A DNA stretch of 64,000 nucleotides from the NCBI RefSeq assembly GCF_000970285.1, contig NZ_CP009516.1, forward strand, positions 1,095,036 through 1,159,035, written 5' to 3'. The first letter of the stretch is position 1, and each line of letters opens with the position of its first letter. A program made the translations under genes and the position numbers. The notes under the pieces are model-generated. The model ran no database searches, was not told where the DNA came from, and worked only from the letters and a program-made list of their open reading frames with translations. The DNA comes from Methanosarcina horonobensis HB-1 = JCM 15518. Its GTDB lineage: Archaea; Halobacteriota; Methanosarcinia; Methanosarcinales; Methanosarcinaceae. Positions 1-64,000 of this stretch are shown piece by piece.

Positions 1-539
1 AATCCTCACGCAGCAACAGGAGGTGACGGCAGCTTTTTGAACGTCCGAAAAGCACTTATCGAAGGCATTATAGCCGCCAGCGATGAAGCACAAAAAGCAG
101 GCTACTACAGGTTGGCTTCAATGCAGTACCCTCTTTCAATCCCACCGATGACTTCTGGAAAGAAATAGCCTCTTTAAGCTCAAGCAACCCTGCCTTTCTA
201 GATGCTTTAGACTATGTTGGCTTCGACTTTTACCCTGGCGTTTTTCGCCCTCTTCCTCCAAACCTGACCATAAAAGACGCTGTGGCAGGTGTGCTAACAA
301 GCTTTAGAACTGTAAGTCTAGCAACCGGCGAAATATCCACATCGGTTCCCATACACATCACCGAAAACGGTTGTCCAACAAGCCCGATTCGAACCTACCA
401 ACAACAAACCACTACTATTGAAGAAATAATACGAACCATTTACCAAAAAAGAAACGAACTCAATATAACACACTATGAATTCTTCGATTTCCTTGATGCT
501 GATAGCACCAAAGGCTGTATATTGTGCCTGATTATTTAA
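1..539 (+). pseudogene. Broken TIM-barrel glycoside-hydrolase-like gene (5' end outside window)
   Basis: Reading frame 1 is open from base 1 to about 107 and gives a helical segment rich in Ala and Glu. The coding sense then continues in frame 3 (from about 108), running through a VGFDFYPG strand, an ITENGCP segment like the catalytic ITENG strand of family 1 glycosidases, and a final FFDFLDADS strand. One missing base near 107 would rejoin the two parts. After LDADS the expected tail is replaced by a few unrelated residues and a stop at 537-539, so the 3' end also looks truncated. It converges on the next gene with a 4-base overlap. The family assignment rests on the short motifs only. Confidence 0.55.
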
Positions 540-1609
540 ATGAGAACTGCAGGAAGTTCCATGAATTTTCCATACCGTGCAACCTCTGATTCCAATGCCT
601 CCTGCTCGTCTTCGTTCAATTTCCGAAACGGATTTAGCCTGATTTCAACCGTACTTTTCTTCAAAGCTCTATTCCAGGTGCCTGCCACTCTGCCATTCAA
701 AATGATGACTGCGGTCAAAGCATTACCCATCGAAATCATTCTCTCAATATCTCGAGTCTCACTGATATCTTCCCTATCTTTGTAGGCAATTGTGTACTCA
801 TCATAAATTGATAGTAAAAACGCGGATGGTGACTTCGGTGTTGTCACTTCTGTGTGAGTAGGAAACCAATATGTTTTGCCGTCAAGAGTTGCTTGCTCTA
901 ACTTTGATTTGATTAGATCAAGGGCACATCTCGCATCTTTAACGGTAAGACCTGACCACCAGGAAAAGTCCTTCAGCTGGGCTGGCCCGTGGCTTGTAAA
1001 ATAATTGAGTGCAAGTTTAGCGAGAGCCCGTTCTCGATTCAGTTTTTTTGCTTTTTCCACGCGTTCTTCAAGAAGTGCGTAAGTAAATTGTTTCCCGCGC
1101 CGTGGTCCGCTGCAAATCAATCCGTCCAGCTCTGCCCACATAATGATGTGGGCCAGACGTTGAACATCAGTCTCGATGCCTATATTCGCTAATATCGTCT
1201 TAAGCTCTTGTCGAGTAAGGTATGTGTGGTCCTGCAACGCTCTGGTAATCGCGACATTGCTTCTGGCAAAAAACGCGTCATCGAGTTCGAGTTTTCGATT
1301 GTAATGCGCAAGGAGCGCTTTCACTCGCGGTGCAGTCAATTCAAGCATCCAGCGGATATCTTCCGGCATGACAAAATGCCATGTAGGGCGCATTACATGG
1401 GTTCGCAGGATCTTGCCTTCATTAAAAGCTTTTTCAATATCCTCATCAGTTGAATTTTTAATACGAAGCCCGAGCGCCCATTTCGCAGCAGCAAAATCCT
1501 GTGCTTGCACGGCACCTAAATGTGAAACTGCATCAGCTGCACTTTTAAACGGAGAATCCGTTAGCCCGCTATTGTGGAGCCGAAGCCTGAGAATTTCTGA
1601 AGCATTCAT
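536..1609 (-). CDS. Winged-helix DNA-binding protein, YcaQ/AlkX-like (HTH_42 family)
   Basis: A 357-residue protein starting with ATG at 1609. The N-terminal LRLHNSGL stretch, the GAVQAQDFAAAKWALGLR block and the later HVMRPTWHFV motif are typical of the HTH_42 family, whose bacterial members YcaQ/AlkX are DNA glycosylases for crosslinked or alkylated bases. The length matches family members. Whether this archaeal copy is a glycosylase cannot be told from the sequence. It is the last gene of a minus-strand run of small bacterial-type genes and is preceded by three imperfect 22-bp repeats. Confidence 0.8.
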   Translation of the reverse strand: MNASEILRLRLHNSGLTDSPFKSAADAVSHLGAVQAQDFAAAKWALGLRIKNSTDEDIEKAFNEGKILRTHVMRPTWHFVMPEDIRWMLELTAPRVKALLAHYNRKLELDDAFFARSNVAITRALQDHTYLTRQELKTILANIGIETDVQRLAHIIMWAELDGLICSGPRRGKQFTYALLEERVEKAKKLNRERALAKLALNYFTSHGPAQLKDFSWWSGLTVKDARCALDLIKSKLEQATLDGKTYWFPTHTEVTTPKSPSAFLLSIYDEYTIAYKDREDISETRDIERMISMGNALTAVIILNGRVAGTWNRALKKSTVEIRLNPFRKLNEDEQEALESEVARYGKFMELPAVLI

Positions 1610-1629
1610 GGAAATAACGTTAATTTCTT

Positions 1630-1692
1630 CTGACTATTCCTATTATGTCTTTGACTATTCCCATCATATTTTCTGACTATTCCTATCGTATT
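1630..1692. repeat. Three imperfect tandem repeats of about 22 bp
   Basis: The core TGACTATTCC occurs at 1631, 1652 and 1674, each followed by an AT-rich stretch. The array sits directly upstream of the minus-strand YcaQ-like gene, where a promoter would be expected. Confidence 0.7.
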
Positions 1693-1740
1693 CGCATAAT
1701 CTTAACCCATATTTTCTATTCTGGACTATCGTTCCGCGGA

Positions 1741-2163
1741 TCACTGAGGAACAACAGCAATAGCATCCATTTCTACCAGAAAATCCGGGTTTGCCAGCTC
1801 CGATACGAACATGGCGGTAATGGCTGGAAGGTTGGGTCTTTGACTCCAGAATTGCTGAAATGCTTCAAAACCTGGTTGAAGTGGTTGCCCCTGGACTATA
1901 TACACATTCCACTTGACAATATGCTCCAGTTCAGCGCCACCAGCCTTTAATGCCGTCTGCAGGTTGGCTAAAACCTGTTCCGTCTGCTTCTTGATGTCAC
2001 CTTTTCCGATGATTGCCCCGGAAGCGTCTACTGCGTCTTGCCCCCCTATATAAATTGTCTTAACCTGACCGGTTACGACAATTACGTTGGTAAAAGCCGG
2101 ATTTTTGGGCAAGCCGTCTGGATTTATATACAAAACCTGTCCTTCCTTCATGCGTTCCTTCAC
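1741..2163 (-). CDS. RidA/YjgF/YER057c/UK114 family protein
   Basis: A 140-residue member of the RidA family, which in its best-known form hydrolyses reactive enamine/imine intermediates released by PLP enzymes. The family core is clear, with a GDIKKQTEQVLANLQ helix and a closing VEMDAIAVV strand. The segment where classical RidA carries the catalytic arginine (PAR) reads LPAITAMFV here, so that arginine appears to be missing. This points to one of the Rid subfamilies without the standard deaminase site. It overlaps the upstream VOC gene by 4 bases, so the two are probably translationally coupled. Confidence 0.85.
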   Translation of the reverse strand: MKERMKEGQVLYINPDGLPKNPAFTNVIVVTGQVKTIYIGGQDAVDASGAIIGKGDIKKQTEQVLANLQTALKAGGAELEHIVKWNVYIVQGQPLQPGFEAFQQFWSQRPNLPAITAMFVSELANPDFLVEMDAIAVVPQ

Positions 2164-2693
2164 CGTCCTTCATATGCCCGTTTCAGGGCTTCAATATCGT
2201 ATTTTTTCATTCCGTAAATTGCAATGATAACCCTATTCGATTTTTCAGGGTCAGGATCACTCAGCATTTCGTCTACAATGGCAGGTGCGATCTGCCACGA
2301 TACTCCGTATTTGTCTTTAAGCCAGCCGCATTGACTTTTCTCTCCGCCTTCGGACAGCTTTTCCCAGAGCCAGTCTATTTCTTTTTGGTCTTCGCATCTG
2401 ACATACAGAGACATGCCCTCACAAAAATTGAAAAAGTTTCCTCCATTAACTGCTTCAATTTCCTGCCCATTGAGCAGGAATCTAATGGTTCTTACGCTGC
2501 CTGCAGGTCCGGGCCGGATATCCTCGGGCAGGTACGAAAGGGCTTCAAGTTCTTCTTTGCTAAAACGAGCAATATTCAGAATCTTTGAGTTTTCAAATAC
2601 GGCAGAGAAAATCGAGACATAGAAATTCGCTGCCTCTTCAGCCTGGTCGTTAAAGGTTAAGCACGGTGCTATTTTCTGAGTACTGGCTTTCAT
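2160..2693 (-). CDS. PhnB-like VOC superfamily protein (3-dmu-9_3-mt domain)
   Basis: A 177-residue protein of the PhnB-like branch of the vicinal-oxygen-chelate fold. It opens with PCLTFNDQAEEAANFY, has the NGQEIEAVNGG strand and the WLKDKYGVSWQIAP segment, and ends with the [11 protein letters not shown] helix common to this family. Members are often mis-annotated as methyltransferases; the substrate is unknown. The stop overlaps the start of the RidA gene. A second, shorter paralogue lies at 5681-6154. Confidence 0.85.
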   Translation of the reverse strand: MKASTQKIAPCLTFNDQAEEAANFYVSIFSAVFENSKILNIARFSKEELEALSYLPEDIRPGPAGSVRTIRFLLNGQEIEAVNGGNFFNFCEGMSLYVRCEDQKEIDWLWEKLSEGGEKSQCGWLKDKYGVSWQIAPAIVDEMLSDPDPEKSNRVIIAIYGMKKYDIEALKRAYEGR

Positions 2694-2796
2694 AAGGTTT
2701 CCCCCACATCAGACGACTCCTTAATATTTTGCATATTTTAGTTACCCACTCAAAATTACATAATTTTGTTCTGTAATCAGTCCTATAATCAGTCAA

Positions 2797-3417
2797 TCAG
2801 TCATTTCTCTTAGCTGGAGAACTGGGTGTTCTTTTTTCAGTTTCATAGTGAAGCAAAACATTTCCGGATTTGAAATTCTTTGTTTCCAAAAGCTTAAAAT
2901 TTAATTTTTTAACGCCTTTAAACAGCGGTTTTCCTGCTCCCAGAACAACCGGGGTTACCGCCAATAAATATTCATCAATTAATCCTTCGGAAGTAAGCTG
3001 CTGTACAATCGTGCCACTGCCAAATATCAGGATGTCAGAGCCTTTTTCCTGTTTTAATCTGCTTACTTCTTCCGTAACATTGCCTTTAACTAGTCTGGTG
3101 TTCTGCCAGGAAACCTCTTTCAAAGTTTTCGAAAAAACAACTTTGGTCATCCGGTTTAATTCTTCAGCAGTAGCTCGTGCTTCTTCGGGAGCCTCCGGGT
3201 CGGCAGCCACCTTTGGCCAGAAGCTTTCGAATAGCTGGTAGGTCACTCTGCCAAGTAAAACCGTACCAGGTAGATCTGTATCAGGTTGGCCCATTTCGTG
3301 CAATGCTTTGTCAAGTTCAGGGTCCACTATAAACCAGTCGATTTCTCCGTTCGGTCCGGCAAAAAAGCCATCAATAGAGATTCGATTAAACATTACAACT
3401 TTTCTTATAACACTCAC
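2797..3417 (-). CDS. Dihydrofolate-reductase-like protein with RibD C-terminal domain
   Basis: A 206-residue protein with the RibD_C/DHFR-like fold. The start (FNRISIDGFFAGPNGEIDWF), the LLGRVTYQLFESFWP segment and the DILIFGSGTIVQQL nucleotide-binding stretch are characteristic. It lies alone rather than in a riboflavin operon, so it is more likely one of the stand-alone bacterial-type DHFR-family reductases than a riboflavin enzyme. The neighbours suggest import with the surrounding cluster. Confidence 0.85.
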   Translation of the reverse strand: MSVIRKVVMFNRISIDGFFAGPNGEIDWFIVDPELDKALHEMGQPDTDLPGTVLLGRVTYQLFESFWPKVAADPEAPEEARATAEELNRMTKVVFSKTLKEVSWQNTRLVKGNVTEEVSRLKQEKGSDILIFGSGTIVQQLTSEGLIDEYLLAVTPVVLGAGKPLFKGVKKLNFKLLETKNFKSGNVLLHYETEKRTPSSPAKRND

Positions 3418-3466
3418 CCCTATTCCTTCAAAACTGCTCTCACCGAAGTTTCAATTAGCAGGCAAT

Positions 3467-3934
3467 CTACTTTATACGGGTTCCAATAAAGTCATAAGCT
3501 ACATTTCCGGAACTTTCTTTTCCCGGGTTCGGTCTCCAGCCGCCTGAAAAGGTGTTACCGTCTTCGCTTATTTTGCCCGTCATTTTTGCCCCTCCACCCA
3601 GATCCGTCGTGATTATCACATCTTTGCCCTTAATGTCATATCTGTATGGAATCGGCACTCCTGCCAGATTAGAATAGACAAGTGAAGGGAATGTATCGTT
3701 CTCCAGATCATAGTAAATGAGTTCAAGGCTCTGGATTTTCATGCCCATAAAATCAGCCTCGAAACTCTGTTTTAAAAAGAATCCTCCAGGCAGCCATTCA
3801 AAAGTAGTAAGTGCAGATACATTATCGGTTTTAGAATCAAGAGTACGACCTTTTATACTCCACGTGCCGACCAGCCCTTCCAGGCGTTTGAGTGCAGAGT
3901 CAGGTTTGGGTTGCTGTTCTAATTGCGTGTCATT
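3467..3934 (-). pseudogene. DUF1579-like protein, reading frame lacking a normal start codon
   Basis: The open frame encodes LKRLEGLVGTWSIKG near its start, a WLPGGFFL segment, and a C-terminal lipocalin-like half ending YDFIGTRIK, resembling the DUF1579 family. The only in-frame ATG codons (3748 and 3742) lie in the middle of the domain. Upstream, the frame runs back to a stop near 3964 without ATG, GTG or TTG. An ATG at 3932 after a GA-rich ribosome-binding-like sequence is in another frame and meets a stop after four codons. A small indel near the start, or a non-standard start, would explain this. A paralogous domain begins the next pseudogene. Confidence 0.6.
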
Positions 3935-4101
3935 GTCTGAAATAGTAGTTTCCCCCTCTTTTTAATTATTAATGTTAATTAGAAGATTATGAGTTCGCAA
4001 TTTGCGGATTTGTTAGTAAATTCTCTTTTTTCTTGCCCTGTTTTTCTCCTGTTCTTCTCCTGTTTTGTATGGTCTATAATTAGTGCAGTCGATGGCATTT
4101 T

Positions 4102-5431
4102 TCACATCCCTTCTGGCATGGGCGAGTCAAGAAACCGTGTAATAATTGCAGCCAGCATAGGGAAAGAGAGAATGTCGTAGTGCGTTGTGCCTGGCAGAAT
4201 AGCGAGCTGTGCCTGAGGTCTCAGAGCCCTGTCCAGGCCGACATCCCGCTGCCCGCCGCCAAATTGTGCAAAGAATTCCATAATATGCGCCATACGGACG
4301 CTGTCCGCATCCGCGAAGACGATCATTACGGGTGATTTGATCGCAGTTATTTCTTTCGACCAGTCAAAGTCCTGCCTGACAAGGTCGCCGAGTTTGGTAA
4401 AGAGCGCTTCCCAGTCAGTATCGGGATAAAACTGATAGAGCTGAGTCTGCTTGATAGATTTTGCAGTATCGGGACCCATCTGTGCCATGAGATCCAGAAC
4501 CTCGGGATACCATCCACTCTGCTTAACCGGAGCCGAGATCACTACTATCTTGTGAATTAAATCCGGGTGACGGATAGCTATTTGCAGTGCTACGCCTGCG
4601 CCAAGAGAGTAACCCGTAAAGTCTGCTTTTTCGATACCCAAATGCTTCATCAGTGCTGCAACATCCTCAGCCATCAATTCAAATCTGAGTGGCCTGTCAA
4701 TATCTGCTGTATGTCCATGCGCCTGCACATGGACGGCATGACCTGCCTGCTTTCGGAAAGTTTTGGCAGGACCGGATCGAACATTTTGCTCGCACCAACG
4801 CCGCCATGAAGCAGAATTAACGGTCTGCCGGTTCCATGGACTTCATAATACATGTTAAGACCATTAACAGGAGCATAGTTGCCTGTAACCTCTCTATCCG
4901 TGAGAGCGGGCTCTCTTTTCTCTTCCCTGTTTTTAGAGGTGGAACCTGTATCAAATGGGTATGCCGTTAGATCTTCTACTCTGGTTAACTTCAAATCCAT
5001 CCAGGGTAACCAGCTTGAGCTAGCAGTTAACATCTCCCAGATGCCCGTTATGGTGTCGCCTTTGTCGCTAAACACGCCAGTGAAACGAATTGATTTTCCT
5101 GTAATAATCAAAGTATTATCGTGCACACTTCCTTGCAATAGATCATAATTGCCCTTATTGTCGAAAGAATGCATGGGATACGTCTGGCTCGAGTGATCAT
5201 AACTGATGACCTCGACTGACTTCACCTCCTCGTCTCCCATACGCACATCCACGCGGTGAATAAGAAAAAATCCGCCCGGTAGCCATTCATAAATATCCGT
5301 TCCGCATATCCTGACTGACGATTTGGACAGCATTTCCCTTGTCTGCCCTTCAGTTTTCCATTTCCCCACCAGTCGGTCAAGTTTCCTGAGTTCGGGATAT
5401 GGTTTTTCAGGTTACCTGCCCAGGACTGCAT
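4102..5431 (-). pseudogene. DUF1579-like domain fused to alpha/beta hydrolase, frameshifted
   Basis: Two overlapping frames together make one protein. The first (from about 5400 down to 4674) has a DUF1579-like part with KLDRLVGKWKTEGQ and WLPGGFFLIHR, then an alpha/beta-hydrolase start with LILLHGGVGASKMFDP. The second (4728 down to 4102) supplies the rest of the hydrolase: QAHGHTADIDRP, the nucleophile elbow GYSLGAG, the acid region and the GTTHYD histidine. They join if one base missing near 4735 is restored. The 5' end also changes frame: the ATG at 5431 is followed in its own frame by a different peptide, while the domain frame starts after a stop. The hydrolase half keeps its Ser and His motifs, so decay seems recent, or a sequencing error is possible. 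Confidence 0.65.
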
Positions 5432-5680
5432 TGTTATTATCTGCTATGCTGGACCCCCTATCTTTCATTTATTTTAATAGGCTTTTGATCAAATGTGCTT
5501 TCATCAAAAGTACTTTCATCAAAATGTTTATTTTCGGCAAAGCTTGCAACCGTCTTCTTGAGGTAAGGTGACCATTCAAAAAGAATCAGACAGATGCATT
5601 CAAACAGATGCATTATCTTTAGAGTTAAACTTATGCGGCTTTACAAACTTTTATGCTCCTCATACTCTCAGTTGCCCAGT

Positions 5681-6154
5681 TTATTGTCCCTTATGCGCCT
5701 GTTTTAGTTTTTTTATGTCAATTTTATCCATCTGAAGCATTGCTTCCATAACTCTTCTTGATTTTTCAGGATCAGGGTCACTCAATAGCTCGCCCAAGAC
5801 AGTGGGAACGATTTGCCATGAAACGCCGTATCTGTCTTTAATCCATGCAGGCCCCTGTTTTTCTCCGTCCTCGGAGAGCTTCTCCCACAACTCATCTACT
5901 TCTTCCTGCGTTTCGCAATTGACGAAAAACGATATAGCTGGTGAGAAAGTAAATTCCGGGCCGCCATTTAGAGCGATGAATTCCTGTCCTTCAAGCTGGA
6001 ATGTCATGGACATTACACCTCCCTTCAAGCCAGGCTCTGCTTCTCCGTAGCGCGTAGTGCTCAATATTTTTGAATTCTTGAAAACGGAGGTATAAAAGTT
6101 AACCGCCTCCTCAGCCTGGCTGTCGAACCATAAAAACGGGGTAATTTTTTGCAT
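5681..6154 (-). CDS. PhnB-like VOC superfamily protein
   Basis: A 157-residue protein beginning [18 protein letters not shown] and containing the [15 protein letters not shown] strand, [15 protein letters not shown] and the [15 protein letters not shown] helix. It is intact and paralogous to the gene at 2160-2693, but lacks that copy's roughly 20-residue N-terminal insertion. Its role is unknown; such proteins often sit beside SRPBCC/AHSA1 proteins, as here. Confidence 0.85.
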
Positions 6155-6190
6155 GTATTTTCTCCTGATTTATCACTTTAATAGATTTTT

Positions 6191-6590
6191 TCATTTTGGT
6201 GGAAGTCCTGTTTTTTGCATCCTTTCCAGCAGTTCGTCAAGTTGATCGCAAGAGTCATTGACGCCTTCCTCCATGCCTGATTGGAGCATCCCATCATGGT
6301 CTTCAACCTTCTGGAAGACAGATTGAGATATCAGTTCTGTCCTGTTGCCTGGCAATGCTTCAAATCTCGCTGTATCGAGGATAACATGCCCTTTTTCAGG
6401 AAGTCCTTCAAACTCAAAGGTACTGATAATTCTCTCAGGTGCTGTTACCTCGTGGTTCACCCCATGAAATGCATATTCATTGCCTTCCTGATCTTTTTGG
6501 ACATACCGCCATGATCCGCCACTTTTCGGTTCAAATATCTCAAGAGTTGTTGTGAGTTCTCGCGGCCCAAGCCTTGCTTGTCAGCAAAAG
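6191..6590 (-). pseudogene. Truncated SRPBCC/AHSA1-type protein
   Basis: The frame reads [20 protein letters not shown], then [17 protein letters not shown] and the AHSA1-like ending up to [13 protein letters not shown], the usual C-terminal two thirds of this family. In front of GPRE the expected N-terminal strand and the WTDP..WWGP segment are missing, and the frame meets a stop within a few codons. No ATG is present in the upstream part; the only candidate start is an internal GTG at 6460. The gene has therefore lost its 5' end. Confidence 0.65.
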
Positions 6591-6880
6591 AACTGTCACG
6601 TTTTGTCGTTTAGCTTGACTATTCAAAATAATCTCTGTAACAGTACACTGAGAAAGTGCTCTAGATTATACTTTTTAGTAAAGAACCTTATTCGAAAATT
6701 AAATGACCTATCCTGATAGTCTAAAAATATACCATCTAGCGTATCATCCAGTTTAGTTGTTCTACTCCATCCCCATTATGATTATAAACAGGCTCCTACA
6801 AAAAAGCTACTATACCTTGAGGAAATTTCTAGACTGTAAGCTTTTAAGGATTTTTTAGTGCACTATTTTATTTACTGCTC

Positions 6881-8650
6881 TCAGTCTGTGTCCCGGACTT
6901 TTTCGACAACTTTCTTGTTATATGAGTTCACGATATCACTCCGGGTGATAAGTCCCAGAAGCTTTGTTTTATCCCGGCGGTCCACGACAGGGAGCCTGCC
7001 TATTTGTTTTGAGCCAAGGCGTTTGAGGACGGCTTCAAGGGTTTCGTCGGGATAGGCGATTTCCACATCGTGGGTGGCGATATCCCCTATCTTTTTGTCG
7101 ACTTCCCCGTACTTTACTTTGCTCCGGAGGTCTGAGAGTGTAACTATCCCCGAGAGTTTGCCTTTGGAGTCAAGGACAGGAAAACCGGCGTGGCGGCTTG
7201 CCTGCATGAGGGCGATGAGGGTGCCCACGTTCTTTTCTTCGGAAACTGTCTGGACATGTGTGACCATGGCATCTTTTACAAGCATGGAGACCATGATATC
7301 CACTTCCCTGCCTTTCCTGATCTTAAATCCTCTTCTGCGGAGCCCTTCCGTGAAAATAGACTCCGGATGCATTGCATTTGACATCACGTTGCTCAGAACA
7401 CAGGCAAACATGAGGGGAAGGATAAGGCTGTAGTCCCTGGTGATTTCAAATAAGATAAGGATAGCAGTAAGGGGAGCTCTGGCAGTCCCTGCAAAAACGG
7501 CTCCCATCCCGACCATTGCATAGGCTCCTGATTCGGCTATTGTCCCGGGGAAAAGTATGTTTGCGGCTGTCCCGAAGGCTCCTCCTAACATAGCGCCTGC
7601 AAAAAGGGAAGGAACAATTGTTCCTCCCGACCCTCCGGAGGCAAGAGTCAGAGAAAAGGCAAGGATCTTTAAGAAGAGCAGAATTAGCAGGAGCTTGAAG
7701 GTAAACTGGTTGTTCAGGGCATCCATAATTACGTCATAGCCCATTCCCAGGACGCGGGGGTAAAAGAGTCCGATTGCACCTACTGCAAGCCCTCCAAGGG
7801 CAGGCTTGAAAACGGGATGGAGAGGGATTTCCGAAAAAAGGTCTTTTGCATAGTAAAGTGTCCGGATCAGGAGTGTAGAGATAAGCCCTGCAAGGAGTCC
7901 GAGTATAAGGTAGAGTCCGAGTTCTTTATAAGGACTGACAAGCTGGTAAGGAGAGATTTGAATAGGTTTTATCCCGAAAAGCGTACTTGAGACAAGGGTT
8001 GCAAAGACCGAGGAGATAACTATGGGAATAAAGGTTCTGGTTTCGAGTTCTCCGTAAATTACCTCCACTACAAAAACCACGCCTGCAAGCGGGGCACTGA
8101 ATGCAGCTGCAATTCCACCGGCAGCTCCGCAGCCGAGAAGGGTCTGGAGCTGTCTTTCCGGGCTCTTCATGATTCTCCCCACAAGAGCGCCTGTTCCGGC
8201 TCCGGCAAGAACCCCGGGAGCTTCCTTGCCAAGGGCACCTCCAGAGCTGATAGTGATTATTGAAGTAAAGACCTCCAGGAAAGAGTCCCTGAGTTTAATC
8301 CTTGCTCCTCGGAGAGTTACAGTTTCTATAAGCCCTTCGACGCCATATTTTGTTTTTATCAGATAATGGGAAATTAACCCCACCAGCAGCCCTCCGAGAG
8401 CAGGCATGAGTATTACATAATAGTATGGGAACTCGTGTAAAGAGAATCCCTGCTGCATTCCAAAAAGAGTATTACTGTACTGGAGAGTGCGGTCATAAAC
8501 TCCTATTACGAGGCCTGTCAGGAGTCCGATTAAAATAGCAATTGAGTTGACCCTGGTAGCTTCAGTATCAAACCTGGTGATATACTCAGTTATCTTGGGG
8601 TATTCTCTTATGCTAAGGAATCTATATCTGGACTCTGGTTTAACTTCCAA
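6881..8650 (-). CDS. ClC-family chloride channel/antiporter with C-terminal CBS pair
   Basis: A 589-residue membrane protein. The ClC core of about ten hydrophobic segments spans residues 35-430. The conserved anion-site loop GKEAPG lies at 141-146, keeping the gating glutamate (E143) but with Ala where GKEGP usually has Gly. The LASGGSGGTIVPSLFAGA loop and a MVGMGAVFAGTARAPLTA segment are also present. Two CBS domains fill about 450-585 and probably bind adenine nucleotides. CBS tails are common in archaeal and eukaryotic ClC proteins but absent from E. coli ClcA. No tyrosine or proton-glutamate position was checked, so channel versus exchanger is open. It stands alone. Confidence 0.9.
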   Translation of the reverse strand: MEVKPESRYRFLSIREYPKITEYITRFDTEATRVNSIAILIGLLTGLVIGVYDRTLQYSNTLFGMQQGFSLHEFPYYYVILMPALGGLLVGLISHYLIKTKYGVEGLIETVTLRGARIKLRDSFLEVFTSIITISSGGALGKEAPGVLAGAGTGALVGRIMKSPERQLQTLLGCGAAGGIAAAFSAPLAGVVFVVEVIYGELETRTFIPIVISSVFATLVSSTLFGIKPIQISPYQLVSPYKELGLYLILGLLAGLISTLLIRTLYYAKDLFSEIPLHPVFKPALGGLAVGAIGLFYPRVLGMGYDVIMDALNNQFTFKLLLILLFLKILAFSLTLASGGSGGTIVPSLFAGAMLGGAFGTAANILFPGTIAESGAYAMVGMGAVFAGTARAPLTAILILFEITRDYSLILPLMFACVLSNVMSNAMHPESIFTEGLRRRGFKIRKGREVDIMVSMLVKDAMVTHVQTVSEEKNVGTLIALMQASRHAGFPVLDSKGKLSGIVTLSDLRSKVKYGEVDKKIGDIATHDVEIAYPDETLEAVLKRLGSKQIGRLPVVDRRDKTKLLGLITRSDIVNSYNKKVVEKVRDTD

Positions 8651-8893
8651 ATGTTCGCGCCTCTAGGAAATTTTTTGTACTTCAAATTCTTTTTTGCAAA
8701 AAATAAATCTTCAGGAATCTGAACTTATTCTGCTTGATATCTTTTTTGTTCCTGAAGATTTCGAGCATTTATTTAAACATATCTTTCTAAAATATATATA
8801 TCTGTTCGTCTGGCCAGTTTCCTTCTCAAAAAACATATTTTTTCTTTTATTTTACATTAACTTATTTAATTTAGTTAATTTGTTGTTTATCTT

Positions 8894-9472
8894 TTACCTA
8901 TTTCTCTGAATTAATTTCAGGACGTCGCATAACTTTTTTGCAGTTTCGGAAACTGTTTGCATACCTATGGGGTCTTCTTCCGCCGGATTCCAGATAATTC
9001 CGCCGAAGTGTGAATTATCGCCAACGACAATCATGCCGTGAATGTGCATCCAGTCATGAATGGACTGAATGGTTTTCTCCTGTCCTCCGTTTCTTGAACC
9101 TCCAACTGAAAGAGCTGCTCCCACTTTATTTTTGAGTGCAAAGTCTTTTCGGCGGAGCAGGACACTCCTGTCAAAAAGAGCTTTGAGCTGTGCAGGGTAA
9201 TTTCCCATATATACGGGAGCTGCAACAATTATGCCGTCTGCTGTTCTCATTTTCTCATAAATTTCTTCCATACTGTCATCAATCACGCAGCAATCTTCTT
9301 CTCTGCACGCCCCGCAAGCTTTGCAGGGAGCGACCTCTGATGTAGAGATAAATACTGTGTCTGTTTCAAATCCGTTCTCTTTTGCAATTTCGAGAGCGAC
9401 TGCAATCATTTTCTCACAGTTCTGGCCCTTTCGCGGGCTTCCTGAAATTCCCAATATTTTCATTCGTTTCAT
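8894..9472 (-). CDS. isf: Iron-sulfur flavoprotein (Isf-like), NADPH-dependent FMN reductase fold
   Basis: A 192-residue flavodoxin-like protein. The phosphate-binding loop GISGSPRKGQNCEK follows the first strand. The compact cysteine cluster CKACGACREEDCC (C50, C53, C56, C61/C62) matches the 4Fe-4S motif of methanosarcinal Isf, a homodimeric electron carrier with FMN that accepts electrons from ferredoxin. VAAPVYMGNYPAQLKALFDR and the GGSRNGGQEKT loop are typical of the fold. It is divergent from pta, consistent with a link to acetate metabolism. Whether it is the orthologue of the characterised Isf or a paralogue is not certain. Confidence 0.85.
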   Translation of the reverse strand: MKRMKILGISGSPRKGQNCEKMIAVALEIAKENGFETDTVFISTSEVAPCKACGACREEDCCVIDDSMEEIYEKMRTADGIIVAAPVYMGNYPAQLKALFDRSVLLRRKDFALKNKVGAALSVGGSRNGGQEKTIQSIHDWMHIHGMIVVGDNSHFGGIIWNPAEEDPIGMQTVSETAKKLCDVLKLIQRNR

Positions 9473-9719
9473 TCCGGAATTCTTTTATATCTATTTATCA
9501 TTTATATTCATAATAATTCTTTCAAGTTCTGGTGAATATCAGCAGAAACCGCTTTCAAGCTTCATATATTTTAAGATAAAATATTTAATAAAAATGTATA
9601 TATTAACTCTAGAAATATATATCTTTTATTTTTTATATATTCTTCTATGTTTTTTACGTAAATTTATATATCAAGACCCAGCTAATTTAATTACTCTAAT
9701 TATATAGGAGGTTGGTTGA

Positions 9720-10721
<1,002 letters not shown>

Positions 10722-10826
10722 TCGAAAACGTTTAGGAAGCGTTTTATTAACTTTCATATATAGTAATATTTTATCCGGAAACTCTAAATGTAAACGAAAA
10801 GTAATGGATTGAACTGGGGTTTACAC

Positions 10827-12056
10827 ATGAAAGTACTGGTTATAAATTGTGGGAGTTCGTCTCTCAAGTATCAGCTAATTGACATGACCACTGAATCGGT
10901 GCTTGCAACAGGTCTTGTCGAGAGAGTAACTTTTTCAGATGGTATCATTACAATGAAGAGGTTCGACGGCAAGAAGTATCAAGCAGAACACCAAGACTAT
11001 CCGAACCACAAAGTAGCTCTGCATGCAGCCATTGATACCCTTCTCGACCCGGAATACGGCGTCATCAAGAGCATGACTGAAATCAACGCTGTAGGGCACA
11101 GGGTCGTTCACGGAGGTGAAAAATTCACCAGGTCGGTTTTAATCGACGACGAAGTGGAAAAGGCTATCAGGGACACCTTTGAACTCGCTCCTCTGCACAA
11201 CCCACCAAACATGATGGGGATCGAAGCATCTATTGAGCTCATGCCCGGGACCCCCAATGTTGCTGTTTTTGACACTACGTTCCACACAACGATACCCAAT
11301 TATGCCTACATCTATGCTCTGCCATACAGCATGTACGAAAAATATGGGATCAGGAAATACGGTTTCCACGGCACCTCGCACTACTATGTTTCCAGAAGGG
11401 CAGCTGCTATGCTCGGAAAGCCCTTAGAAGAGACCAAGATCATCACCTGCCACATGGGGAACGGTTCAAGCATTACGGCTGTTAAAGGCGGAAAATCTGT
11501 TGAGACTACCATGGGCTTTACCCCGCTTGAAGGTGTTGCGATGGGTACCAGGTGCGGTTCCATTGACCCCGCAGTCGTTCCTTTCATGATGGAAAAAGAA
11601 GACCTTACACCCAGAGAAGTTGACACCCTTATGAACAAAAAGTCCGGTGTACTCGGAATCTCCGGAGTCAGCAACGACTTCAGAGAACTTGACGAAGCAG
11701 CTTCCCATGGCAATGAGAGAGCCGAACTTGCCCTCGAAGTTTTCTCATACAAGGTCAAGAAAGTCATAGGTGAGTATTCAGCCGTTCTTGACTACCCGGA
11801 TGCAATTGTCTTTACCGCAGGCATCGGAGAAAACAGCGCAAGCATCAGGAATAGAATCCTTTCCGGCCTTGAAAACTTCGGCATAAAGGTCGATCAGGAA
11901 AAGAACAAAATAAGAGGCCAGGAAATCGATATCGCCACCCCTGATTCCAAAATAAGGATACTTGTCATCCCGACCAATGAAGAACTTACAATTGCAAGGG
12001 ACACAAAAGAAATCTGTGAGACAGAGGTCAAGTTACGCGCATCTATAAATGTCTGA
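10827..12056 (+). CDS. ackA: Acetate kinase, copy 1 (divergent)
   Basis: Acetate kinase makes acetyl phosphate from acetate and ATP. I start it at the ATG at 10827 ([16 protein letters not shown]), giving 409 residues behind a GGGG sequence; an in-frame TTG lies six codons upstream. The ASKHA core is intact: N7, [16 protein letters not shown]-type loop, [18 protein letters not shown] and [10 protein letters not shown]. The second half is very close to copy 2, but about residues 25-80 differ strongly (for example [18 protein letters not shown] against [18 protein letters not shown]). It also has Cys instead of Ala after N7. It is the copy directly behind pta. Confidence 0.95.
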
Positions 12057-12057
12057 G

Positions 12058-12090
12058 GGTAGAGGATTTCTTCTTTACCTTTCGTTCTCT
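12058..12090 (+). terminator. Hairpin and T-run after ackA copy 1
   Basis: Just behind the stop codon, GGTAGAGGA can pair with TTCTTTACC around a short loop and is followed by a CT-rich run ending in six T. A better version of the same hairpin follows copy 2. Confidence 0.6.
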
Positions 12091-12251
12091 TTTTTCCCGG
12101 CAAAGTTGCGGCTCTGCAGTGCGCTGTCCGTTTTCTCGCTTCGCTCCCCGAGTTTTGCTTCGGGATCACATGAAATCGGAGATTTCATGGGAGTTGCGAT
12201 GTAATTGCAACAGCATGAGGTCTGTTTCACTCGCTTCACTCGCTCAAGCAG
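12091..12251. other. Hairpin-rich intergenic stretch
   Basis: No gene is seen. Several foldbacks follow one another, including CATGAAATC/GATTTCATG with a three-base loop near 12169-12189 and GTTGC/GCAAC at 12193-12211, beside CGCTTCGCT- and CACTCGCTTCACTCGCT-type low-complexity blocks. I do not see coding potential. Confidence 0.5.
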
Positions 12252-12371
12252 ACTTATTTATAAGTTATAGAATGAGCTTCATTCAAAAAAGCTAATTTAT
12301 AGGTTATCGAAGTAAGCTTTACTCAAAAGGATTAATTCATTGTTCTAGCAGTAAACTTTGCTCAAAAAGGG
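12252..12371. repeat. Three degenerate tandem repeats of about 39 bp
   Basis: Each unit carries a TTATAAGTTAT-like part and ends with (G/A)AGCTT(C/T)A(T/C)TCAAAA or a close variant. The third unit is the most diverged. They lie in the non-coding gap between the two acetate kinase copies. Confidence 0.5.
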
Positions 12372-12418
12372 TATTTTCCTGATTAATTCTTTTAGTTTTC
12401 AACATCTCCTCTCTAAAC

Positions 12419-12480
12419 ATTTTCGTTACCTACTGCCGGTGGTCTCGGAATTCTGAGACGTTCCGGGTTCAGGTCAAACA
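12419..12480. repeat. 60-bp dispersed element with central palindrome, copy 1
   Basis: The stretch ATTTTCG...GCCGGTGG-palindrome-G...GGGTTCAGGTCAAAC recurs almost unchanged at 15322-15383. Its core at 12442-12459 is GTCTCGGAATTCTGAGAC, a palindrome with one mismatch. The element ends within a base or two of the point where the copied pta tail begins. Confidence 0.75.
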
Positions 12481-12654
<174 letters not shown>

Positions 12655-12759
12655 TCGAAATCATTTAAGAAGCGTTTTATTAACTTCATATATATTGATA
12701 TTTTATCTGGAAACTCTAAATGTAACTTGAAAAATAATGGATTGAACTGGAGTTTACGC

Positions 12760-13986
12760 ATGAAAGTACTGGTTATAAACGCAGGGAGTTCTTCTCTCAA
12801 ATACCAATTAATTGATATGACAGATGAGTCCCCTCTTGCAGTAGGGCTCTGTGAGAGGATAGGCATCGACAACTCAATCATCACTCAGAAGAGGTTTGAC
12901 GGCAAGAAGTTGGAAAAGCAGACCGACCTCCCCACTCACAAGTTCGCCCTCGAAGAAGTTGTCAAGGCTCTCACGGATTCTGAGTTCGGTGTCATTAAAA
13001 GCATGGAAGAGATCAATGCAGTCGGGCACAGGGTTGTGCACGGTGGGGAAAAGTTCACCTCCTCAGCTTTGATTGACGAGGGAGTAGAAAAGGCAATCAA
13101 GGACTGCTTTGAACTTGCTCCTCTCCACAACCCTCCAAACATGATGGGAATTTCTGCCTGTCAGGAGATCATGCCCGGCGTCCCAATGGTCGCTGTCTTT
13201 GATACAGCATTCCACCAGACAATCCCGGCATATGCTTACATGTATGCTCTGCCATACGCACTGTACGAAAAGCATGGGATCAGGAAATACGGCTTCCACG
13301 GCACTTCCCACTTTTACGTTGCCAGAAGGGCTGCCGCTATGCTCGGAAAACCCGAACAGGATGTCAAGGTCATCACCTGCCACCTCGGGAACGGATCAAG
13401 CATTACGGCTGTTAAAGGCGGAAAATCCGTTGAGACCACAATGGGCTTTACTCCGCTTGAGGGAGTTGCAATGGGTACCAGATGCGGTTCGATTGACCCT
13501 GCAGTTGTTCCTTTCGTGATGGAAAAGGAAGGCCTTACAACCAGAGAAATCGATACCCTTATGAACAAAAAGTCAGGTGTGCTTGGAGTTTCCGGGCTCA
13601 GCAATGACTTCAGGGACCTCGATGAAGCAGCTTCGAAAGGCAACCAGAGAGCCGAACTTGCCCTTGAAATCTTTGCATATAAGATTAAGAAGGTCATAGG
13701 TGAGTATTCAGCCGTGCTTAATGGTGCAGATGCAATAGTCTTTACTGCAGGTATCGGAGAAAACAGCGCAAGTATCAGAAAGAGAATTCTTACCGGTCTT
13801 GATGGTCTTGGAATAAAGATCGATGAAGAAAAGAACAAGATCAGAGGCCAGGAAATCGATATCAGTACTCCGGATGCAAAAGTAAGGGTTCTTGTTATCC
13901 CGACCAATGAAGAACTGACCATTGCAAGGGACACAAAAGAAATCTGCGAAACCGAAGTAAAATTACACAGCTCAGTACCAATCTGA
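12760..13986 (+). CDS. ackA: Acetate kinase, copy 2 (canonical)
   Basis: A 408-residue acetate kinase starting at the ATG at 12760 behind GGAG; in-frame codons upstream are read-through of the copied leader. From memory, it resembles the M. thermophila enzyme closely throughout, with [61 protein letters not shown] and [16 protein letters not shown]. It sits behind the pta fragment and carries the copied pta-ack spacer as its own upstream region, so it may depend on readthrough from pta-ackA1 or on a promoter in the 12057-12759 gap. It appears to be the more ancestral-looking of the two copies. Confidence 0.96.
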
Positions 13987-13987
13987 T

Positions 13988-14016
13988 GGTAAAGGAATTT
14001 TTCCTTTGCCTTTTTT
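13988..14016 (+). terminator. Terminator after ackA copy 2
   Basis: GGTAAAGGAA pairs with TTCCTTTGCC around three T residues, and is followed by six T. The stem starts one base after the stop codon. Confidence 0.75.
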
Positions 14017-14291
14017 AATTTCTTTTAAGGATGCTATTTTTCAAGCCTTTTTTATTATCTCTTTTACCGGGCCGCCGGCAGCCGTCGGAGCTGTTCTTTA
14101 ATTAGCTGTTTTTTTAGTCTATTGGTTAAATTTTTTTTCGTAGCCAATAGAGTTATCTTTCTTCTGGAACCTGATCACTCTTTCTTTTTATGTGGAAAAA
14201 AAACTTTTCAGCTTTAAGATAAGGCACGCACATTTTATAACTTGTCCATTAAATTATTTCTCTTAAAGAATAACTGTTCTGAGGACATCAT
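14017..14291. other. Intergenic, AT-rich
   Basis: Holds a GC-rich island CCGGGCCGCCGGCAGCCG near 14068 within otherwise AT-rich sequence. No gene is visible. Confidence 0.4.
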
Positions 14292-15044
14292 ATGGTTATG
14301 AAACAGGTAGACCTCGCCTTTTCTGAATCCGGTTCGGATAGGACTCTGGCAGTTGAAATTATTAAAGCTGCACGAGAGGCTGAACGGCAAACTCTTGGCC
14401 TTGAATCTTTTGGCATCCTGAAAGCTTACGGCATTCCTGTAGTACAGACTGCCTTTGCAAAGACTGAAGAGGAAGCCGTAAAAGCTGCAGAGGAGATAGG
14501 TTATCCTCTTGTTATGAAGGTCGTTTCTCTACAGATTTCCCATAAATCGGATGTGGGCGGGATCAGGCTCTCACTGCAAAACGGGGATGAGGTAAGAGCT
14601 GCTTACAGGGAAATGATGGGAACGATTCCTGAAAAAAGGCCGGATGCAGTCCTTGAGGGTATCCAGCTGCAGCAAATGCTCTCAGGCGGAAAAGAAATAA
14701 TTATCGGAATGATCCGCGACCCGACCTTTGGGCCCATGTTGATGTTCGGGCTTGGAGGAGTTTATGTGGAAATTCTCAAGGATGTGATGTTTGCCATTGC
14801 CCCTGTGAATGAAAAGGAAGCCAGGGAGATGATTACAGGGATAAAGACCTATCCTCTTCTTGCAGGAGCTCGGGGTGCAAAACCTTCTGATATTGATGCC
14901 CTGGTGGATGCCATTATAAGAGTCTCGAAGCTTGTGTGCGATTTTCCGGAAATCGAAGAGTTTGAAATCAATCCCATGATGGTTCTGGAAGAGGGAAAGG
15001 GAGCTTTTGCAGTGGACATGAGGCTTACATTGAAGAAAAAGTGA
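14292..15044 (+). CDS. ADP-forming acyl/acetyl-CoA synthetase, beta (ATP-grasp) subunit
   Basis: A 250-residue ATP-grasp protein of the ADP-forming acetyl-CoA synthetase family (acyl-CoA + ADP + Pi to acid + ATP + CoA). The start region [21 protein letters not shown], the loop [12 protein letters not shown] with the phosphorylatable histidine of the beta subunit, [14 protein letters not shown] and [11 protein letters not shown] are all present. The length fits a stand-alone beta subunit; no alpha (CoA-binding) subunit is in the window. Its place behind the pta-ack locus makes a role in acetate or acyl-CoA energy metabolism likely. The ATG at 14292 has GAGGAC upstream. Confidence 0.88.
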
Positions 15045-15118
15045 TGCTTTGAGGAAAACTGATACTTTTAAGAAAAACATATACTTTTAAGTAAAATTGA
15101 TAGTTTGAAGAAAAAACT
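15042..15118. repeat. Four imperfect tandem repeats of about 19 bp
   Basis: Units such as TGATACTTTTAAGAAAAAC repeat four times with changes, beginning at the stop codon region of the preceding gene. Confidence 0.6.
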
Positions 15119-15321
15119 TGTCTAACTGATTATTTGTTCTCAGCCCCTGTCTTTTTTCTCTCTATTTTTCTTAACTTCTCCATCACCTGTCTGTTTGTTG
15201 TCATATTCATTTACTCACCTTTCACATGCCCTATTTATCTATCAGTTCGGCCTACTTTTCGCCTATTTTTTGTCTCCTGTGCGGTAGATACTCTGATTTT
15301 TTTAATATGTATGTATGAAAA

Positions 15322-15383
15322 TATTTTCGTCATTCATTGCCAGTGGTCTCAGAATTCTGAGACGTCTCGGGTTCAGGTCAAAC
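15322..15383. repeat. 60-bp dispersed element with central palindrome, copy 2
   Basis: The core at 15346-15363, GTCTCAGAATTCTGAGAC, is a perfect 18-base palindrome. Flanks match copy 1 at 12419-12480: ATTTTCG and ATTGCCAGTGG on the left and CGGGTTCAGGTCAAAC on the right. It lies about 80 bases upstream of the winged-helix gene at 15462. The rest of 15119-15461 shows no gene. Confidence 0.8.
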
Positions 15384-15461
15384 TAAAAATATAACATTTG
15401 TTTCGTACATACTGGAGGTAGTAAATGAGGTGGTAGTACGATCCAGGAACGAAAAAGATTC

Positions 15462-16118
15462 GTGCTGGCTGTAGGTATCCTGCTCTTATCAAGCATTATC
15501 GCCATTGATCTTCTTCTTGAAGACACACCTGTGGTGATCCAGCTTGAAGGAGACACGTTCAAGGTTGTGGATATTCCTTATGTGTATACGGTAAAAGAAG
15601 CGTATATTCTTCTTTTTTCAGGGTTCATAGGAGGTCTGGCTCTGGCTCAGGTTCTGCGGTCTTCCGGGCTTCAGGATCCGGTTTTCTCCGTAACCGGTCC
15701 CGCAGCCCATGTAAAGGCTCTCAATTTTGCGGCAGAAGAAGTTGGGGAAGACAAATTTGAGATTCTGGAGAGGAGATTTGAGTTCTCCCATGAAAATGCC
15801 TGTGTTGAGAAACTCCTGCCCGATAAGCCTAATATCTGTCCTACCGACGTCCTTTTGCGGGCTCTTGAAGGAGATGAAAGAAAAGCTGTTGAACTGATTG
15901 CAGCAAAAGGAGGAAGAATTCTCCAGAACGAGCTTGTAAATTCCCTTGATTTTTCCAAAGCCAAGGTTTCCAGGGTTCTTATGAACCTGGAAAGAAGGGG
16001 CATAATAACAAAGAGAAAGTACGGGCTTACCAACTGTATTTCGATAGCTGACGAGCTTAAGGATAATTCAAGAATTAAGGATGCGGGGACGAAGAATACA
16101 GGGATGGAGGGGGAATAA
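15462..16118 (+). CDS. Membrane-anchored winged-helix transcription regulator
   Basis: Two hydrophobic segments (about residues 2-17 and 48-64) flank a short outside loop. They are followed by a cytosolic linker and a winged-helix domain at about 130-205 (DERKAVELIAAKGGRILQ, then a recognition helix region KAKVSRVLMNLERRGIITKR). This is the layout of the membrane-bound HTH regulators common in Methanosarcina. The GTG at 15462 starts inside the first hydrophobic segment; the frame is open upstream to about 15429 and would add RKRF-type basic residues, but without a standard start. An ATG at 15425 behind GGAGG is in another frame and stops after four codons, so an indel near the 5' end is possible. 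It leads a gene run with the next two genes. Confidence 0.7.
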   Translation: MLAVGILLLSSIIAIDLLLEDTPVVIQLEGDTFKVVDIPYVYTVKEAYILLFSGFIGGLALAQVLRSSGLQDPVFSVTGPAAHVKALNFAAEEVGEDKFEILERRFEFSHENACVEKLLPDKPNICPTDVLLRALEGDERKAVELIAAKGGRILQNELVNSLDFSKAKVSRVLMNLERRGIITKRKYGLTNCISIADELKDNSRIKDAGTKNTGMEGE

Positions 16119-16119
16119 G

Positions 16120-16968
16120 ATGAGGAAAAATATCCTGGTATATGTTTCAGTTGCCTTACTGATCTTGGCTCTGTGGGGTTTATGGCAATACGGAAATGGG
16201 GCTGATGTGTATATCGCAGACATGAACGCGTCCCCTCTTGGGGTTGGGGAACCCGGACAGCTGAATATAGTGCTTCAGAACAACGGTTCAAAACCTGTAG
16301 ACGTGTGGCTTGAGGTTGAGAATGCTTTTGTGGACGGCAACGGGGTGGCTCACTCCACTTTAGGGCTGATTATTCCCAACGATTCCGAAGACCCGTGGAA
16401 TGTAGAATATGTTTCGCTTGAGAAGCCAATTCACCTTCTTCCTGGAAACAATTCGGTCGGTATATGGATTGGGTATGCGCTTCCCGGGGAATACCCGGTA
16501 AAAGTGAAGATTGTTGAGAATAGTAGGACTCTTGATGAAGGCACCTATCTTGTACAAATTCCATTTCCTGAAATCCACCTGAAACTAGAATATGAAATGG
16601 AGAGCAAGAACACTTCTGATATTTACAGGATCTACGGCTATCTGATTAATAAAGGATTAGGCTCTGCAAGAGACGTATCCACAACCCTTACAGTGACAAA
16701 TGAAAGAACAGGGAAGCCGGTGCTCACATCTTCCGGTATTTATTATGTGGGAAATCAAGATAAAGCAGCCCTGTGGACCTGGCCGGATTATCCCTATGCG
16801 ATTGTGGAAATCGTACATGGAGAGCCCTCAGGAGAGTCCTATATGCCTGTCAGGAATGTGGTAATCGGAGAAAGTGAGGATCGCTTCCTGATTAATGTAA
16901 CCTCAAAGTGGCAGAATCAGGTGGTTTCTGCTGAACTGCTGATCCCTTCTGAAGAGGAGAGCAGGTGA
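16120..16968 (+). CDS. Membrane-anchored surface protein, unknown function
   Basis: I start it at the ATG at 16120, one base after the previous stop; the frame is open further upstream but that region is coding for the regulator. The 282-residue protein has an N-terminal membrane anchor (VYVSVALLILALWGLW) and then beta-rich extracytoplasmic sequence. The part QLNIVLQNNGSKPVDVWLEV resembles CARDB-like adhesion folds, and a second similar block follows at about 155-225. I do not recognise a named family. The tight spacing suggests co-transcription with the regulator upstream and the HEAT lipoprotein downstream. Confidence 0.75.
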   Translation: MRKNILVYVSVALLILALWGLWQYGNGADVYIADMNASPLGVGEPGQLNIVLQNNGSKPVDVWLEVENAFVDGNGVAHSTLGLIIPNDSEDPWNVEYVSLEKPIHLLPGNNSVGIWIGYALPGEYPVKVKIVENSRTLDEGTYLVQIPFPEIHLKLEYEMESKNTSDIYRIYGYLINKGLGSARDVSTTLTVTNERTGKPVLTSSGIYYVGNQDKAALWTWPDYPYAIVEIVHGEPSGESYMPVRNVVIGESEDRFLINVTSKWQNQVVSAELLIPSEEESR

Positions 16969-18425
16969 TGCATATGACAGAGCGACATGAGCTTTTCAGT
17001 TGCAGGGATGCAAGACTTTTGATTCTCTTGATTTTGTTTTCTGGAATCTGTGCCGGTTGCCTTGGTCAGGATCCTCTTGAAGCAAGGGTGGAGAAACTGA
17101 TCCAGAGTCTCGGGGATAAGGATCAGAATATCAGTTATGCTTCATCTTATGCACTTGTTGATATCGGGGAGCCTGCAGTGGACCCTTTGATAAAAGCTCT
17201 AAAAGATGATGATCCTCAGGTGCGCAGCCTTGCTGCTCGTGCCCTTGGAGAAATAGGAGATCAAAAAGCCTCAGACTCTCTTATTGAAGTTCTGGATGAC
17301 CCCTCCCCTGAGGTTCGCATGAATGCGGCTTCTTCACTTGGCTGGCTTGGGGCCTCTGAAGCTGTTGAACCTCTTATTGAGCTCCTGAGGGATGAAAATG
17401 AAGGGGTAGTTCACAGTTCAGTGTGTGCTCTTGGAGCATTTAAAGATCCTAGGGCAGTTGAGCCTCTTTGCGAAGTTCTGAATCGTGATGATTACAGTAA
17501 ACGCTGGGAAATTGTACTTGCTCTCGGAGAAATCGGAGATTCCAGAGCAGTTGATCCTCTTCTAGATCTTTTGGATGACAAAGATATTGGATCTACAGCA
17601 GCCGATACCCTTAGCAGATTTGAAAGTGAACAGCTTTTTGGAAAACTTACTAAATTTCTGCGCAGCAGTAATCCCACAACTCGGGCTAACGCCGTAAAGG
17701 TGTATTATGGTCTTCGGGATCCTGCTTCTATTCCTTACCTGATTGAAATGCTGGATGATAAGGCTCCAGAGGTAAGAAAGGAAGCCGCTTTTGCCCTGGG
17801 TTTTTTTATAGAGTCAGAGGAAGTTGTCCAGATAGAGCTACCTCTTATCGATGCTCTTGGGGACAGCGATCCCGAGGTACAGGAAGTCGCTGCTCGTTCT
17901 CTTGGAAGGATTGAGAGCAAAGATTCTGTTCCTTATCTTGAGGAGCTCCTTCAAGCCAAAAACCAGAATGTTCAGATTGCAGCCGCCGCAGCTCTGGGAA
18001 ATATTGGAGGCCCTGAGGTTGTGGATTCTCTTACTGCTCTTCTTGGGGATGATTCATGGCTGCTAAGAAAGAGTATTGTAGATTCCCTTATAAAAATCGG
18101 GGGTTCTCGAGCTGTTGATCCCCTGATCTCTTCTCTTGAAGATGAAAACTATAGAGTAAGGCAAAGTGCTGCAGACGGTCTGGGAAAACTTGGAGATCAG
18201 GAAGCCGTTGAACCTCTCCTCAAAGCTATGGAAACTGAAAAGGAATGGGATGTTAGGGTTGCGGAGGTCCGGGCTCTTGGGGAACTTGGAGGACCGGAGG
18301 CTATCGAGGGTTTGCGCCGGATCAGCAAAGATATGGAAGAGTATAGGAGTGTCAGGGACACTGCAGAGGAGTTACTCGGAAAAATAGAAAGAGGTGAGGC
18401 GACTAATGTCTATTCTGTTTCTTGA
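16968..18425 (+). CDS. HEAT-repeat (PBS-lyase type) lipoprotein
   Basis: A 485-residue protein with a lipoprotein-type signal: LLILLILFSGICAGCLG, with the lipobox cysteine near residue 30. The rest is a solenoid of about thirteen 31-residue HEAT repeats of the form AVDPLIKALKDDDPQVR..AARALGEIGD. Such repeats bind proteins and are not evidence for lyase activity. The ATG at 16968 overlaps the previous stop (TGATG); GTG at 16965 and ATG at 16974 are alternatives. It is probably held on the outer face of the membrane and may work with the regulator and surface protein encoded just upstream. Confidence 0.85.
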   Translation: MHMTERHELFSCRDARLLILLILFSGICAGCLGQDPLEARVEKLIQSLGDKDQNISYASSYALVDIGEPAVDPLIKALKDDDPQVRSLAARALGEIGDQKASDSLIEVLDDPSPEVRMNAASSLGWLGASEAVEPLIELLRDENEGVVHSSVCALGAFKDPRAVEPLCEVLNRDDYSKRWEIVLALGEIGDSRAVDPLLDLLDDKDIGSTAADTLSRFESEQLFGKLTKFLRSSNPTTRANAVKVYYGLRDPASIPYLIEMLDDKAPEVRKEAAFALGFFIESEEVVQIELPLIDALGDSDPEVQEVAARSLGRIESKDSVPYLEELLQAKNQNVQIAAAAALGNIGGPEVVDSLTALLGDDSWLLRKSIVDSLIKIGGSRAVDPLISSLEDENYRVRQSAADGLGKLGDQEAVEPLLKAMETEKEWDVRVAEVRALGELGGPEAIEGLRRISKDMEEYRSVRDTAEELLGKIERGEATNVYSVS

Positions 18426-18677
18426 TTTGATTGAAAAATTGTCGAGCATAAAGAAACGGAAATAAAACAAGAAACAAGACAACAAAAAGAGCTTCTTTAC
18501 TTTACACGTTTATTTGTCTAGCAATAATTGCAAACCTCCGGGACTTTGGTGAGAGATGCTATCTCATCTCCCAAATTTTGATCGCTAGCAATCAAATGTT
18601 AGCGGAAGCTGTGCTAGATTTTTGAGGGTCCCACAAAATCTAAAAGGTTTCGCAAATAATACGGAGGAAACAATAAA
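18426..18677. promoter_or_regulatory. Leader of the S-layer-domain gene
   Basis: An intergenic stretch with GAGATGCTATCTCATCTC-type foldback near 18551 and GATCGCTAGCAATC near 18580. A GGAGG ribosome-binding site stands at 18661-18665 before the ATG at 18678. Confidence 0.4.
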
Positions 18678-20138
18678 ATGAAGAAATATACAACAGTCTT
18701 ACTGGCTGCTCTTGCTGTATTAATTGCAGTTACCGCAGGTACTGCAAGTGCAGCAGACAATGTTAGCAATGGAACCACTATCTGTAAAGTTATAGCTACT
18801 CACTATGAGTGTGATAGCTGGTCTGATGAACAATATCCAATAATCGATTTGTGTGGAGAAAAATATGTTCCCCTGTTTACCACTAAAGGAAATATCCGGG
18901 ATACGCATGTTAACAAGCTTGCCAGTTTGATTCTTGACAGCAATGAAACGTATATCCTTAAACCCGGAGAAAAAATTGACCTTGGTGAAGGTTATGCTCT
19001 CAAAGTTAAGCAGATCAGTAGTGATTATGTGGATGTCTGGCTCGAGTTAACCCGAGACGGACAATACATCGCTGACCAGATTATCCCGGTTAAAACAAAT
19101 GACAACAATACGTGGAATGTAGCCCTTGACAACGTTCAGGGTGAAAACGACGTTATTGTCATGAAAGTCTATATCAACAATATCTTCGTGGGTGCGGAAG
19201 ATTGCATCGTTAGGATCGATGGTATATGGCTTATTGACTTTATAAATGCCAGAACTCTCAATGTAGAAGATAAACTCGGGGAGTTTACATTAAAGGAAGT
19301 CATTAATGGAACAGATGAGTCTAACCTGGGAAGTCTTGTTTTCGAAAATACTGCGGAACCTTCTGCAATCTGTAGTGTTGTCGGAACCGGTTATGAATGC
19401 GGGAACTGGTCCGATGAGCAGTATCCTCTGATCAATTTATCTGGAGAGAATTATGTTCCATTATTTTCCAGTGAGGATGAGATCTGGCAATCTCACGTTA
19501 ACAAGCTTGCCAGTTTGATTCTTGACAGCAATGAAACGCACACCCTTAAACCTGGTGAAACACTTGATCTCGGCAATGGTTATGCTCTTGAGGTCAGGGA
19601 AATCGATATTGACAGTGAGAATGTCTGGCTTGAAGTCACGAAGGACGGGCAACATGTTTCTGATCAAAATGTCCTGGTTGGTGCTGACGGCAACAGTACA
19701 TGGACTGTAACCCTTGACAATGTTCAGGGTGAAAACGACGTTGTTGTCATGAAAGTAAATGTCAAACAGATATTCGTGGGTACAGAAACCAGCGTTATCT
19801 GGGTTGATGGTATCTGGCTTATTGACTATGCAAGTGCCAGGACCCTTAATATCGGGGACAAAATCGGAGAATCCACACTTGGGCAAATTATTAGCGGAGT
19901 AGATGCATCTAACCCTGGCAGCCTTGTTTTTGGAAATGCTTCAGTTACTAATGTTACTCCAGTTGCTAATGCTACTTTAGTTGCCAATGAAACCTCAGTT
20001 AATGATACTTTAGCTGCTGATTTTTCTGCCTCACCTTCTCCCGAAAAGGGATTGGCTAAGTTCACTAACAAAAGTACAGGGTTGCCTACTTCATGGCACT
20101 GGAATTTTTGGAGAGGTTTTAATATTAAAAGCAAATAA
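18678..20138 (+). CDS. S-layer duplication-domain protein with truncated PKD domain
   Basis: A 486-residue secreted protein. A signal peptide (LLAALAVLIAVTAGTASA) is followed by two S-layer-type duplication domains (DUF1608-like) at about 40-215 and 230-420; each carries EQYP(I/L)I, a LASLILDSNET block and GIWLIDF/Y. A Thr/Val/Asn-rich linker follows. It then begins a PKD domain (ADFSASPSPEKGLAKFTNKS, PTSWHWNF) that breaks off at WRGFNIKSK where GDG... is expected. It lacks the C-terminal membrane helix seen in full S-layer proteins, so it may be shed, or be a truncated gene. Confidence 0.85.
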   Translation: MKKYTTVLLAALAVLIAVTAGTASAADNVSNGTTICKVIATHYECDSWSDEQYPIIDLCGEKYVPLFTTKGNIRDTHVNKLASLILDSNETYILKPGEKIDLGEGYALKVKQISSDYVDVWLELTRDGQYIADQIIPVKTNDNNTWNVALDNVQGENDVIVMKVYINNIFVGAEDCIVRIDGIWLIDFINARTLNVEDKLGEFTLKEVINGTDESNLGSLVFENTAEPSAICSVVGTGYECGNWSDEQYPLINLSGENYVPLFSSEDEIWQSHVNKLASLILDSNETHTLKPGETLDLGNGYALEVREIDIDSENVWLEVTKDGQHVSDQNVLVGADGNSTWTVTLDNVQGENDVVVMKVNVKQIFVGTETSVIWVDGIWLIDYASARTLNIGDKIGESTLGQIISGVDASNPGSLVFGNASVTNVTPVANATLVANETSVNDTLAADFSASPSPEKGLAKFTNKSTGLPTSWHWNFWRGFNIKSK

Positions 20139-20191
20139 GTATTTTAAATTGAAAACAACACAAATATCTGGTCTAAAGGAAAAATGAGGTA

Positions 20192-20752
20192 ATGATTTTG
20201 AGTGATTTGCTCAAGGAACGGGAAAGAGGGTTGAAAGGTTTGAACATAACTGAAGATTTAGTCCTCGTACCTGTTCCGTCGCTGCCGGATGAGGTATCTC
20301 TGCTTGCAAGAGCTCTTTCAAGGCCTCTTCCTATGCAAATTCTTAATCAACTTCGGAAAAAGCAGATGTCTGCAGGTGAACTTGCATCAGAGCTTGGACT
20401 CCGCCTGAATACACTGGCATACAATCTTTGTTTACTGGAAAAGGTCGGCCTGATAAAGGTCAGGCAGGTAAAATGGAGCTGTAAAGGCCGTGAGGTTAAA
20501 ATCTATGCCCTCACAGAACAGCCAATTTTGCTGGTACCCCTGGAAAACAGGGATAACGGCTCTTTTGTCCTGGATGTTCCGGAAAACTGCAGTAAAAATC
20601 TTTCCGGACAGGCAGTTGCCCTTTTAGAGAGTTCAGAAGAAAAAAATGAGTATATATCCTCCTATAAAATGAACAATAATCAGGAAGCTCTCCCAGCCTA
20701 TACCCGCTATGCCGTGCTTTTCCCTGTCAAGGAGGCCCATAACCAGGATTGA
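20192..20752 (+). CDS. ArsR-type winged-helix regulator
   Basis: A 186-residue protein with a helix-turn-helix core at about 40-105: LLARALSRPLPMQILNQL, ELASELGLRLNTLAYNLCLLEKVGLIKVRQV, then a wing with KGREVKIYAL. This is the ArsR-like fold for dimeric DNA binding. The last 36 or so residues (after LLESSEEKNE) are translated from sequence antisense to the broken exchanger gene at 20633-21567, so the native C-terminus may be lost. It may regulate the S-layer-domain gene upstream; that is inference from position only. Confidence 0.75.
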   Translation: MILSDLLKERERGLKGLNITEDLVLVPVPSLPDEVSLLARALSRPLPMQILNQLRKKQMSAGELASELGLRLNTLAYNLCLLEKVGLIKVRQVKWSCKGREVKIYALTEQPILLVPLENRDNGSFVLDVPENCSKNLSGQAVALLESSEEKNEYISSYKMNNNQEALPAYTRYAVLFPVKEAHNQD

Positions 20753-21567
20753 AACCTGCATAAGGGTCATGGCGATTATGAGCAGCTGACTCCTGGCAAG
20801 CACATGGTATATGGAGCCATTCAGATAGTCTATATCCGAAAAGGCAACGCAAAGCACATCAAATGTATTGCCTCCTATAATATTGCTTACTGCCAGAGTC
20901 AGGGCTCCCTGCCTGACTGCCGTAAAGGTAATGATGATTCGGGAAGTGTGGTGGCTACTCCGGTAAAAAGCCCTCCTACAATGGTCTCGGAAAGCTTTGT
21001 TTCCGCAGCAATTACTATTCTGGCCTCTGCCACCACAAATCCGGAAAAGGCTACAACTGCTGCCAGGATGAAAAACTTTACTGTAACTCTTTTTTTGTTC
21101 AGGTACTCGCCTTCCACATACAGAACCAGGTCCTGTAAGTTGACGTCGTACTTTTAGGAACCCACATTGCCCTTTTCTCTGCTTCCCAGATCATGCGTAT
21201 TCCGGCAATATACCCGATTATCATGAGAAGAGTACCCTGCATCAGATTCGGATAGGATGCAGCTGCATGCTCTAGGTTTGCTTTCTTGTAACTGATATCG
21301 GCAAGAGCAAGAAATTTTGTCTGGGCAAGGATACCTTCCGACTGCGTTGCTGATTGCAAGCTCGGGGTGGTTCTCGTAGGCCGCTGTAATTGAGGTTATG
21401 GCTCCTGCAGGGGAATCAATACTCCCTATGAGCACTCCCCCTACCAGAGCTTCCCCAAGTCCGGTAAGGTCTGCAAACTGGTCTGCGGTTTTACTAAGCC
21501 TGGTTCCTTCAGTACCTATTACAGCAGTAAAGATAACAAAAAGAATTATAGCAGCAGGCAGCTCCAT
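20633..21567 (-). pseudogene. CaCA-family (Na+/Ca2+ or Ca2+/H+) exchanger, multiply frameshifted
   Basis: Four consecutive minus-strand frames make one membrane protein. They are: N-terminal half with ELPAAIILFVIF and ALVGGVLIGSIDSPAGAITS (21567 to about 21340); LEHAAASYPNLMQGTLLMII (about 21350-21150); VKFFILAAVVAFSGFVVAEA with the exchanger-type GVATTLPES (about 21120-20960); and the last hydrophobic helices from NTFDVLCVAFSDI to the stop at 20633. At least three indels are needed to rejoin them. The two alpha-repeat-like motifs identify the family; the ion is unknown. Confidence 0.75.
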
Positions 21568-21813
21568 TCCTGTTTCCTTCTCCGCAAAAAGAACTTCTAA
21601 ATGTGGGTCATGTTAAATAACAGAATATTAGAACCGATGACTGTTAATTCCTGATAATAAAAAAGAAATTTTAAAAAATATTTTTTTATTCGCTTCTATG
21701 AATTTTTACCTTATTTTTTGTTTATCCTATTTTTTGAATAAAGATCCACCTAATGTTTTGCGATTATAATCCAGTTTCTACCTCTCTAAGTTCTTTTGCC
21801 TCTCTAAATCTTT

Positions 21814-22008
21814 TTAATCTTCTACCAGTTCGATTGCGTCAGTGGGACAGACCTCTATACATTGTTCACACTCTATGCAGTCCTCAGGACGTGCCACTAC
21901 CGCCCTTTTTCCTTCTTCCGTTTCTTCCGCATCAAACACGTCCACGGGGCAAATATCGTAACATTCAAGTGAACCAACACATTTATTATAGTCAATTCTG
22001 GGGTGCAT
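21814..22008 (-). CDS. 2[4Fe-4S] ferredoxin-type protein, copy 1
   Basis: A 64-residue protein. Cysteines run as C-x5-C-x3-C (KCVGSLECYDIC) and CIECEQCIEVCP; the second cluster is a complete CxxCxxCxxxCP site, while the first has the looser spacing found in some ferredoxin-like carriers. I start at the ATG at 22008, behind GGAGAGG; the frame is open upstream to 22104 but that part looks like untranslated leader. It is a near paralogue of the next gene and probably carries electrons between soluble enzymes. Confidence 0.85.
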   Translation of the reverse strand: MHPRIDYNKCVGSLECYDICPVDVFDAEETEEGKRAVVARPEDCIECEQCIEVCPTDAIELVED

Positions 22009-22126
22009 TTTTACCTCTCCAGGAGTGCCGGCATTCTTGAGTTTCTGTTTGCTTTTCTGTAAGCTTTGACCGGCTACTTCTTTTAGTTCTGTTACTCTTG
22101 GCAACTGTTGACAGGGAGCTTTGAAC

Positions 22127-22321
22127 TCAGTCTTCTACAAGTTCGATAGCATCTGCTGGACAGGCTTCCACACATTGTTCGCACTCTATACAGTTTTCCG
22201 GGCGAGCTACAACCGCCTTTTTTACCCTATCTATTTCGTCAATATCAAAAACTTCTGCAGGGCAAACCTCATAGCAGGCTAAAGCCCCATTACATCTATG
22301 ATAATCGATTACAGGATACAT
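22127..22321 (-). CDS. 2[4Fe-4S] ferredoxin-type protein, copy 2
   Basis: Also 64 residues, with RCNGALACYEVCPAEVF and CIECEQCVEACPADAIELVED. The C-terminal 30 residues are almost the same as copy 1, so the pair arose by tandem duplication. GGAG stands a few bases upstream of the ATG at 22321. Unlike copy 1, it has no other candidate start. Confidence 0.88.
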   Translation of the reverse strand: MYPVIDYHRCNGALACYEVCPAEVFDIDEIDRVKKAVVARPENCIECEQCVEACPADAIELVED

Positions 22322-22479
22322 ATTATCTCCATTTTATCAGGCTTTCTTGAATTAGAAAATTGAGTTTCTAGTGTTTGGTTACGGCTCTAATGTTTTAGTT
22401 ATGATAATTATCAGTTCGATAGTTATCTGTTCTGTTAGCCTGTTCCATCAAAGGTACTATTCTATTTCATTACAGTTTT

Positions 22480-22779
22480 TCACTGAATTTTGACATCAAC
22501 TGTCTCTGCTTTAGCTTCCCTGTAAGGCACTTTAACATAGAGCTTTCCATCAGTATATCTTGCAACAGCCTTCTCAGGAACTACCCCGTAGCAGAATGCG
22601 TAAGTCCCCGCATATTCTACCCCGGTTTCTTCTCTTTTTGCTCTTACGAAAAAACCGTCTTCGACCATTTTCAATTCGATATTCTCTTTATCTACCCCAA
22701 CCATATCGATTTCGATGTAGAGGTTTCCCTCGTCATCCGAACATGAAAACATATCAGGTGTCATTCTCACCATTGCCAT
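22480..22779 (-). CDS. Small Hsp20/alpha-crystallin-like protein
   Basis: A 99-residue protein that is little more than one alpha-crystallin-like beta sandwich: LYIEIDMVGVDKENIELKMV, FFVRAKREE, then GKLYVKVPYRE. It lacks the long N-terminal arm and the C-terminal I-x-I tail of oligomer-forming Hsp20 proteins, so its chaperone state may be unusual. The other Hsp20 of the window (28257-28721) is of the classical type. Confidence 0.75.
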   Translation of the reverse strand: MAMVRMTPDMFSCSDDEGNLYIEIDMVGVDKENIELKMVEDGFFVRAKREETGVEYAGTYAFCYGVVPEKAVARYTDGKLYVKVPYREAKAETVDVKIQ

Positions 22780-23009
22780 TATTTAACCCCCAAGTGTTGT
22801 AAAGCAGTTATAAAGCAAAGAAGCAAATTATAACGTAAATCCAGATAATAATAGCGGGATCGCTTTATTTATATTTTTTGAGCAATAACTGCCTGCTACA
22901 GTTTTTGTTACATTTTTCTGCACTTCTTCTTGCCGATTTTTTTTCGTGCTGTCTTCCTGAACTTGACTTTATAAGATGTCTTATTTATTACTACTTTCTC
23001 GCTATTCTC

Positions 23010-23603
23010 TTACTGCCAGAGTTCTCTATTTTTATCAATAAAAGCTCTCTGGACTTCTATTTTTGAAGCTGTATATATCAGCGCTGCCGGGTGGTAGAGT
23101 TTCAGGACTATTCTCCCATCCAGTTCAACCGGAACTCCCCATTCAAGTTTTCTTTTTGGGCAGTACGATCTTTCAGCTGTATTGCCAAGGAGAATTATGA
23201 GTTTAGGATTAAGCAGAGCTATCTGGGCAGTAAGGAAGGGTTTGCAGCATTCGATCTCGTGCACCTTCGGCTTTCTGTTTTCTGGGGGATGACATTTGAC
23301 AGTATTCGTTACAAACCAGTCTTCTTCTGAAAGCCTCATATACTCTACCATTTTGTCCAGCTGTTTCCCTGCTCTCCCATAGAAGGGGATTCCGGATTTA
23401 TTTTCGGCGTCTCCCGGAGCTTCTCCTATAAAAAACACTTTTGGGTTACAGGACCCTTTTCCTATCACTCTTTTTATCGCACTCTTATGGAGGGGGCATC
23501 GTATGCAGGCTACCGCCTCTCTTGCGACGGTCTCGTACCCGGCATCCACCATTTTTCGAACTCTTTCTTCAAGGTTTCCGCAATCCTCTTCCTCTGCTGC
23601 CAT
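23010..23603 (-). CDS. Uracil-DNA glycosylase, family 4 (iron-sulfur type)
   Basis: A 197-residue protein that removes uracil from DNA. Motif 1 is GEAPGDAENKSGIPFYG (residues 60-76) and the TNTVKCHPPENR motif lies at 99-110; the C-terminal motif is YHPAALIY. Cysteines at 33 and 36 (CIRCP), with C104 and C119/C120, fit the 4Fe-4S site of family 4 enzymes. The size is typical. It is a single-gene unit opposite to pgk. Confidence 0.9.
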   Translation of the reverse strand: MAAEEEDCGNLEERVRKMVDAGYETVAREAVACIRCPLHKSAIKRVIGKGSCNPKVFFIGEAPGDAENKSGIPFYGRAGKQLDKMVEYMRLSEEDWFVTNTVKCHPPENRKPKVHEIECCKPFLTAQIALLNPKLIILLGNTAERSYCPKRKLEWGVPVELDGRIVLKLYHPAALIYTASKIEVQRAFIDKNRELWQ

Positions 23604-23932
23604 ATTGTTTACCTCTTTAGCTAATTCTTTTATCCTGATGGTATAACCTTTTAAATAACTGGATATTATTTAAATGTCAATTCCTTTACAATACCGATTG
23701 CATTTTCTCTGAAATGACTGATTTTTTCCTGTTTTTATTGTCTTTTTTCTTATTTTTCATATAAAAATAGTAATCTATATCTAAAGTACAGATCAGGACA
23801 AACTTATTTATGGAAAAAATTCCATGACAAAGATAACCAACACTACAAGAATAAGATTCTCTAAAATTTTATCTATTAGGATTTATTCTCTTATATATAT
23901 AAAATTTTGTTTACAAAGGTGTGCTGAGGGTA
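23604..23932. promoter_or_regulatory. Divergent intergenic region before pgk
   Basis: AT-rich, no gene. TATA-like sequence TTATATATATAAAATTT is at 23891-23907, about 25-40 bases before the pgk start, and GAGG precedes the start codon. Confidence 0.5.
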
Positions 23933-25171
23933 ATGACTTCCAGAAACTTTCTTACAATCGATGATTTTGACATACGCGGAAAGACGATTCTTTTAAGGGT
24001 CGACATGAACTCTCCTATGGACACCCAGGGTCACATTCTGGACGATATGAGGATCAAGAGTCATATTGCGACTCTTAAAGACCTTGAAAGCGCAAAAGTC
24101 GTTCTGCTTGCGCACCAGAGCAGACCCGGGAAAAAAGATTTCACTACGATGAAACCTCATGCCCACCTGCTGTCCAGGTATCTGGGCAGGCAAGTTACTT
24201 ATGTGGATGACATCTTCGGGACCTTTGCAAAAACCCAGATCGCTTCTATGGAAGACGGGGATGTCATTATGCTTGAAAACGTCAGGTTTTATTCGGAAGA
24301 AAGCCTGGAAAGAACGCCAGCCGAACAGGCCAATACATATATGGTTAAAAAACTGTCACCTTTTGTCGATATTTTCCTCAACGACGCTTTTGCAGTAGCT
24401 CACAGGTCTCACCTCTCTGTTGTAGGCTTTACCGAAGTCCTTCCATCTGGAGCCGGCAGGGTAATGGAAAAAGAACTTACGTCTCTGGACAGAGGGGTCA
24501 AGGGAGGGGAAAGGCCAAGCATTTTCGTGCTGGGTGGAGCAAAAGTGGACGACTCCCTGAGAGTGACCGAAAACGTCCTCACAAACGGAGGGGCGGATAG
24601 AGTACTTCTTACGGGAGTGGTTGCAAACGTTGCTCTTGCTGCTTCTGGAGTAAACATCGGAAAAGCCAACCTGGACTTCATTAAATCCCAGGGATACGAA
24701 GACCAGATCGAAAAGGCAAGAGGTTTACTTGCGAAGTTCGATGACAAAATCGGCCTTCCGAAAGATGTAGCCTTAAACGACAACAAAAAAAGAGTAGAAG
24801 TGCCTATATCTGAACTCAATTCCGATTCTCTGCCCATTAATGATATAGGGCTTGAAACAATTGTCGATTATACAAACGAAATCCAAAATTCCAAAACCGT
24901 TGTCCTGAATGGTCCTGCCGGAGTTTCCGAAATTGACGAATTTGCCCTCGGGACTCATGAAATTATAAAAGCTGCCATAAAATCCGATTTCTCAATCATT
25001 GGAGGCGGGCATATCTCAGTTGAAGTCGCACATCTCGGGCTGGAACACCGCTTTTCACACATCAGCACAGGTGGAGGAGCCTGTATTGATTACCTTGCAG
25101 GAGAAAAGCTGCCCGGAGTTGAGGCTCTGAAGGCTGCCTATAAAAAATATCAGGAAGCTAAAAAGCTTTAA
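23933..25171 (+). CDS. pgk: Phosphoglycerate kinase
   Basis: A 412-residue archaeal-type phosphoglycerate kinase (3-phosphoglycerate + ATP to 1,3-bisphosphoglycerate + ADP), working in gluconeogenesis here. LLRVDMNSPMD, the LAHQSRPGK loop, FLNDAFAVAHRSHLSVVGF, LGGAKVDDSLRV and the C-terminal GGGHISVEVA and STGGGACIDYLAG are conserved. I start at the ATG at 23933 rather than the in-frame GTG at 23921, because the GAGG ribosome-binding site lies between them. Confidence 0.96.
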   Translation: MTSRNFLTIDDFDIRGKTILLRVDMNSPMDTQGHILDDMRIKSHIATLKDLESAKVVLLAHQSRPGKKDFTTMKPHAHLLSRYLGRQVTYVDDIFGTFAKTQIASMEDGDVIMLENVRFYSEESLERTPAEQANTYMVKKLSPFVDIFLNDAFAVAHRSHLSVVGFTEVLPSGAGRVMEKELTSLDRGVKGGERPSIFVLGGAKVDDSLRVTENVLTNGGADRVLLTGVVANVALAASGVNIGKANLDFIKSQGYEDQIEKARGLLAKFDDKIGLPKDVALNDNKKRVEVPISELNSDSLPINDIGLETIVDYTNEIQNSKTVVLNGPAGVSEIDEFALGTHEIIKAAIKSDFSIIGGGHISVEVAHLGLEHRFSHISTGGGACIDYLAGEKLPGVEALKAAYKKYQEAKKL

Positions 25172-25581
25172 AGATCTGTTTTCTTCAAGTTCCGGCAACA
25201 AAAAAGGCTTTCTTGCCTTACATCTCTGTCGGACTTTTTAATTTTGCTTTAAAATATCTGGTCTTATTCTTATTTCTTTATTTCTATTTTTCAACTTTTT
25301 CACTATTTTGTTTTCACCTTTTTGTTTTCGACTCTTTTTCGGTCTTTACTTTTCCTCCTTTTTGGCTTTTTAAAAATTATCTCCTTTTTCAGGACTTCAG
25401 GCAATACCAGAAATGTACTTTAACCAGCTCCAATAAACATACTGTCATACCAGTCACAGAAATACCGTCACATTAACCTTCGCGTTAACCGTCACGTCAA
25501 TAGTGGCCAATAGTTACTGACGATGCTGGCTGGCATTTACAGTTCAAACATATAGTTGATGGGTTAAATTTACAGGTTAGA
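25172..25581. other. Intergenic, no gene seen
   Basis: Pyrimidine-rich plus strand with long T/C runs. A weak GGCAA/TTGCC hairpin near 25193-25217 may end pgk. Several GTCA(C/T) words occur near 25445-25497 without clear order. Confidence 0.35.
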
Positions 25582-26208
25582 ATGAAGTTTACAGGTGTTG
25601 GTTCAAGCATGCTTACAGAAACAGAAGGCAGGGCTGCAGTAGAGCTTGCAAGAAAAACCATTGAAAAGCTTCTAATGGGGGGCAGGGTCCCAGGACCCCG
25701 GGACACAGGCATGGATCTTCCACCGGTTTTCGGGGAAAACAGGGGAGTTTTTGTCACACTAACGGAAAACGGGATGCTGAGAGGCTGTATAGGGCATCCT
25801 TACCCTGACTCTACACTTGAGCAGGCTATCATTGACTCCGCAATCTCTGCAGCAGCGCGCGACCCACGTTTTCCTCCGGTTGTGGGAGAAGAGCTTGATA
25901 GTATCATTGTTGAGGTTACAATACTGACTCAACCTGAGAAAATCAATGTCCCTCCGGAAGAACTTCCGGATAAGGTAGAGATCGGCAAACACGGGCTCAT
26001 TGTCAAACAGGGCTACTGCCAGGGACTGCTGCTTCCTCAGGTTGCGCCTGAGCATGGGATGGATTCCATAGATTTCCTGGGGCATACCTGCATGAAAGCC
26101 GGCCTTTCTCCGGATGCCTGGGTTAAAGGAGCAGAAGTCTACTGTTTTGAAGGGCAGATTTTCAAGGAAAAGGAACCCGGGGGCGAAGTCGTAGAGGAAA
26201 AGTTCTGA
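25582..26208 (+). CDS. AMMECR1 domain protein
   Basis: A 208-residue AMMECR1/AmmA-type protein, a conserved archaeal and eukaryotic family without a settled function, linked by some context studies to radical-SAM and MEMO partners. The LRGCIGHP signature is present (residues about 72-79), with [11 protein letters not shown] and a [12 protein letters not shown] stretch. The start may instead be the ATG at 25609 ([13 protein letters not shown]). No partner gene is adjacent. Confidence 0.9.
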
Positions 26209-26445
26209 GATTCCCCGGAATCTCTAAATTCTAAAGGTTTTATATACTCAGGTCCTACCTAAGGTGTCTTCCCTTAATCAGTTATCTCCGGGTCAATGGA
26301 AGTATTTCCTGATAATTTCCGCATATTTCATATCTTTTTTATTTTCTTTATTGCGCCCGAGCAAGACGATTTCAACATTGTTTTATAGTCCAAGATATTT
26401 GTTATTTTTTGGATATCACTCACTTTTAAGTTAAGTTGAACAATC

Positions 26446-27681
26446 ATGAATATATGTAACCTGCAGAAGAATGCATTTCCGAACTTTTTCGGCAACATTA
26501 ACCCTGAGCTTTACGTCCTCTCCCTCTCCAGATTTTGTGAAGACCTCGGTTCAGGAATGCTGGTTGCCCTGATTCCTTTATACATTTCTGACCTTGGGGC
26601 ATCCTTTCTTTCCGGGCTCCCCCTTGTTGCCAGGGCAGGGCTTGTAATGACGGTTTTCGGGCTCTTTAGCGCCCTTACGCAGCCTATTATGGGCAGGTTT
26701 TCTGACAGGCTTGACCGCAGGAGACCTTTTATCCTCTTCGGGCTTATAGGGTACACCTTCTTTTCTTTCCTTTATTCGCAGGTAACAAACTACGAGCAGC
26801 TTCTTTTCATCCGGTTACTGCAGGGAATTACCGTTGGGGCAACCATACCTGCAGTTATCGCAATGGTTACGCATATTTCGACCTCCGAGACCCGGGGAAA
26901 ATCTGTGGGGATTTATACGACTATCCGGGGTGTCGGCTTCGGGCTCGGGCCTGTTGTCGGAGGAGCTATAGCCAGGTACTGGGGCTTTGATGCCGGTTTT
27001 TACTCCTGCTCCCTGCTCGGAGTGATAAGCCTGGTTCTTGTGACCTTTTTCGTAAAAGAAACCCGAAGCTCTCCTGAACCTGCTTCCGAAAAAATACGCA
27101 GCAAAAAAACCTATGCTTCAGTCTATTCCCTTGCAGGTGCCATGCTAATGATGATGGTAGGGATAATGATGGTGGTCGCCCTTCTCCCCGAATATGAAGT
27201 CAGGCTTGAAGCGTCCGAGCTTTCCCTTGGAGTTGCGGTCTCAGCTTACATTTTTGCAAGGCTGCTCTTTCAGGCTCCTCTGGGTAGCCTTTCGGACAGG
27301 ATAGGCAGAAAGAAACTGATCGCTGGTGGCCTTTTCCTTAGCGTCCCTCTGGTAGTAGGGATGGGCTACATAGCAAGCGTAGGCCAGCTTATCCTTTTCC
27401 GGGCCTTTCAGGGACTTCTCGTAGCCGCAATAGACACGCCTGCAATGGCGCTTGCAGCTGATCTTTCTGATGGCTCTTCTTTAGGTTCAAGGCTCAGCGT
27501 AATAACTACGGCACAGGCAGCAGGAATGGCTTTCGGTCCGATCTTCGGAGGCTTCCTTGCAGGATACGTGACCTTTGTGACACCTTTTTACGCCTGCGCT
27601 CTCCTTATGCTTCTGGCAGGCTTTGTAGTTATTAAAAAAGTAGAAGAGCCAGAGAAAGTAACCGAACCCGGGACTGCATAA
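26446..27681 (+). CDS. Major facilitator superfamily transporter
   Basis: A 411-residue protein with about twelve hydrophobic helices. The MFS loop motif GRFSDRLDRRRPF lies between helices 2 and 3, and its counterpart GSLSDRIGRKKLI in the second half. The RGVGFGLGPVVGGA stretch in helix 5 resembles motif C of drug/H+ antiporters, so an efflux role is possible; the substrate is unknown. It stands alone. Confidence 0.88.
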   Translation: MNICNLQKNAFPNFFGNINPELYVLSLSRFCEDLGSGMLVALIPLYISDLGASFLSGLPLVARAGLVMTVFGLFSALTQPIMGRFSDRLDRRRPFILFGLIGYTFFSFLYSQVTNYEQLLFIRLLQGITVGATIPAVIAMVTHISTSETRGKSVGIYTTIRGVGFGLGPVVGGAIARYWGFDAGFYSCSLLGVISLVLVTFFVKETRSSPEPASEKIRSKKTYASVYSLAGAMLMMMVGIMMVVALLPEYEVRLEASELSLGVAVSAYIFARLLFQAPLGSLSDRIGRKKLIAGGLFLSVPLVVGMGYIASVGQLILFRAFQGLLVAAIDTPAMALAADLSDGSSLGSRLSVITTAQAAGMAFGPIFGGFLAGYVTFVTPFYACALLMLLAGFVVIKKVEEPEKVTEPGTA

Positions 27682-28021
27682 GTCCATGAGGACAAGCGAT
27701 CCGGGGAAGAACCTGAATTTCTTTTTTCCCGATGCTTATGGTTAGCAAGCCTGTATCCGGCTTTACTGGTCCCCTTCATGAATCTTTTCTCGATTCTAAA
27801 TCCCTGCTCTGCTTTCCAGATTCTTAATAAATTACAAAAACGGGATTACTCTTTTCTGGTTTTTCCAGAATTACATAATAAATAGAAAGTGGATAAAGTC
27901 AGTGAAAAAGTTAATGAAAAAAGGTGGAGGTAGAAATTGGGTGGAGAAAGAGTACTTTTATGGCATAGATTTTTTTTTAAGTGGATTTTACTCCTGCTTG
28001 CCGATTCTTGCCGATTATCAG
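27682..28021. other. Intergenic, no gene seen
   Basis: AT-rich sequence without a convincing reading frame or strong foldback. Confidence 0.35.
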
Positions 28022-28264
28022 TTAGTGGAACGGATTTAAACACAGTTCTGAAGTTAAATTTAATGGGCTAGCCAGGAAGGTTTGCCTGCCGGCTTGGTAA
28101 CCTGCAGGTCCTGCCGGCAAATCTGGTTTTTGTGGCTTTATAGGCTCTAACGGTACAGGTTTTATCGGTTTTGCTGGTTTTATTGTTTTCATTGTGTTGT
28201 GGTAATTAAGGCAGCAGTTAGCCCGGTGGTGCATCTGACTATGGCAACATCCCGGATCATTCAA
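28022..28264 (-). CDS. Possible small Cys/His-rich, Lys/Pro-rich protein
   Basis: An 80-codon frame whose ATG overlaps the stop of the Hsp20 gene, as in coupled genes. Its start is rich in Cys and His (CCHSQMHHRANCC) and is followed by KPIKPV-type repeats. I know no such family, and the last third looks random. It may be a real coupled small gene or chance. Confidence 0.3.
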   Translation of the reverse strand: MNDPGCCHSQMHHRANCCLNYHNTMKTIKPAKPIKPVPLEPIKPQKPDLPAGPAGYQAGRQTFLASPLNLTSELCLNPFH

Positions 28265-28721
28265 TCTGAATCCTGTTTCCGGTTATGGATTTCGTTTTTG
28301 GCAGAGTAACTGTTAAGACGCCGTTTTTGAGCTGGGCAGTTGCCCCTTCTTCGGTTACGCCGTCAGGAAGAGGAATTTCACGGTAGTAGCGCATGGAAGA
28401 CCTTTCTTTTCTGAGGTAGCCTTCTTTTTCTGTTTCCTCTTCTTTCTTTTTCTCTGTAGTTATTACAAGGAAGTTGTCCCTCAGGTTCAGCTCGACATTT
28501 TCCCTGTCAATGCCAGGCAGATCGGTTGTAACAATAATCTTGTTGTCTTCTTCCGCAACATCGGTCAGCGGGGATAAGGTCTCGCTTACATACCTGTTTT
28601 CCAGTTCAGGAAATGCCCTCTTCATCTGTTCCATATATTCCTGCATTCTTCTAATCTCATCAAACGGGTCCCAGCTGTACACGTCACGGGATGGTCTCTT
28701 TATTGGAAGTTTCATGTACAA
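28257..28721 (-). CDS. Hsp20/alpha-crystallin small heat-shock protein
   Basis: A 154-residue classical small heat-shock protein. An N-terminal arm with WDPFDEIRRMQEYMEQMKR leads to the alpha-crystallin domain (TDLPGIDRENVELNLRDN, GAVAQLKNGVLTVTLPK-like GATAQLKNGVLTVTLPK) and the tail I-x-I-type end (NRIQIE). The ATG has GGAGG a few bases upstream. It would hold unfolding proteins under stress. The foldback at 28880-29030 lies upstream of it, on the other side of the promoter. Confidence 0.93.
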   Translation of the reverse strand: MYMKLPIKRPSRDVYSWDPFDEIRRMQEYMEQMKRAFPELENRYVSETLSPLTDVAEEDNKIIVTTDLPGIDRENVELNLRDNFLVITTEKKKEEETEKEGYLRKERSSMRYYREIPLPDGVTEEGATAQLKNGVLTVTLPKTKSITGNRIQIE

Positions 28722-28879
28722 ATTCCTCCTGATTTAATTCAGGAAACCCTCTGGTTCCGGTTTTTCCGATCCCTTTTCGGATTTCCCTGGTTTGATGTAT
28801 TTCTTATTTTTGTGTTTTATTGAGATTGGTTGATGATTTTGTTTGATCTGTAAGTGTTCTGGAGGTATGGCACAGTTTA

Positions 28880-29030
28880 TTTTTCCTTTTCCACAGGAAG
28901 CTGCCTGAAAGACATGGAAACCCTGCCAGGGGCGGAGATTTTTGTGTCTCTATCCATGACTTGCAGGTGAGCCAGATGAGAGTTTCAGGCTCTCACCTGC
29001 TTTCTTGTGGAGGAAGAAAATCCGTTTTTT
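28880..29030 (+). ncRNA. Candidate structured RNA (three-way junction with possible pseudoknot)
   Basis: No coding frame explains this stretch. An 11-bp closing stem (28890-28900 with 29001-29011, three G-U pairs) encloses a 6-bp stem (28913-28918 with 28953-28958, CATGGA/TCCATG) and a perfect 9-bp stem (28963-28971 with 28992-29000, GCAGGTGAG/CTCACCTGC). Between the first two stems, GCCTGAAA (28903-28910) is fully complementary to TTTCAGGC (28983-28990) in the loop side of the third stem, so a pseudoknot or switch is possible. Six T follow at 29025-29030, as at a plus-strand transcript end. A foldback mobile element (terminal inverted repeats of about 22 bases) is the main alternative. Confidence 0.5.
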
Positions 29031-29596
29031 AAAGGTGGTACAGGTTCACCTTTTGTCTGTTCGCAGATCTTTGTTTACAGGTTTTTGGGGAAAGTAACTG
29101 GTGGTGTTGCCTTACAGTTAGTATTTCACAGTTACTACATGGTGGTGTTACGGTTCAGTTACTAACATGTAGTTAGTATTTATTCTATTTATACTTTTCT
29201 CACAATCTCGCTTTGCCTAATAAATCGGCCAAAAACCGCTATTTACTGGGTATGAGGGGTATTTTTCGGGTACAGAGGGTATTTTTTAGGTAGTAGGTCA
29301 ACTTTTTGGGTATGCGGTGATTTTCGGCGTCTCGTGCTTCATTGTTAACTTATATCTAAAAATCATCTACAATTGACTTTTCAGGAAATTTAGGATAGAT
29401 TGAAAACAGTAAAAATTAGTGATTTTTGTTCTGGGGTGTTTTCTGGGTGGATAACCCAATTTTCAGGTAATGGAATGTCCCTGAATGAGAGTAAACTTCG
29501 GCCGATAACGATTATATCCCTAAAACTCCACGAAACAGTTATTTTTAAGATAAAAAGGAAATTTTTAGGTAAATGACTACTTTTTTGGGTACTGGT
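29031..29596. repeat. Repeat-rich intergenic flank of the restriction island
   Basis: Short words recur. GGTGGTGTT is at 29100 and 29141, AGTTAGTATTT at 29116 and 29171, and CAGTTACTA at 29129 and 29156. Then GGGTA occurs several times between about 29248 and 29305, with (A)TTTTT behind most copies. No gene is seen. Confidence 0.5.
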
Positions 29597-29752
29597 ATGA
29601 TAAAGATTTTTAGCAACCTTGAAAAAATGCTTAAGAATCATGCAGATGAAATGTCCGATGAAGATATATTATATGAAATTCAGAAGATGGTAGGAGATCT
29701 CAGCCCAGAAAAACAGAGATTATTTAAAAAGAAGTTGTTGGAAGGGAAGTAA
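29597..29752 (+). CDS. Small hypothetical protein (51 residues)
   Basis: An ATG at 29597 opens a 51-codon frame to the TAA at 29750-29752. The product is highly charged and probably all-helical (LEKMLKNHADEMSDEDILYE, then SPEKQRLFKKKLLEGK). The SDEDILYEIQKMV pattern looks like real protein. It converges on hsdM with about 50 bases between the two stops. I do not recognise a family. Confidence 0.45.
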   Translation: MIKIFSNLEKMLKNHADEMSDEDILYEIQKMVGDLSPEKQRLFKKKLLEGK

Positions 29753-29804
29753 ACAGGTTAGAGTTTTCCTCTGCCTGTTACCCAGTTATCAATCTTTTCT
29801 CACA

Positions 29805-31322
29805 TTATTTTTGGGACTCGAATAAACCACTGAAGTTTTGTTTTAGACTTTCCATCTTGGTTCTGATTGCTTGCTCGTCGGTTTGCCATCTCTGGTATAA
29901 TTTATCAAGTGGCTCATACTCAACTTCTTCGTACTTGATTTCCTTGTATTTCGAAATACTGAGGTCATAATTGTTTTCCCTTATTTCATCCGCAGACACA
30001 AAGAAGCACTTCGCCGTCCTGTCTGTAAAGTCGTTTTCATACCTTTTCTGGAACTTTTCTATGATGTCAGGTATGTCACCCTTCCCATCTATGAATGTGC
30101 GCTTATCATCCAGGGAAAAACCATCTGCAGTCATATCATAGAACCACACATTTTCTGTTGGTTCCCCTTTGGTAAAGAACAACACACCTGTAGACACGCC
30201 CGCATAAGGTTTAAACACACCAGAAGGCATGGAAATTACAGCATCCAGACGGCATTTATCCATCATTTTTTTCCTTATTTCTCGATGGGCGTTGGTGGAC
30301 CCGAACAGTACGCCATCAGGAACAATTACTGCACACTTTCCACCTATGGTCAGCAAGTCGTACATAAGTTCCAGGAAGAGCAGTTCGGTTTTAGAGGTAC
30401 TTATACTGAATTTGGTTTTAATCTCGTCTACATCAATGCTCCCTTTGAACGGAGGATTAGCGAGAATCAGATCATACTTCCCTTTTTCTTTAGTACATTC
30501 TGTAAGGCTATTTCTTTGAGATATATGCGGTCCCCTTATGCCATGCATCATAAGGTTCATTAGAGATATTTTAATCATCGTGGGATCTATCTCTGATCCA
30601 TACAGAGTGTCATTGAGAAGTTTATCCCATTCTTTATTGCTAAGTTTGTCTGCTTTGAAGTTTGATCTGTTGCCGAATTCATCAACTTCAATAAAGTTTG
30701 GAGATGTGTGTTCCTCAAGAATGTGCCTCATTATTGAGACAAGAAATCCTGCTGTCCCACAGGCTGGATCACACGCCCTTTCTCCGATTTTTGGCTGTGC
30801 AATATCAACCATCATATCTCTGATATGTTTTGGTGTTCTGAACTGTCCGTTTTTACCCGCAGTTCGGAGCTCATCAAGGATAAATTCGTAGATATCTCCT
30901 TGAGTATCGAGGTTCTGTTCTTTTATATGAAGCTCGTTTATTATTTTTACAGCTTCAGATAGCAGGGCACCTGTAGGAATTACAAATGTCGCATCTTTCA
31001 TGTATTTCCTGTAAAGGGAATTTTCGTCTCCCAGCTCCTTTAAGAACGGAAAGATTTCGTCCCTCACGAGTTTTAATGAGTCTTTAGCTCTGTCATCTGC
31101 CCAGTTAGACCACTTATATTTCTCATGACCTTTGAATGTGGACTCGTACGAGGAGTTGTTTAGCAGTGCGTCGTTTATTCGTTGTGTGTCTTCATCTTCG
31201 AGTCTCTTCATGAAGAGAAGATATGAAATCTGTTCAATTGCAGTAAGTGGGTTAGAAATCCCACCACTCCAAAATTTATTCCACAGTTTTGCAATGTTTG
31301 ATTTTAGAGTTGGGTCTAACAT
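29805..31322 (-). CDS. hsdM: Type I restriction-modification methyltransferase subunit HsdM
   Basis: A 505-residue adenine methyltransferase subunit. The HsdM N-terminal helical domain (about 8-140) is followed by the N6-Mtase domain, with SAM-binding DPACGTAGF at 185-193 and the catalytic NPPF at 289-292. The C-terminal helical tail (from about 460) contacts the specificity subunit. It overlaps hsdS by 7 bases and is the last gene of the minus-strand island operon. Nothing looks broken. Confidence 0.95.
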   Translation of the reverse strand: MLDPTLKSNIAKLWNKFWSGGISNPLTAIEQISYLLFMKRLEDEDTQRINDALLNNSSYESTFKGHEKYKWSNWADDRAKDSLKLVRDEIFPFLKELGDENSLYRKYMKDATFVIPTGALLSEAVKIINELHIKEQNLDTQGDIYEFILDELRTAGKNGQFRTPKHIRDMMVDIAQPKIGERACDPACGTAGFLVSIMRHILEEHTSPNFIEVDEFGNRSNFKADKLSNKEWDKLLNDTLYGSEIDPTMIKISLMNLMMHGIRGPHISQRNSLTECTKEKGKYDLILANPPFKGSIDVDEIKTKFSISTSKTELLFLELMYDLLTIGGKCAVIVPDGVLFGSTNAHREIRKKMMDKCRLDAVISMPSGVFKPYAGVSTGVLFFTKGEPTENVWFYDMTADGFSLDDKRTFIDGKGDIPDIIEKFQKRYENDFTDRTAKCFFVSADEIRENNYDLSISKYKEIKYEEVEYEPLDKLYQRWQTDEQAIRTKMESLKQNFSGLFESQK

Positions 31323-32461
31323 ACGAGCTCACCTTTGAATGCTTTGTCAAGAATTTGATTGTACATCTCGTTTACAATGACAGTCGAATTTTTTTGGCTA
31401 CATTTGATTTCTTCAATGAATCTGGCAAAATCCGCAAATTTTTGTTGCAGCTCGATCGGCGGCAAAATTACATCTATATTCTTAATTTGGCTGAACTCAA
31501 GGTTGTCAGCTGTAACGGATCTTACACGATTTAGTAAATATCTCTGGTATATCTTAAAGAAGTGAAGCATGAATTGTGAATTTGTGAGTTTATCGTCAAA
31601 AACAAAAGCCTTCATATCCTGATTCATTGTAACTTCGCACACGTTTATTGCCACAGGGAGTTTCGTTTTAAGAATTCCACTTCGAATGACCATGAGCAAA
31701 GAGTTTGGAGGGATCAGTTTTGTTGAACTTTCTTTAATGGCTTTTTCTGAAATATGGTCAATGCTATCAAGAATAAAATCCTGTTTCATATCTTTTGGAG
31801 TAACCCACGGAATCTTTCCTTCATAATATTCTGATATGGATTTAGAAGGAGTTCCGCCTCCAAATATATTCAAGCACAATTTTTCAAGTTTTTCTGTACT
31901 CCAACCCCTTGGATTTATTACGGGGTCTCCAAACATCTCTAAAAATGCACTCTGTATTATCTGGTTGGAAATTGAGTTAGCATCAGCTTGAAGGCATTTG
32001 ATTTCTTCGATAGAATCTAGGATTTCTACAATTTTGTGCTGAACTTTGAATGGAGGAACAGGAACAATAGCCTCTTTTAAATACTTAAAAAAACGAGCAT
32101 ATCCTTCATACGGATACTTGATTGATCTTATCATATAGTACAGATATTTGAGGTCAATATCTAGTCTGCTAGTAGTAAGAATTTTAGTCCCATCCGCGCC
32201 AACTGCAAAAGGAAAATCTATATATTTGGCTATTTTTGTATGGTCCCCAAATATTATAACTGGCAAATCACAACCTACACAATGGGTTTTATCGTTTGTA
32301 TAACCAGCAATCAGAGTCTGACCCTGATCTATTATAGGCAAATCGCCTACATCTTCGTATCCATCTGTTTTAAGATTCTTTTTCCCAGAAGATATAGTGT
32401 TTATTATATCTCCAATTTTGGTCCATTCCCATCCGTCAGGTAGTTCTCTATCCACTTTCAT
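31316..32461 (-). CDS. hsdS: Type I restriction-modification specificity subunit HsdS
   Basis: A 381-residue specificity protein with two target-recognition domains (about 1-150 and 190-345). Each starts with a segment like LPDGWEWTKIGD or NPRGWSTEKLEKLC and ends in a coiled helix (VQHKIVEILDSIEEIKCLQ and LQQKFADFARFIEEIKCSQ). The paired near-identical helices form the spacer for a bipartite target. The ATG overlaps the stop of the preceding 124-residue gene. The recognised DNA sequence cannot be predicted by eye. Confidence 0.93.
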   Translation of the reverse strand: MKVDRELPDGWEWTKIGDIINTISSGKKNLKTDGYEDVGDLPIIDQGQTLIAGYTNDKTHCVGCDLPVIIFGDHTKIAKYIDFPFAVGADGTKILTTSRLDIDLKYLYYMIRSIKYPYEGYARFFKYLKEAIVPVPPFKVQHKIVEILDSIEEIKCLQADANSISNQIIQSAFLEMFGDPVINPRGWSTEKLEKLCLNIFGGGTPSKSISEYYEGKIPWVTPKDMKQDFILDSIDHISEKAIKESSTKLIPPNSLLMVIRSGILKTKLPVAINVCEVTMNQDMKAFVFDDKLTNSQFMLHFFKIYQRYLLNRVRSVTADNLEFSQIKNIDVILPPIELQQKFADFARFIEEIKCSQKNSTVIVNEMYNQILDKAFKGELVC

Positions 32462-32832
32462 CTATTATCCCTCAAAAGTTTCTCAGGAACAGCAACTGAA
32501 TATTCATTTACATTGCCGATTAATGCAGCTCTCTGTTCAAGACCGTCAACAATAGCTGTTTTTAAATTATTCAAAAAAGTCACGGAAATATTCTTAATAA
32601 TCTCGTGATTGATCCCATCATCGGTTTGTATTACCCATGTAAAAAGATCGGTTGATGGATTATATTCCATTAAGTTAATTCCAGAAACGATCAGTGACTT
32701 TGGATTGCCAAGTTCATTTAATATCAGATTCTTCAAAAACCAAGATGGACTTACATCTAATTTCTCGCAATGGGCTACCAGCTGAGTAAAATCATTACGA
32801 GGTAGTTTCGTTGAGACGGTCTTATATTCCAT
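32458..32832 (-). CDS. Ribbon-helix-helix-like protein leading the hsdS-hsdM unit
   Basis: A 124-residue protein. The first 45 residues (YKTVSTKLPRNDFTQLVAHC, then EKLDVSPSWFLKNLILNEL) have the strand-helix-turn-helix pattern of ribbon-helix-helix DNA-binding proteins. The remainder is beta-like sequence I do not recognise, perhaps an effector or partner domain. Its stop overlaps the hsdS start, so it is co-translated with hsdS-hsdM. A palindrome sits at its promoter, which fits autoregulation of the modification genes; this is inference. Confidence 0.65.
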   Translation of the reverse strand: MEYKTVSTKLPRNDFTQLVAHCEKLDVSPSWFLKNLILNELGNPKSLIVSGINLMEYNPSTDLFTWVIQTDDGINHEIIKNISVTFLNNLKTAIVDGLEQRAALIGNVNEYSVAVPEKLLRDNR

Positions 32833-32852
32833 GAACTGTAATTGTAACTGAA

Positions 32853-32886
32853 ACTATATATATTATTGTGTAGACTTAGGTCTACA
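32853..32886 (-). promoter_or_regulatory. Promoter with palindromic operator candidate for the hsd unit
   Basis: On the minus strand a TATA-like TAATATATATAGTTT lies at about 32851-32865, some 20-30 bases before the start codon. Directly upstream of it, at the BRE position, is TGTAGACTTAGGTCTACA (32869-32886), a 7-bp perfect inverted repeat with a 4-base spacer. A bound repressor would block TFB/TBP. Confidence 0.55.
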
Positions 32887-32986
32887 TTTTATTTAAAATA
32901 AATTATTATTTAATGTTGTGATGCTCAAAAAACAAGATTGATAATGCTAATTATTAAATAATTCACCTTCTGATCTCTGGTTAATC

Positions 32987-33874
32987 TTAACTTAGAACAT
33001 CAGTTTTCAAAGGCATTTTGAGATCTTTGTATAAGATAAAGGAAGAAATAGTTAGTCCATATAACAACCCAAACATGTGAACTTTGTGATCAACGTTTAA
33101 ACCTTCTATTTGTATGATAGGTACGAAGGTTATCCATATAAAAGGAGGGACGGCAATTAGTGTAGCAGCTAAGGCAAGATTAAATATTTTATGTATAGTT
33201 GATTTCTGTTGGGAAATTGTTTGGATAATTTTATCTAAACTTTCGAATAGGTTCTTTCTTTCAAAGTATAAGAGGAAGATTAGGATAACCAAGAAAAATA
33301 AAGAAATGATTACTTCTTTGTAGAAAACATACACTGTTAAATTGGACAATATGGCTATAAAAAAAATATATAGTTTTAAAGGCATTCTTAATTCGTTTTT
33401 TGCATAAAGATATGTTGCAAGAGGAAGATAACCTAATAAACAGTATACTATTCCTGAGAGTCCGTTTCCAACATTTGTTTTTGAAAAACATATACAAAAT
33501 ACTGAGTTCACAATTGGATAGACTATTAAGCACATTATCATTAACAGTTTTAGTTTGGTTCTTTTGGCTATTAGCCAAGAAATGAGTGTTAGTAAAATGA
33601 TATATGCAATAACATTGGGGACTAAATGAGCCCAAAAGATAGTATGCGTGTAGCTTGATAAAAATACATTTGTGTTCAGATTTGCAGGGTCTAAAATAAA
33701 AAAAAGTATGACGTTTGAAGCAAGACTGGAATCTAAATCCCATAACACTCTTAAAAAAGTATAAATTGAAAACGTAAGGACTACTGGAAGAAGGATATAA
33801 AGGATGACTTCTCTTGGAAATACTCCTCCTATAAAACTCTCCCTATTTTTGAGATTTAAATCGATACTCGCCAC
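32987..33874 (-). CDS. Rhomboid-family intramembrane serine protease
   Basis: A 295-residue polytopic membrane protein carrying the rhomboid catalytic pattern. HTIFWAHLVPN supplies the H-x3-N motif (H83, N87) of helix 2. GLSGIVYCLLGY puts the nucleophile at S140 and is very close to the E. coli GlpG segment GLSGVVYALMGY. HKVHMFGLLYG gives the catalytic H266 on the last core helix. The stretch between S140 and H266 is unusually long, with additional hydrophobic helices and a charged, helical loop at about 203-230. It lies between hsdR and the ribbon-helix-helix/hsdS/hsdM unit, all on the same strand. The substrate is unknown. Confidence 0.8.
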   Translation of the reverse strand: MASIDLNLKNRESFIGGVFPREVILYILLPVVLTFSIYTFLRVLWDLDSSLASNVILFFILDPANLNTNVFLSSYTHTIFWAHLVPNVIAYIILLTLISWLIAKRTKLKLLMIMCLIVYPIVNSVFCICFSKTNVGNGLSGIVYCLLGYLPLATYLYAKNELRMPLKLYIFFIAILSNLTVYVFYKEVIISLFFLVILIFLLYFERKNLFESLDKIIQTISQQKSTIHKIFNLALAATLIAVPPFIWITFVPIIQIEGLNVDHKVHMFGLLYGLTISSFILYKDLKMPLKTDVLS

Positions 33875-34007
33875 TCTCCCTCACATGGACTTTAACCTTT
33901 CATTAGGATTACTATAAACATGAAGTCTGGTGCATCTGAGTTAGTTTTGTTATTAAAAGTGAAAGTGAAGGTTCCCAGCTTCGCCCGCCAGCGTTCCATT
34001 GAGATGT

Positions 34008-36767
34008 TCAATACATCTTTATTTTACTACATTTTTCCACGATGTCCTGCAATTCTTCGGGTTTGAATACCTCTAAAGGTCTTTCCTGGGATATTGGCAT
34101 TTGTCCAAAATCTCCGATTACAAGAGATTTTTTCTGTATGAATACACTTTCAGCAATTTCTAGCACGTTTTGTTGTTGTGTGGTACGATAACCATCACCA
34201 AAAACTTCCTTTCTGAATTGATTCCTCATAACTTTAGCTGGACTTATTTCGAAAGAAACTCCAAGTAGCTTTCTCAAAAATTCCAGATAATCAACACCAC
34301 TCTTTTTCTGGATATTTTCGATTGTGATATCCGAGCGGATCTCTGTAAGCTGTTTTTCAAGTTTCATCAATTCCTCTGAAGTTACTCCTTCACCCAGGGA
34401 AATTTTCTTTGCAATTGGGTTTGATTCTAGAAAATCAGTAACATCTGAACCAGGTTTAATTTCAGCACCATCATGTATTTCAAATTCAAAGTCCCTTACA
34501 CCTCTGATTTCATCTGGTGCATCAATCTGTAATTTTCGACCTTTTTCAGGCTCGTAATATTTCACAAGAGGGGCAAGTTCCTTGACCAGCAAATCCACCT
34601 TACTAAACGTGAGACCTTCCCAGAACTTATCTTGCATCATCGAGACGATCTTGGTTTTATTATCACGAACCTCATGCAGACTGTCTTTTTGAAGGATATT
34701 CGTTGCAACCTCGATCACGTACTCTTTCAGTTCACCAATGCCTTCAAAATTGTTCTCCAGGATATAAGAGTACAATTCTTCAACTTTCAGGATAAATGCC
34801 ACTACTTTGGGATCCCCACCACAGCTAAATGCCACCAGAGGCGCAATCTCAGTATGCAAATCGTTTATGTATGTGCTCAGGCTAAACGGATTCTTTTTTA
34901 TTTTATCAATCATGATCTTTTTACGCTGAACATGTGGTGCATCGTAATCAAGATCATCGATCATCTCAATAATGCGCCTTGAAATGATTTCGTTTTGTTC
35001 TTTGTCTAGGCTCTTGCCAAGTAACCCCACCCTGTTTGAGAATATCAGGGCAATGGGATTAATTTTTATTATATCCCCTGTTGTTGCCTTGAAATCTTTA
35101 TGGAACTCTACATTGGAATGTCCACCAATCACGAAATCCAGTATGAGGAAGTTTTCTTTAGTGCGGTTGGGCAGCCATTCCAGGTGAGTACAAGATTTCT
35201 GGTTTCTGGTCCCACGTCCAATCATCTGCCAGAAACGAACGGGTGAAAATACAGGTTTCACAAAAACAAGGTTGCAGATTTCAGGGATATCTATGCCTGT
35301 GTCGAGAACCCCTACGGAGAGTGCAATTCTCGGTTCAGACTCGTGCTCAAACCTCCGCACTTCGTCCTCATACCTGTATATATCAGATGTAATTACCTGT
35401 ACATATTTGCTCAATCTTGGGTATACCTTATCGAACACTTTTTTCATATGGACAGCGTGGTCAATACTTGCACAGAAGAATATAGTCTTACAGGGTAGAC
35501 CTTCATCTGATTTGTAGCAGAGTCTCATGAACTCGTGAATAATAAGTTCGTTTGTCTTGTCATCCATGAAAATTTGATCAAACTCCGCTCCCTCAAGTTC
35601 TAGTTCCTCAGGGTTCTCTTCCTGTTTTCGAATTTTATCTTTGAGATCATCGGATAAATCTCGTCCGCTAATCCCTTCTGTCAAGATTTTGGTTTCGATA
35701 ATTTTAGCAACATAAGGGACGAGAATTCCATCTTTTACTGCATCATTGTACGAGTACTCTGCAGTCGGCGCACCGTCATTGCAGTCAAAAAGATCGTAGG
35801 TACTTTTTGATTCGTTTGACCTGGGAGTAGCAGTTAATCCAATCATAAGCCCGTCAAAATAATCCATGAGAACATTGTTCTTGTCATAGTAAGATCGGTG
35901 AGCTTCATCAAAGATAATCAGGTCAAAAAATCCTGGGCTGAACCTGGTATACATCCTGCTTCCTTTTTTGCCCATTAATGTCTGGACAGTGGTGACGTAC
36001 AAGCTGGCGGTCTTCGTAAATCCGTCCCTTAAATCAACAGTAGTATCTTCAAAGTGTTTCTCAAATCCTTTGGTTTTTGCCTGTGTCACCAGAACTGATC
36101 TATCGGCTATAAAAAGTGCATTGCGAATGTAATTGCATTCCAGCAGGCTGTCACATATAGCCATGGCAACACGAGTTTTACCTGTGCCAGTAGCCATATG
36201 CACTAAGGCTCTTTGACATCCTTCTGAGAAGTGCTTATTCAAAATTTCAACAATTGTGACGCTTTTCTTCCTATCAACTATCCCAGTATTAACGCCATAT
36301 TTGATTAGGTCTCTCCTCTCTGTGTGCAGTTTTCGTCTTCGACTAAGATCTTTTTGAGAGAATAAACCACCTACTTTTCTTTCCTGACCATCAAAATCAA
36401 TAAACTTCCATTCTTTCCCATTTGTCAGAAAAATAGGTATGATGATACCCATTTCATTTTCAATATCTTTGGCATAGGTCCTGGCCTGTATCCGCCCCTC
36501 TTCAGGATGTTTTGCATACCTTTTAGCTTCTATGATCGCAAGAGGAGACAAGTCTTCATCAAGAAGGAGATAGTCGATATATTTTTCACCTGATTTATAG
36601 ACTCCATCAGCTATAACATATGATTTTCTTTTAAAATCCGATTTTATAATATTGACCTCTTCTTTAACATAAGGTTTTAACCACCATTTTGCGATCTCGG
36701 GATCAATTAATTTTTCCCGTGTTTCTTCTTCATTAATTTCGGAGTCTAATGTATCAGGAAGTTTCAT
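34008..36767 (-). CDS. hsdR: Type I restriction endonuclease subunit HsdR
   Basis: A 919-residue motor and nuclease subunit. The N-terminal nuclease domain keeps the D...ExK pattern (D65, E80-A-K82). The helicase part has Walker A TGTGKT at 193-198, the DEAH box at 287-290, GLTATPRS, and motif VI MIGRGTRNQ near 530. The C-terminal helical domain contacts HsdM. It cuts DNA lacking HsdM methylation. It is intact, and is the first gene of the island on its strand, 133 bases ahead of the rhomboid gene. Confidence 0.95.
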   Translation of the reverse strand: MKLPDTLDSEINEEETREKLIDPEIAKWWLKPYVKEEVNIIKSDFKRKSYVIADGVYKSGEKYIDYLLLDEDLSPLAIIEAKRYAKHPEEGRIQARTYAKDIENEMGIIIPIFLTNGKEWKFIDFDGQERKVGGLFSQKDLSRRRKLHTERRDLIKYGVNTGIVDRKKSVTIVEILNKHFSEGCQRALVHMATGTGKTRVAMAICDSLLECNYIRNALFIADRSVLVTQAKTKGFEKHFEDTTVDLRDGFTKTASLYVTTVQTLMGKKGSRMYTRFSPGFFDLIIFDEAHRSYYDKNNVLMDYFDGLMIGLTATPRSNESKSTYDLFDCNDGAPTAEYSYNDAVKDGILVPYVAKIIETKILTEGISGRDLSDDLKDKIRKQEENPEELELEGAEFDQIFMDDKTNELIIHEFMRLCYKSDEGLPCKTIFFCASIDHAVHMKKVFDKVYPRLSKYVQVITSDIYRYEDEVRRFEHESEPRIALSVGVLDTGIDIPEICNLVFVKPVFSPVRFWQMIGRGTRNQKSCTHLEWLPNRTKENFLILDFVIGGHSNVEFHKDFKATTGDIIKINPIALIFSNRVGLLGKSLDKEQNEIISRRIIEMIDDLDYDAPHVQRKKIMIDKIKKNPFSLSTYINDLHTEIAPLVAFSCGGDPKVVAFILKVEELYSYILENNFEGIGELKEYVIEVATNILQKDSLHEVRDNKTKIVSMMQDKFWEGLTFSKVDLLVKELAPLVKYYEPEKGRKLQIDAPDEIRGVRDFEFEIHDGAEIKPGSDVTDFLESNPIAKKISLGEGVTSEELMKLEKQLTEIRSDITIENIQKKSGVDYLEFLRKLLGVSFEISPAKVMRNQFRKEVFGDGYRTTQQQNVLEIAESVFIQKKSLVIGDFGQMPISQERPLEVFKPEELQDIVEKCSKIKMY

Positions 36768-37163
36768 AAGTTTTTATCTGTATATATTATATAAATAACT
36801 ATTCCAGTTGAAATATAGAAAAGATTGTATCTGTATTCAGAAGATTTTTTTTCTCAATTCTACACATATCATGATATTGTCATCTAAGTTTGATCAGTGT
36901 GACTTGAACTATTCCAGAAATCTTAAATATTTATCTTATAGAACTAATACCTACCTCAAGAATAAGAAATAGTAGAATACTACCTACCGCGATCATAAGA
37001 GCTAATATAATCATAAGTTCTTTGGTTAAAACTTCTTGAAAATTAATAACAAGTATTATGCATTTACTTATTTACATAGGCATCTATTTAGAAAAATTTG
37101 CATTCTTTTTAGGTATCACACTTATTTTCTGGTTCACGGTGTATTTTTTTAGGTATTCACAAT
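36768..37163. other. Intergenic flank of hsdR
   Basis: Very AT-rich, no gene. It should contain the hsdR promoter; a TATA-like TATATATTATATAA lies at 36781-36794. AGGTATTCAC and TTTTTTTAGGTAT words near 37110-37160 resemble those on the far side of the island. Confidence 0.4.
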
Positions 37164-37612
37164 TTACAGGCAAAGCAGTTCAGCCTGTTTGAGGATATTT
37201 TCGGTAGCAAACTTCTGCATGTCCGGGAGATAGTCATACTTTTCAACAGGCGTTTACACTGACTTTTATCTTTGCCTGGATGTTTTTTTCTGAGGGTTCA
37301 GTCAACACCTGCATTTTGCCTGATAATTTTTACAAGTTATACTTTCCTGAGCCGACGCGGCAGGATAACGGTTCCGAAGTCTTCCCTTTCGGCATCCTCT
37401 GTTTCGGGAGCAATATCCGGGCCGTAAAGGTGACCGTAACCGAGATCGGAAAGGATTTTAAGGGCTGCATCTTCAACTTCGGATTCAGGGATGATGGGAG
37501 GGATGGGGATTTTTCCTTTCTTTTTTTGTCTTTTTTTGTCTTTTTTTGCAGCTTTTGCATCTGCCAGGGATCTGCCAGGGGTGGCTTCAGTTCAAAAGAA
37601 AACTTCAGCCAT
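37164..37612 (-). pseudogene. Remnant of a second hsdR gene (both ends, middle deleted)
   Basis: Frame 37612-37337 starts MAEVFF, hits TGA (37592-37594), then continues with a Lys-rich stretch and a type I HsdR N-terminus: SEVEDAALKILSDLGYGHLY, GPDIAPETEDAERED and VILPRRLRKV before a stop. A separate piece, 37250-37164, reads VEKYDYLPDMQKFATENILK, then QAELLCL and stop, like an HsdR C-terminus. The roughly 900 residues between are gone. It is unrelated in sequence to the intact hsdR next door. Confidence 0.65.
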
Positions 37613-38202
37613 TAAAGCAAGAATATAAAAATTAGAGTTATGTATTTCAGTAAATTTATTTAAATGTAGCTATTTTGTTGTAGCTCTGGTTTGAAAAAAC
37701 GAAAATTGTGATTCCACTGCCGGTGAGATTTATCCTGGAAGGAAACTGGAACTTTTCTTCTTGACATTTATAGATGATCCTTCTGTTATTGAATTTTCAA
37801 AACACTAATCTGGATTAGTACTAATCTAGGTTAGCATTTCTTAGTATCAATTAGAAAGCTAAAAGTTAAAACCGAATAATTAATTTAATACCTTTTTCCG
37901 CGCTAATGTAGGCCAAAAATCTAAAATGTTAATTTTTAAACTTATAGTTTTTTTGTAGAAATATCTCTTTAAAATGACCAGTCTTGTAAATGAGGAACCT
38001 AATAGATATCTTATGTTTAAATTAACAAACTTTATATCTACTTAGCAACTTTCTATTAAAGTCGAGTTAAAACCAGCTAATCTGCTCAGGAGTGATTAAA
38101 AGATTATTTACAACTGCAGAGTAACTATTAAATAATTTTAATACCAATAGACTCTTGAACTAGAAACATATGTTCTGACTACTGTTTCTCATAGTTATAT
38201 CC
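37613..38202. other. Intergenic, no gene seen
   Basis: AT-rich. A short ACTAATCTGGATTAGTACTAATCTAGGTTAG-type duplicated foldback around 37805-37835 is the only clear structure. Confidence 0.4.
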
Positions 38203-38325
38203 ATGTGTTACTGGTTTATGATTATTGGTGGTGGGTTTATGGGAATTTTAACAATGGCAAATACAATGAGAATAATCTATGTAATTGGCCTGCTTATAGC
38301 AGTTTATATTACATTTATAATGTAA
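38203..38325 (+). CDS. Possible small membrane protein (28-40 residues)
   Basis: An ATG at 38203 opens 40 codons; the ATG at 38239, behind GGTGG, would give 28. The product has one hydrophobic helix (IIYVIGLLIAVYITFIM) reaching the stop. It lies about 90 bases ahead of the membrane-protein gene on the same strand. It is too short to be sure. Confidence 0.3.
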   Translation: MCYWFMIIGGGFMGILTMANTMRIIYVIGLLIAVYITFIM

Positions 38326-38413
38326 TTTAACTGATTCTTCTAACTTTTTTGGTTCATATGGATGGTCTCTTGTCTTTTGAGTGTTTCAATTTTTTCGTGT
38401 ATTGGTGACACGT

Positions 38414-39286
38414 ATGATGCGCATTCTCGTTTTTTTTGGACTACTTTTTGGTTTATTTGGCATCTTCATGTCACAGTATATATTGCAGTATAGAACAATT
38501 TACCAATTATGGATCAAAGAGATTGTTTATTATACAGGTTCCTGTGGTTCTAAGGATAAGAATCAACTATGTAATCAGGAAGATTCTTTTTATAAAAATG
38601 GAAGCCAGATTTGCAGTCAGGTAGAATCTTATTGTAGAGAGATCTGTGACCTTGCCAATGCATTGATCATACTGTTCTTGGAAATTATAATCACTGGCCT
38701 TATATCACTTTATGTGTTAAAAATCAAATTAAATGAAGTAGACATATCACCCGGAGATATTGCCATCCTTCGAGGTGATCAGGCTTTAGTGTTCGTTCTT
38801 TTATTATCAGTACATTCAATATTGAAAGCGTCACATATAGACATACTCCACTCAGCTAAAACAAGTGAAATCGATAGAAAGCTGTTTCATATATGGTGTA
38901 AAGTGAACTGTCACACACTTAAAGCAGGCTTCCAGCAGAAACTGGAACCTCCCAGGATGTACGTACTTCTCAGAGACAAAATTATAGAACATTCCAGGAA
39001 CGAAAAACCTGCTCTAAATTCGGAAAATGAGAAAGAAGAAATGTTTATTTACGAATTTATAAGTAAACTAAAAGAAGATCAAAAGGAATGGAACCAGCTT
39101 CTGGCCCTATTGGAAGAGACTAGAGAAAGCAGCCGCTGGAACCCTCTATACAGACTGTTTGGAGACATAGACCAGGAATTTTTGAGATACTTGGTAGTAA
39201 TTGCGACAATAGAAATAATAGTTGTACTTGTATTATTGTTTGATTTACTACCTGAGTTTAGTTTTTCCGATGCACTTATGAGTTAA
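38414..39286 (+). CDS. Membrane protein of unknown function
   Basis: A 290-residue protein, starting at the ATG at 38414 behind GGTGA (a GTG at 38381 is in frame). It has an N-terminal hydrophobic helix and a Cys-rich outside loop of about 50 residues (SCGS, LCNQ, ICSQ, YCREIC). A second helix (about 79-100) and possibly a third (about 120) precede a cytoplasmic part of about 120 residues with charged helices, and the protein ends in a C-terminal helix (LVVIATIEIIVVLVLLF). I do not recognise the family. Its place in the restriction island makes a defence-related role conceivable but unproven. Confidence 0.6.
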   Translation: MMRILVFFGLLFGLFGIFMSQYILQYRTIYQLWIKEIVYYTGSCGSKDKNQLCNQEDSFYKNGSQICSQVESYCREICDLANALIILFLEIIITGLISLYVLKIKLNEVDISPGDIAILRGDQALVFVLLLSVHSILKASHIDILHSAKTSEIDRKLFHIWCKVNCHTLKAGFQQKLEPPRMYVLLRDKIIEHSRNEKPALNSENEKEEMFIYEFISKLKEDQKEWNQLLALLEETRESSRWNPLYRLFGDIDQEFLRYLVVIATIEIIVVLVLLFDLLPEFSFSDALMS

Positions 39287-39641
39287 TCATTTTTCGGAAC
39301 TAATTAAAAATAAGTGGGTCTGTACATAGTTTATAAATATATTTTTCTGCTAGTGGCTAAGGCAATTGTTTTTAAAAATCTATTAAAATCCAACGGAGCC
39401 AGCAAAAAATAGAAAAGAACATATTTAAACTAAAATCCGGCAGGCAGTTTTGAATAAATGCTTTTTGAAAAGCGGGGAACTTTATTAGCTGTTTTTAATG
39501 TGTCTTGTCACGCTCGACGAAGGAGAGCGGCCTTGCCGATGAAAAAGGAGAAAAAAGAATTTATACTCTTCATAAATGAATTAATTTAAAGGGTTTAATT
39601 ATTTATGCTCTAAGTGGAAACCTTAATGAATTGAAATTTAC
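39287..39641. other. Intergenic, no gene seen
   Basis: AT-rich with one GC-richer block (CACGCTCGACGAAGGAGAGCG) near 39508. It may contain further debris of the neighbouring pseudogene. Confidence 0.3.
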
Positions 39642-40235
39642 TCAAACTTTTTCCTTATTAAGTAACTTATTTGAACCTTCCCTATCAATGCTTGCTGCCC
39701 TTATCATATATGTTTCAAGAATTTCAATCATCTTTTTATCTTCTTTATCAACCGGAAGTCTTTGAGATTTTCCAAAACTTTCGGCTTTTTTCCTTCATTG
39801 AAAACTTCCAGCAACCATTTTCCTAGGCTTCAATTGAGATGATTACTACAAATTTTCGAATAATTCTCCAAAAACGATAACAGGAAAAATGTTATTTGTT
39901 TGAAGACATCTGCGGAAAGTCAGCCATATATAAATTCCAGACTTTTCAAATATTTCTTTTGAATCAAAAGCTTCCTTTGCTGATAAATAGGAAATTCTTC
40001 TTCCTGCAGGAGATCCGTCCGATTTTTTTCTCCATATCTCTTCAGAATTTAACTCTTCAATCCAAATATTGTATAAGTTCGTATAATAATCAGTTGTATC
40101 GGTATGTAACTTTTTATGAAATGCTCCTGGGCATTCTTCTAAAGCAATTTTGAAGTAATCTGGTACTTCTTCTCTTGATTTGTCGGCCAGAATATTTTCC
40201 AGTGAACTTATGTTAAATATCTTTGATTCAATAAA
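39642..40235 (-). pseudogene. Degraded gene of unknown family
   Basis: A 129-codon frame without start (40235 down to a TAG at 39846) has good protein character: SREEVPDYFKIALEECPGAF, YYTNLYNIWIEELNSEEIWR and RRISYLSAKEAFDSKEIF. After the stop, coding-like pieces continue in other frames (KWLLEVFNEGKKPKVLENLK; then DKKMIEILETYMIRAASIDR up to TGA at 39642-39644). Several indels or stops are thus needed. I do not recognise the family. Confidence 0.45.
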
Positions 40236-40343
40236 TTAAAAATCAGTCTTAAATATTTATAATTTCCTGAAGAACTTAAATACTAAAATATTTTTATAAA
40301 AAACCAAAAAGGTAATATTTTCTACAAACCTTAGATAATATTC

Positions 40344-40748
40344 TCATCTTTCACTAATTCGTCCTTTAGATAACAAATAACCAATAGCTGCACCCAAAAA
40401 TCCTACAATTGCCTGCCCTTCAATAATTCTAACATATGCAAGGATTCCAGCCATTATAATGATAATAGCTGCTAAAACGTACATTCCAACAAGATTCCAT
40501 TTTCGTTCAGTAGTTCCTCTTTTTCCCCAGTTTTCTAATACTTGATGTGCTTCTTCCCATCTGATTTTCTCAATAACGGTCTGCCAGTTTACTGCCGGAT
40601 TTAATTGTCCATTTTCATCTATCATGTAGGTACCTGGCCTTATTGGACAAAACTCTCCTTGTTCATCTACACAATAGACACCTGGAGCAGGTCTTAAATC
40701 TTGGTTGACTCCTTTATCTTCTGTCTCAGGTTTATTTATGGTTTCCAT
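40344..40748 (-). CDS. Hypothetical protein with two C-terminal membrane helices
   Basis: A 134-residue protein. The N-terminal half has two similar segments, APGVYCVDEQGEF and RPGTYMIDENGQL, a short internal duplication of the form PGxYxxDExGx. A charged helix (EKIRWEEAHQVLENWGK) follows, then two hydrophobic helices (LVGMYVLAAIIIIMAGILAY and AIVGFLGAAIGYLL). Its start overlaps the end of the hsdS remnant by 17 bases. The function is unknown. Confidence 0.65.
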   Translation of the reverse strand: METINKPETEDKGVNQDLRPAPGVYCVDEQGEFCPIRPGTYMIDENGQLNPAVNWQTVIEKIRWEEAHQVLENWGKRGTTERKWNLVGMYVLAAIIIIMAGILAYVRIIEGQAIVGFLGAAIGYLLSKGRISER

Positions 40749-41523
40749 TATATAGACTCCGTTGTTCTGAGTTCGTTAAGACTCTTATTTTCCCAGAAAT
40801 TAGTTTTGGAAGTAAAGAATCACGAGTTTGAGAAAGTATTTTGTTTTCCTTTTGATTCTGAATTACTCTTTGGAACAAATCATCTACAATCTTGTTAAAT
40901 TTTTCTATTTTGTTGACTGGGGGCTCTACAGTCAATTTGTTTTTCTTAAAGCTGTTTACATCCAATCCCCAAATGACTGAGCCAGTATGATACGATAAAA
41001 CGATAAAGTTTCAATCTGTGTAAAATAAAGATGAAAATGTAAATAATTTTTATATCTATCATCAAAAGGAGTAACTTTTGTTATATGATGAGAAAAGACC
41101 CCTGTCTCATCTCTATAGTTGTGAGGGAAATACACAATAGCAGGAAATCCGAGAAGCCTTCTATCTTTTGTCTGTTCTGTATTGAGGATAATAAGGTCCC
41201 CTTCTCTAACAAGATGCCGTTCCTTTGTTCTATCACTCTGAATCCAAGCATACTCTGGTTTGAATCCGCCTCCCTCATACACATTATTCAGTGTGACGAA
41301 TACTTTACTAGGAGGTTCAGTAAACTTCTCAGATCCTTTATATGAAAATCCTTTCACAAAATCAGCAAGTTCACTTATCGACTTTACTCCCCACCCCTCC
41401 GGAATCTCCCCCAAATCCTAATCAACCATTCTGCCACCGCTTGATTTGTAAGGGTTTCCGTTTTCATTCGGGAACTCGAAATCGATGAACCAGCGTTTGA
41501 AGAGTGTTTGGACGATTTTTTAA
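40732..41523 (-). pseudogene. Broken hsdS (second target-recognition domain of another type I system)
   Basis: Three pieces in order: QTLFKRWFIDFEFPNENGNP with KSSGGRMVD (41523-41427), then an in-frame TAG at about 41424-41426; the target-recognition domain from DLGEIPEGWGVKSISELADF to LSFYRIILAQSFGDW (down to 40956); and, after a one-base frame change, DVNSFKKNKLTVEPPVNKI, with the closing coiled helix and LLPKLISGKIRV (40965-40732). The first recognition domain is missing. The conserved linker sequence places this as the downstream half of an HsdS. It belongs with the hsdR remnant at 37164-37612 rather than with the intact system. Confidence 0.75.
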
Positions 41524-41653
41524 TGATTTTTTATAGGAACCTGGCCTTGCTTTATATCCCAATTTTTCCAGTATTTCATTTGAAGAACGGGGGCAAAAGA
41601 TTGTTTTCAATTAATGAGAAATATCATACAATAAATATTTCTTCATCATGCAC

Positions 41654-42751
41654 TCAACCTATTTTCCCGATCATGGAAAGAAAGCTGTCTCTTAATCTTT
41701 CTCTTGTGGAGTCCGAAAGGCCTTCGAGCTTATCGAGGGCTTTCAGTGCCTGCTCAAAATAGTATTTTGCAAGGGCAGGATCTATCTCAAGGTAGGTTGC
41801 TCCCATAATAACATACAGATACAGGAAATCCTCGTATTTTGCGGTAAGTCTGCTGTAAAGTTCCTGAATCCTGGCGAATTCTCTTTTTTCTGCCAGTTCG
41901 GATATGTAAAGTCCTGTAAGTTCGTAAAACTCCTGGCCGTTGTCCAGCAGGAAATCGAATTTTTCCGAATCATTCATTGAAAGGAATTTGCTTTCAATTT
42001 CTGCCATCAGTTCTTCTTCTGTTAGCTCTCCTTCATTTAGCTCTCCTTCGGTCAATCTTTCTTCAGTCAGTTTTTCTCTTTCACCCTTCTTTTCTTTCTT
42101 CTCTCCTTCATTTTTTTCTCCATATCCCTCTACACTTCCATATTCCCCTACATCTCCATGTTCTTCTCCATACTCCTCTCCATATTCTTCTACAAACTCG
42201 AAATAATCTTCCTCTTCCCCTTTCATGAGCATCAGGTCCGCATGTTTGCTTGAGAGACCCATTTCAGCAGCAAGCTTCTTTATGCTCTTCTCATACTCTT
42301 CCTTTTCTTCTTTGGTAAAAAAATCCATAATATAGGCTACCCATTTTATATATGCCTGCTCATCTTCCATCCAGGACCTGTTATCGATAACCTCAAGAAC
42401 GTAGTCTATTACCAGCTTCAATTCATGGAGGGTTACCGGTTTTTCTTTAAGGACTTCTATCAGGCTTCTGACAGTCTCTTTTTCGAGATCCTGATTAAAA
42501 AAGGAAATATTTCTGCTGCAATTTTTTCTTATATTCTTCAGTGCTAATGCTGCATCCCTATCCGTTATTTTTCGATTTGCCTCGTAAAAATACCTGGCAA
42601 TCGAATACTCAACCGTTCCGATATACTCAGCGTATTCATACTCCAGACCCTGCAGGCTTTTTATTTTCTTTACTTCAGGCGTATCGGGTGCAAGATGCCG
42701 GAAAAGCGAGTCTTCCTCTTCTTTAAGTCTATCCTTGGTTCCATCGTTCAT
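41654..42751 (-). CDS. Hypothetical acidic protein with Glu/Tyr/Gly-rich linker
   Basis: A 365-residue soluble protein. Residues 1-185 look helical (for example EYEYAEYIGTVEYSIARYFY and TLHELKLVIDYVLEVIDNRS). Then comes a low-complexity linker at about 188-250 made of EEYGEEYGEEHG, then KKEKKGEREK and LTEERLTEGELNEGELTEEE. The last 110 residues look like TPR-type helices (YEDFLYLYVIMGATYLEIDP, ALAKYYFEQALKALDKLEG). I do not recognise the N-terminal domain; scaffolding is plausible. Confidence 0.7.
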   Translation of the reverse strand: MNDGTKDRLKEEEDSLFRHLAPDTPEVKKIKSLQGLEYEYAEYIGTVEYSIARYFYEANRKITDRDAALALKNIRKNCSRNISFFNQDLEKETVRSLIEVLKEKPVTLHELKLVIDYVLEVIDNRSWMEDEQAYIKWVAYIMDFFTKEEKEEYEKSIKKLAAEMGLSSKHADLMLMKGEEEDYFEFVEEYGEEYGEEHGDVGEYGSVEGYGEKNEGEKKEKKGEREKLTEERLTEGELNEGELTEEELMAEIESKFLSMNDSEKFDFLLDNGQEFYELTGLYISELAEKREFARIQELYSRLTAKYEDFLYLYVIMGATYLEIDPALAKYYFEQALKALDKLEGLSDSTRERLRDSFLSMIGKIG

Positions 42752-42886
42752 AGCTTTTCTCTCCTTTACTACCTGCCTTCCTTCGTTTCTTCTCTCTTTA
42801 CTTTCATGACGTTCATGAGTTCAATGAATGCATTTAAGACCTGATATACGTCAAAGGCTTGAAGTTCCGTTAAAATCCTAAATCCA

Positions 42887-43318
42887 TTAATTAGAAGTTC
42901 TCCAATTCATCAAAATCTGCACACAGCCCGTATGCTCGTCAACATCTTCCCCGACTGCTCTAAATCCGCTCTTTTCATAAAAGATAATGGCCTTTTTGTT
43001 ATCCCTGTAAACCTTAAGGGAGAGACTTCCTTTCAGGATTTTTGCATGTTCGAGAAGCGCTCTTCCTGTTCCTTTTTCCTGCGCTTCGGGAGCTACGAAA
43101 AGGGCACACACATTTTCTCCTACAAGCGAAATAAAACCTGTAACCTTTCCTTCCCGCTCAAAAACATAATTCTCCGCAAGAGGCAGGTATTTTTCCTCCA
43201 TTGCTGATTTATACGAAGCCCAGAAGGTGGCTAGCACAAAAGGATGGGCAATGACTGAAGCATCGTACCAGATCCTTACCATCTCTTCAAGGTCTGTTTC
43301 CTTATAAGTTCGGATCAA
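42887..43318 (-). CDS. GNAT-family N-acetyltransferase
   Basis: A 143-residue acetyltransferase. The start IRTYKETDLEEMVRIWYDAS, the strand GKVTGFISLVGENVCALFVA, the acetyl-CoA loop APEAQEKGTGRALLEHAK (Q/R-x-x-G-x-G/A type) and the ending AIIFYEKSGFRAVGE are typical. The start codon is TTG at 43318. The acceptor is unknown; FYEKSGF-type enzymes include RimI- and YjaB-like proteins. Confidence 0.88.
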   Translation of the reverse strand: MIRTYKETDLEEMVRIWYDASVIAHPFVLATFWASYKSAMEEKYLPLAENYVFEREGKVTGFISLVGENVCALFVAPEAQEKGTGRALLEHAKILKGSLSLKVYRDNKKAIIFYEKSGFRAVGEDVDEHTGCVQILMNWRTSN

Positions 43319-43566
43319 TTTCCCAGATTCCTTTTCCCTATTGGGGTAATTTCTTCCGGCAGGATTATTATATTGATTAAAAATTAAAATTATGCTCTTA
43401 TATATTGAATGATAGAATCTATCGTTAAATAGGTTATTGAGAAACGCCTGTCACAGTATGCGGCAGTATTCAGAAAAGAATAGACCGAAAAATGCTTCGG
43501 CCGAAAAAAAGGCTTTAATGAAGAATGTTCCGAGTCAAAAAGAAAAATCGGACAATTTCTTGTATT

Positions 43567-43734
43567 TTAATCTGACTCAATCTGCCTGATCAAGTCGTTT
43601 GCATATCTTTCGGATACTTCCACCTGCGGGCTGCAGGGCACAACCCTTACCAGTTTCCCGAACTGGGCCACATATATCTTGGGCCCGTGTGAAGTTTTCA
43701 CCTTCGTAAAGGTATATCCCTTTGGAAAGGTCAT
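43567..43734 (-). CDS. Small conserved-looking protein (55 residues)
   Basis: An ATG at 43734 stands behind a strong GGAGG (43746-43750 on the plus strand as CCTCC). The product begins MTFPKGYTFTKVKTSHGPKI and continues VAQFGKLVRVVPCSPQVEVS, then a helix ERYANDLIRQIESD. It looks like a small beta-rich protein. The very good ribosome-binding site and sensible composition support a real gene. I do not know the family. Confidence 0.75.
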   Translation of the reverse strand: MTFPKGYTFTKVKTSHGPKIYVAQFGKLVRVVPCSPQVEVSERYANDLIRQIESD

Positions 43735-44148
43735 TTTCTTAACCTCCTACTAATTAATATATCTGCTCTGTCATATAAGCATTTTTAAAATTAACGATCA
43801 TTACATTTTATGGATACAGCAATTGAATTATTTTTGACATTTATCTCATTTGGGAGATAATTTATATTTTATGAAAAGAGATATTTCGTAAGTCTTCCCC
43901 AAATACAAAGGTTATTTTTAAGACCTGGTTAACAGTCTTAGTCTCTTCTAATTTATTCAGAATCGTTTATTGCTTCACAATAATAGAAAAGGATGGCTCT
44001 TTAGCAGTAAACCGGATAGACTAACAGGATGATAGAGGGATGATAGAGGGATGATAGAAAATGAGATAAAACAGAGAGAATTGAGATCAGTAACGTAAGT
44101 GAGGTAAAGATGCACTTCTTGCTGTAACAAAACATTAAAGGAAAAAAA
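43735..44148. repeat. Intergenic with three 11-bp tandem repeats
   Basis: GATGATAGAGG is repeated at 44028, 44039 and (as GATGATAGAAA) 44050. A CATTTATCTCATTTGGGAGATAA foldback lies near 43840-43862. No gene is seen. Confidence 0.55.
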
Positions 44149-44571
44149 TTATCGGAATTTTTCCAGCACTTTTAGCAGTTCTTCCTCATCTCTTGCCAGG
44201 GAAACAATAGACATTTCTATCATCAGGTTAACGATTCCATCCGAAAGCTCCCTGAAATCAGTCCTGAGTCCTATAACAGGTTTTCCTTTTGCGTATGCAT
44301 AACCTGCCTCCCAGGCTGTTCCGGAATCCACATCCACGCCGTCAAGAACTGCGACGACAATATCTGAGGCGTCCACGCCCTCCACACACTTCACAAATAT
44401 ACATTCCTGGTTCTGCCTTTCGCGCTCCTGTGCCGCGTCCTCTGCATCTTCCTGGGGTAAAAAAACAGAAAAACCGTTATTGAGCAGCATATCTTTCAGT
44501 TTCTGGTTGTACTCTAGTTCGGCGTGTGTAAAGAGGGGGGCCGCAATGTAGATTATCTTTTTTTTGCTCAA
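44149..44571 (-). CDS. Nucleoside 2-deoxyribosyltransferase-like protein
   Basis: A 140-residue protein of the Nuc_deoxyrib_tr family, which moves or hydrolyses the N-glycosidic bond of deoxynucleosides or nucleotides. IYIAAPLFTHAELEYNQKL, VAVLDGVDVDSGTAWEAGYA with the catalytic glutamate, and GKPVIGLRTDFR match. The start is TTG at 44571 behind GGAGG. The substrate is unknown; some relatives are nucleotide-pool cleaners. Confidence 0.88.
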   Translation of the reverse strand: MSKKKIIYIAAPLFTHAELEYNQKLKDMLLNNGFSVFLPQEDAEDAAQERERQNQECIFVKCVEGVDASDIVVAVLDGVDVDSGTAWEAGYAYAKGKPVIGLRTDFRELSDGIVNLMIEMSIVSLARDEEELLKVLEKFR

Positions 44572-44823
44572 GTTTCTTTCCTCCTGTTCCTCCGGAAGTC
44601 AGCACTCATAAGAGTTTTCTGCATGAAAAAAGGCTGATAAAGATAAAATACTTTACCTTCTGTTTCAATTCTCTCAGAGATATTTACTTAATTGAAGCTG
44701 ATATGAACCTGATCAGAACGTTCTGGAATACTCTTATATATCTATAAATTTAAACTGTACTGTCTTAATATTAATTATACGACTTTATTAAGGGGTAATA
44801 TAACGGTCAGGAACTTTTCAGCA

Positions 44824-45288
44824 GTGAAGGGCTCAGATGAAAAGGGAATTGCTCCTGTTGTCGGAACGGCGGTTACAATATTCATTGTTTTTATTCTTGC
44901 AGGCCTGGTCTCTTCAGCCTTTTTCGAGGAATACGGGGTTTCCTCCTATAAGGGATCGCCAGCAGCAAAGCTTCAGATCCAGTTTACTGAGGATGAAACC
45001 TCACTTGAATTCGAACATAGCGGAGGGGATCAGCTCTTTTTTGATAGTCCTTCTCTATCAGTTATTATGGATATTAATGATACTTCATATATGCTCAATG
45101 ATTCTACCCTGGGGACCCTGGAAACCGGTAAAAAAGGAGTTCTTGCTCTGAATAAGAGTGGACTTCCTGCAATGGAATTGAGTCCCGAGGATTTGGTTTC
45201 TGTAAAAATAGTTGATCATGAAAGCGGTGGCCTTATTGCAAAACATGATCTTGAGGTCAAAGGGCAGATAGTTGTATCTCCGGAATGA
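44824..45288 (+). CDS. Archaeal type IV pilin-like protein
   Basis: A 154-residue protein starting with GTG. The N-terminus MKGSDEKGIAPVVGTAVTIF, with a hydrophobic helix to about residue 33, is the archaeal pilin (DUF1628/PilA) pattern: a short basic leader, likely cleavage before the helix and a polymerisation helix. The remaining 120 residues are beta-rich (SLEFEHSGGDQLFFDS). No prepilin peptidase or assembly ATPase is in the window. It could form an adhesion pilus or be a single secreted subunit. Confidence 0.8.
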   Translation: MKGSDEKGIAPVVGTAVTIFIVFILAGLVSSAFFEEYGVSSYKGSPAAKLQIQFTEDETSLEFEHSGGDQLFFDSPSLSVIMDINDTSYMLNDSTLGTLETGKKGVLALNKSGLPAMELSPEDLVSVKIVDHESGGLIAKHDLEVKGQIVVSPE

Positions 45289-45414
45289 GCCTGAGACAGA
45301 ACCCTTACAGAGTGTCTTTTTTGCACAGCTAATAGTCCTTAAAACTCTCTCTCTGGTTTTTTCGATAACAAGCTTAATTATCTTGTATTGACATTACACT
45401 GGCAGTGAATACCC

Positions 45415-46428
45415 ATGATCAAGGCAGGAATTATAGGAGCTTCCGGTTATACAGGAGGAGAACTCCTGCGCTTACTTGTAAGCCATCCCGATGTCAGGCT
45501 TGAACTGGCAACTTCCAGGAATCTTGCAGGAAAACCCGTAGCAAGTACTCACAGGCACCTCGAAGGTTTTCTGGACTTAAAGTACGAAAATCCGGGGCTT
45601 GAAGAAATCAGGGAGCGCTGTGATGTAGTTTTTGTGGCTGTGCCTCACGGGACTGCTATGAACTATGTACCTGAACTTCTCGACGGCAGCACAAAAGTGA
45701 TCGATCTTAGCGCAGACTACAGACTTGATATCCCGGTATTTGAAAAAATCTATGGAATGAAGCATAGCGACCCGAGAAAATCAGTATACGGGCTAGTGGA
45801 ACTTCATCCTGAAGCTGCAAAGGAAGAGTTTGTGGCAAATCCCGGCTGTTTTCCTACAGGAGCAACCCTTGCAGCAGCCCCTCTTGCGGCAGCAGGCTTA
45901 ATAGATATTGCAGTCTTTGACTCCAAAACAGGGATTTCAGGAGCAGGAATTTCGCCAACGGAAACCTCTCATTACCCTAACCTTGCAGAAAATATTATTC
46001 CATATAAACTTACAGCTCACAGGCATAGGGCTGAGATAGTGCAGGAACTCACCAGGCTGGACGGAAAACTTCGAAACATCAATTTTACTCCCCATGTAAT
46101 TCCGTCCATAAGGGGGATCTTTACAACTGCTCATCTCTTTACGAAAGAGTCTCTTTCGACTGAAGATGTCAGGGAAATTTATGAGGAGTTTTACAGGAAT
46201 AAACCCTTTATTCGGCTCCCGGGAGGCGTCCCTTCCCTTACTGCGGTCAGAGGATCTAATTTCTGTGATATCGGTTTTGAAGCGGACAAGGAAAATAACA
46301 GGGTTGTAATACTCTCAGCAATCGATAATCTTGTCAAAGGAGCATCAGGGCAGGCTATTCAGAACATGAACCTCATGTTCGGGCTGGCTGAAACCCGTGG
46401 ACTCTGGCTGCCTGCAGCAGCACCTTAA
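45415..46428 (+). CDS. argC: N-acetyl-gamma-glutamyl-phosphate reductase
   Basis: A 337-residue enzyme reducing N-acetylglutamyl phosphate to the semialdehyde in arginine synthesis. NADP-binding GIIGASGYTGGELLRLL opens the protein; the catalytic cysteine is C145 in NPGCFPTGA, and HRHRAEIVQEL, IRGIFTTAHLF and NLVKGASGQAIQNMN are conserved. It stands about 100 bases ahead of a CBS gene and near argJ, so it belongs to an arginine cluster. Confidence 0.96.
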   Translation: MIKAGIIGASGYTGGELLRLLVSHPDVRLELATSRNLAGKPVASTHRHLEGFLDLKYENPGLEEIRERCDVVFVAVPHGTAMNYVPELLDGSTKVIDLSADYRLDIPVFEKIYGMKHSDPRKSVYGLVELHPEAAKEEFVANPGCFPTGATLAAAPLAAAGLIDIAVFDSKTGISGAGISPTETSHYPNLAENIIPYKLTAHRHRAEIVQELTRLDGKLRNINFTPHVIPSIRGIFTTAHLFTKESLSTEDVREIYEEFYRNKPFIRLPGGVPSLTAVRGSNFCDIGFEADKENNRVVILSAIDNLVKGASGQAIQNMNLMFGLAETRGLWLPAAAP

Positions 46429-46530
46429 GTATGAAATAGAATGTAAGTATGGGACAGAATAGTAGCAGGCGAGAACATATAACTGGTAACGGATTAAAAT
46501 AAAGAATGAAATTTATCTTGGGGTAGTCCG

Positions 46531-46995
46531 ATGAAAGTAAAAGATGTCATGAACCCTGATGTTGTCTTCTGCAAGCCTGACGACACAGTCCGGGAAGCTG
46601 CAAAGATCCTTAAGGAAAACAACATTAGTGGAGCTCCTGTCCTTGAGGACGGAAAGCTTGTAGGGATAGTAAGTGAGGGTGACCTGCTTGAACTGCTGGT
46701 AATTCCAGAAAAGGGAAACCTCTGGCTTCCGAGTCCTTTTGAAGTTATAGAAGTTCCTATAAGGGAACTTCTGAGTTGGGAAGAAACAAAAAAGATGCTT
46801 TCTGACGTAGGTTCTACAAGGATAGAAGAAATTATGACAAGGGATGTGCACATAATCTCTTCCGAAGCATCCGTCGAAGAAGCCTCGGAGCTTATGGTCA
46901 GGCACAGGATCAACAGGCTTCCGGTAATGGAAAATGATCGTGTTGTCGGGATTGTCACGCGTGGAGACATCATAGAAGGTCTTGCAAAACTTTGA
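46531..46995 (+). CDS. Two-CBS-domain protein
   Basis: A 154-residue protein consisting only of a CBS pair: MKVKDVMNPDVVFCKPDDTV, NNISGAPVLEDGKLVGIVSE in the first half and EEIMTRDVHIISSEASVEEA, RINRLPVMENDRVVGIVTRG in the second. CBS pairs sense adenine nucleotides or SAM. It is placed between argC and argJ, 17 bases before argJ, and may report energy state to arginine synthesis or just be co-transcribed. Confidence 0.92.
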   Translation: MKVKDVMNPDVVFCKPDDTVREAAKILKENNISGAPVLEDGKLVGIVSEGDLLELLVIPEKGNLWLPSPFEVIEVPIRELLSWEETKKMLSDVGSTRIEEIMTRDVHIISSEASVEEASELMVRHRINRLPVMENDRVVGIVTRGDIIEGLAKL

Positions 46996-47012
46996 GTTAA
47001 AGGAGTGTTTTA

Positions 47013-48200
47013 ATGAAGCAAATCGAGGGTGGAATTTGTGCAGTAAGGGGCGTATCTGCATACGGGATAAAACCCGGAAAAATGGGGATAGCTGTTATTC
47101 GTGCGGAAGGCCCTGCAGCAGGTGTTTTCACAAAAAATAAGGTCACTGCAGCTCCTGTCATCCTGAGCAAAGGAGTGATCGAGACTCAGCACCGGCTTTC
47201 TGCCATAATTGCAAACAGTGGAAATGCTAACGCCTTTACAGGCGATGATGGTTTTCTGGATGCAATGGAAATGGCATCAATACTTTCTGAAAAGCTTGAT
47301 GTTGATGCTGAAACCGTTGCAGTTGCTTCAACAGGAGTAATTGGTAGAAGGCTTGATGTTTCCTTTATAAGGGAGCACCTCCCTGAAGTCCTTGAAGGGC
47401 TTGGCAGTTCCCCGGAATGCAGCCAGGCAGCGACAAAGGCGATTATGACCACTGATAAAGCCTTAAAAGAATCCGCTGTGGAACTCGACTGCGGAGTAAG
47501 GATAGGCGCAATTGCGAAGGGTTCAGGCATGATCGAGCCAAATATGGGGACTATGCTCTGCTTTGCATATACCGATGCAAACGTGCCTGCAGACGTTCTG
47601 GATGCTGCTCTGAGGATAGCTGTCGATAAAACCTTTAATATGGTTGTCGTTGATGGCGACACAAGCACGAATGACATGGTACTTTTCACTTCCACCTGCA
47701 AATCAGGGATCAAACCCTGTATGGAGTGCCTTGACGAGTTTGAGGATGGGCTGATTTGCGTATTTACGGACCTTGCAAAGAAAATGGCTAAGGATGGGGA
47801 AGGAGCTACCAAACTCATAGAATCCAGGGTTATAGGTGCAAAAACACATGAGGATGCCAGGCTTGCTGCAAAAGCCATTGTCCGCTCCCCTCTGGTCAAA
47901 TCTGCTATTTTCGGAAAAGACCCTAACTGGGGCAGGGTTGTTGCAGCTGCAGGGTACTCGGGTGCCGAGCTTGAACAGGAAAGACTTTCCCTAGCTTTCT
48001 CAGGTGGGGGAGAAGAAGTCGAACTTGTGAAATCCGGGGAAATCTCCAGGGATTCTGATCTTGCACTCTTGAAAAAAATAATGGCAAATGAAGAAATCAT
48101 CATTACCCTTGACCTTGCAATGGGAGAAGAATCCGCAACTGCCTGGGGCTGCGACCTGACCTATGATTATGTCCGGATCAATGCCGAATATACAACCTGA
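47013..48200 (+). CDS. argJ: Bifunctional ornithine acetyltransferase / N-acetylglutamate synthase
   Basis: A 395-residue ArgJ, which recycles the acetyl group between N-acetylornithine and glutamate. It is made as a precursor that cuts itself before a threonine in the AIMTTDKA segment (T146 region). GVSAYGIKPGKMGIAVI, NSGNANAFTG, the oxyanion region ASTGVIGRRL, KGSGMIEPNMGTML and GKDPNWGRVVAAAGYSG are conserved. It completes the argC-CBS-argJ run. Confidence 0.95.
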   Translation: MKQIEGGICAVRGVSAYGIKPGKMGIAVIRAEGPAAGVFTKNKVTAAPVILSKGVIETQHRLSAIIANSGNANAFTGDDGFLDAMEMASILSEKLDVDAETVAVASTGVIGRRLDVSFIREHLPEVLEGLGSSPECSQAATKAIMTTDKALKESAVELDCGVRIGAIAKGSGMIEPNMGTMLCFAYTDANVPADVLDAALRIAVDKTFNMVVVDGDTSTNDMVLFTSTCKSGIKPCMECLDEFEDGLICVFTDLAKKMAKDGEGATKLIESRVIGAKTHEDARLAAKAIVRSPLVKSAIFGKDPNWGRVVAAAGYSGAELEQERLSLAFSGGGEEVELVKSGEISRDSDLALLKKIMANEEIIITLDLAMGEESATAWGCDLTYDYVRINAEYTT

Positions 48201-48530
48201 TGCCGATATACTCTTAATCTAACAGGCTGCAGAATCTAGAATACAATTTAATGCCTGATTTCAACCTGAGACCGGCTGCGGATATCTATTGTAAGGTGCA
48301 AATAGATGATCTCAGGTCAGCCTTGCCTGACCTCTTATCTCCAATCTGCACAAAGTTAAATAAAATAACGTAGAATGAAAAATAGAGGAAATATAGATTA
48401 GATAAATCCGATACTCAAAAGCTCGGATTTATTCTTATTTATTATTGATTGGATAATTATTGATTGGATAATTATTGATTGGATAATTATTGACTGGATA
48501 TTTTATTTTATTCCCAGGGGGTTTACTGAA
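48201..48530. other. Intergenic before the sugar-kinase pair
   Basis: No gene. It carries a CTCAGGTCAGCCTTGCCTGACCTC foldback near 48312-48335 (AGGTCAG/CTGACCT), possibly a terminator of argJ, and the 15-bp tandem repeats listed separately. Confidence 0.5.
48441..48500. repeat. Four perfect-to-near-perfect 15-bp tandem repeats
   Basis: ATTATTGATTGGATA occurs four times head to tail (48441, 48456, 48471, 48486), with one changed base in the last copy. The array ends 30 bases before the GTG start of the ADP-dependent kinase gene, so it covers its promoter or leader. Confidence 0.9.
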
Positions 48531-50006
48531 GTGGATATGGAAGAATGGGAACAGCGCCACACGGAAGCGTTTTACGATGCAAAAGAAGCCCTTCCTTATC
48601 TGGATGGGATGTTTGTTGCTTATAACAGCAATATCGATGCAATCAGACACCTGACAGAAAAAGACATGATAAAGCTTGTCGGGCTCTTCGATGAGGCTGA
48701 AATTCAGAATAGGGTTGCAGTGTATCCCAGGGAAATTACCGAGCCTGTGGATTTCGTTGCCCGCCTGTTGATTTCCATGCGTGAAGGGAAAGCTGCAGAA
48801 GTGCCTGCATATACCGAAGATATCCATAAGTGGCTGAAGGAACACCTGGGTTTTGACTACGCGCTTATGGGCGGTCAGGCAGGAATTATTTCAAACCTTC
48901 TTGCCCGGTTAGACCTGAAAAAGGTGGTAGCTTACGTTCCCTGGCTTTCTGAAGAGCAGGCAGAATACTTTGTAGATAACGGCAATATCCTCCACCCGAG
49001 AGTAGAAAACGGACAGGTTACCCTCAAACCTCCGGCAGAGGCTTTCAAGCCCGGGACAGGGTCAAAGGTCAACTGGATATTTGAATTTTCTAAAGACATG
49101 AAAGTGACCTGCGCAGGGAGCACCTTCAAAGTACCCAGGGACAACCGCCTGATTATCTCTTCCCGTCCTAAATGGATCCGCCTGGATATGGACAGAGAGA
49201 TTTATGAGCAGCTTTATGCTCTCTTTCCTGTTGACGGGGCAATGCTTTCCGGTTATCAGATGATAAAAGAAGAGTACGAGGATGGATCCACCTATAAAGA
49301 TTATGTAGAACGTTCTGTAAAGGTTATTGAAAAGCTGAAGTCTCTGAACCCTGAACTTCGCATCCATGTGGAACTCACATCCATCCAGAACCGGCTTATA
49401 AGAAAGACCATTCTGACAGACATTGTTGCAAGGCACGTTCATTCCCTGGGCCTGGACACCGTGGAAGTGGCAAATGCCTTGAACGTGCTGGGATATGAGG
49501 AGCTTTCATACTCCGTGATCCGGAAGGGAGAAAACGGGATTATGTCTCTTTACCAGGGAGCTGTCCAGTTAATGAAGGATCTTAAACTTGAAAGGGTTCA
49601 TGTGCACTCGCTTGGTTTTTATATCTGCATTCTGGCAAAAGGTCACCCTCTCACCCTGAAAGAACACAGGGATGCCCTTCTCTTTTCCTCGGTTCTGGCA
49701 GCTGCCCAGGCTCTCAACGGGAAAATCGAGAACCTTACTGAAGCCGAAGCCGGTCTGGAAGTACCTGTCTCAGCTGCAGGGTTAGAAGATCTGGAAAATT
49801 TCCAGTTATACTGCACAGGCAGAAAACTCTGCACTCCGGATGAATTCGAGTACGGATACATATACGGGCCAGACCATGATGCTATTCTCATCCCTTCCAA
49901 GGTGGTGGACAGACCAAAAGCTACAGTAGGGATAGGTGATACCATTTCTGCAGGAGCTTTTGCTGCCATGCTCGCAAGGATGAAACAAAAACAGGCAGGG
50001 AAATAA
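48531..50006 (+). CDS. pfkC: ADP-dependent phosphofructokinase/glucokinase
   Basis: A 491-residue ribokinase-fold enzyme that phosphorylates fructose-6-phosphate or glucose with ADP as donor. FVAYNSNIDAIRHL near the start, GGQAGIISNLLARL, GYQMIKEEYEDGSTYKDYVE and the closing GIGDTISAGAF (catalytic base D470) define the family. The start is GTG behind GGGGG. It is full-length and probably the main glycolytic/glycogen-degrading enzyme. A second family member follows after 48 bases. Confidence 0.93.
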   Translation: MDMEEWEQRHTEAFYDAKEALPYLDGMFVAYNSNIDAIRHLTEKDMIKLVGLFDEAEIQNRVAVYPREITEPVDFVARLLISMREGKAAEVPAYTEDIHKWLKEHLGFDYALMGGQAGIISNLLARLDLKKVVAYVPWLSEEQAEYFVDNGNILHPRVENGQVTLKPPAEAFKPGTGSKVNWIFEFSKDMKVTCAGSTFKVPRDNRLIISSRPKWIRLDMDREIYEQLYALFPVDGAMLSGYQMIKEEYEDGSTYKDYVERSVKVIEKLKSLNPELRIHVELTSIQNRLIRKTILTDIVARHVHSLGLDTVEVANALNVLGYEELSYSVIRKGENGIMSLYQGAVQLMKDLKLERVHVHSLGFYICILAKGHPLTLKEHRDALLFSSVLAAAQALNGKIENLTEAEAGLEVPVSAAGLEDLENFQLYCTGRKLCTPDEFEYGYIYGPDHDAILIPSKVVDRPKATVGIGDTISAGAFAAMLARMKQKQAGK

Positions 50007-50054
50007 GTTATTCGAAAATCGAAAATAAGTTGTCTGAATACAGGAACCGGTCAG

Positions 50055-51545
50055 ATGAACATACTTTGCGGTTATAATGTAAACATAGACTCCGTATACA
50101 GGATAAGCGGAGCTGAAATCTCTGAACTGCTGATGGCTTTTGAAAGGACTGAAATTCTTGAAAAGATAAGAAACCCTCCCGGTAAAATTCTTTCCGCATC
50201 CGATTTTGTTGCAGGGCTCGCCTACTGTATGAAAAATGGGTGTGGAGCCGAATGGCTTGTCTTTGAGAAGTCTGTCTTTGAGTTTTTGAAGAACCGCTAC
50301 TTTCAAAAGTCTCTTGTGAGGATGGGTGGAAACGCCGGGATTATGGCAAATGCCCTTTCCGAAATCGGAGCAAGAGTGGTTCCTAATGTTGCGGTTCCTT
50401 CAAAAACCCAGCTTTCTTTATTTTCAAAAAAAGCAGTATATTTCCCGGATGCTCCTCTGCAGATAGAGGAAGAGCCGGAAAAGGAAAAGCTGAAAACAGA
50501 ATCTGGGAAAAACACATACGATAAGTATAACACACGTAATACACATGCTTCTTTTAGCAGTCAGGACCCAATACATTTCGTTTTTGATTTTTCCGAAGGT
50601 GAAACCTTTTCCCTTTACGGGACAGAAATCAGGGTTCCCAGAGAAAACCGCTTTATAGCGACCTGTGACCACTTAAATTTCAGGCTTTTTACCAGTTCCG
50701 CATTTGAGGACTATGCCCTGAAGCACGCAGAAGAAATGGACGGAGCACTAATATCAGGCTTTCACCTCCTTCTTGAGATCTATCCTGACGGTAGCACCTA
50801 CAAAGAAATCCTTGAGAATTCTTTTTCACAGCTTAAGGCCTGGAAGGCAAAGAACAAAAGGCTCAGAATTCATGTTGAGTTCGGGCACTTCGCGAGCAGA
50901 GAGATTGCAAATTCAGTCTTTTCAAAATTTGCCGGAATTTCAGGTAGCATCGGAATGAACGAAGATGAACTTTCAATGTTTAATAACCTTCACGGAGTTC
51001 CTGCTAAAGGGCTTTCGAATATGGAAGCCGAAGCTGTAGGGAGAGCAGCCTGCAAACTTGCATCCCTTCATGGGCTTGGAACACTTTTTATCCACACAAG
51101 AGAGTTTGTCCTGGCTGTTTTTAAGCCGGATACCGAAAACTCTGATGAATCGGAGATTTCAGAAAACTGGGTCAAAGGAAAATGGGATAATAAAGAAAAC
51201 CCGGTTATTTTAAAAGCAGCCAGGAAAAAGCTTGATGCGATAGGTTTCGGACTAAAGTGTGCAGGAGCGTATGCGGCTTCAGGCAGGCTCGAAGGGCGTG
51301 AATTCGTGGAAAAAGAGGCTTTAAAACTTGAGGAGAGCAGGTTTGGCAGGGAGCAGCTGGAGTTCTTCCTGACAGCTTTCAACGGAACCACCTGCGGACA
51401 GGGTGCTTTTGCCTTAATAGAAGGCTACATGCTTTGCATCCTGCCCACACTGCTCTGCAAATCTCCGATAACAACTGTGGGACTCGGGGATACGTTAACT
51501 GCAGGAACTTTTTTGAGGGGGCTTGAACTGGATGTACAGGCTTGA
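50055..51545 (+). CDS. ADP-dependent sugar kinase family protein, divergent paralogue
   Basis: A 496-residue protein homologous to the gene before it: CGYNVNIDSVYRISG, VRMGGNAGIMANALSEIGAR, VPRENRFIATCDHLNFRLF, GFHLLLEIYPDGSTYKEILE and GLGDTLTAGTF with the catalytic aspartate (D479). It differs by Lys/Glu-rich insertions at about 135-165 and 355-385, and its substrate loop near the N-terminus is different. Retention of the catalytic motif argues for an active enzyme with another substrate. Its last 14 bases overlap the glycosylase gene that follows. Confidence 0.88.
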   Translation: MNILCGYNVNIDSVYRISGAEISELLMAFERTEILEKIRNPPGKILSASDFVAGLAYCMKNGCGAEWLVFEKSVFEFLKNRYFQKSLVRMGGNAGIMANALSEIGARVVPNVAVPSKTQLSLFSKKAVYFPDAPLQIEEEPEKEKLKTESGKNTYDKYNTRNTHASFSSQDPIHFVFDFSEGETFSLYGTEIRVPRENRFIATCDHLNFRLFTSSAFEDYALKHAEEMDGALISGFHLLLEIYPDGSTYKEILENSFSQLKAWKAKNKRLRIHVEFGHFASREIANSVFSKFAGISGSIGMNEDELSMFNNLHGVPAKGLSNMEAEAVGRAACKLASLHGLGTLFIHTREFVLAVFKPDTENSDESEISENWVKGKWDNKENPVILKAARKKLDAIGFGLKCAGAYAASGRLEGREFVEKEALKLEESRFGREQLEFFLTAFNGTTCGQGAFALIEGYMLCILPTLLCKSPITTVGLGDTLTAGTFLRGLELDVQA

Positions 51546-52380
51546 ACCCGAACTTTTTGACCTTAACTACACCCTTGACTGCGGGCAGGTGTTCCGATGG
51601 GAAAGGGATGGAGACTGGTGGACAGGAGTTGTAGGAGAGAATGTTGTTCGGCTTTTGCAGGAAAAGGAAAGTGGAAGTCTGCTGGTCGACTCGGAACTCT
51701 CACCCGAGTTTTTCTCTCATTACTTTCGCCTTGACGATAACCTTCCTTCAATTTATGAGAGCATCAACAGAGACCTTTTGATTGACAGGGCAATAAATAG
51801 ATATAGAGGCCTTCGTCTAATCCGGCAGGATCCCTGGGAGTGCCTGATTTCTTATATGCTTGCAACGGCTTCAAGCATTCCTACAATCCAGAAAAGGATT
51901 TTTCTTCTGAGCCGTTTTTTCGGACAGGAACTCGAAGACGGATATTTCAGCTTTCCGAATCCTGAAACTCTTGCAAACGCGGATCTGTCTCTGCTTGACA
52001 GGTGTAAGCTCGGTTTCAGGGCAGAACGCATAAAAACAGCAGCAGAAGAAGTATGTTCCGGAGAACTGGACTTTGATGCTCTTTTCCGCCTTGAGTACAG
52101 ATATGCCAGGGAACGCCTTATGAGACTTCGCGGAATAGGAGAAAAAGTTGCTGACTGCGTCCTCCTTTTTGCCTTTGAGAAAATGGAATCTTTCCCGGTG
52201 GATACCCACATAAGGCAAATTATTCAGCATTACCACATTGATGACAGTTTTTTTGAAACTTGTACAAACCTGAGCTGTATGGGAGAATGGGGTCGGGAAT
52301 ACTTCGGACACTACTGCGGGTATGCCCAGGAGTATCTTTATTACCAGAAAAGAATTGAAGGGTTTGTTTCCCTTTACTAA
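51532..52380 (+). CDS. ogg: 8-oxoguanine DNA glycosylase (helix-hairpin-helix GPD)
   Basis: A 282-residue OGG1-like DNA repair enzyme. The N-terminal domain has FDLNYTLDCGQVFRWER, as in eukaryotic OGG1. The HhH-GPD part has RLRGIGEKVADCVLLFAF with the catalytic lysine (K205 from this start) and the aspartate D224 in FPVDTHI. The ATG at 51532 lies inside the end of the kinase gene; a TTG three codons earlier is possible. Two broken copies of its 3' half lie downstream (54385 and 55575), as products of a local duplication. Confidence 0.93.
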   Translation: MYRLEPELFDLNYTLDCGQVFRWERDGDWWTGVVGENVVRLLQEKESGSLLVDSELSPEFFSHYFRLDDNLPSIYESINRDLLIDRAINRYRGLRLIRQDPWECLISYMLATASSIPTIQKRIFLLSRFFGQELEDGYFSFPNPETLANADLSLLDRCKLGFRAERIKTAAEEVCSGELDFDALFRLEYRYARERLMRLRGIGEKVADCVLLFAFEKMESFPVDTHIRQIIQHYHIDDSFFETCTNLSCMGEWGREYFGHYCGYAQEYLYYQKRIEGFVSLY

Positions 52381-52836
52381 CTTCTCTCTTTTGTCAAAAT
52401 TAGAATTGAAAAATTAGGGTTGAAAAATTAGAATTAAAAGCTGGAATTTATTTTATTCAACAACCGCAGATTCTGCCTATAGAGAGTGTATGAAACTTTT
52501 TAAGGCATACTTTCTTCAAGTGCTTTAAATTTGAGAGCAAGATTTTCAATATAAGCAATAACTTAGGATTTTGGAGCTTATAGAACAATAATCCCTTCAC
52601 ATTTCATAAAAATTAATTCATTTTATACTCAATTTTCCTTACTCTGAAGAGAAATTGTGGAGCCTTAACAAAGCTACCTGAATAGCTACTTTGTAATTAA
52701 AAAAACTAGAAAAATAAAAAAACCCCCAAAACTTGAGACTTTTTCGAGCTCTTCTGGGGCTATCAAAGTTGCAACTTTTTCCTTATCCGCGGCTGTAATT
52801 AATCAAAAATTCGGGAAATTAATTAAATCACCTTTG
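52381..52836. other. Spacer with bidirectional terminator between ogg and the first secreted-protein gene
   Basis: A/T-rich with GAAAAATTAG repeats near 52405-52440. At 52716-52744 an A-run, CCCCCAAAACTTGAGA and T-run form the degenerate counterpart of the neat hairpins found at 54824 and 55983. Confidence 0.5.
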
Positions 52837-53487
52837 TTACCAGCGTCTGTCGCGGTGGTCGTCATCCCAGTCGTCGTCGCAATCGTCATCATCCCAATCG
52901 TCGTGGTCTCTCCAACTGCGGTGGTCGTCATCCCAGTCGTCATCCCAGTCGTCGTCATCCCAGTCGTCGTCATCCCAATCGTCGTGGCCTCTCCATTTGT
53001 GTTCGTGGTCTCTCCCTTTGCGGTCACAGTCTCTCCATTTGTGGTTGTCGTCATCCCACCATTTGTCGTCGTTATCCCACCAGCAGTTTCCATCCCATTT
53101 CCAGTTATTGTTGACATCCCACCAGCAGTTTCCATCCCATTTCCAGTTATTTCCGGAGAACCACCAGTTGTTTCCATCCCATCTACAGTTATTGTCAACG
53201 TCACACCAGTTGCTTCCATCCCATGTTAAGTCATTGAATGAGCAATCACCTGGGCAAAAGTCTGGACCGCAAGAATCTGGGAAGCAATTGCCTAGAAGAC
53301 CATCGTCTAGAAGACCATTGCCCAGACCGCAATCGTCTAGAAGACCATTGTCCAGACCGCAATCGTCTAGACCGCAAGGGTCTGAATCACACGCTGATGC
53401 TGACACTGCTGTCAGTGTTGCCACAAAAAAGACTGTCAGCAAAATAGCCACAACCTTTTTCATCCTGTTAAGTATTTGTTTTCCCAT
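52837..53487 (-). CDS. Secreted Trp/Asp-rich repeat protein (family member A)
   Basis: A 216-residue protein. A signal peptide (MKKVVAILLTVFFVATLTAV, then SASA) precedes a mature chain of extreme composition. First come GLDDCGLDNGLLDDCGL repeats (about 38-70), then 16-residue repeats of the form NNWKWDGNCWWDV (about 90-145), then an Asp/Trp/His/Arg-rich tail of HDDWDDDDWDDDW repeats (to 216). The Asp/His clusters look able to bind metal ions and the Trp repeats suggest an adhesive or wall material. No known family fits. The signal peptide and upstream leader are shared with members B and C. Confidence 0.75.
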   Translation of the reverse strand: MGKQILNRMKKVVAILLTVFFVATLTAVSASACDSDPCGLDDCGLDNGLLDDCGLGNGLLDDGLLGNCFPDSCGPDFCPGDCSFNDLTWDGSNWCDVDNNCRWDGNNWWFSGNNWKWDGNCWWDVNNNWKWDGNCWWDNDDKWWDDDNHKWRDCDRKGRDHEHKWRGHDDWDDDDWDDDDWDDDWDDDHRSWRDHDDWDDDDCDDDWDDDHRDRRW

Positions 53488-53550
53488 AAATTTTTATCCC
53501 CACATTATTTCTATTTTTTAATTATTCTACGTTTGATACAATATCAGACA

Positions 53551-53670
53551 TGTCAATTTTTCAATCCACTTCCTGTCGATGTATAGTTCGCTTACTAGAG
53601 ATCACTTTTACCAATCAATTATGTAAACCCATTTCTAAAATAGGATTGGTAAACTCAATCTTCGTAATCT
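53551..53670 (-). promoter_or_regulatory. Conserved leader, copy A
   Basis: Begins TGTCAATTTTTCAATCCACT, as do copies B (55314) and C (56459). It contains the inverted repeat TACCAATC (53609-53616)/GATTGGTA (53644-53651). It lies 60-185 bases upstream of the member A start. Confidence 0.65.
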
Positions 53671-54186
53671 ATGTCGATGAAAGAGATCTCAAAATCCACA
53701 GAAAATAAATTATGTCCAAAATATATAATAGTTAGAGAAATATAAGTAAGGAATCATAATATATAATAAAAGCAGATTCTATTACGTCTCCATCATATGT
53801 ATCTTTTCAATATAGGGACTTATAAATACTCACGTGGGTAGTTATAAGAAGCATATCTCAACAATGTATTATCTATGGGTTTAAGAAGACTTTAGCGGAT
53901 ATACAATGTATATGTCTCCAAGAAAATCGTTTAAGCAATTGTGAATTTCGATTACCATACTATATTATAACAGGATATCCGAAATGAGTCAAGACCCATA
54001 TCTTAACATTCCCATCCAATTATCTGGACACAAGTAATGAGATGAACGATTGACTTCACGGTCGAATATATAAAGGCGGACTGGGGAGTGAATATTTTGA
54101 TTAGAAAAAAGGTGCAGGTGATTACAGTACATTTTAAGATGAAATACCATCCTGCTAGCTGGGTACGGCATATACTCAAAGTAAAT
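53671..54186. repeat. Duplicated spacer, copy 1 (matches 56581-57086)
   Basis: From about 53835 (CACGTGGGTAGTTATA) to the end, this aligns base by base with 56735-57086, including CCATATCTTAACATTCCCAT and GGTGCAGGTGATTACAGTAC. No gene is visible; it is the spacer that precedes the cca tail in both places. Confidence 0.8.
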
Positions 54187-54384
54187 TTACATCTATTTCC
54201 TCAAAAAAAGCCCTGAAATTCGGGTCTTTTAGCCTGCAAATTTCTGCATCTTCAAGAACCTCAAAGCCTTACTCACTCCCTGATATACCTGTTTTCCAAG
54301 GGGGGGTTCACAAGCTGCTCTTCAAGAAGGTCTTCGCCGTGGGAGGGTGCCGGCGATAAATTCAGGCATGATTAAGGTCTCGGG
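54187..54384 (-). pseudogene. Fragment of the cca gene 3' end
   Basis: Starts with the same TTA stop and matches the last roughly 50 codons of the intact gene at 57087-58451 (for example TGCATCTTCAAGAACCTCAA). It then jumps, through an internal deletion of roughly 150 bases, to the part encoding the strand near MLELISGTLP. It ends where the ogg fragment begins. Confidence 0.8.
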
Positions 54385-54799
54385 ATTAGTAAACTCCGGT
54401 ACCTTTGCAGAAGCCGGTCTTTCCCTGCTTGACAAATGTAAACTCGGCTTCCAAACCGAACACATAAAAGCAGCAGCCGGAGAAATGACTGCAGGCGAAC
54501 TTGACCTTAATGTCCTCTACCATCTTGAATACAGATATACCAGGGAACGCCTTATGCGGCTCCGCAGCATAGGGGAAAAATTTGCTGACTTCGTCCTCCT
54601 TTTCGCCTTTGAGAAAATGGAGTCTTTCCCGGTAGATACCCACGTAAGGCGGATCATCCAGTATTACCATATCGATGACAGCGGCTTTGAAACCTGCACA
54701 AACCTCGGCTGTGTGGGAGAATGGGGGCGGGAATATTTCGGATATTACTGCGGATGCCCAGGAGTACTTTTATTATCAGAAATCATAATTAATCTGTGA
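54385..54799 (+). pseudogene. Duplicated 3' half of ogg, copy 2
   Basis: Encodes LSLLDKCKLGFQTEHIKAAA through RLRSIGEKFADFVLLFAFEK and FPVDTHVRRIIQYYHIDDS to GREYFGYYCGCPG, i.e. the ogg C-terminal domain with catalytic Lys and Asp kept, but frameshifted just before the end. The frame is open back to an ATG at 54347, though those codons come from the cca fragment. Without the N-terminal domain it should not be a working glycosylase. Confidence 0.85.
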
Positions 54800-54823
54800 T
54801 TAACAATAAAAGCTGAAAAAAAT

Positions 54824-54849
54824 AAAAAGCCTCAAATTTGAGACTTTTT
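54824..54849. terminator. Bidirectional terminator, copy 2
   Basis: AAAAAG-C-CTCAAATTTGAG-A-CTTTTT forms a near-perfect foldback with an A-run on one side and a T-run on the other, serving both the ogg side and the convergent secreted-protein gene. Confidence 0.75.
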
Positions 54850-55013
54850 AAGATTTATGTGGGACTCTCAAATATATGGGACTATCAAAGTTTGAATTAC
54901 TTTCCTCACTCAGGGCTGTAATCAAAAATTCGGGAACTTAATTAAAGCCCCCTTAACTTATTAAAGCCCCTTGAAACTTAGAAAGCCCTTTATTCTCAAA
55001 TCATCTGCAGTGG

Positions 55014-55259
55014 TTACCACCAGCGACCAAAGCCGCCACATCCTCTTCTAAATCCATCAAAGAAGGGGAAGCCACCGCAGCCGCCGAAGCCACCGCAGCC
55101 GCCGAAGCCACAGCTAGAGAAGCTACTAAAGCACTTGCCACCAAATCCGCAACCGCCGCAACTGCCGCAACCGTCCCATGCTGATGCTGACTCTACTGTT
55201 AATGTTCCTACTAAAAGGATTGCCAGTAAGACAGTCACAATCTTTTTTATTTCTACCAT
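55014..55259 (-). CDS. Secreted Gly/Cys-rich protein (family member B)
   Basis: An 81-residue protein, starting at the ATG at 55259 behind GGAGAG (an ATG at 55274 is in frame). The signal peptide IKKIVTVLLAILLVGTLTV-ESASA is nearly that of members A and C. The mature part starts WDGCGSCGGCGFGG and is made of CGGFGG-type repeats with about ten cysteines, ending CGGFGRWW. Such Gly/Cys repeats suggest a crosslinked or metal-binding extracellular peptide. No family is known to me. Confidence 0.7.
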   Translation of the reverse strand: MVEIKKIVTVLLAILLVGTLTVESASAWDGCGSCGGCGFGGKCFSSFSSCGFGGCGGFGGCGGFPFFDGFRRGCGGFGRWW

Positions 55260-55313
55260 ATACTTTCTCTCCATATTATTTTGGTTTCAATAATCGTTTT
55301 AATTTATTAGGCG

Positions 55314-55440
55314 TGTCAATTTTTCAATCCACTTCCTTCAGACATATACATTTGCTTACTGAAGATTATTTTTTACCAATCAGTTATGTAAACTCGTTTT
55401 TGAGATGAAATTAGTAAATTCAATCTTCCTAATGTATGCC
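55314..55440 (-). promoter_or_regulatory. Conserved leader, copy B
   Basis: Matches copies A and C from TGTCAATTTTTCAATCCACT through TACCAATCAGTTATGTAAAC. It also has CTTCAG/CTGAAG flanking ACATATACATTTGCTTA. The following 55441-55574 holds AT-rich spacer up to the ogg fragment. Confidence 0.6.
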
Positions 55441-55574
55441 GGATGGAATGAATATAAAATTGGACAGATTATATAATTATGCCTTTATATTTAAAAACTA
55501 GAGAATTATAATTACGAATTTTATATTTTTCATATGAATTGATATTATTCAGTCTTTCCCCTGTATATTTTTTC

Positions 55575-55860
55575 AATGCATCCCGACAATACGGAAAAGG
55601 ATCTGCCTCCAGAGCCGTTTTTTTCGGGCAGGAACTCTAAGACGGATACTTCAGCTTTGAGAAAATGGAGTCTTTCCCGGTAGATATCCACATAAAGAAG
55701 ATCAACCAGCATTTCCATATCGATGACAGTTTCTTTAAAACCTGCACAAACCTGAGCTGTATGGGAGAATGGGGACAGGAATATTTCGGAAACTACTGCG
55801 GGTGCCTGGGAGTACCTCTATTATCAGAAAAGGGTTGAGGTTTTTGTTCCGCTTTACTAA
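55575..55860 (+). pseudogene. Duplicated, internally deleted 3' part of ogg, copy 3
   Basis: Matches ogg from the GAAAAGGAT...GAGCCGTTTTTT region, jumps over about 190 bases, then follows the last third (TTTCCCGGTAGATATCCACA, GGGAGAATGGGG) to the same GCTTTACTAA end. The frame is broken by indels and by loss of the helix-hairpin-helix motif. Confidence 0.85.
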
Positions 55861-55982
55861 TCCCTTTTTTTGTTGAAGTCACAGTTGAAAATTAGAATTA
55901 ATAAGTTTCAATTGAAAATTAGAATTAATTATAGATAGCAAACGTAACTAATTTGTAATTATCAATAAAAACTGAAATAAAT

Positions 55983-56008
55983 AAAAAGCCTCAAACCTGA
56001 GACTTTTT
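55983..56008. terminator. Bidirectional terminator, copy 3
   Basis: AAAAAG-C-CTCAAACCTGAG-A-CTTTTT, the same foldback as at 54824 with a different loop; both arms of the stem are preserved. Confidence 0.75.
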
Positions 56009-56173
56009 AAGATTTATGTGGGATTCTCAAATATATAAGACTATCAAAGTTTGAATTACTTTCCTCACTCTGGGCTGTAATCAAAAATTCTGGAACTTAA
56101 TTAAAGCCCTTTGAAACTTAATAAAGCCTTGAAACTTAATAAAGCCTTTTTTTCTCATCATCTTCAGTAGTTA

Positions 56174-56404
56174 TCACCAGCGACATCTAAAACGGTCCCA
56201 GCATCTTCCTCCATCCCACCAGTTGCCTCCATGCCATTTCCAGCTGTCGAATCCCCCGAAATGTCCACGCCATTTCCAGCTGTCGAATCCGCAACCATCG
56301 CAACCGCGACCGTCCCATGCTGATACTGACCCTGCTGTTACTGTTCCCACTAAAAGGATTGCCATTAAGACAGTCACAATCTTTTTTATAGATATTTCTA
56401 CCAT
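56174..56404 (-). CDS. Secreted Trp/Gly-rich protein (family member C)
   Basis: A 76-residue protein starting at the ATG at 56404 behind GGGGAG. Signal peptide IKKIVTVLMAILLVGTVTA-GSVSA, then WDGRGCDGCGFDSWKWRG and HFGGFDSWKWHGGNWWDGG. The repeat GFDSWKWxG links it to the Trp repeats of member A, while GCDGCG links it to member B, so it bridges the three. It ends CWDRFRCRW. Probably extracellular; function unknown. Confidence 0.7.
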   Translation of the reverse strand: MVEISIKKIVTVLMAILLVGTVTAGSVSAWDGRGCDGCGFDSWKWRGHFGGFDSWKWHGGNWWDGGRCWDRFRCRW

Positions 56405-56458
56405 ATACTTTCTCCCCATATTATTTGATTTTAATATATCGTTTTAATATGTCAGGCA

Positions 56459-56580
56459 TGTCAATTTTTCAATCCACTTCCTCCAGACATATACATCTGC
56501 TTATTGAAGATTATTCTACCAATGGTCATCAAAACTTGTTTCTGAGATGAAACTGGTAAATTTAATCTTCCTGATGTATA
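56459..56580 (-). promoter_or_regulatory. Conserved leader, copy C
   Basis: Third copy of the leader, with TGTCAATTTTTCAATCCACT and, further in, TACCA...TGGTA still able to pair although flanking bases have changed. Confidence 0.6.
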
Positions 56581-57086
56581 CCGATGGAAGAGATCTAAAA
56601 TTGGACATAAAAGAGATTTATATCCTTATATTTAATATCTATAGAATTATAAATACGAACCTAATATTTTACATAAATTGATACTATTCAGTCTTTCCCC
56701 TGCATCCTTTTTCAACTTCAGGACTGCAATTCCACGTGGGTAGTTATAATATCCACATCTCAAAAATGTATTAATGCCCGGGTTTCCGAAGACCTGAGTG
56801 GATATATAAAGTACAGGTTCTTTAGAAAGTTGTTCAAGTAACTATGAAGTTCAATTGTAACGTCATGTTTTAATAGGGCATACAAAATAAATCAAAATCC
56901 ATATCTTAACGTTCCCATCCAATTATCTGGAAAGTAATGAGAGAAATACTTGACTTCATGGTCGACAAATCAAAAATGGACTGAGGACTGGAGTGTTTTG
57001 ATTGGAAATAGGTGCAGGTGATTACAGTACATTTTAAGATGAAGTATCACTCTGCAATTGAATATGGCATTATATTCAAAGTAAAT
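56581..57086. repeat. Duplicated spacer, copy 2 (matches 53671-54186)
   Basis: The part from 56735 (CACGTGGGTAGTTATA) to 57086 aligns with the spacer before the cca fragment. A CAGTCTTTCCCCTG word near 56690 also occurs at 55550. No gene is visible. Confidence 0.75.
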
Positions 57087-58451
57087 TTACACCCATTTCC
57101 TCAAAAAAACCCTGAAATCCGGATCTTTTAGTCTGCAAATCTCTGTATCTTCAAGAACCTCAAAGCCTTTACTCACGTTCTGATGTACCTGTTTTCCAAG
57201 GGAGGAGTTTAGAAGCTGATCTTCAAGGAGGCCTTTTGCCGTAGGGTATTTGCGCCGGATTTCAAAGACGTACTTTCCTCCTTCGATATAGCCTCCGAAA
57301 ACATTTTCAGCCCCTTCGTACTTGGCTTTGAACTTCTCAGCATGCTCCCTGGCCCATACCGGAGGGCCAATTCTTTTTTTGACATTGGGAAGGGTGCCTG
57401 AGATAAGTTCGAGCATGATTACGGTTTCGGTTTTCCCTGACCAGACGCCGGTTTTGACAACTGAAAAATCGTACTCGCTCAGGAGGGATGCTGCAGCCTG
57501 TTCCATTTTATAAAGCTGCGGATAGAGCACGTCGTCCACAACATCAGGGGTTTCGAAGATAACTGCAAGCTGTGAGCTTTTCCGGCTTTCCAGCTTTTCA
57601 AGAAATTCTTCATCCTCGAGGGGCAGGGGGCAGGCAGGGAAAAAGAATTTAATTTCCGGGCTTTTCAGAAACTCCCGGCAGTGGTCTATAAACATGCAGA
57701 ATTTGTCAAGGGAAAGGGCTGCTGCAACATTCCGCCTGGGGTCGGTTGGGTCTACCATTACCAGAGGCTCATTGTGTTCCAGTTCCGAGTGCTGCATGAT
57801 GTCTATTTTCTGCCCGGGTTTCCAGGAAGAGGCTGCTTTCACGGTTTTTTCGAAAGAGCCGTGGTAAATAATAAGGAGCTCTGTCAGGTAGCCTGAAAAG
57901 CCCTGTGTTTTTAATTCCGAGCCGTAGACCTCGCCTCCGCGCATGAACTGCTTCATAAGCAGAACCTCTTCTTCCCGCCCTTTTATGTGGGTTTTTACGA
58001 ATTCGTTATGGAAAGGTGTCCTGTCCACTGCGGACTTGAGCTGGCATGCCGAAGCGACCCTGAAGCAGGGGACAAGGTCAACATCAAAACCTCTGTAGAT
58101 AATATTCAGGTAAGGATGTTCAGCATGGCGATCTTCGGCATATTCCGCTTGTTTTGCAACTTCTCTGGCAATCTCCATACCCCTGGTTTCCAGTTCCTTT
58201 CTGGATGTTTCCTCTGGAAAGCTGATAAAAACATCAATGTCATGGGTGCCTGAGAGCCAGGTGCCTCTTGCAGCAGAACCTACCATTTTTACAAATATAT
58301 CTGGTACACAAAGTTTCTCTGCTGCCGCTTTTACCTCTGCGGCAAGCTCTTCCTGAACAGCCATTAGTTTTTTCCTTTCGGCTTCCGTGGGTTTAATCTT
58401 TTTAAGCACGGCAAGCTTCAGGTCTTCTGGAATACTGGTATATGTTTCCAT
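57087..58451 (-). CDS. cca: CCA-adding enzyme (archaeal class I tRNA nucleotidyltransferase)
   Basis: A 454-residue enzyme adding CCA to tRNA 3' ends. The class I polymerase-beta motif GSAARGTWLSGTHDIDVFI has the metal-binding aspartates D71 and D73. The third carboxylate region YRGFDVDLVPCF and the GFSGYLTELLIIYHGSF segment are also typical. The C-terminal tail and body domains run through GPPVWAREHAEKFKAKY to the FRVFLRKWV end. Its 3' end is the source of the fragment at 54187-54384. Confidence 0.95.
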   Translation of the reverse strand: METYTSIPEDLKLAVLKKIKPTEAERKKLMAVQEELAAEVKAAAEKLCVPDIFVKMVGSAARGTWLSGTHDIDVFISFPEETSRKELETRGMEIAREVAKQAEYAEDRHAEHPYLNIIYRGFDVDLVPCFRVASACQLKSAVDRTPFHNEFVKTHIKGREEEVLLMKQFMRGGEVYGSELKTQGFSGYLTELLIIYHGSFEKTVKAASSWKPGQKIDIMQHSELEHNEPLVMVDPTDPRRNVAAALSLDKFCMFIDHCREFLKSPEIKFFFPACPLPLEDEEFLEKLESRKSSQLAVIFETPDVVDDVLYPQLYKMEQAAASLLSEYDFSVVKTGVWSGKTETVIMLELISGTLPNVKKRIGPPVWAREHAEKFKAKYEGAENVFGGYIEGGKYVFEIRRKYPTAKGLLEDQLLNSSLGKQVHQNVSKGFEVLEDTEICRLKDPDFRVFLRKWV

Positions 58452-58942
58452 GCCCTGGACGGCTCCACATGTTCTTTTTTGGTTCTGAAGGTCAATTTTT
58501 ATCCTGAAGATTGACTCTTCATCCTTGGATTAGTAATAGTTCTGAGTTAGTAATGATTCTAAGGCTAACTGTTGATACAGTTAGTTTGCGATTGGATAAT
58601 TTGTAATTTTACAGGTCAGAAACCTCTCTTTTAACTTATAATTTGTGGATCTTCAGGTAGAATTTCAAAATAAATCTATTTTCCCGATCAGGAACTGAGG
58701 ATTCTCTTGTGAAGGGATGATCCCTGGATTCCATAAGTATTCTCCAGAGACTCCGGAGTTAAGAAAATATGAACACTTTAAATAAAATGAACAGCATTTC
58801 TATTTCCCGAATCTGGCAGTTTTACTGATTTACTTTCTATTTAATTTACAACTTACTTCAAATCGGCTTGTTTCAGGTCTTATCGATCTGCTTCAAGCCT
58901 CATCGGTCCATCCAAACCCTATAATAACCCGGTTGTGAAAAA
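58452..58942. other. Divergent intergenic region, no gene seen
   Basis: AT-rich, with TAGTAATAGTTCTGAGTTAG/TAGTAATGATTCTAAGGCTA direct repeat near 58530-58570 and CAGGTCTTATCGATCTGCTT/CAAGCCTCATCGGTCCATCC similarity near 58874-58912. Confidence 0.4.
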
Positions 58943-59662
58943 ATGCTTGTCTGGATTTATTGGATTGTCACTCTAACAATCGCTACCTATGCATCCGTAT
59001 ACGTTATTAAAAAAATGCCGGAAAACGGTTTTACAGTGCTCACTGCTTTTTATGTCGTTTACCTTGTAGCTTCACAGGTTCTTGCCACACGCATTATTGT
59101 GTTTGACCTTGGCTTTTACTCCTTTTTTGCTCCGGCGGCAGTTTTCATCTACCCTTTTATTGCTCAGGTGGTGGATATGATCAACGAAGTCTATGGGGAG
59201 AAAAGGACGCATATCTCCATCCTCATCGCTTTTGCGACCCAGGTATTGTTCGTGCTCTTCATAGGTATGGTCGCGGGTCTCACTCCTGCCCCTTTCTTTG
59301 AACTGGAAGATGCCTGGAAGAGCCTTTTTGGGCTGAGCATCAGAATCACTATCGCAAGCTGGGTCTCTTTTCTGATCTGCTCGAACCTTGATGCCTGGAT
59401 CTTTGCATCCCTTAAAAAACATTTTTCACAAAGGGAGGAGAACTTCAAGCACGATACCCTGATAAACCCTTACATCTGGCTGCGCTCAGGAGCAAGCGAC
59501 ATTGTTAACCTTACTCTGGACTCTCTGATCTTTGTCTTCATTGCCTTTTACGGAGTTATGCCTGTCCTCCCTCTGGTTATAGGGCAGCTTATCAGTAAGA
59601 ATATCATCGGTTTTCTGGATAATCCCTGGTTTGTGTTCTACAAAAAACTGCTTACAAAATAA
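58943..59662 (+). CDS. Queuosine-precursor-type transporter (YhhQ/VUT family)
   Basis: A 239-residue membrane protein with about six helices. The family signature is the pair FIYPFIAQVVDMINEVYGEK and a later LRSGASDIVNLTLDSLIFVF, with GQLISKNIIGFLDNPW at the end. Bacterial YhhQ imports 7-deazaguanine precursors of queuosine; in an archaeon the same bases feed archaeosine in tRNA, so import of preQ0 is a sensible guess. Single gene. Confidence 0.88.
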   Translation: MLVWIYWIVTLTIATYASVYVIKKMPENGFTVLTAFYVVYLVASQVLATRIIVFDLGFYSFFAPAAVFIYPFIAQVVDMINEVYGEKRTHISILIAFATQVLFVLFIGMVAGLTPAPFFELEDAWKSLFGLSIRITIASWVSFLICSNLDAWIFASLKKHFSQREENFKHDTLINPYIWLRSGASDIVNLTLDSLIFVFIAFYGVMPVLPLVIGQLISKNIIGFLDNPWFVFYKKLLTK

Positions 59663-60038
59663 GGGACAACACTTATATTACACACTTGATATGCATGCTC
59701 AACAGATGATGTAGTTACTTAACAGATAATAAATGCAACTTTTTATACCTCTCTTTCTGGCCATTTTAATACTTTTTTTGTTTTCAGCCGTTTTCCTGCC
59801 TGTTGTACTTTATCACTTTTTACGCTTTACACAGTCAAAACTGCCCAAAAACTTTTATCTGATCCCTGCAATATCTAGAAATGCATATAGTTGGATATTA
59901 TAATATATTCAAAGTAAATGGGGGTATCCGGACACAGGGAAAAGTCCAGGAAGTGTTCAGGAACTTTTTTTGTTTCTATTTTTCTTCCGGACTTCCGGAC
60001 GGCTGCACCCACTCCAGTAAATCGAAAGGAGGCCTAAT
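59663..60038. promoter_or_regulatory. Leader of the S-layer gene
   Basis: No gene. A TATA-like GATATTATAATATATTC is at 59893-59909, giving a leader of about 110 bases. It contains a foldback-prone AAAAGTCC...GGAACTTTTTTT stretch (59940-59971) and a strong GGAGG at 60028-60032 before the TTG start. Confidence 0.5.
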
Positions 60039-62645
60039 TTGGGGACTAAAAAATATCTAAAAATGCTATGTCTGTTTTTATTGCTCGGATTGCTGTGCGA
60101 AACCGCAGTTGCTCAGGTTTCAGGTTCCGCAGGCAACCGCATCTGGGACGCAAACTTAAGCCAGAACTTTACCTATACCTGGACGCCCCAGACATACTCG
60201 GGCTTTTACTATGACCTGGATACCGGGGAAGGTTCGGAGAATATGACGATCCAGCTCACTGAGGGCAGCCGTAGTGTCCAGAGAAACGGACTGCAGTATG
60301 AAACAAGGCCCATAGAAACGGAATTCGAATATGGGAACTGGGGTTCGTATCAGGTTATAGGGTTTATGGCAGAGCGGTATTTTGCGGGATACACGGAAAA
60401 CTCCAGCTTTATAAATGACGATATCAGCGTAATTTCGGATGGACAGCTTTCGAAAATACTTATTGATAGCGACGACCGGAGATCCATGTACACGGGCTCT
60501 TCCCTTATACTTGAAGAAGGTTATTCTCTCAACATTGTAGAAGTCGATGTTAATGGTAACACGGTATGGGTACAGCTCGAAAAGGACGGAGATGTGATAG
60601 ACAACGGTTTCCTTTCTTCCAACAGCGACTATGTTTATGAGGCCGACCTTGGAGACGCTGATGACGTACCTCTGATCGCTGTCCATTTAGCTCAGATCTT
60701 CAGGGGCACAGAAACAAATGCAGTTTTTGTAGAGGGAATATTCCAGATCTCGGACGAGTACGTCCAGATTGAAAATGGAGATAGATTCGGGAAAATGGAG
60801 ATAAGTTCTACTTCAAGTTCCGGAATTACAATGAGAAACCGTGATTCTTTTACCCTTGGCAGGGGAGACACGGTCAACATAATGGGAAAACTCAGCTTTG
60901 TTGTGGCCGATGCCAGCGAACTCCGCTTTGCTCCCATTGTTGAGACTACCGAGCCCGGAACCTATGAACTGAGGGGAACGGTCCATGACGAAACGTTTAA
61001 TACTACTGTCTGGACGCCTTACAACTTTGAAGGGTTCTATTACAATATCGATGAAAACGTCTCCACTGAGAGCCTGACCATTACAGAAGGAATCAGCGGA
61101 AGGACGATTGGTGACGAAAAGCTTGTTTATTCCACCAGCCCCGCACTTGTGAGTTTCGAGCGGGAAAGCTGGGGAAGCTATGAAGTAATAGGGTTCATGG
61201 CAGAGAAGTATTTTGCAGGCTATCCCGCGAACACTTTTGGTAATTCCAGAAGCGTGAGTATACTTTCAGATGACATCCTATCAAAAGTCCTGATTGATGA
61301 CGATAACAGAAGGTCTATATTCACGGGTTCTTCCATAGCTCTTGAAAACGGTTACTCTCTCAAAGCCGCAGAGGTTGATGTTAACGGTAACAGTGTACTC
61401 CTCGAGCTTTACAAGGATGGAAGACTTGTGGATTCCGGAATAGTTTCCAGCAACAGGGACTATGTCTACGAAGCAGATATCGGTGGGGCTGAAGATATTC
61501 CCATGATCGCAGTCCACATAAGCACAGTCTTCCGCTCACGTGAAACGGATGCTGTATTTATAGAAGGAATCTTCCAGATCTCAGATGAATATCTTGAGCT
61601 TTCCCAGGGTGACTCTTTCGGCAAGATGGAAATTAGCTCTATTTCCGACTCCGGAATCATAATGAGAAATGAGGACTCTATTTCCCTTTCAAGGGGCAAT
61701 ACCGTCAACCTGATGGGCAATGTTAAGTTCAAAGTGGCTGATTCGTCTGTCCTGCGCTTTTATCCCTTTGTTGAAGTTGAAAGTGCTGCACAGGATCAGC
61801 TGGAATTTGAAACTCCAAATGTCTTCGTGGTCGGACAGGCAGCAGAAATCCTGGTTACGGCAAGAGATGCTGCAGTCAGTGACGTCCAAATCATGCTTGG
61901 AAACAGAAGTATCGGAACCACAGGCAATGATGGGATTCTCACATACACTCCAGGTCAGGAAGGCAGATTTACCCTTTCTGCGAACAAGACGGGTTACAAC
62001 TCCGGAAGTAAGACAGTGGATGTCCTCGCAGCAGGTGTTCTCAAGCTGCTGGTCTCAGTTTCTCCTGAAGACATCAGAGAAGGCGACCAGATCACTATAA
62101 GGGTCGCTGATTCTGCACAGAACCAGCCTGTCTCCGGAGCAGATGTCTTCTTTGGCGGACAGAAAGTTGAAGGACAGACCGGTACAAACGGCACTGTATC
62201 TTACTGGGTAACTGCTCCAGGCACATTTACTGTAAACGCTACAAAAGCAGGTTATGAGGAAGGAGAAACCATTGTTGAGGTTTCCGAAGATAGAGCCAGC
62301 TTTGAGTTCTCGGACCTTTTGATTGAGCCTGCTTCTGTTAGAAGTGGAAATGCAGTTACAATTGAGGTGAATGTGACAAACACCGGCAACATTGCAGGAG
62401 AAACCGAAGTTGAACTGCTTATCAACGGTGAACCCGTAGATAACGAAACTGTGAGCTTGGGCGTTGGTGAGAGTAGGGTAGTGGAATTCTCCCATACCGA
62501 GGAAGAAGCAGGGACATACACGGTTGAGATCGAAGATCTTAGCGGAAGTTACGAAGTAACGAAATCCACTCCTTTCCTCAGCAGCACTGTAACCATCGGA
62601 ATACTTGCTACAGCGTTTATACTGCTCAGGAGAAGAAAGAACTAA
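60039..62645 (+). CDS. S-layer protein with two duplication domains, Ig-like and CARDB domains
   Basis: An 868-residue envelope protein starting at TTG behind GGAGG. After the signal peptide (ending near AVAQVSG) come two tandem S-layer duplication domains (about 30-305 and 315-590), each with YGNWGSYQVIGFMAERYFAG- or ESWGSYEVIGFMAEKYFAG-type cores and EGIFQISDEY. Two Ig-like units follow (about 600-675 and 678-755; both have an SGxD/VxD...GTTGNDG or GTNGT turn). A CARDB-type domain (about 760-840) and a C-terminal helix with RRRKN complete it. The arrangement matches the Methanosarcina S-layer lattice protein with added stalk domains. It is longer than the simple two-domain form. Confidence 0.92.
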   Translation: MGTKKYLKMLCLFLLLGLLCETAVAQVSGSAGNRIWDANLSQNFTYTWTPQTYSGFYYDLDTGEGSENMTIQLTEGSRSVQRNGLQYETRPIETEFEYGNWGSYQVIGFMAERYFAGYTENSSFINDDISVISDGQLSKILIDSDDRRSMYTGSSLILEEGYSLNIVEVDVNGNTVWVQLEKDGDVIDNGFLSSNSDYVYEADLGDADDVPLIAVHLAQIFRGTETNAVFVEGIFQISDEYVQIENGDRFGKMEISSTSSSGITMRNRDSFTLGRGDTVNIMGKLSFVVADASELRFAPIVETTEPGTYELRGTVHDETFNTTVWTPYNFEGFYYNIDENVSTESLTITEGISGRTIGDEKLVYSTSPALVSFERESWGSYEVIGFMAEKYFAGYPANTFGNSRSVSILSDDILSKVLIDDDNRRSIFTGSSIALENGYSLKAAEVDVNGNSVLLELYKDGRLVDSGIVSSNRDYVYEADIGGAEDIPMIAVHISTVFRSRETDAVFIEGIFQISDEYLELSQGDSFGKMEISSISDSGIIMRNEDSISLSRGNTVNLMGNVKFKVADSSVLRFYPFVEVESAAQDQLEFETPNVFVVGQAAEILVTARDAAVSDVQIMLGNRSIGTTGNDGILTYTPGQEGRFTLSANKTGYNSGSKTVDVLAAGVLKLLVSVSPEDIREGDQITIRVADSAQNQPVSGADVFFGGQKVEGQTGTNGTVSYWVTAPGTFTVNATKAGYEEGETIVEVSEDRASFEFSDLLIEPASVRSGNAVTIEVNVTNTGNIAGETEVELLINGEPVDNETVSLGVGESRVVEFSHTEEEAGTYTVEIEDLSGSYEVTKSTPFLSSTVTIGILATAFILLRRRKN

Positions 62646-62671
62646 ATCAGGTTCTATTTTTTAGTAGCAGG

Positions 62672-62707
62672 GACCGGAAATTAATTTTTGATTCCGGTCT
62701 TTTTTTC
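62672..62707 (+). terminator. Terminator after the S-layer gene
   Basis: GACCGGAA and TTCCGGTC form an 8-bp stem around an AT-rich loop, followed by eight T residues (62700-62707). Confidence 0.85.
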
Positions 62708-62905
62708 TTTCTCCTATTTTTTGCGTACTCTCTGCCTGAACAACTTTCCTGACCTTCTGTTTGATAATTCTTGAGAATCTCAATTCCTGTCGCTTAATAT
62801 TTTACTGGAAAAAACACATAGCTAAAATTTAATAACGTAGCATAAATATAGAAAAGGAAGGTTCCAGTGAACCTTCTGTCAAATAGTAGTAATCAAAAAG
62901 CTTTT

Positions 62906-64000
62906 TTATCTTCTTTTTTTCAGTACTGAATATGATGTCAGAACTCCGGTTGCCGCAAATAAAATTCCAATCCCAGAAACATATTCTTTTTCTTCCTCAG
63001 AAGCTGGAGTTCCTTCTCTTTTTTTTCCGGAAGCCTCTTCTGCGCCCACGAGATTATTTCCTCCGTCTCTGGCAGGAGTAATTTCTAGTAACTGGGTGTT
63101 TTCCGGATCTGCAATCGCAAAAGGCGAAAAACCAGGAGTTTCTGCTGTGAAGTAGAAGTAATTTTCATCTTCTCCTTTCAGGCTTGTAGGCAGTGCATTC
63201 CATGTGTTATCACTGTACCTGTAAAGGATTATTGCGCTTTCACCTATGCCGTTTTCGGAGAGCCATGTCCGGTTTACTCTGAAACTTATCCGTGCATTTT
63301 CAAGGTTTTCTGAGCTTGAAAAGCCACTGTTTCCTACCCAGATATTCAGGTTTTTGTAGACGGTCCCGGGAGCAGGCTCTTTCACTATTGTGGATGTGTT
63401 CTTCAGCATTTCCACAATTGCGGTTGTTTTCCCGAAGTTCTTTTTCGGGTCAAACTCAATAGTAATGATCTCGTTTGTATCTCCTTTGAATGTATAGCAG
63501 GCGTGAGTTCCTTTGAATATTTGCTCATTTGAAATCTCCTTGAGCTCTACGTTTCTGCTTGATTCCGGAGAGCCTCCACCGCCCCCTCCTCCGCTGCCCC
63601 CACTGCTTCCTCCAGATGATGCGGTTTTCTCCGTAACTGTAATATAACCTGTTTTTGTTTTGGAATCGTTTCCATAGGTAGTGTTAATTGCCCTGAGGGT
63701 TACTGTATAGGTTCCCGTGGTTTCATAGGTCCATACCGGATTTTTATCTAAAGAGTCGATGCTTCCGTTTCCATCAAAGTCCCATTTCCAGGAATCTGGA
63801 TTACCTGTAGATAGATCCCTGAACTGAACTTTGAGAGGCACGGTTCCGGAGACTGGACTTGCGGAAAAGTCAGCTTTTGGAGGCGAGTATGTGGCTATTA
63901 TTTCCGAAGCTCCTGCGATAGGAATAGCTGAAACGGAATATGCGGAAACATTTCCTGAGATCGTGAAGTTTCCAGGTTCAATAACTGAGGGCACTGTAAC
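62906..64000 (-). CDS. PKD-domain surface protein with PGF-pre-PGF domain (5' end outside window)
   Basis: The C-terminal 364 or so residues of a larger cell-surface protein; the frame stays open to the window edge. A PKD domain (ADFSASPVSGTVPLKVQFRD, DSWKWDFDGNGSIDS, YTVTLRAINTTYG) is followed by a Ser/Gly-rich linker. Next comes a PGF-pre-PGF domain of about 150 residues (ITIEFDPKKNFGKTTAIVEM, NLNIWVGNSGF, RTWLSENGIGESAIILYRYS, FTAETPGFSPFAI). The end is a hydrophobic helix (VSGIGILFAATGVLTSYSVL) with KKRR, so it is anchored in the membrane. It converges on the S-layer gene. Confidence 0.88.
   Translation of the reverse strand, partial: VTVPSVIEPGNFTISGNVSAYSVSAIPIAGASEIIATYSPPKADFSASPVSGTVPLKVQFRDLSTGNPDSWKWDFDGNGSIDSLDKNPVWTYETTGTYTVTLRAINTTYGNDSKTKTGYITVTEKTASSGGSSGGSGGGGGGGSPESSRNVELKEISNEQIFKGTHACYTFKGDTNEIITIEFDPKKNFGKTTAIVEMLKNTSTIVKEPAPGTVYKNLNIWVGNSGFSSSENLENARISFRVNRTWLSENGIGESAIILYRYSDNTWNALPTSLKGEDENYFYFTAETPGFSPFAIADPENTQLLEITPARDGGNNLVGAEEASGKKREGTPASEEEKEYVSGIGILFAATGVLTSYSVLKKRR

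Follow-up and report, generated by a model that had tools for sequence, protein, structure and literature searches.

Between a whole ogg gene and a whole cca gene in the 64,000-nucleotide stretch of DNA analysed here (the window), which comes from a single-contig Methanosarcina genome of 5,018,607 bp, lie three collinear units, each with a gene for a secreted protein and a structured leader. The best explanation for this array, and one that we consider probable, is that it arose by two successive, old tandem duplications of self-contained cassettes at a genus-wide spot of gene exchange. Each of the secreted-protein genes (sec1, sec2 and sec3) would form such a cassette, made of a promoter, a folded leader of ~190 nt, a ribosome-binding site, a conserved signal peptide and a low-complexity body, and tandem duplication at the recombination-prone junction would have multiplied one of them.

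Layout of the array

The original prediction of a segmental amplification with three units, for which a self dot-plot had been proposed as a check, was confirmed by self-BLAST of positions 51000-59000, which revealed collinear direct repeats. For ogg, 51960-52350 corresponds to 54395-54782 (80%), 51870-51959 to 55572-55663 (83%) and 52173-52466 to 55655-55944 (78%), the equivalent of 51960 to about 52170 being missing inside the third copy. For the secreted-protein gene with its leader, 53349-54343 corresponds to 56281-57245 (73% over 1006 nt, cca tail included), 53387-53811 to 55174-55577 (69%) and 54778-55576 to 55937-56715 (79% over 814 nt). The E-values of these matches go down to 1e-171, and chance repeats are therefore excluded.

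In unit 1, the whole ogg is followed by sec1 with its leader and by a dead cca tail that extends to about 54387; in unit 2, ogg fragment 2 is followed by sec2 with its leader; unit 3 comprises ogg fragment 3 (in two pieces), sec3 with its leader and the whole cca (Table 1). Besides its two whole flanking genes, the array thus holds two ogg fragments and one cca-tail fragment. According to the open reading frames and Pfam, ogg is intact only in its first copy and cca only in its last; units 1 and 3 are each followed by a cca tail, as claimed, and all three secreted-protein frames are open. An ogg orthologue is present in 21 relatives. The Pfam search that confirmed ogg and cca gave no match for the sec1, sec2 or sec3 proteins. 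Translation of sec2 and sec3 probably starts at the second ATG (55259 and 56404, respectively), because the preceding sequence aligns with the region before the sec1 start. The terminator proposed for every unit was recovered only in part: a scan found the palindrome in units 2 and 3 and missed it in unit 1, where it is degenerate.

Table 1. Features of the ogg-cca array, in positions of the window
Feature	Position	Strand	Evidence
Whole ogg (8-oxoguanine DNA glycosylase), forming the left edge of the hotspot	51532..52380	+	Pfam OGG_N 1e-20, HhH-GPD 5e-7
sec1, secreted protein of 216 aa with signal peptide MGKQILNRMKKVVAILLTVFFVATLTAVSASA and WDG-type repeats of 42-nt period	52837..53487	-	signal-peptide profile E 3.5e-21
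Unit 1 structured leader, every helix present	53520..53713	-	R1 39.3 bits (model excludes window), R2 110.1 bits
cca 3'-end fragment, dead, ~145-nt internal deletion, abuts ogg fragment 2	54204..54387	-	74% to whole cca, frameshifted
ogg fragment 2, dead, without N-terminal domain	54395..54782	+	self-comparison, decay analysis
Unit 2 palindromic terminator-like hairpin	54823..54850	.	scan
sec2, Gly/Cys-rich secreted protein, 81 aa when counted from the homologous start; the ORF finder places the start at 55274	55014..55259	-	
Unit 2 structured leader, closing helix without 3' strand	55295..55472	-	R1 32.1 bits, R2 77.3 bits
ogg fragment 3, dead, two pieces flanking an internal deletion	55572..55860	+	self-comparison, decay analysis
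Unit 3 palindromic terminator-like hairpin	55982..56009	.	scan
sec3, Trp/Gly-rich secreted protein, 76 aa when counted from the homologous start; the ORF finder places the start at 56419	56174..56404	-	
Unit 3 structured leader, closing helix without 3' strand	56440..56621	-	R1 29.6 bits, R2 77.3 bits
Whole cca (CCA-adding enzyme), forming the right edge of the hotspot	57087..58451	-	Pfam tRNA_NucTransf2 4e-44, CAA_C 4e-42

The ogg-cca junction across Methanosarcina

The cca gene is present in all 31 Methanosarcina genomes, and ogg and cca flank an interval in the same order wherever both lay in the stretch fetched from a relative; in one genome, G030, they are 2 Mb apart. The interval is empty in four genomes (42-132 bp in G027, G010, G029 and G022) and measures about 1-13 kb elsewhere. 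Its cargo, as identified by profile searches, comprises a HEAT-repeat protein in G020 (Pfam 2.5e-72), a Lamassu system in G013 (LmuA 2e-94, LmuB 6e-169, LmuC 4e-53), a DUF2254 protein in G006, and a block with an S-layer protein, a glycosyltransferase and an LPG-synthase-TM protein in G005. On reading of the translations only, HEAT-like proteins occur in G001, G003, G011, G012, G018, G023, G026 and G030, Lamassu-like genes in G014, a restriction-modification-like operon in G002, and DUF1016-like genes in G026, G028 and G030. With the same core genes on both sides and unrelated cargo between them, the ogg-cca junction is a cargo-exchange hotspot. No recombinase was seen in the interval of the window.

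A secreted WDG gene occurs once in the interval of three relatives, next to ogg in G015 and G005 and next to cca in G007, and G015 has a complete single unit of the order ogg-sec-leader-cca. The comparison of unit number among Methanosarcina genomes that had been proposed thus returned single-copy loci in these three genomes, and disruption of the frames in relatives, which would have counted against the prediction, was not encountered there, all three frames being open. A broken 3' end of cca lies near the whole cca in nine other genomes (in G030, near ogg). In the tree of cca tails, those of G005 and G002 group with the cca of their own genome, and that of G014 groups with another clade (95/83). 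Variable cargo and broken cca tails occur at the same junction, so it is a cargo-exchange spot where partial copies of cca arise repeatedly. The recurrence of these tails makes them look like traces of how the junction changes, beyond mere passengers. The idea that the flanking genes had been copied along passively is accordingly not obviously correct, given a genus-wide cargo hotspot with cca tails in nine other genomes.

Origin, age and selection

Ogg fragments 2 and 3 are pseudogenes. At columns that are invariant in 22 intact Methanosarcina ogg genes they carry 17 and 18 changes, respectively, all at codon positions 1 and 2, against 0-4 in each intact gene (n = 22), in agreement with the claim that the housekeeping pieces had decayed. 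Both fragments contain the same 2-nt deletion, and units 2 and 3 therefore descend from one pseudogene ancestor; they form a clade with a support of 100/100 and are 84% alike in the head region (signal peptide and leader). The head of unit 1 is closer to that of G007 (78%) than to those of units 2 and 3 (68-71%), a point against the duplication history proposed below. Units 1 and 3 diverge by about 28-32%, which resembles the divergence between unit 1 and the G007 gene (22-35%), and the duplication is therefore old. A recent amplification is ruled out, as the copies differ by 16-32%.

Units 2 and 3 being sisters with a deletion in common, two old tandem duplications fit best. The ancestral order would have been that still present in G015, with ogg on the forward strand facing sec, its leader and cca on the reverse strand. 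The whole unit would then have been duplicated by an illegitimate exchange with one breakpoint in ogg and the other in cca, which would have fused a cca tail to an ogg tail at a junction near 54387-54395. A later duplication of the second unit, spanning from a point inside ogg to the distal leader, would have produced units 2 and 3; the order of these steps and their breakpoints are deduced from one genome. The whole ogg and cca were kept while the internal copies decayed.

The fragments could alternatively be leftover homology arms, if an incoming sec gene with foreign ogg and cca ends had recombined beside the resident allele. We regard such accretion of alleles as unlikely, without being far-fetched. 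The unrelated cargo at the junction of relatives, the cca tails of nine other genomes and the affiliation of the G014 tail speak for it, as does the 5' part of ogg fragment 2: the site pattern of its first 130 nt is G001-like, the fragment is 85% identical to the G001 ogg over its length versus 80% to the window's own, and the tree places it with G001 (83/94). An AU test, however, does not reject a place in the window's own clade (p-AU 0.13-0.23), and an import of fragment 2 from a G001-like donor was not retained as proven, the hints from tree and sites being non-significant in that test. Accretion also sits badly with the tails of G005 and G002, which group with their own genome's cca, and with units 2 and 3, which are clearly local duplicates of one another. 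In addition, ogg fragment 3 and the 3' part of fragment 2 carry private states that otherwise occur in no ogg but that of the window or its closest clade, and it is the window's own cca that the cca tail resembles most (74.1%). Most of the evidence thus favours local duplication over import.

Whether selection favoured additional copies, as the original prediction had it, is a separate matter. In simulations with neutral rates derived from the leaders, an open frame survived in 0.2% of cases for sec1, 24% for sec2 and 23% for sec3. Purifying selection is clear for sec1, the ancestral copy, only; sec2 and sec3 could have survived by chance, and selection for extra copies is therefore not established. 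Nor did the array simply gain further copies of one protein, the body of sec2 having been rewritten into a Gly/Cys-rich sequence. Among the secreted genes themselves, Ka/Ks being one of the measures suggested, the ratios were below 1, yet not low (0.57 for sec2/sec3, 0.46 for sec1/G007): over the whole length, dN/dS (NG86) was 0.30-0.57 for the closest pairs, and none of these pairs had the value above 1 that, in the mature part, would mark a positively selected, toxin- or antimicrobial-like family.

A purely neutral account, in which chance copies at a recombination-prone spot left sec2 and sec3 to decay slowly with no selection on copy number, is a serious contender that we rate somewhat below an even chance. 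It competes with the claim of selection only and is compatible with the duplication history. The survival values of sec2 and sec3, the rewritten body of sec2 with the dN/dS of this pair, and the loss of the same strand of the closing helix from the leaders of both units 2 and 3 all agree with it. Yet sec2 and sec3 share 93% identity in the signal-peptide stretch as compared with 81.5% in the adjacent leader, the inner helices of both leaders have been kept, and the low survival value of sec1 is difficult to reconcile with neutrality. The evidence supports retention of sec1; the additional copies may serve a purpose or may just have escaped loss so far.

Leader, secreted-protein family and known systems

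Four sequence blocks, at about -244 (TATA-like), -177, -75 and -35, recur in the regions upstream of the secreted-family genes and clearly exceed shuffled controls; the mean folding z-score of these regions is -1.95, as compared with -0.56 for the window's other upstream regions (p = 6e-4). The leader, ~190 nt in length, lies directly upstream of these genes. A consensus fold of 23 sequences aligned with MAFFT gave no pairs, the alignment being poor, and a seed of eight sequences followed by covariance search was used instead. The resulting model R1, built from eight loci that all lie outside the window, matches exactly the three sec leaders within the 64 kb, which substantiates the predicted shared leader. 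In a 22-row alignment, 27 of 45 pairs have changed on both sides, a count reached in 0 of 500 shuffles, and 84.9% of the cells pair as compared with 33-41% when the partner is slid; these figures are somewhat inflated, the alignment having been fitted to the structure. The refined model R2 finds the leader in 28 of 31 Methanosarcina genomes and in none of 81 other Methanosarcinaceae; in the window it finds the three leaders only (110, 77 and 77 bits, scores that include the window leaders' own rows in the model). The leader ends 14-48 nt before the family start in all 25 coordinate-comparable matches (25 of 47 had a listed start), and the family signal peptide follows it in 25 of 30 fetched loci according to the profile and in a 26th according to coordinates; three of the remaining four loci lie on short stretches near a contig end.

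The leader presumably acts as RNA, in which case it would be transcribed with the gene, and its most likely role is joint control of mRNA stability or translation across the whole family. Nothing in Rfam came near the gathering score, and a known RNA family was thus discarded. An asymmetry of G-U over A-C pairs was also dropped as proof of the RNA strand, since the excess is no greater than base composition gives. That the leader could be a MITE-like mobile element, separate from the genes, is brought to mind by its dispersed ~190-nt sequence with terminal inverted repeats (GATACAATT/AATTGTATC). We consider this highly improbable and rejected it on account of the near-fixed distance to the start codon of one family and the covariation of inner helices, unexpected for a dead insertion; the 64-kb window contains no other copies, and copies independent of the gene family were not found.

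The signal-peptide profile (A1) matches 30 of 31 Methanosarcina genomes at 1-84 places per genome (15 in the host genome); among 81 other Methanosarcinaceae, only 6 are matched, each once and marginally. Across the whole genome it retrieves sec1, which is a row of the profile, with an E-value of 3.5e-21, and sec2 and sec3, which are not, with 5.1e-7 and 4.0e-6. Behind this signal peptide stand bodies with WDG, CKTC, W-K-E, GY or acidic Pro/Thr repeats or Gly-rich sequence, and, as judged by reading the sequences, PKD-like and cupin-like bodies. The first 33 residues share 51% identity on average and the bodies 14%, and shuffling the bodies leaves their median pair score unchanged; we use only this last comparison, single-linkage clustering being unreliable for low-complexity sequence. 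The sec proteins most likely leave through the Sec pathway and end up in the envelope or matrix. We found no literature on this family or on an ogg-cca hotspot in Methanosarcina.

It is tempting to speculate, albeit with less than even confidence, that a portable 'secretion head' of about 350 bp (promoter, covarying leader RNA and one signal peptide) has been duplicated and joined to ever-new low-complexity bodies, yielding genus-specific and commonly regulated envelope proteins, and that the ogg-cca array is one head-plus-body unit caught multiplying. As a process the duplication is ordinary, although the detail in which it can be followed is unusual. Its importance lies in the cargo, proteins without a Pfam match whose genes, many of them in one genus, carry a structured leader absent from Rfam. 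If this leader controls expression, it could offer a handle on cell-surface remodelling of methanogens in a genus with working genetics, and the ogg-cca interval is a defined place in which to seek new archaeal defence genes.

Frog antimicrobial peptides also combine a conserved signal region with hypervariable mature parts (PMC6245896); the present family, by contrast, is archaeal, has mostly low-complexity bodies and gives no indication of positive selection. For mRNAs of Methanosarcina mazei and Methanolobus psychrophilus, long 5' UTRs with a supposed effect on stability or translation have been described (PMC5378194 and the work cited there). The putative leader would likewise be a long one on methanogen mRNA; it differs in being one conserved, covarying element, with no Rfam match, common to a dispersed gene family. 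As in the integration hotspots found between core genes in chromosomes (Oliveira et al. 2017, PMC5635113), the same pair of core genes surrounds a small interval with turnover of unrelated cargo, whereas the ogg-cca interval is archaeal, small (0 to about 10 kb) and marked by recurrent partial copies of cca. Finally, it resembles the core defence hotspots cDHS1 and cDHS2 of Pseudomonas aeruginosa (PMC10250203) in its defence cargo (Lamassu in G013 and similar genes in G014), but also carries genes for envelope and secreted proteins, those of the window included.

Cargo between ogg and cca in related genomes

The large HEAT-repeat protein with PDKQQAWNDL repeats found at this spot in G020, one of the genomes compared, matches the PADLOC model HEAT_CxxC_PDDEXK. 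Open reading frames resembling it occupy the equivalent locus in G001, G003, G011, G012, G018, G023, G026 and G030, and the length of these proteins varies greatly between genomes. In G013 the interval carries a Lamassu system (LmuA, LmuC, LmuB); the same genes are seemingly present in part in G014 (stretch L106), where a cca tail, a broken 3′-end copy of cca, is placed after them. An operon reading like hsdM, DUF1016, hsdS and hsdR is flanked in G002 by ogg and a cca tail.

Features of the window and of related genomes
Feature	Location	Remark
Two tandem ADP-dependent sugar kinase genes (ADP_PFK_GK)	window:48531-51545	immediately ahead of ogg
S-layer protein gene (PF07752)	window:60039-62645	close to hotspot
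Lamassu system, G013	L114:13554-16944	
HEAT-repeat protein, G020	L095:3035-6370	
hsdM-like operon, G002	L115:3891-11862	
Family-like signal peptide, L204	G000:C1:2307828-2307905, minus	E 5e-6

Genes flanking the hotspot

The tandem kinases, which share 27% identity, are also conserved in relatives. Members of the G005-like clade carry S-layer genes related to that of the window between ogg and cca themselves.

The signal-peptide family elsewhere

This family of secreted proteins is extremely expanded in two related genomes, G017 (84 matches) and G016 (33), many of its members there being very short open frames. A signal peptide resembling the family's (L204) precedes a body that reads like a truncated haemoglobin, enzyme-like in contrast to the low-complexity bodies of the family.
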